A stretch of 21,699 nt of DNA from a virus, in the IMG/VR virus record IMGVR_UViG_3300042691_010057, positions 1 through 21,699 of that record, one strand, 5' to 3'. The first letter of the stretch is position 1, and every line of letters begins with the position of its first letter. Of the stretch, positions 1 to 21,699 are shown piece after piece. Below the pieces are notes generated by a model. That model was not told where the DNA came from. It was given only the letters and a program-made list of their open reading frames with translations, and did no database searches. The translations under genes were made by a program, and so were the position numbers.

Positions 1-1666
1 GTACGATGAATAAACGACGAACGTTGATACGATCGAATGCACTTGGTTTAGCAAGAAGTGTTTTATCACCAAAGAGAACTGTACCTTGACCAGGGAAGTT
101 AACAACTGGGTTAACGCCTGCTTTATAAAGATTGTCTCTTTCAGTTTTACCTGGGTTAATAGCAAGTCTAACAACATTTTTAACTTGTCCACGGTTTAAA
201 CCGCCAGGAGACCACCATGGGTCATTTGTGTAGTCTGTACGAGCACAAAGACCTGCAATGTCACCATTTAGAGGCACATATCTATATTTGTCATTATAGC
301 GGTCATATTGATACTTATAACCAGTATCCATAACAGCATATGATGTGCTTGGTAATGCATTTCTATATGCAACAACAGCATTTACAGCATCTGAACCAGC
401 ACCAATAATAACATCACCTGAAGTTGTATTTTCTGGAGAAACAAATACAACGCAATCTTTACGAACTTCAGCAACGTTATTGATAACATATGTAGCAACA
501 ACTGAAGAAGCTTTACCAAGCGGAATTAATGAGATGTCATATACTTCTGCATTAACAAATAATTGCCATGCCGTTTGTAGTTCGCCATCTGTTGGTGTAA
601 GATCATCAACACCACCAGATAAAGATGATGTTAAAGCTGCAGTAAGATCTTTAAATCCTTTACCATCAGCTGTTAAACCCCAATTTACACCAGATGAACC
701 TGTGCCGTTAACTGTAGTAAGAAGCGCTGTAGGATGGTCCATCCACCAGATATATCTAGATTGACTATTTACAACATCTTTATAGTAGTTATTAGTGCCA
801 TCTGTTTTCTTAGCATCAGAAGCTTTAGAAACATAAGCAAATTTTTCTAAAACTGTACCTGGAACACCTGTCCATAGACCGTCTTCATCGACAACAACGA
901 TATGAACTTCATCATTTGAACCACCAACACCACTAGCATATGCTGAAGTAGTTGGTTCTGAATCAAATTGATCTTTATAAGTCCATGTATCAAAAGTTGT
1001 TTGATCAGCCATAGAAACTTTTAATGAATTACCTAATGAGCCTGGATATTTAGCAGCCCATTCGCCAACTACACCTTCACCAGCATTATATGATAAAGTA
1101 TAGGCTTCTTGGTTATTAATTTTAATACCGCCAGTTGTAATAATAGCTGTTGCAGTAGCATCTGTACCTGGACCCGTCGCAATAGTAACTGAAGGAGCAG
1201 ATGTATAACCAGAACCTGGATTAGTAATTGTAATACCAGTAACTGATCCACCTGTAAGAACTGCAGTTGCTGTTGCTTGAACACCACCAGCAATGTTTGG
1301 AGCTCCTATTGTAACTTCAGGAGCAGTAACATATGAATCACCATCTTCAGTGATTGTAAAACCTGTAACTGTACCAGTTTGCGTTACCACTGCATTTCTA
1401 TGTGTTTGTGTATCAACGCGATTTACTAATAAGTTGTTTGTGTATGCAAGGAAATTTGCAGCTGTAAAGAATGATTGTGCATTTGAATCTACTGGTTTAC
1501 CAAAACGTTCAACCAAATTAGTTTCAGATGTAATTGTAACAGGATCTAAAACGGGACCCCATGTGAACACTCCAGCAAATGCGCCTGCAGAACTAGATAC
1601 TGCTGGAACAATGGCTGAAAAGTCTTTCTCGACTACCGCAACTCCTGGAGATAATTGGAACGGCAT
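1..1666 (-). CDS. 18: Tail sheath protein gp18 (C-terminus cut by window edge)
   Basis: Contractile tail sheath subunit of a T4-like myophage; it polymerises around the tail tube and contracts at infection. The 555 visible codons open with MPFQLSPGVAVVEKDFS, the usual N-terminal signature of T4-type sheaths, followed by an AGAFAG..WGP motif and FFTAANFL. Near the cut end come PWWSPGGLNRG, NPVVNFPGQGTVLFGDKTL and FDRINVRRLFIV, all hallmark sheath segments. T4 gp18 is 659 aa, so roughly the last 100 residues are missing. Residues about 102-185 look like an extra module with two copies of a GxxYxxAPxVTI pattern that T4 lacks. The ATG at 1666 is preceded by a strong AAGGAGA ribosome site and a perfect late promoter. 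It lies directly downstream of the large terminase gene, as in T4. Confidence 0.97.
   Translation of the reverse strand, partial: MPFQLSPGVAVVEKDFSAIVPAVSSSAGAFAGVFTWGPVLDPVTITSETNLVERFGKPVDSNAQSFFTAANFLAYTNNLLVNRVDTQTHRNAVVTQTGTVTGFTITEDGDSYVTAPEVTIGAPNIAGGVQATATAVLTGGSVTGITITNPGSGYTSAPSVTIATGPGTDATATAIITTGGIKINNQEAYTLSYNAGEGVVGEWAAKYPGSLGNSLKVSMADQTTFDTWTYKDQFDSEPTTSAYASGVGGSNDEVHIVVVDEDGLWTGVPGTVLEKFAYVSKASDAKKTDGTNNYYKDVVNSQSRYIWWMDHPTALLTTVNGTGSSGVNWGLTADGKGFKDLTAALTSSLSGGVDDLTPTDGELQTAWQLFVNAEVYDISLIPLGKASSVVATYVINNVAEVRKDCVVFVSPENTTSGDVIIGAGSDAVNAVVAYRNALPSTSYAVMDTGYKYQYDRYNDKYRYVPLNGDIAGLCARTDYTNDPWWSPGGLNRGQVKNVVRLAINPGKTERDNLYKAGVNPVVNFPGQGTVLFGDKTLLAKPSAFDRINVRRLFIV
1110..1360 (-). 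repeat. GSGYT-type repeat module inserted in gp18
   Basis: Two copies in tandem: FTITEDGDSYVTAPEVTIGA near 1300-1360 and ITITNPGSGYTSAPSVTI near 1180-1245, separated by GGVQATATAVLTGGSVTG. The module lies in the N-terminal third of the sheath, between the first conserved block and NNQEAYTLSY. It matches the gp14 insertion in protein pattern and in a 17-base identical string. Confidence 0.65.
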
Positions 1667-1674
1667 TTTTATGA

Positions 1675-1682
1675 TTCTCCTT
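1675..1682 (-). promoter_or_regulatory. Ribosome binding site of the sheath gene
   Basis: AAGGAGAA on the minus strand, 8 bases before the ATG at 1666. It is the strongest Shine-Dalgarno match in the window, which fits a highly expressed major structural protein, and it fixes the start. Confidence 0.8.
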
Positions 1683-1726
1683 AAATTATGATTTTTATGA
1701 TATAACTAGAGTCACCTCTATACATT

Positions 1727-1734
1727 TATTTATA
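1727..1734 (-). promoter_or_regulatory. T4-type late promoter upstream of gene 18
   Basis: Exact TATAAATA on the minus strand in the 72-base gap between the terminase stop and the sheath start. This octamer is the -10 element of T4-like late promoters, read by RNA polymerase with the phage gp55/gp33 factors and the gp45 clamp. It would start an mRNA about 55 bases before the sheath ATG, giving the sheath its own late transcript. Confidence 0.85.
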
Positions 1735-1738
1735 CTAA

Positions 1739-3325
1739 CTAAAAATTCAATAGAACCTCTTCGTTAGGTGTCTCTCTTCCATCATTGTAAAATCCGAATG
1801 GGGTTAACTCATCCTCAATAGACTTAATTTGTTTCTCATACATAATCTGTCTAAGATTGACGTCATTAAGATCCTTAAAGTAAGGATTTGTAGTTAACCA
1901 ACTAAATAATACTAAAGTCATAACCAAATCATCATGATAACCTTCATCGGCAGCATAAGAACCTTTCTGCTCAATAAAGGTTGAGATCTCAGCTATAGTG
2001 TCGATATCCTGTACTAACAGTTTACCTTCTTCCACTAGAGCCTTAAAGTTCATACATCCAACTCGCTTAACCTTTTTATCTGTATTAACTCCAAGTTGAG
2101 CTTTACCTCCACCGAAGCCACCAGAAACTACTTGTCCATCATTTGATCTATTGACGAATAGGATATTCTCATATTCCATCTCAGAATAAAGGATAGACGA
2201 AACTTGTTCAGAGGAATTAACCTCCATTAAAACGTATGCTTCATTATATTCTTTTCCGATCTTGTATATCACTGATGGATATAACATCGGACTAATTTTA
2301 TTATCTCTATATTTTGCTACTTGTTTATATGGTACTTCAGTAATATCTATGATAGAGAATGATGAATAGTCTCCACCAACACCCTTTGCAGTATCCGCAA
2401 CTAGTACATAGTTATGACCTTTTATAGGTTCTTCAAATACATCTAATCCATCTTTACTATGTATAACTCTAGCCGCGCTCATTTTAGCAATGACATCAGC
2501 TCTGACTAATGTTAAGCTAGAACCTAAGAATGTACAAAGAACTTCTTGGTTAAATTTAATTTCTCCAAGTTGTCTTCTTTGTTCTTCTGCCCATTTCTCA
2601 TCTCTACCAGGAATCTTCCAGTATGGAATAAACAGCGGAATAAAGTCATTACGTTTATTCTCAGCATCATTCCAAAATCTCCAAAAGTGATTATAACCTA
2701 ATGGAGTAGATGATAATAGAATCTTTGTTGTTTCACCAGCAGAAATTGTAGGATATACCGAGGTAAAGAAGTCTTCAGCAACATTATTAGGTATAATTGC
2801 AGTTTCATCAACGTACAGCATGTTAACAGATTTACCGCGGATACCAGATGATGTAGTAGCTGCGGTAAATACTTTACTATTGTTCTCTAGTTCAATATCA
2901 CCTTTATTCCATGTAGTTACTCCTTGTTGTAACCACAACGGAAGGTTTTCATACATTAATTGGTACCTGTATAACACCTCACGGGCGGCGGTGGCTTTGT
3001 TTGCCAAGATTGCGACAGTTTTACTATCTTGAAATAGGGTATACCATAGAATGTATGCAGCTGAAGTCGTAGTCTTACCTTGCTGACGACCTTCCATAAG
3101 GATAACTTTTCGATTTTCATGGATAATTTTTACCTTCTCAACTTGACAATCATATAACTTAAATGGAACTAGACCATGGTCTAGAGAGATGATCTTGCAG
3201 TAGTTATTTATGAAGTATATCGGATCCTCTTTACATTTGACCCATTCCGTTACCTGTTCTTCAGTAAACGGTATTTTTACTCCTGCTGCTTTTAACTGTG
3301 TATTTGCATTATATACTTGTGCCAT
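1739..3325 (-). CDS. 17: Terminase large subunit gp17 (packaging ATPase and nuclease)
   Basis: Motor protein that cuts the DNA concatemer and pumps it into the prohead through the portal. The 528 residues contain a Walker A-like GRQQGKTT (79-86), a Walker B MLYVDET (169-175, with Asp173 and Glu174) and a coupling motif LLSSTP (203-208). The RNase H-like nuclease half has Asp311 (LVADTAKGVGGDY), Glu368 (LMEVNSS) and Asp465/Asp466 (YHDDLVM), matching T4 Asp401, Glu458 and Asp542. It is about 80 residues shorter than T4 gp17 (610 aa), mostly before Walker A. The ATG at 3325 follows the gp15 stop by 3 bases. No clear Shine-Dalgarno is seen, so coupling to gp15 translation is likely. No gene 16 precedes it. 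Confidence 0.97.
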   Translation of the reverse strand: MAQVYNANTQLKAAGVKIPFTEEQVTEWVKCKEDPIYFINNYCKIISLDHGLVPFKLYDCQVEKVKIIHENRKVILMEGRQQGKTTTSAAYILWYTLFQDSKTVAILANKATAAREVLYRYQLMYENLPLWLQQGVTTWNKGDIELENNSKVFTAATTSSGIRGKSVNMLYVDETAIIPNNVAEDFFTSVYPTISAGETTKILLSSTPLGYNHFWRFWNDAENKRNDFIPLFIPYWKIPGRDEKWAEEQRRQLGEIKFNQEVLCTFLGSSLTLVRADVIAKMSAARVIHSKDGLDVFEEPIKGHNYVLVADTAKGVGGDYSSFSIIDITEVPYKQVAKYRDNKISPMLYPSVIYKIGKEYNEAYVLMEVNSSEQVSSILYSEMEYENILFVNRSNDGQVVSGGFGGGKAQLGVNTDKKVKRVGCMNFKALVEEGKLLVQDIDTIAEISTFIEQKGSYAADEGYHDDLVMTLVLFSWLTTNPYFKDLNDVNLRQIMYEKQIKSIEDELTPFGFYNDGRETPNEEVLLNF

Positions 3326-3328
3326 GTT

Positions 3329-4060
3329 TTAAAACTGCGCTTCCCAATTTTCTGTAGGATCAGATGATGGAGTAGCTCCAGCTTCTGCTGTATATTTTTG
3401 ACCAGGAATAGAGGTGTTAGCCATTGATTTAAGAATAACGCCTTGACTTGTAACTGGACCGTAGATATTTGTCTTTAATGTAAAGTTAAGTGTGTGCACC
3501 ACAAATCGTCTTTCTTGGAAAGAACCATCATAGTTATCTTCAATCGTTACACTATTAAGAATAACTGGAATGTCTTGAATGATGTCCATTTCAGGAACCG
3601 CGTGAACTGACAGATTATATTCAGGAGCAAATGTTGGTAGAATCTGTTCTAGTATCTGCATAGCATCTTCTTGTGTCTTTGTAAGAACATACAAATTAAT
3701 GTCTATGTTATATGGAGCTGGAGCAAATAAAGCTTTTCTAGTTGGACTAGAAGATGTAGTAGCCTCATTGCAAACTAATTGTTGCATCTTGTTTGTTTTA
3801 CGCGATGCATCATAGAAGTAACCAGTAATTTCAAATGATAATCGTGGTAGTGATATGTAAGTATGATTATTAAGATTTGGATCTGAATCAATACGAACTA
3901 ACCATTTTTCCTTTGGGGCATATGCAAGAGGAACTTGAACTGTTTGTGCAATAGCTCCATCAGTTCCTTGTCTTTCAATCTTGATGTCGGAGAATAAACG
4001 ACCAAATGCAACAATCGTTTTTCTAATAGCACCGTGGTAGAATGGTACTCCGTTAAGCAT
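3329..4060 (-). CDS. 15: Tail sheath stabiliser / tail completion protein gp15
   Basis: Homologue of T4 gp15, the hexameric terminator that caps the head-proximal end of the tail and connects it to the neck. The 243 residues (T4: 272) follow the family layout: an N-terminal FYHGAIRKTIVAFGRLFSDI, then VPLAYAPKEKWL, LPRLSFEITGYFYDASRKTN, and YVLTKTQEDAMQILEQILPTFAP, which corresponds to the T4 segment FTRYEDDMFQIVEQILPYF. The C-terminal tail (QGVILKS onward) is low in recognisable features, as in relatives. The start codon overlaps the gp14 stop as TAATG, which implies translational coupling. It lies between neck gene 14 and terminase gene 17; in T4, gene 16 would sit between 15 and 17. Confidence 0.93.
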   Translation of the reverse strand: MLNGVPFYHGAIRKTIVAFGRLFSDIKIERQGTDGAIAQTVQVPLAYAPKEKWLVRIDSDPNLNNHTYISLPRLSFEITGYFYDASRKTNKMQQLVCNEATTSSSPTRKALFAPAPYNIDINLYVLTKTQEDAMQILEQILPTFAPEYNLSVHAVPEMDIIQDIPVILNSVTIEDNYDGSFQERRFVVHTLNFTLKTNIYGPVTSQGVILKSMANTSIPGQKYTAEAGATPSSDPTENWEAQF

Positions 4061-5109
4061 TAGCTAATCTCTCCAAAAGGATTGTCTTCGTTGAATACAA
4101 TACCAACGGCTTCTTCTTTAAACTTGTTATTATCACCGTATGAATCTTGATTATCAAGATTTTCAATATAAGCTACTGCAGTAGCAGAATTACCACCTCC
4201 ACCTGATATAATAATAGGAGGTGTTGATGTATAACCAGAACCAGGATTTGTTACAACTATTTTAACTATTTCTCCTAATGCAACGCCTGTTCCAACAGTT
4301 GCAGTTGCTTGAGCTCTTGTACCAACATACTTAAGTAAAGCAGTACCATTTGCAAGAATTCCAGATGAGTGTGTTGGGCCCGTTGCTCCAGTTGTACCAG
4401 CTTGTGTAACAATGTATTGTTTAGTTCCAAATGATAGTTCATCTCTTACGTCAACAGCAGTCGTTGCTGTCCATGTAACACCCACTTCTACAGTGGGTGC
4501 TGATGTGTAATTAACTCCTTTATTGGTAACCATGATCTCTTTAACAGTACCATTCTTAACCACAGTAGTATCAAATGACTTGAGAGTTTCAAATGTATCA
4601 ATATCTTTAAGACCAGTTGTAATATGTTCTGATGCATATTGAAAGAGTTCAACTTGTAGTTTATACACAAAGAGTTTACCAATTTGATAGAAAGGATCTT
4701 GATGTGTAACAAACTTAATTTCAAATAAACCACCAGTAAGCGGAAAATAAAGTAGATCCCCTTCTGCTGGTCTATTAGGTAAAAGAGATGCTGCATGGCG
4801 ACCAATGAGTTGATCCCATCGACGGCGTGCTACAGTTAATGTAGCACTTTGTTCCATCATAAGTCCAAACTTTTGGATAAATGCGCCCTGACCTTCAAAT
4901 CCATCAGTAGTCTCAAGGTACATTTCAATACCATATGCAGATTTAAATTGAGATAGGCGATCTTCGCCTAAGATTTCATCTTTACCTATAAGTGTGCGTG
5001 GAATGTAATAGAAGTTCTGTCCATAATGATGAATGGATTCAACTATAAGGTCTTCATGAAATAGCTGTTCTGACCTTGCGCCATGCGAATGATATACTGA
5101 ACGTGGCAT
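4060..5109 (-). CDS. 14: Neck protein gp14 with inserted repeat module
   Basis: Homologue of T4 gp14, part of the neck ring joining head to tail. Residues about 20-170 carry the family pattern: LIVESIHHYGQNFYYIPR, ILGEDRLSQFKSAY, FEGQGAFIQKFGL, EGDLLYFPLTGGLFEI and DPFYQIGKLFVYKL. The C-terminus ends in EDNPFGEIS, matching the T4 SNPFDND ending. The protein is 349 aa against 256 in T4. The excess is a Gly/Thr-rich insertion at about residues 188-310, holding VTNKGVNYTSAPTVEV and VTNPGSGYTSTPPIII, the same pattern as in the sheath protein. It starts 3 bases after the gp13 stop with a nearby AGGAT ribosome site, and its stop overlaps the gp15 start. Confidence 0.94.
   Translation of the reverse strand: MPRSVYHSHGARSEQLFHEDLIVESIHHYGQNFYYIPRTLIGKDEILGEDRLSQFKSAYGIEMYLETTDGFEGQGAFIQKFGLMMEQSATLTVARRRWDQLIGRHAASLLPNRPAEGDLLYFPLTGGLFEIKFVTHQDPFYQIGKLFVYKLQVELFQYASEHITTGLKDIDTFETLKSFDTTVVKNGTVKEIMVTNKGVNYTSAPTVEVGVTWTATTAVDVRDELSFGTKQYIVTQAGTTGATGPTHSSGILANGTALLKYVGTRAQATATVGTGVALGEIVKIVVTNPGSGYTSTPPIIISGGGGNSATAVAYIENLDNQDSYGDNNKFKEEAVGIVFNEDNPFGEIS
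4190..4545 (-). repeat. GSGYT-type repeat module inserted in gp14
   Basis: Two copies of a pattern IxVTNxGxxYTSxP (IMVTNKGVNYTSAPTVEV at the 4535 end and IVVTNPGSGYTSTPPIII at the 4262 end) flank a Thr/Gly-rich spacer. The same element occurs twice in the sheath gene. The 17-base DNA string at 4226-4242 is identical to 1200-1216 in gene 18. Confidence 0.65.
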
Positions 5110-5112
5110 TTA

Positions 5113-6075
5113 TTATCCTAAGAAAAACTCAAGTGGAGCTGATTTATTCATCATCTCGTCTTCTAGCTCTTTGATCTCTATCTTTGCCTCTTCATACATG
5201 CCTTGCCAGTCGATTGTTACACCACCTGGAAGTACTAAACCTTGGAATTTTTTACCGTTAATTGCCCATTGTCGTTTAAATAATGCAGTAACATATTTAC
5301 GCAACCATGGTTCGTTCCATACTTTAATCCACTCTGTTGGATCTAAAGCTCTGTAGCATTCCATGATAATGAAGTCTCCTAGAGCAAAATCAGAAGCCCA
5401 GTTAACATCAAGATATAAGTTACCTTGCATACGATTAAATCTATATAAAGGATAACCATTTAGTTCTAAGTTAAGTAATGAGATATGACTCATGACTGTC
5501 TTATAGTAAATGATCGATGTTGAAGTCAAATCATATAAGTCATTAAGTCTTAATTGGTATTGTAAGTCAAATAGATTCTTTGAGCTTGAAGCAGCATTAA
5601 ATGGAATAACTCTAGTTACACCATAAACTGTATCGGGTAATGGTATATAACGTTTGTCATATGTACCTAATACTACAAAATTAGTTGCAGTAAGCTGTGC
5701 TGTTGTTGTACCGTTACCGATAGTTTCAGATGCTATAAATGTACCAGTAATATTTTTAACTATAATCTCTGAAGCACCAGATGTTCTATTATTCTCAGCA
5801 CATACTTCAGCAGTAGCTCCTGAAGTTACTCCAGTAATTTTATCACCAAGCTTGAAGTTTGATGAAGTTGCTGTTGTTATGTTGAGGTTTGATGCAGTTA
5901 TCTTTTGTTTAAGATAAAGTTTTTCCGCGCCATCAAAGTGATATTGATTCCAATAATCAAGAGCTTCATCAATACGCTCTTCAAGTTGTGAGTCATCAAC
6001 ATTGACTTCGACCACCGGTTCACCAAGTGCTCTTAAACAATATTCTGTTAGTTCTGCCCTACTTGTAACTGCCAT
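5113..6075 (-). CDS. 13: Neck protein gp13 with inserted repeat module
   Basis: Homologue of T4 gp13 (309 aa), a neck protein that seals the portal after packaging and docks the tail. Diagnostic segments are LRALGEPVVEVNVDDSQLEE and ALDYWNQYHFDG near the N-terminus, RKYVTALFKRQWAINGKKF and LVLPGGVTIDW near the C-terminus, and the terminal PLEFFLG. T4 has LRRLGAPIINVE, YGEYHFDG, MMLPGGVTIDG and FGILVG at the same places. Residues about 60-135 form an extra Thr/Ala/Gly-rich stretch (GVTSGATAEV, NITGTFIASETI) not found at this place in T4. The ATG at 6075 is preceded by TAAGGAC, which overlaps the stop of the preceding gene. Confidence 0.94.
   Translation of the reverse strand: MAVTSRAELTEYCLRALGEPVVEVNVDDSQLEERIDEALDYWNQYHFDGAEKLYLKQKITASNLNITTATSSNFKLGDKITGVTSGATAEVCAENNRTSGASEIIVKNITGTFIASETIGNGTTTAQLTATNFVVLGTYDKRYIPLPDTVYGVTRVIPFNAASSSKNLFDLQYQLRLNDLYDLTSTSIIYYKTVMSHISLLNLELNGYPLYRFNRMQGNLYLDVNWASDFALGDFIIMECYRALDPTEWIKVWNEPWLRKYVTALFKRQWAINGKKFQGLVLPGGVTIDWQGMYEEAKIEIKELEDEMMNKSAPLEFFLG
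5671..5898 (-). repeat. TSGA/ITGTF-type module inserted in gp13
   Basis: Residues about 60-135 of gp13 read KITGVTSGATAEV, IIVKNITGTFIASETIGNG and TTAQLTATN. They interrupt the conserved gp13 sequence between YLKQK and TYDKRYIPLPDTVYGVTRVI. T4 gp13 passes directly through this point with a short segment, so I infer an insertion, related to the module at 8686-8874. Confidence 0.55.
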
Positions 6076-6086
6076 ATTTAAAGTCC

Positions 6087-6650
6087 TTAGACGGTCAGAG
6101 CAATAATATTGTCTGTGTTAGTCTTAATTTCAGAAGTATCTTCTTTAGTATCGTAAATCTTACCGCCAACAGTTTCTGTATTAGCATATGTGGATGGATT
6201 AGTACCAAGGATTTCGTCTCTAATTTCAGCAGCAGAAGGAACAGTAACCCCTGTTGTATTATAAGCGTATGCTAAGTTTGCAACAGTAGAAATAACGCCG
6301 CCACCTGCTTCAACAATGTATGTATCAAGACTTAAGTTATCTTGATAAAGAATACCAGTAATAGAAACAGTGTTTGTAACATCTACTCGCCAGTTATTTG
6401 TAAGAAAGTAAATATCACCTGCATATAATCCACTGCCTACAGAGTCACCACCAATTGAACGAAGTGGAGGTAGGTAACTCATGTTCTGTCTTCTTTGCAG
6501 CCAGCGTTTTGCCGCTGAATACAGGTCAATCTTTACATTGATAGTATTGTATTGAGGCGCAATATAGATTAATTTGTTATCTCCGTCAAATATTACTTTC
6601 AACGGGTCAACAAGGTCATCCCAAAAACTGACTGCAGTAGAAGTTATCAA
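6087..6650 (-). CDS. Virion structural protein, 187 aa, probable TTG start
   Basis: Probable structural protein of unknown exact role, immediately upstream of neck gene 13. An open frame extends to an ATG at 6857, but its first 60-odd residues (Leu/His-rich, no sensible pattern) lie inside the preceding gene in another frame. From the TTG at 6650 the product becomes protein-like: ITSTAVSFWDDLVDPLKVIF, KWR-type KRWLQRRQN, GSGLYAGDIYFLTNNWRV and VSITGILYQDN. This resembles small phage structural proteins that have a beta-rich core ending in an Ile-Thr-Gly-x-Leu-Tyr strand. The C-terminus (AEIRDEILG, KEDTSEIKTNTDNI) has a helical, possibly coiled-coil character. The TTG is one base past the preceding stop (TAA at 6652-6654), with a GGAAAGAG stretch just upstream. 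Start confidence is moderate. Confidence 0.7.
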   Translation of the reverse strand: MITSTAVSFWDDLVDPLKVIFDGDNKLIYIAPQYNTINVKIDLYSAAKRWLQRRQNMSYLPPLRSIGGDSVGSGLYAGDIYFLTNNWRVDVTNTVSITGILYQDNLSLDTYIVEAGGGVISTVANLAYAYNTTGVTVPSAAEIRDEILGTNPSTYANTETVGGKIYDTKEDTSEIKTNTDNIIALTV

Positions 6651-6651
6651 G

Positions 6652-8961
6652 TTATCTAATCTCTTTCCAGTATTTAGTGTACAATAGAGATGCTGATGTA
6701 AATGTGCCAGTAGTTGGGAAAGGTTTAGCAGCAAATGCAAATACACCTTTCTCATCTTCAGCTGGGTTAGGATTACCACCAAGACCGAATGATTTTTCGA
6801 TACGGTCACCAAGAGCTGTTCGACCTTCAGAATTTGCCGGAGCAACAAAGGATTCAATTGGCCAGAATTTATAGTAACCGCCGTAACCAGTTAGTGATCC
6901 AACTGTTTGTGATTTACTTACACGATATGTACCAACTCCACCTTTAGTGTATACATTATATGTACCAGAACCAGTACCAGTAAATGCTTTAGATAATGTT
7001 AATACATTATTCTTAATGCCTTCAATAGTTGTACCAGCTGGCAAGTTAGTACCAGCAATTAATTGACCTGGAGCAACACCAGCAAGAGATGATAATACAA
7101 GTTTATTAGAACCAGCAACGCCAGATCCGCCAGTTTGTGTACCATATGTTGGCGATGCGGCAGCAGAACCTGTAGCTGTCAATTGCTCAAGAACTTGAGT
7201 TAAAGCTAATACTGAACCAGTAGTTGCTGCAAATGATGCAGATCCATTGATATATAATGGTCCATTTGCATATGTTGGAGATGGTGTTACATACATTTCA
7301 GCTAGTAATGAGCCGCTTAAAGATGTAACAGTTAAGGTAGTGCCAGAAATAGAACCAGCAATGTCTGTAGGTCCACCAGCCCAATACTGATACTGTGCCA
7401 TATCTGTAGTATTAGTGTCTACATATAACATTGTAGCTGGTTGAATTGTTTCTGACCAGTGATGATTATTAACCCATTTTTGGCTAGGTAATACAAAGAT
7501 ACCAATATGAATATTAGCATCACCTTGAGATGCCCAGTCAAATGTTTCATGGATACCAATGACTGAGTTAGGCATATTTGCAGAAGCTTTACCGCTACCG
7601 GTGCCAGCCCCTGTTGCTGTGAATTGTACACCAACAACGTTTGCAGATGCACCAATCAATGTGAAGTCAGTAGTTCCAATAGAAGTAATAGTATAGCTAT
7701 ATCCTGTAATAAATGTTCCAGCATCTTGAACTGGACCACGAACAGTATTCTTAGCTTTAAATTGTAAGAATGGTTTATATACATCAGGATCAGTCAATAC
7801 AATAGGTGCATCAGGAATGATGTGTGTTAAAACACCAGTGTACTGAACGTCGGCAGATTCTGTAAATACAACACCATCACCAACTCGCATAGACTGAGTA
7901 GCTGCAGGCGAACTAGAAACTGAACCTGTGTTACGTTGAGCCCATGTTAATGGTAAGGTTAAATTACGTATTGATGTACCATCTAAATTATTAATATTAC
8001 GGAATTCGTGACATGTAATACGACGACCGTCTGGTGTTTCTACACCAAGACGAATACGACCAACTGTACCTTGAACGTCCATCCAATATAGATTAGATTT
8101 AGAAACATCCAATAAGAAGTCAGAAGCTGTAGCAGAATTTAATGCATTAACGTTCCAATTTGCTTGGGAAACTGTAGTATCCACAACTGTTCCAGATGAA
8201 TCTGTACGGTAGAAAACTTTAAGTGTAGTTCCGTCTAAGCGGAAACCAAAACCATTAAAGTCATCAAAGTAACCCCATTCACGAACAACGTTAGCTTTAC
8301 CTGTGTCGCCTATTTCCACCGATGTATAAGCAAGTTGTGAAACACCTGGTTTGTATGGATGATATTGATTAGTAACTCGTTTTGCCCAGTCTGTAGAACC
8401 AGTGCCTGTAGTATAAACAATGGATGATTGTGCAACATCATACTTGACTGATGAACTTCCACCTTCAGTTGTTGTATAATATTTTCCAGCTAACTCTTGA
8501 GTAAAGTGATAATATTCACCAACAGCAAGTAATTGAGAAAGTTGTTGTCTACCAAAGGCGTCAAACTGTGGAGTACCTTCAGGGAAGGATGTAAGAGCCG
8601 CACCACGTTTGTCTACTGTCAACGTATATTCAGGCGTGTCAGCATCAACAATCTGCATTGCTGCAGAATTGATAGAATTATTAACTACAGAAGCTGTAGC
8701 ATAGTTCTGTGTATTTGCTTGGTTTCGTAGAGTTTCACCGGCAGAGAATGAACCACTGATATCTTTTAAATACCATACAGTATCTTCAGCTGAGTATACG
8801 CCAGATAAAGTACCAAATGCGCCTGATGTATTACCATAGACAACAGTACCTACAGCAGGGGTAAGAGTAATACTGGTAACTTTAATATCAGTAGTAACGC
8901 GATGTCTTACTTTCTTTCCGACACCGTCTGGAGGTAACTGCACAAAATTCGTTGTTGACAT
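6652..8961 (-). CDS. Large modular virion structural protein, 769 aa
   Basis: Large beta-rich structural protein, probably part of the tail, baseplate or fibre; the specific role is not recognised. The body (about residues 105-400) has a coherent non-repetitive sequence including FGRQQLSQLLAVGEYYHFTQ, EWGYFDDFNGFGFRLDG and GRIRLGVETPDGRRITCHEF, typical of adhesion-type proteins of marine T4-like phages. Around it sit four apparent modules: residues 30-92 (GNTSGAFG, DISGSFSAGETL); residues 414-461 (YTITSIGTTDFTLIGASAN); and, in about residues 532-692, a split GTTLTVTSL...GTYRVSKSQ module interrupted by a second one (VAPGQLIAGTNLPAGTTI). Start ATG 8961 has an AAAGGAATAAG leader and a late promoter motif. 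The C-terminus ends YTKYWKEIR, resuming non-module sequence. Confidence 0.85.
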   Translation of the reverse strand: MSTTNFVQLPPDGVGKKVRHRVTTDIKVTSITLTPAVGTVVYGNTSGAFGTLSGVYSAEDTVWYLKDISGSFSAGETLRNQANTQNYATASVVNNSINSAAMQIVDADTPEYTLTVDKRGAALTSFPEGTPQFDAFGRQQLSQLLAVGEYYHFTQELAGKYYTTTEGGSSSVKYDVAQSSIVYTTGTGSTDWAKRVTNQYHPYKPGVSQLAYTSVEIGDTGKANVVREWGYFDDFNGFGFRLDGTTLKVFYRTDSSGTVVDTTVSQANWNVNALNSATASDFLLDVSKSNLYWMDVQGTVGRIRLGVETPDGRRITCHEFRNINNLDGTSIRNLTLPLTWAQRNTGSVSSSPAATQSMRVGDGVVFTESADVQYTGVLTHIIPDAPIVLTDPDVYKPFLQFKAKNTVRGPVQDAGTFITGYSYTITSIGTTDFTLIGASANVVGVQFTATGAGTGSGKASANMPNSVIGIHETFDWASQGDANIHIGIFVLPSQKWVNNHHWSETIQPATMLYVDTNTTDMAQYQYWAGGPTDIAGSISGTTLTVTSLSGSLLAEMYVTPSPTYANGPLYINGSASFAATTGSVLALTQVLEQLTATGSAAASPTYGTQTGGSGVAGSNKLVLSSLAGVAPGQLIAGTNLPAGTTIEGIKNNVLTLSKAFTGTGSGTYNVYTKGGVGTYRVSKSQTVGSLTGYGGYYKFWPIESFVAPANSEGRTALGDRIEKSFGLGGNPNPAEDEKGVFAFAAKPFPTTGTFTSASLLYTKYWKEIR
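6886..7365 (-). repeat. Nested repeat modules in the 769-aa protein
   Basis: Translated on the minus strand, 7365-7285 gives GSISGTTLTVTSLSGSLL and 6955-6886 gives GGVGTYRVSKSQTVGSLTG. Together these match the start and end of a single continuous module in the neighbouring 749-aa protein ([12 protein letters not shown] ... [16 protein letters not shown]). Between the halves, about 7160-6955 encodes a second module, LVLSSLAGVAPGQLIAGTNL then PAGTTIEGI and VLTLSKAF, related to the GxGIPxxTRIASI modules of the 749- and 812-aa proteins. Confidence 0.6.
7580..7721 (-). repeat. Inserted TTDFTLIGASAN module in the 769-aa protein
   Basis: About 47 residues reading GYSYTITSIGTTDFTLIGAS, then FTATGAGTGSGKA, with an abrupt change of composition from the flanking VRGPVQDAG and NMPNSVIGIHETFDW sequence. 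I know the pattern as a recurring short element in marine phage structural proteins. Its function is unknown; I infer a small beta module. Confidence 0.55.
8686..8874 (-). repeat. TSGA/ISGTF-type module in the 769-aa protein
   Basis: Residues about 30-92 encode VVYGNTSGAFGTLSGVYSAE, DISGSFSAGETL and a Thr/Ala-rich tail. The same layout (TSGA, then a hydrophobic strand, then I-S/T-G-T/S-F and a Gly/Ser-Glu-Thr turn) recurs inside gp13 at 5671-5898. Confidence 0.5.
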
Positions 8962-9004
8962 TTTCTTATTCCTTTAGTTTTATTTAGTTTTATACTACTT
9001 TATC

Positions 9005-9012
9005 TATTTATT
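9005..9012 (-). promoter_or_regulatory. Late promoter motif upstream of the 769-aa gene
   Basis: AATAAATA on the minus strand in the 59-base gap before the ATG at 8961. It differs from TATAAATA only in the first base, a variation common among marine T4-like phages. It predicts a leader of about 38 bases that contains the AAAGGAA ribosome site. Confidence 0.65.
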
Positions 9013-9020
9013 ATTTTTCC

Positions 9021-11270
9021 CTACTCAGCGTAGTTATTTTCTTGAGATGATACTACGGTTATTAAGTTAGAGATAGTCTTTTCAATAGTACCTTCTTGTC
9101 GAGTATATTGACCATTTTGTAAACCTACAGCTACTAAAACTACTGTTGGGCCATCTATTTCTACTGCATTTGCTGTGTCAAGTCCAGCAGAATATGTTGC
9201 TCCTGAGGTATATTGTGTAGTTACCCTATACCATTTTGTCAAGTAACAGTACTCATCATTTACTCGATATAGATTCCATGGTGACCAATATGCCTGAACA
9301 TTAAATTCAAAGTCAAAATCATATTCATAACGGGTTGCAGATGTATTAAATAAAGTCTGCATGTTACCCTTAATTTCATAGGTTCCATCACCGCTTAGGT
9401 CTGTAGTTCTTGACTTAACGATAACGGCGTCATTCTCAGTAAATTTACGAGATTCGTCTTCCGTGCTTATTTGTTTAAAGAATAACTTAAATAAGCCTTC
9501 ATCTTGGTCTTGAATGATCGTACTATTAAATTCTAATTCACCATAAGAGATGTATGGATAAGTTATTTCAGTATTTGTGTTGTCTAAGAATACAAGGTCA
9601 TTAATATATTTAACATCAAAGTCATCGATATACACACCACCATCAGATTGGTCGTACAATGTATATAATGAAGTACCTTTAAATTCTAACAAGACGCGAG
9701 TCGTTGCACCAACTTTACTAGCCGTTCCAGCATCTATATCAATACCAGTTCCACGACGTAATGCCCACTGAACATATTCATAGATTTGTTGTGGAGTACC
9801 GCCATTACCGTCAATGATAACATTGAAATATTTTGTAACACCACCAATGACTCTAGCCTGTGGAGTAGTATACCATGTGATACTCATTCCACTATATGGA
9901 GCAACTGTTGGTGTAATACCTGTTGTAGAGATTTGGTTATCTGTAACTGAAATATTAGGATCAGGTACGTTTGATATTGACAATCGTAGTGTATTATATG
10001 TAATTGATGTCAAACCTAAGTCTTGAAGGTCGATATCATCATATGTAAATCCTTGTTCACGAAGGAACAAGCGTGCGACTTCAGGAACTCTATAGTCAAA
10101 GTTTCCATGTGATGAATCGCCATACACTTTAATTGCTTGTTCAACGGCGCCATGTAAGATTGCATTTACTGGGGCAGAAGTAGCAGAGCCTAACTGGTAA
10201 TAGATATATGGTTCAGGTCTAATAGTAACTGTTGCGCCAAGTACTAATGATGTGATTGTTCTATTAATTCTAAATTGAGTTGGTGAAATGATTTCAGTAA
10301 CTCTTGTACCAATTCTTGAACCAACTGTTGAAACATATGAACCAACAAATATATCAGATGTGTCTGCAACGGTAATTATATCGCTATTAGTAGTTACAGC
10401 AGTGGTAAGTTTAGATAGTGTTTGTTTCTGTTCTGATACGTCTCCAAGAGTAACAATACCTACCCATTCTTCTTGTGATACACCAGTTGCATTTTTAAGT
10501 GCCCAACCACCAAATTTAATTAATGACCATGTAAAGTCTGTAATAGCATAAAATACTATTGACTGAGACGTAATATTTGCAGTTAATTGTTTTGTAAGTG
10601 TTATTTGAGTAGATGAATCAATTGAAGCAATTCTAGTATTGTCTGGTATACCAACACCTTGAACTATAGCATTTACCCATAGTCCAGTAAATGATCCAGT
10701 AGTTGTTAAAATAGTAGTTCCTGAATTTCCGCTAACATTTGCAATAGTAATCTTTGTTGCTGGGTTAATAGTTGTGGCAACCATAGAAGTAGATGAAACT
10801 GATTGCGACACACTTACTGTGTATGTTCCTGTTCCACCAGAACCAGAACCATTTGCTGTAATAAATGTTCCAGCAGTTACACCAGTTCCAGAAATAATTT
10901 GACCTGGAACTAATTTACCTTGTGTTACTGCAGATACCGTCATTGTTGTACCTGAAATAGATGCAGTAATTATAGTTCCGTCTGTATCAAAGTTCCAACC
11001 ATTGATTAATTCATATTGTTCGTCAGTAACTGGACCAATAGGAAATGGATAGATATATGCGGCAGGATCGTCAGTCCATATCTCTTTTAATTTAGAGTAT
11101 AAACATTTAAACGTAACACCATCCCTAGTCAAGTTACCTGCTTGGGTTAATTTAATAAGTTTGCGTGTAGTGTCTATTACAAGAGGATGGGTACTGATAG
11201 CAGTAAAATCTGCTATCTCGTATGATAATCCATCTGGATCTTGCTGTAAACCGCCGATTGTTATCGCCAT
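9021..11270 (-). CDS. Modular virion structural protein, 749 aa
   Basis: Structural protein of unknown exact position on the particle, likely tail or baseplate. The N-terminus ([58 protein letters not shown]) and the region after residue 240 ([30 protein letters not shown]) read as one domain interrupted by two modules: [12 protein letters not shown]...GTYTVSVSQ (about residues 97-168) and [12 protein letters not shown]...[13 protein letters not shown] (about 176-242). The C-terminal half is unique: [40 protein letters not shown] and [20 protein letters not shown]. The ATG at 11270 lies 12 bases after the stop of the 812-aa gene with an AGAGA stretch upstream, and no late promoter of its own was seen, so it is probably co-transcribed. 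Confidence 0.85.
10545..10745 (-). repeat. GIPxxTRIASI-type module in the 749-aa protein
   Basis: Encodes [38 protein letters not shown] and TLTKQLT. The 812-aa protein has a close counterpart (VSGTGIPADTRVASIESNTS). At the DNA level both share ATTGAAGC and GGTATACC strings in the same relative places, so this is probably common descent and not only similar folding. Confidence 0.6.
10770..10980 (-). repeat. GTTMTV/GTYTVSxSQ module in the 749-aa protein
   Basis: Encodes [35 protein letters not shown] and [15 protein letters not shown] as one uninterrupted module of about 70 residues. It is the intact counterpart of the split module in the 769-aa protein and sits next to the GIPxxTRIASI module in the same protein. 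Confidence 0.6.
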
Positions 11271-11282
11271 AAGTTGTCTCTA

Positions 11283-13721
11283 TTAAGCTGGGTTAGTGTA
11301 TTGTCTATCTATAACCTGTGAAATTTGTAATGATGAATCATCGTTTACTAGTTCAGAGGTTGTGTAAATTACTTGGTAGTTATTATTTGTAACTACAACA
11401 AATACTGGTGTATTTGCAGTATAGTTATATTCGTATTTAGCAACATATCTTCCTGCGTTTAATGGATCAGAAATTACAGTGATACCAGTTAAACCGCTTG
11501 GAGATACTCCAACAATATCAGCTTCTGCAAGAATACTCATGTCTGATTGTTTAATAATTCTAACAGCTGAACCATCAATAATATTTGTAACTGATAGTGT
11601 TCTAGGAGTATTAATAACTGTAGTGCCACCACCTGTGTTAATAAAGGTAGTTGCATTAGAACCATTTAATAATGTTATTGTTACTAAACCTGAACTTGTA
11701 TTCTCAATATCATATGTATTACCTGAGAATATTAAATTATCAAATACATATGTTCCAGGTGCTGTAATTCTAATCGCTCTATTACAATTAATAAACTGGC
11801 AACTTGAAATATTTGCTATATGAGATGTTGAAGATACTACTAAAGCATTTGTAGCAGATGTTGGTGCAGTAGTAACTACGTTCTCAAAGATTGTGTCATG
11901 GATATAACATCCATTAGGTGTAATTGCTCCAATACCATTGAAAGAACATGAAATAATCTCAGAACGATCCGTAAATGTTAATGTTACAGTATCTGTAGTC
12001 GTAGCAGCATTTGTTAACGTTAAGGATGTATTACTTTCTATTGAAGCTACTCGAGTATCTGCAGGTATACCTGTTCCGGAAACTACCATACCTGGAACAA
12101 TAAATCCAGTAGTAAAGTTATTTGATGTGGTGACTGTTGCGCTAGTATTAGTTAATCCGCATAATGCAACTGTGCGTGATCGTGTATTTCCATTTAGAGT
12201 AGATGAAATTATATTTTCAAATGTAGAACCATATAATTTAATAATATTATTACTGTTTGTATTTGTTGCAGTAAACTTCCATGTAGAAGCTGGATTAATT
12301 GTATATAACTTAAATGCTATATCTGTTGTGGCTGTAGCAGTCCATGCTGAACCTGACCAAGAAGCCCAATTTCCAGGATATGTATTAGAAGCATTTGAGT
12401 ACACTGCAACAAAGTTTGTAGAGTTAGATGTTGCTCCAGATATTTCTACTGCAATGACATAATCAGTATTATCAGCCATTGTATATTGCTGAGCTCCTGA
12501 GAATGTAAATTTAATCCATCCTTGAGTTGTTGAAACTACTGATGCAGATATAGGATCAGATGTGGCTAAAGCTGCACCAGTTGGTATTGATGATGTTCCA
12601 AATGTTCCGGAATGTGCATATAGTTTTGCTGTTAGTGTAGAAGTTGGTGTACCAGTTTTTGCCATCCAAAATGATACTTCTTTAAGCTTAGAACCAATAA
12701 CTAAATTTCTAAATGATTGGCCAGCACCAAGTCTAGTACCAGCAGTAACAAACATAGATTGCGCTGTAAGACTTCCTGGGGATTGTTGTGCTGATGCTAC
12801 AGCTCCAGTATCAATTGAACCTTTAACTGTTACACCTTCTGTTGCAACTTCGGTAGTTGCATTATATGAACCTAATTGGAATATAGTATCTTGTGTAGCA
12901 TTTGCCGCTACGCGAATTTCATAGAAGTCAGAACCTAATGGCATAGACTTCCAAACTAATGTTTGTTCTGTGTCTTTGAAATATGTTAATTGAGCTTGAT
13001 TATCAGTAGTTGTTGGATATACAGCATCATCACCACCAATTAATAACTTACCCATTCCATAGTAAACACCACCAATTGACGTTAATACACCCCAGGATCG
13101 TGTAATATCACTATCATATGTAAATATTTCTGAGAAGTTTGCTTGTTGTCCAGATACAGCAGAATTATCTTTAACCTTTAATCCAGTTCCATAACGAGTA
13201 ACATCAATATAATCTAAACCTGCATTAGTTAATGTTGTTAACATTGCTCGACTAAAACCTAGACTTGTTACTGCTGCGGTATTTAATGAGCCTGCCAAAA
13301 GAGCAGTTGAACGAGTTGGATCAACTGCATATGATTTCCAACCACCAGTTAAATCAGTATCTTGACCATCTAAGTCAAATGCTTTATATGGTGATGTATT
13401 ATATGTAGCTCCGGATGAAACCCAAAAAGTACATCCTGCATATTGGTTTTTAACTGCCAAGTTTGTTGGCATAGCATTACTACGCCATAAATATAAAGCT
13501 TTATTGGTTAAATTAATTGCAGTAAATGCATTAAGAGCAGTACCACTATTAACTGGAAATATACTGGCAGAAATATTATTGTTACGAATACATGCAGTAT
13601 TATGAACCTTAGCATCAGAATCAGCCACGTTAGCTGTGGCACCAATAGCAGTGTATCCAGTTAATGCATCTGCTGTAGAGTTTGCTGAAACTAATTGCAG
13701 GTCTGTTGTAATAATTGCCAT
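11283..13721 (-). CDS. Virion structural protein with jelly-roll-like and beta-helix-like regions, 812 aa
   Basis: Probable tail-associated or fibre-type protein. Residues 1-300 (KALYLWRSNAMPTNLAVKNQ, GGWKSYAVDPTRS, WGVLTSIGGVYYGMGKLLIG) are a structural domain that I cannot name. Residues about 325-480 resemble a choice-of-anchor-type jelly roll: GAGQSFRNLVIGSKLKEVSF, KLYAHSGTFGTSSIPTGAAL, NWASWSGSAWT, DIAFKLYT; such domains are often carbohydrate-binding. Residues about 485-720 have short repeating strands with Asn/Ile ladders (NIIKLYGSTFENI, CYIHDTIFENV, ISSCQFINCNRAI), consistent with a right-handed beta helix, interrupted by a GIPADTRVASI module at about 519-585. The start follows a perfect late promoter. 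The functional call is inference from composition and layout. Confidence 0.8.
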   Translation of the reverse strand: MAIITTDLQLVSANSTADALTGYTAIGATANVADSDAKVHNTACIRNNNISASIFPVNSGTALNAFTAINLTNKALYLWRSNAMPTNLAVKNQYAGCTFWVSSGATYNTSPYKAFDLDGQDTDLTGGWKSYAVDPTRSTALLAGSLNTAAVTSLGFSRAMLTTLTNAGLDYIDVTRYGTGLKVKDNSAVSGQQANFSEIFTYDSDITRSWGVLTSIGGVYYGMGKLLIGGDDAVYPTTTDNQAQLTYFKDTEQTLVWKSMPLGSDFYEIRVAANATQDTIFQLGSYNATTEVATEGVTVKGSIDTGAVASAQQSPGSLTAQSMFVTAGTRLGAGQSFRNLVIGSKLKEVSFWMAKTGTPTSTLTAKLYAHSGTFGTSSIPTGAALATSDPISASVVSTTQGWIKFTFSGAQQYTMADNTDYVIAVEISGATSNSTNFVAVYSNASNTYPGNWASWSGSAWTATATTDIAFKLYTINPASTWKFTATNTNSNNIIKLYGSTFENIISSTLNGNTRSRTVALCGLTNTSATVTTSNNFTTGFIVPGMVVSGTGIPADTRVASIESNTSLTLTNAATTTDTVTLTFTDRSEIISCSFNGIGAITPNGCYIHDTIFENVVTTAPTSATNALVVSSTSHIANISSCQFINCNRAIRITAPGTYVFDNLIFSGNTYDIENTSSGLVTITLLNGSNATTFINTGGGTTVINTPRTLSVTNIIDGSAVRIIKQSDMSILAEADIVGVSPSGLTGITVISDPLNAGRYVAKYEYNYTANTPVFVVVTNNNYQVIYTTSELVNDDSSLQISQVIDRQYTNPA
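11968..12166 (-). repeat. GIPxxTRVASI-type module in the 812-aa protein
   Basis: Encodes TSATVTTSNNFTTGFIVPGM, VVSGTGIPADTRVASIESNT and LTLTNAATTTDTVTLTF. It is flanked by beta-helix-like rungs (TFENIISSTL before, IISCSFNGIG after) that would otherwise be adjacent, which supports insertion of a self-contained unit. Confidence 0.6.
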
Positions 13722-13744
13722 GTTTTAATCCAAGTTTAATTTAC

Positions 13745-13752
13745 TATTTATA
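13745..13752 (-). promoter_or_regulatory. T4-type late promoter upstream of the 812-aa gene
   Basis: Exact TATAAATA on the minus strand, abutting the stop codon of the 134-aa gene (TAA at 13753-13755). The predicted start is about 18 bases upstream of the ATG at 13721. Confidence 0.82.
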
Positions 13753-14157
13753 TTATGAAACTGCATACGATGCTCCAGTAACTAAACCAGCATCATATGT
13801 TAATGTTTTTGTATATACTACGCCGTCAAGAGCCGGTCCAGATAGAGTAACTGTACTAAGAACTCCAGCTGAATATGTAAATGACTTAGTAATAGTTCCT
13901 TCAGCCGGAGCAGTATAAACTACTGATGTAATCACACCTTCAACTGATCTATTAATAACATATGGAAATGATCTAATATTATTAGAGATAGTCTCAAATG
14001 TAGTTGGAATATCTCCAATTGGTCCTTGAGATCCTGTATATCCAGCAGGTCCACTTGTGTTATTAATCCAGGACGTGCCATCCCATTTGTATGATACGCC
14101 GTTAGCTGTATATACTTGATTTAATGTGGGTGTTGCTGGAAAATTTAAAGCTGCCAT
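13753..14157 (-). CDS. Small fibre-like protein with short collagen-like stretch, 134 aa
   Basis: Probable small fibre or whisker-like protein. Residues 1-31 carry the FPATPTLNQVYTANG then YKWDGTSW motif, an N-terminal element common in phage fibre proteins and shared with the 317-aa protein at 19843-20796. Residues 36-50 are five Gly-X-Y triplets (GPAGYTGSQGPIGDI), a minimal collagen-like segment that suggests a trimer. The C-terminal half has two similar strands, TKSFTYSAGVLSTVTLSG and TKTLTYDAGLVTGASY, as in fibre tips. It starts after an AAAAGGAA ribosome site, with an AATAAATA late motif that overlaps the stop of the 1503-aa gene. Confidence 0.8.
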   Translation of the reverse strand: MAALNFPATPTLNQVYTANGVSYKWDGTSWINNTSGPAGYTGSQGPIGDIPTTFETISNNIRSFPYVINRSVEGVITSVVYTAPAEGTITKSFTYSAGVLSTVTLSGPALDGVVYTKTLTYDAGLVTGASYAVS

Positions 14158-14172
14158 ATATGTTCCTTTTAG

Positions 14173-14180
14173 TATTTATT
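14173..14180 (-). promoter_or_regulatory. Late promoter motif upstream of the 134-aa gene
   Basis: AATAAATA on the minus strand; its first two bases belong to the stop codon of the 1503-aa gene (TAA at 14179-14181). The leader would be about 10 bases and just covers the AAAGGAA ribosome site before the ATG at 14157. Confidence 0.65.
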
Positions 14181-17100
14181 AAACCACAGCGGCTTTAGCA
14201 CTTATTGTATTTAATATGTCTAGTTCAACGAATACAGCATTTGTTTCTCCATCTGCAAATACTGCTCTTGAGTATCCTGAAACTAACACTTTATCACCGC
14301 TGGAGAAAATTGATGATGCAAAGTCTGATGCTCCTGAACCTACTTGATATTTTTTCCATGTTCCAGTATTTAAGTCAAGAATACCTACGCAAATATCCAA
14401 GAATCCATAACTTAAAGCGTTATCTGCAAATGCACCAGCTGAGGAACAACATATAGCTATACGACCATCACTAAGTAATACTGATGGTTTACCGTTCTGT
14501 TCAAAAATTTCAGATGTAGTTGAACCTGTCTGATATGCAGTGCCCCATGTATCAGTAACATAATTAAACAATATTACTCCAATATCTTCAGTTCCTATAT
14601 TAGTTGTAGAACCTACAGCACCATATGATGAGTATGTAATAGCCAAGGTGTTATTTCCAACATCATGAATGTTTACACCTTTATCATCCAAGCCTGAACC
14701 TGTAGAATAATAATCTGAAATCTCAGTCACTGGATCAAATATTCCAAGGAATATATCATAACCACCTTGTGGAGTTCCACCTAAGTTACCTGTTGTTCTA
14801 CCGGTATAGGCAATCTTACCATTTGCTAACTCAGTCAATGCATAGGTTTCTTCATCGTTTGATGTTCCATTTTGATAGAATTCCATCTCTTCTGTTACAG
14901 GATCAAATTCAATCAACACATAGTCATATGCACCTGATGCCCCAGTATTAACTTTAGATAAGTCTCCTGATGTTTGGCCAATACAGTATATTGCACCAGA
15001 ACTTGCTTTAATCACATCATAACCAAATATATTACCATCATCCGCTGAACCGTCGCCGACAGTTCCAGCTTGCCAGAATCTAAATATATCTTTTGTATAA
15101 CTAATGTATTTTCCTCCTGATGAAACAACTGTCTCTTCTTGTTCACGTCTATGTTCTTCTGTGTTCAAGTATTTTTGAATTTCATCCAAGTCAACATAAC
15201 CAACAAAGAACATAAACACACCGTTAGGACCAAATGATCCATCATATATGTTTGTTAAGAACCCATAATCATTTAATGTATAACCATTTGATTTATCTGG
15301 ATTTTCTACAATATTAATAATACCAGACATGCCTGAATGGAAACGGCAATTATAGTATAAAGTATTAGGAGCTGTTTCTGGTACAGTGAAAGTAATTGTA
15401 CCATTATCTGTACCATTATTAGTTACTCCGTCATTATACTGATTACCTGTACCTGACCCTTGTACAGTTTTAATATAAAATGGATGTCCAACTGCACTAA
15501 TGTTAAATGTGTATGTACCACCACGAGCTAAAGTTAGTGTAACGTCTGTTCCATCTGTAAATCCACCACCATTAAATACATAATTATTAGTACCCTGATG
15601 GGTAACTGTATATATGTCTCCAATAAATGGAGCCGGCGTTCCTTCTGTTTCTACTAAAGTTCCTGTAGTATTTTCAGGAGCAGTAAGAGCTCCTAGTGAT
15701 GCTGTATTTGCAGATTCTGAGATAGCAGTTGCTTGATAGATATATGGTACACCAGGATTACCTTCGAGATGGTATAGCCCGGTACCAAATCCACCAGACC
15801 AGAACCTAAACATGATAGCATCTCTACCAAAGCTATGTGATTCGCTCCATCCTACACATAGAATATTATCTTCATTTGTGCCATCTAATGTTACAGCAAG
15901 CAATTGCTCATCCATATCATGGCCAAAGGCATTCTGCCATTGGATAGTTCCACTTGAATTGTATTTGACCATTAAACCATCATTCATACCCATAGTGGCA
16001 ATACCAGAAGATGTGGTATACCCAACTGAATAGACATTGTCTAAGCTATCAACTGTAACGCCTTTTAATTCTGCGTTAGCCATAGATCTTGCCCATGATT
16101 TAGTTATAGTATATACACCAGCTGATAATGTAGTAGCAACTTTAAGTAGCAATGAACTAGTTCCAACTCTACCAGATAGAACATAGTCAGAAGCACCGAT
16201 ATTTCTAATGTCATTAAATGTAGAATTACTTTCGTATGTTCTTACCCACTTAATCATTCCACCAAGACTAAATGTTTTACCAATACCAAATTTACCTGTT
16301 GGAGTGGCGGCACCGTTATCTCCTGCAAAAATGAATTGACCTTCATTAATATTATTTGCATCACCTCTAATTTTATTAACTATTAAACCACCAAACGTAA
16401 ATTGCTCTAAAGCATTTCCATTATCGTCTATTACTAGGAATGTGGTATCATCCGCTACTGGGTTAACAACAGCTACAACAAATGATTCAAGTCCATTATT
16501 CTGTGTTCTGCATATAGATGATGCATATTCATCGGATGCTGTACCATATATCTTGGTCCATTGGAGCAAACCAGTTGAGTTAAACTTAGCAACAAAAGCT
16601 TCTCTTGATCCCTCACCTATCCAATTAGTTGATCCACATATATAAGCATTATCATTTTCATCAACATCTATTCCAAATGCTTGTTCGATTGCAGTTGCAT
16701 CTCCATCATCAATAGAAGTCTGCCATAATAAATTATAGTTTGGATCAAACTTCATTAAGATAATATAACCAGTGCTATGATTACCTACAGCATATATGTT
16801 ATTATTTGAATCTGTTGCTATATCAACAAACTGCATTTCATTTGCACCATCTGCAAAATTTCTACAGAAACCATGGACACGCATATCTTTGCGATCAACC
16901 AATTCTGATTTAGTATAACCTGTAATCCATACCTTTGGATCTACTGGGTCTTCCCAACAACCAGTAATATAGTCATCACCAGATCCGCCCCAAGCAAAGT
17001 AATGTGGGTCTTCAGTAATATTAGAATATAGACCTACTAGTAAATCTCCAGTTGTTCCAGTACCAAAGTTATCTTTGTTTCCAGACACCCGCCCAACCAT

Positions 17101-18690
17101 TAATTTACGACCATCAGTTAACTGTATTCCTTGATAGTAAAATTCATTTCCACCAAGAATCGATTCTCGTTTATTAATAAACTTAGGACTAGCTATATTA
17201 TATTCAAATATATTTTTACCTTCAGCAATACCTGCAGGCTCTGCTGTTGTATATTTGGTTAATGTAGAAGTAATCTGATCATATTCTAGATAACCATTGG
17301 CTAATGCATTTCTATTAATATATGCATTATTTGTATAATCATAGTCAAGATGTTTATAACCAGGGAATGAACCAGTTAACTCAAATGTATATAAACCAGG
17401 ACCGGCGTATGTTGTGCCAGTTCCTAATGCAGTTCCACTTAATAGTAAGTAGAATTTAGTATCAGCAGAATTATATTCAAATCCATGTACACGAACATAC
17501 TTAGTATTACTATTAGTTACTACTTGACCCTCATCTGTCCATGTTGATGTTGTTGGATCAAATGATTTTAATCTTACACCACCATCAGTCACATCCGTAT
17601 ATGTAGCATATAGTTTAGTTCCAAATACTTTTAAATGACAGTCTGGTCTAATTGCTTGTTGTGATGCAATAACATAGCGCTGTAAAGAACCACCAGCAAT
17701 AGTATCTAATGAGTTAAATGACCAAATTTCTAGATCAAATCCTGTCGTTGCGTTATTTAATATTACTGGAATGTAAATTCTCTCATTGAATGCAGTACCG
17801 GCAGAAGCACGAACTGGATAATTGTGTTGTGATCCTGTAAGTGCAGTTGGAGTAATTGTTGCATCAGCTAAGTCATATGTGCCAAGATTAACTTCAAGTG
17901 AGAATGATAATGAAGCTTGTGTATATGTGCGAACAAATATATCCCATTGTGCGCCATTTGCAGCAATATAGAATGCATGGAAACGATTACCAATGCCTTT
18001 CAATATACCACATGGCATATAGTTCTTAGTACTTACAGTCGGTAGTGTAATATCATTATGTGAGTTATGGGCTCCACCAACAGAGGGTGTATGGATACGA
18101 GCAAGTACTGACTGATAGTCGACTCCCATCACAGTAATGCGCGTATTAATTAAGTAGCCATATGCTTTATCTTCTGGATTAATCCATCCACGGGCAGACT
18201 GAACTTGTCTACCATTTTCATATTGTGGGTAGAATGATGGGATATGCTTGTGATATTGGTAGTAGAACCAATCGCCGCCACCTGTTCCAGAATAAGCTCT
18301 ATCCCAGTAGTATGCATCATCATCTGTAGCTGGTGATAATGAACCAAGGTGACCAAAGAAAAATGCATCAGTTTCTTGTGTGGAGGTAATATCATTAACA
18401 CCAGCACCAATCCATTCAATACATGAACCATGATATTTTACATTAACACCTTCCCATGGTTGTGTAATCAAAGGCATCGTGCCTTCAATAATCATGTTAG
18501 CTGCAGCGCCATCTAATGGAAGAGTATTGCTCCATTTATATGGTTTAATAGACGCACCAAGAGTATCGTTATTTGAATTTACGGGAGTATAATAGAACCA
18601 ATACCCAGTTGGACTAATACCTGAAGTTTCAGGTAGGTTCAAAAACTGGGTAGTTAACGATACCGCTCTTGTAGAATTAACAATTGCCAT
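14179..18690 (-). CDS. Giant virion protein with propeller-type repeats and a cupredoxin-like domain, 1503 aa
   Basis: Largest gene of the window; probably a surface adhesin or fibre. The N-terminal 600 residues are Tyr/Trp-rich and not assignable, with Kelch-like strands (LKVFGTKLYATYTDV, VRLKSFDPTTSTWTDEG). Residues about 603-963 hold repeated units of the kind seen in bacterial SBBP-type beta propellers: IATDSNNNIYAVGNHSTGYI, VDENDNAYICGSTN, EAFVAKFNSTGLLQW, VTVDSLDNVYSVGYTTSSG. Residues about 1030-1132 form a cupredoxin-like domain (His1069, Cys1115, His1118, Met1121). Residues about 1197-1503 return to propeller-like repeats (YDYVLIEFDPVTEEMEFYQN, YDIFLGIFDPVTEISDYYST, GVILFNYVTDTW, CVGILDLNTGTWKKY). 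No signal peptide or membrane segment is seen. The start at 18690 has AGAAGG upstream, overlapping the end of the 52-aa gene. Confidence 0.88.
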   Translation of the reverse strand: MAIVNSTRAVSLTTQFLNLPETSGISPTGYWFYYTPVNSNNDTLGASIKPYKWSNTLPLDGAAANMIIEGTMPLITQPWEGVNVKYHGSCIEWIGAGVNDITSTQETDAFFFGHLGSLSPATDDDAYYWDRAYSGTGGGDWFYYQYHKHIPSFYPQYENGRQVQSARGWINPEDKAYGYLINTRITVMGVDYQSVLARIHTPSVGGAHNSHNDITLPTVSTKNYMPCGILKGIGNRFHAFYIAANGAQWDIFVRTYTQASLSFSLEVNLGTYDLADATITPTALTGSQHNYPVRASAGTAFNERIYIPVILNNATTGFDLEIWSFNSLDTIAGGSLQRYVIASQQAIRPDCHLKVFGTKLYATYTDVTDGGVRLKSFDPTTSTWTDEGQVVTNSNTKYVRVHGFEYNSADTKFYLLLSGTALGTGTTYAGPGLYTFELTGSFPGYKHLDYDYTNNAYINRNALANGYLEYDQITSTLTKYTTAEPAGIAEGKNIFEYNIASPKFINKRESILGGNEFYYQGIQLTDGRKLMVGRVSGNKDNFGTGTTGDLLVGLYSNITEDPHYFAWGGSGDDYITGCWEDPVDPKVWITGYTKSELVDRKDMRVHGFCRNFADGANEMQFVDIATDSNNNIYAVGNHSTGYIILMKFDPNYNLLWQTSIDDGDATAIEQAFGIDVDENDNAYICGSTNWIGEGSREAFVAKFNSTGLLQWTKIYGTASDEYASSICRTQNNGLESFVVAVVNPVADDTTFLVIDDNGNALEQFTFGGLIVNKIRGDANNINEGQFIFAGDNGAATPTGKFGIGKTFSLGGMIKWVRTYESNSTFNDIRNIGASDYVLSGRVGTSSLLLKVATTLSAGVYTITKSWARSMANAELKGVTVDSLDNVYSVGYTTSSGIATMGMNDGLMVKYNSSGTIQWQNAFGHDMDEQLLAVTLDGTNEDNILCVGWSESHSFGRDAIMFRFWSGGFGTGLYHLEGNPGVPYIYQATAISESANTASLGALTAPENTTGTLVETEGTPAPFIGDIYTVTHQGTNNYVFNGGGFTDGTDVTLTLARGGTYTFNISAVGHPFYIKTVQGSGTGNQYNDGVTNNGTDNGTITFTVPETAPNTLYYNCRFHSGMSGIINIVENPDKSNGYTLNDYGFLTNIYDGSFGPNGVFMFFVGYVDLDEIQKYLNTEEHRREQEETVVSSGGKYISYTKDIFRFWQAGTVGDGSADDGNIFGYDVIKASSGAIYCIGQTSGDLSKVNTGASGAYDYVLIEFDPVTEEMEFYQNGTSNDEETYALTELANGKIAYTGRTTGNLGGTPQGGYDIFLGIFDPVTEISDYYSTGSGLDDKGVNIHDVGNNTLAITYSSYGAVGSTTNIGTEDIGVILFNYVTDTWGTAYQTGSTTSEIFEQNGKPSVLLSDGRIAICCSSAGAFADNALSYGFLDICVGILDLNTGTWKKYQVGSGASDFASSIFSSGDKVLVSGYSRAVFADGETNAVFVELDILNTISAKAAVV
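15295..15603 (-). other. Cupredoxin-like domain within the 1503-aa protein
   Basis: About 100 residues: NYVFNGGGFTDGTDVTLTLA, RGGTYTFNISAVGHPFYIKT, then TITFTVPETAPNTLYYNC and RFHSGMSGIINIVE. This is the strand pattern of small blue-copper folds. Candidate type-1 copper ligands are His1069 (GHPFY), Cys1115, His1118 and Met1121, with Cys-x2-His-x2-Met spacing as in amicyanin. Metal binding is inferred, not shown. Confidence 0.7.
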
Positions 18691-18693
18691 TTA

Positions 18694-18852
18694 TTACCTT
18701 CTTAAAGCCATTATGGCCATAATTATCCACATAAACCACATCTTACCAGTGATAACTTGTGAACCACATATTAAAATAGTTTCATGTATAAATTCATATA
18801 TTGCAAATGACGCAAATAAAGAAAATAAAATTAAAGAGTGTTTAGTTACCAT
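18694..18852 (-). CDS. Small membrane protein, 52 aa
   Basis: A short frame fills the 150-base gap between the methyltransferase and the 1503-aa gene. The ATG at 18850-18852 lies inside the last codons of the methyltransferase (ATGGTAACTAA, where that gene's TAA is read out of frame), and its own TAA is followed within three bases by the next ATG, so it is translationally sandwiched. The product has two hydrophobic segments, residues about 6-19 (SLILFSLFASFAIY) and 38-50 (MWFMWIIMAIMAL), ends in LRR, and has no cleavable signal features. Two short transmembrane helices and a basic C-terminus are compatible with a holin-like or other membrane peptide, but no family is recognised. The tight fit between neighbours is the main support for it being real. 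Confidence 0.65.
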   Translation of the reverse strand: MVTKHSLILFSLFASFAIYEFIHETILICGSQVITGKMWFMWIIMAIMALRR

Positions 18853-19468
18853 TAGTGTCTAGCCATGTGTGATTTGGGTTAATTTGTTTCCATTGATCAA
18901 TACTTTTAACTGTAAAAGGTGTATTAACATTTACATCTATAACATGTACTATGTTAGATTTAGGCATGTCTGGATTTAAGATAGATTCACAGTTATTTAA
19001 TATTTGTGTAAATGAATCATGAGAAGATAATACATCTTCAGTAATAACTACATCAAACCATAAAGAACCAGTTGCTCTACTTACTTTTGTAGTAAAGTCT
19101 GCTGCAGTTACATCGATATTATGGATTGGAAAGACTGCTTTTTCTTTATTTTTTATTGACTGAATATATTGAGAGTTATCGCAACCCCAACAATTCATAC
19201 CTAACTTTTTAAGTTCTTCCATAAGAATACCTAAACCACATCCTATTACAAATATATCTGTAGACTCTTGTAGGTTTAATTTTTCTACAATATTTTTTGC
19301 TCTAAGGGAAAATACACCTTCATCTTCAAAAAATTCTCTAGAATAAGTTATATCACGCTCAGAACATTGGCAATTTCTAGCCCTTGTTGCTCCACATGCG
19401 CGCTGCTTATAGTATTGTTTCCAATAAGTAGACTCGTATCCAGGTTTATCCCATGTATAAATTTGCAT
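18842..19468 (-). CDS. SAM-dependent methyltransferase, class I, 208 aa
   Basis: Probable methyltransferase with a Rossmann fold. Motif I is DIFVIGCGLGI (71-81), matching the family pattern of a hydrophobic strand then GxGxG that binds S-adenosylmethionine. An acidic end of strand 2 is at Asp97 (CWGCDNS), IDVTAADF (118-125) resembles the motif that holds the adenine, and FDVVITEDVLSS (138-149) is the motif IV region. The N-terminus has WDKPGYESTYWKQYY and a Cys cluster (Cys25, Cys33, Cys35), possibly structural or metal-binding. The substrate cannot be told from sequence; a location among tail or fibre genes hints at a glycan, a virion protein or a small molecule and not DNA. It starts 2 bases after the stop of the preceding gene without a clear ribosome site. 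Confidence 0.82.
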   Translation of the reverse strand: MQIYTWDKPGYESTYWKQYYKQRACGATRARNCQCSERDITYSREFFEDEGVFSLRAKNIVEKLNLQESTDIFVIGCGLGILMEELKKLGMNCWGCDNSQYIQSIKNKEKAVFPIHNIDVTAADFTTKVSRATGSLWFDVVITEDVLSSHDSFTQILNNCESILNPDMPKSNIVHVIDVNVNTPFTVKSIDQWKQINPNHTWLDTNGN

Positions 19469-19470
19469 TA

Positions 19471-19839
19471 TTATGTGCCTGAAATTGGAGTGCCTGGTCT
19501 AAATAATAGATCTGTAGTATTTAATGCAAACCCTACATACAACACCCGAACAGATGCAGTTGGTACTGGTGGTGTTGAAGTAAGAGTTCCATCAGATGCT
19601 AAGAAGTATGGAGAACCTGGTGAAAGTGAACTAAAACCCGACACAACTCCTGATGCATAGTACGTATCGTTTTGTTTAATTAATACAGAGTTTAGTTGAA
19701 CTGTACTATCTGTATTTGCTGCATTAGCAACTGAATTTGTTCCATTGATCCTAACAACCCTACCATTGGTACCACCGGTTAAATTAGGAACCGTAATGGC
19801 GGTGTCTGTTACAACGCTTGTTGATTTAATAAATGCCAT
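19471..19839 (-). CDS. Small structural protein, 122 aa
   Basis: Probable minor virion or fibre-tip protein. It reads as a small beta-rich domain: VVRINGTNSVANAANTDS, YYASGVVSGFSSLSPGSPYF and ASVRVLYVGFALNTTDLLFR. The segment from SPYFLASDGTLTSTPP to TTDLLFR matches a common terminal element of phage fibre proteins, in which a strand-turn after a Gly-x-Thr-x-x-Pro-Pro loop is followed by a VGxAxxxTDLL strand. Neither a signal peptide nor a membrane segment is visible. It starts 3 bases after the stop of the 317-aa gene and is almost certainly co-transcribed. The exact role is unknown. Confidence 0.75.
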   Translation of the reverse strand: MAFIKSTSVVTDTAITVPNLTGGTNGRVVRINGTNSVANAANTDSTVQLNSVLIKQNDTYYASGVVSGFSSLSPGSPYFLASDGTLTSTPPVPTASVRVLYVGFALNTTDLLFRPGTPISGT

Positions 19840-19842
19840 TCG

Positions 19843-20796
19843 TTAAACTCCTAGTCTTGTAATTTCTAAATATGTGTCTGTAGTAATTTGACCTACTGAC
19901 CCAGTATTATATGCTAAAATTTGTAAATAATCATTTTGTTGTAAGTACATAATTTCATCTATTGAAGCAAAATCATTAGCACTAAGATTTATTGTTGCTA
20001 ATGTAGTTCCTGCATTCTTTCGTAATGTTATAACATAAGAATTTGCTGCACCATCAGTACTTGTATAGATAAATGATTTAACATTATAATAACCAGTTTT
20101 CTTAATAACTAATCGCGTAGGTGTAGCAGCATTCCAATATGTCTCACCTTGTTCATTAGCATTTGTATCATAGTCATATGCATTCCATACAATAGATAAT
20201 GGAGTTGACGCCATTGTATATGGAGAAGTCAACCTAGCTCTAACTCCTGAGAAAGCATTTGCTGATCCAATTGCTGTACCAGCAGTCAAACCTACTCGTG
20301 TTATCTCAACATATGAACCTGCAAGAAGCGTGCCAATCGAATCAGCTTCGCTAACAAAAACTTGAACATAATCAGTACCTGATAATTGGATAATTGCATC
20401 ATAATTTGCCGCCTGATTTGCAGCAACTGTAACTGTTTGTAATGTTATAGTTCCATTCTTTACCAATGAGAATGTGTATGAACTTCCAGTACCAAGAGGC
20501 CCTGTGAAGAATGTACCTGATATTCTATAATAAGCATCACGTGATACTGTTAATCTTGACGCCTGAGTTAATGTGAAGTAGTTATCAATATCAAACTCTT
20601 CAGAGTCATAATCTAATGCTGTGGGTGTAGATGTTAGTGAATAGAAAGTATCAAGTCGAACTTTTGCTCCGCTAAATAATCTATTACTAGATCCACGGGA
20701 TACCTCCCATTTAACGCCGTCATACAGCCATAACCGACCATTTTGGTCAGTATATGTGTCATCTACTTGTGGTGCTGATGGAAAGTTAAGTGCCAT
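19843..20796 (-). CDS. Fibre-like protein with two tandem C1q-like domains, 317 aa
   Basis: Probable receptor-binding or decoration protein. Residues 1-31 carry the fibre N-terminal element FPSAPQVDDTYTDQNGRLWL then YDGVKW, shared with the 134-aa protein. Two similar domains follow, about 40-172 and 183-317. Both start with FSG-x-(K/R)-(V/A)-R-L, include a strand ending in YYRISGTFF or YYNVKSFIY, a lysine-rich turn (SLVKNGTI or TLRKNAGT), and end in YVEITRVGL or YLEITRLGV. This is the layout of C1q/TNF-like jelly rolls, which trimerise. An exact TATAAATA ends 5 bases before the ATG, placing the expected transcript start at the ATG itself, and no Shine-Dalgarno is seen. That points to a leaderless transcript or translation from an upstream-initiated mRNA. 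Confidence 0.85.
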   Translation of the reverse strand: MALNFPSAPQVDDTYTDQNGRLWLYDGVKWEVSRGSSNRLFSGAKVRLDTFYSLTSTPTALDYDSEEFDIDNYFTLTQASRLTVSRDAYYRISGTFFTGPLGTGSSYTFSLVKNGTITLQTVTVAANQAANYDAIIQLSGTDYVQVFVSEADSIGTLLAGSYVEITRVGLTAGTAIGSANAFSGVRARLTSPYTMASTPLSIVWNAYDYDTNANEQGETYWNAATPTRLVIKKTGYYNVKSFIYTSTDGAANSYVITLRKNAGTTLATINLSANDFASIDEIMYLQQNDYLQILAYNTGSVGQITTDTYLEITRLGV

Positions 20797-20801
20797 GATA
20801 G

Positions 20802-20809
20802 TATTTATA
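20802..20809 (-). promoter_or_regulatory. T4-type late promoter immediately before the 317-aa gene
   Basis: Exact TATAAATA on the minus strand. Between it and the ATG at 20796 lie only five bases (CTATC). With the octamer at -13 to -6, as in T4 late promoters, the first transcribed base would be the A of the ATG. Confidence 0.8.
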
Positions 20810-20823
20810 GGATTTCTTGGTTA

Positions 20824-21525
20824 TTAATTAACGTTATATTTTCTAGCTCTAAAAGTTGGAGTAGTCATGGTGCAACCAGAGCCATGTCTTAATAATATGT
20901 CGGCATTATTAGCGTTTGATGCTGTTGTAACTTGCCAACCTATCTTTATGATTAAGAATTCATTATTTAATGTAAATGCCGGAGCTGCCCACGTAACAGT
21001 TGATGTTTGAGCTGTAGTAGTTGTAGGTGCTGTAGCAATAGTTCCAGCCTGCATTGCCGCTGTAAGCTGTGTTGCTGTGTTAAAAGCATTAGTACCACTA
21101 CGTGAAGCTTTAAACACGCGTAAGTTTATACGCCCTGCTCCTGTTGCAGAAGTTGTCACAGATATTACTGGAAAAGTAAACACCCAGTTGCCTGCTGTAA
21201 ATACTCCATTATATTCATATAATGTTGATATAGAGTTTGTATGATATATCAACGTTGGTGGAGTATATGTTGCAGTTGCAGCAAAGCTTCCGGTTGCTGT
21301 AGGTGCTGTAGTATTTGGTACGATGGTTGTAGAAAAAGTACCAGCAGCAGATTCAGAACCTTGTACTAAGTTAGAATAGTTATTAGCAGCTGTTTTACCT
21401 ACAGTCCAACCTGATGCTGATGTTGCTTGTGCAGGTGCAGTAGCTCTAGTTGGATCCCACCATAATACGTTAGCTGGAGTACCGCCTGTAGCAACTTGTC
21501 TAAGAGTCCATGTCTTACTCGCCAT
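20824..21525 (-). CDS. Ala/Thr-rich beta-type structural protein, 233 aa
   Basis: Unrecognised, probably a virion or fibre protein. The composition is dominated by Ala and Thr with few charged residues. Possible strands include ASKTWTLRQVATGGTPAN, LYEYNGVFTAGNWVFTFP, INLRVFKASRSG, STVTWAAPAFTLNNEFLIIK and ADILLRHGSGCTMTTPTFR, a pattern typical of beta-sandwich domains in phage surface proteins. There is one cysteine near the C-terminus and no membrane segment or signal peptide. The start at 21525 overlaps the end of the upstream partial gene (ATG inside GATGGCGAGTAA) and has GAGGTG just before it, so translation is probably coupled. A perfect late promoter follows the gene for the next one. 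Confidence 0.72.
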   Translation of the reverse strand: MASKTWTLRQVATGGTPANVLWWDPTRATAPAQATSASGWTVGKTAANNYSNLVQGSESAAGTFSTTIVPNTTAPTATGSFAATATYTPPTLIYHTNSISTLYEYNGVFTAGNWVFTFPVISVTTSATGAGRINLRVFKASRSGTNAFNTATQLTAAMQAGTIATAPTTTTAQTSTVTWAAPAFTLNNEFLIIKIGWQVTTASNANNADILLRHGSGCTMTTPTFRARKYNVN

Positions 21526-21699
21526 CTAGCACCTCAAATTTATAAGTGCAATTTGGCCAATTTACTATAGAAGATGGGTGTGATGGAGAAATATTACAAC
21601 CATTCTTGTAATATAATGTATCTCTACCCACACAACCAGCTAATCCATCTTCCATAATTCTAAAATATGCACATTTTCCCGGAACAACTTGGACTAATG
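21515..21699 (-). CDS. Partial gene, C-terminal 60 residues, Cys-containing
   Basis: Only the end of this gene is in the window; it runs off the right edge. The visible part reads without stops to TAA at 21515-21517 and overlaps the ATG of the 233-aa gene by 11 bases. It includes CAYFRIMEDGLAGCVGRDTL, YYKNGCNISPSHPSSI and NWPNCTYKFEVLDGE. Four cysteines are spaced roughly evenly in a short segment, which suggests a zinc-binding or disulphide-stabilised domain. I do not recognise the family. Protein-like composition and the coupled overlap support it as real. Confidence 0.6.
   Translation of the reverse strand, partial: LVQVVPGKCAYFRIMEDGLAGCVGRDTLYYKNGCNISPSHPSSIVNWPNCTYKFEVLDGE

Follow-up and report, generated by a model that had tools for sequence, protein, structure and literature searches.

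The cupredoxins that best match the predicted fold of the domain described here are rusticyanin, AcoP and the cupredoxin domain of three-domain nitrite reductase (1rcy, 7z3b and 2dv6), whose copper site consists of one His together with a Cys/His/Met set, as does the ligand set found here. They differ from our domain in being redox carriers or enzyme domains rather than virion parts, in their low identity to it (~20%) and in their longer ligand loops (C-x6-H-x4-M in AcoP; PMC4059628). The C-x2-H-x2-M loop of our domain, with an N-terminal His in register, is found in amicyanin and pseudoazurin (PF00127). Amicyanin spaces His and Cys by 39 residues (His53 and Cys92; PMC12723479), against 46 here, and is a stand-alone electron carrier, whereas our domain is built into a 1503-aa ORF of phage structural type. 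Metal in a phage tail protein has a precedent in the HxH iron sites of T4 gp37-like tail fibres, for which a role in marine trace-metal cycling has been proposed (PMC11705849), but the metal, the ligands, the fold and the oligomeric site all differ from ours.

Among phage proteins, the domain constitutes the C-terminal ~105 aa, with all four ligands, of PHROG 677 gp9, the cyanophage baseplate wedge tail fiber protein connector. PHROG 677 has never been annotated as a cupredoxin in PHROGs, and the gp9 C-terminus is at present annotated by position and T4 analogy alone. The 1503-aa protein has only this region and a weak stretch before it in common with gp9: PHROG 677 matches residues 899-1129 at E 8.2e-27 through profile positions 253-410 of 412, and neither full-length homology to gp9 (~400 aa) nor a gp7-gp9-gp10-like gene order was found. 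Another Pfam family, PF25489 (At5g54830-like domain), has matches of E ≤ 1 to 16 of the 34 family members (best E 3.1e-4) and one of E 7.4e-6 to a bacterial member, below the PF25489 cut-off; it has no match to the domain studied here.

The 21,699-nucleotide stretch of viral DNA that we analysed (the window) represents part of a T4-like virus genome, and the 1503-aa ORF lies in its late structural block (Table 1). The nearest relatives of its terminase large subunit (1739..3325) are those of Methylophilales phage Melnitz, Synechococcus cyanophages and Pelagibacter phage Mosig (49-51% identity), and an ORF at 2..1666 (-) resembles a tail sheath in sequence and position. In transcription order the 1503-aa ORF is upstream of the neck genes, as baseplate and short-fibre genes of T4-like phages are kept. 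Judged by annotation and gene order, the proteins that bear the domain would be located in the virion. A closely related sibling contig (L001) has the same 1503-aa protein, its gene differing at 19/4512 bases (11 synonymous and 8 non-synonymous differences; pN/pS 0.21), and no phage record covering 80% of the protein was found.

Table 1. Features of the 1503-aa ORF and its surroundings, with positions in the window; the last row lists contigs.
Feature	Position	Strand	Basis
1503-aa ORF, tail-fibre or baseplate-type	14179..18690	-	carries cupredoxin domain; T4-like structural gene block around; PHROG 677 match
SBBP-type beta-propeller repeats, N-terminal of domain	16200..17160 (approximate)	-	Pfam SBBP, NCBIfam NF047494
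Cupredoxin domain (predicted), residues about 1025-1132	15295..15618	-	AF2, fold matches, family HMM
His1069, putative N-terminal copper ligand	15484..15486	-	aligned with pseudoazurin-like His; 95% conserved
Cys1115, putative thiolate ligand	15346..15348	-	concordant with His1118 across 128 domains
His1118, putative second His ligand	15337..15339	-	sequence, conservation
Met1121, putative axial ligand	15328..15330	-	114/115 where Cys and His kept; exception Gln
C-terminal repeat region, residues 1141-1503	14182..15270	-	no Pfam match; AF2 pLDDT 36.3
Head-tail adaptor (neck protein)	5113..6075		PHROGs
Head closure (neck protein)	4060..5109	-	PHROGs
Freshwater-type contigs of the ligand-less clade	L041, L045-L049, L052, L054, L055		

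Structure prediction supports a Greek-key beta-sandwich cupredoxin fold for residues 1020-1140. AlphaFold2 models this segment at pLDDT 92.7 from a 34-sequence alignment, and the best solved-structure matches of the model are all cupredoxins, with AcoP (E 2.2e-5), rusticyanin (E 4.6e-5), nitrite-reductase cupredoxin domains and laccases in the first ranks of a Foldseek search against the PDB, and VIA-align scores of Z 11.3 to the 2dv6 cupredoxin domain and Z 10.7 to a rusticyanin variant. The TM-scores of the fold matches are moderate (about 0.5-0.58), which is expected given ~20% identity. An earlier note on this DNA had proposed a cupredoxin-like domain in a virion protein, at coordinates close to the boundary that we find (about residues 1025-1130), and the model agrees with that proposal. 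The note had also suggested superposing the predicted structure on amicyanin; the predicted fold is indeed that of a cupredoxin, but rusticyanin, AcoP and nitrite-reductase domains rank ahead. The amicyanin likeness itself stands as far as the C-x2-H-x2-M loop is present, but the same loop occurs in several other bacterial PF00127 proteins, and amicyanin was ruled out as a specific relative, the ligand spacing being common to other cupredoxins. Two viral models in BFVD, A0A481YVH3 and A0A481Z6J5 (labelled 'beta-sandwich', from marseillevirus- and pithovirus-like giant viruses), also match our model, at E 3.8e-8.

Sequence searches find the domain less readily. Pfam and NCBIfam assign it no name in the window, and both it and the whole protein fall below the gathering score of Pfam PF00127 (Copper-bind), with no match. 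Seven of 34 family members do match Copper-bind (best E 3.7e-4), and one cellular member, in L222, passes its cut-off (31.8 vs 21.2 bits). A profile search of the PDB gave weak cupredoxin-type matches (laccase, E 0.01; nitrite reductase, 0.79; auracyanin, 4), and a single-sequence PDB search gave chance matches only. Our family HMM scores the domain at 161.5 bits (best domain) and finds it once in the window. The earlier note had placed the domain between two propeller-like regions, which holds for the N-terminal side, where Pfam SBBP matches three stretches of residues 481-1019 (E 3e-10) and the propeller region (15634..17250, -) is weakly like Leptospira LipL53 SBBP lipoproteins (NF047494, E 3.8e-24, well below cut-off). 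The C-terminal side, by contrast, has no Pfam match, and AlphaFold2 models it at pLDDT 36.3 from a single sequence without an alignment.

The four ligand residues are exactly those named in the earlier note, with 46 residues from His to Cys followed by C-x2-H-x2-M. A pattern of this kind (H-x38-52-C-x2-H-x2-M) appeared in 9 of 20,000 shuffles of the 1503-aa protein and is thus unlikely to arise by chance; its conservation in homologues marks it as a real feature. In a profile-profile alignment (hhalign) with pseudoazurin-like proteins, a set found as PF00127 matches in bacterial genomes, each of the four ligands falls on its counterpart (pairwise E 8e-5): His1069 on the His of their K-G-H-N motif, and the Cys, the His and the Met on their three C-terminal ligands. 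The last three also align between the domain and a small C-x2-H-x2-M set (E 4e-5, profile-profile), as does the C-terminal stretch of azurins by the same type of comparison. A His1069 lying apart from the other three would have spoken against a copper site; as far as alignment can tell, it instead corresponds to the N-terminal His of known cupredoxins.

How the ligands vary among relatives bears on whether they act together. Viral and bacterial contigs yielded 188 distinct domains, of which 129 were retained as non-redundant at 75% identity; the complete H-C-H-M set is present in 68/81 viral and 46/48 cellular representatives. Cys1115 and His1118 form the only perfectly concordant pair among 351 well-conserved column pairs (both kept in 115 domains, both absent in 13, split in none of 128), and His1069 is kept whenever they are. 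Met is kept in 114 of these 115 domains, the sole exception being Gln, which serves naturally as an axial ligand in stellacyanin. This exception is a cellular member (L086, about 5998-6300) whose loop reads CQFHSSQ, as in stellacyanin-type sites. Because the concordance count ignores relatedness, the fair number of joint losses is about five, the independent places at which they fall on a tree computed after masking the ligand columns: one freshwater phage clade and four single domains. An apparent sixth loss on the tree (L092) reflects a truncated alignment. The freshwater clade, whose proteins are ~1900 aa long, keeps the fold and has lost Cys, His and Met together, so not every such protein requires copper. 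All four ligands are kept by 35/35 distinct domains in an independent set of gp9-type contigs, by 8/8 of the named or single-cell phage records first inspected and by the gp9 proteins of S-H34 and S-SM1. Weaker, partial matches to the domain were also seen in the gp10-like protein that neighbours gp9.

The four residues therefore do not vary freely across homologues, a check that the earlier note had proposed, and the joint keeping or loss of Cys and His with the retention of His1069 and Met favours metal binding over a fold kept for structure alone. These patterns support the view that the ligands are selected as a unit. We consider it unlikely that the fold is a pure beta-sandwich spacer, with the residues kept for packing and the virion free of bound metal. 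Ligand-less versions exist and are evidently tolerated, and the non-ligand residues G1057, F1062 and I1073 are equally conserved, as a spacer would allow; packing, however, does not predict joint loss, Cys1115 and His1118 are the one perfectly concordant pair of 351, and phages and bacteria alike conserve this free, otherwise unpaired Cys. Copper is the metal that we infer, since an H/C/H/M set whose one exception is Met to Gln is the type-1 signature. Sequence cannot tell the identity of a metal, and cupredoxin sites can take Zn in vitro, but an axial Met in this set is characteristic of copper and the exceptional Gln is in keeping with the copper series, so that another metal (e.g., Zn or Fe), or a free thiol kept for covalent or redox chemistry, is a very unlikely occupant of the role.

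The domain is widespread in marine phages. A tblastn search found it in 324 phage records at E 0.01 (341 at E 1); almost all are Synechococcus or Prochlorococcus phages, plus a small number of marine single-cell viruses and Pelagibacter phages. It is also present in many metavirome contigs. Podovirus P-SCSP2 has it close to the N-terminus of a 437-aa protein. Among bacteria, we found copies in Flavobacteriia, PS1/OCS116 alphaproteobacteria, Myxococcota, Acidobacteria and further groups. Several of these are short stand-alone proteins with signal or lipoprotein-like N-termini, as extracytoplasmic copper proteins typically have; the genome context of two of the stand-alone members showed neither a copper nor a redox operon. 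Viral and cellular copies are interleaved on the tree, with nine changes by parsimony, which suggests repeated transfer between them. The gp123 protein of S-CREM2 has been detected in virions (PMC10665884), and its region contains no cupredoxin domain of this family.

We regard it as reasonably probable that the stretch from about residue 1025 to 1130 is a true cupredoxin domain whose type-1 copper site is intact, and that it serves as a modular part of a tail-fibre or baseplate protein in a marine T4-like phage. From its sequence, the module would be competent for type-1 copper, with copper its presumed occupant. Each domain would take up one copper ion, and the metal would lock the beta-sandwich and the ligand loop into a rigid knob that resists seawater and proteases; the same module caps gp9, which connects the cyanophage baseplate to the tail fibre. 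The module is probably metal-stabilised, a role that we propose in place of electron transfer because it is built into fibre and connector proteins and no redox partner is visible, and it would be exposed on the virion. Cytoplasmic assembly counts against this reading, since it makes copper loading non-trivial; the cytoplasm being copper-poor, loading would probably take place at or after lysis.

Copper might instead be bound for attachment or signalling, with a copper-loaded tip seen by a host copper receptor or exchanging electrons with a host surface protein. That tail-fibre and baseplate proteins retain the whole type-1 ligand set would suit such a function, and for marine phages the iron held by HxH motifs in the tail has been put forward as a ligand for the receptor, an iron Trojan-horse idea (PMC11705849). 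We nevertheless think this improbable: type-1 ligands are normally buried under a hydrophobic patch, so that a receptor would less naturally recognise the metal directly; the module occurs beyond fibre tips, standing in gp9 at the end of a connector protein; and no partner is apparent.

We found no description of a phage, cyanophage or virion cupredoxin or type 1 copper site in the open-access literature, searched mostly through titles and abstracts. If copper is bound, some of the ocean's most abundant viruses would have blue-copper-class metalloproteins in their tails, a large number of marine viruses may have copper-bearing tails, and copper would join iron in the discussion of metals in phage tails, with colour and EPR as a simple assay for cyanophage tails. 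In a broader speculation, to which we give a low but appreciable probability, the tail fibres and baseplates of marine T4-like phages, cyanophages included, would contain type-1 copper in stoichiometric amounts, taken up from lysate or seawater, and copper occupancy would gate tail-fibre stability or host attachment, so that the particles would constitute an oceanic biogenic pool of copper ligands. The gp9 C-terminus of cyanophages also gains a predicted fold and testable residues.

Other features of the structural block deserve brief mention. A GSGYTSAPxVxI-type repeat is present in both the sheath-like ORF and the head closure protein, and in the latter this stretch matches tail-fibre PHROGs, possibly as a shared decorating repeat. 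A methyltransferase-like ORF of 208 aa (18842..19468, -; PHROG 22502, E 0.007) lies within the block. ORFs of 769 aa and 256 aa overlap by ~205 bases in different frames (6652..6857, -), and the true start of the 256-aa ORF is probably further in.
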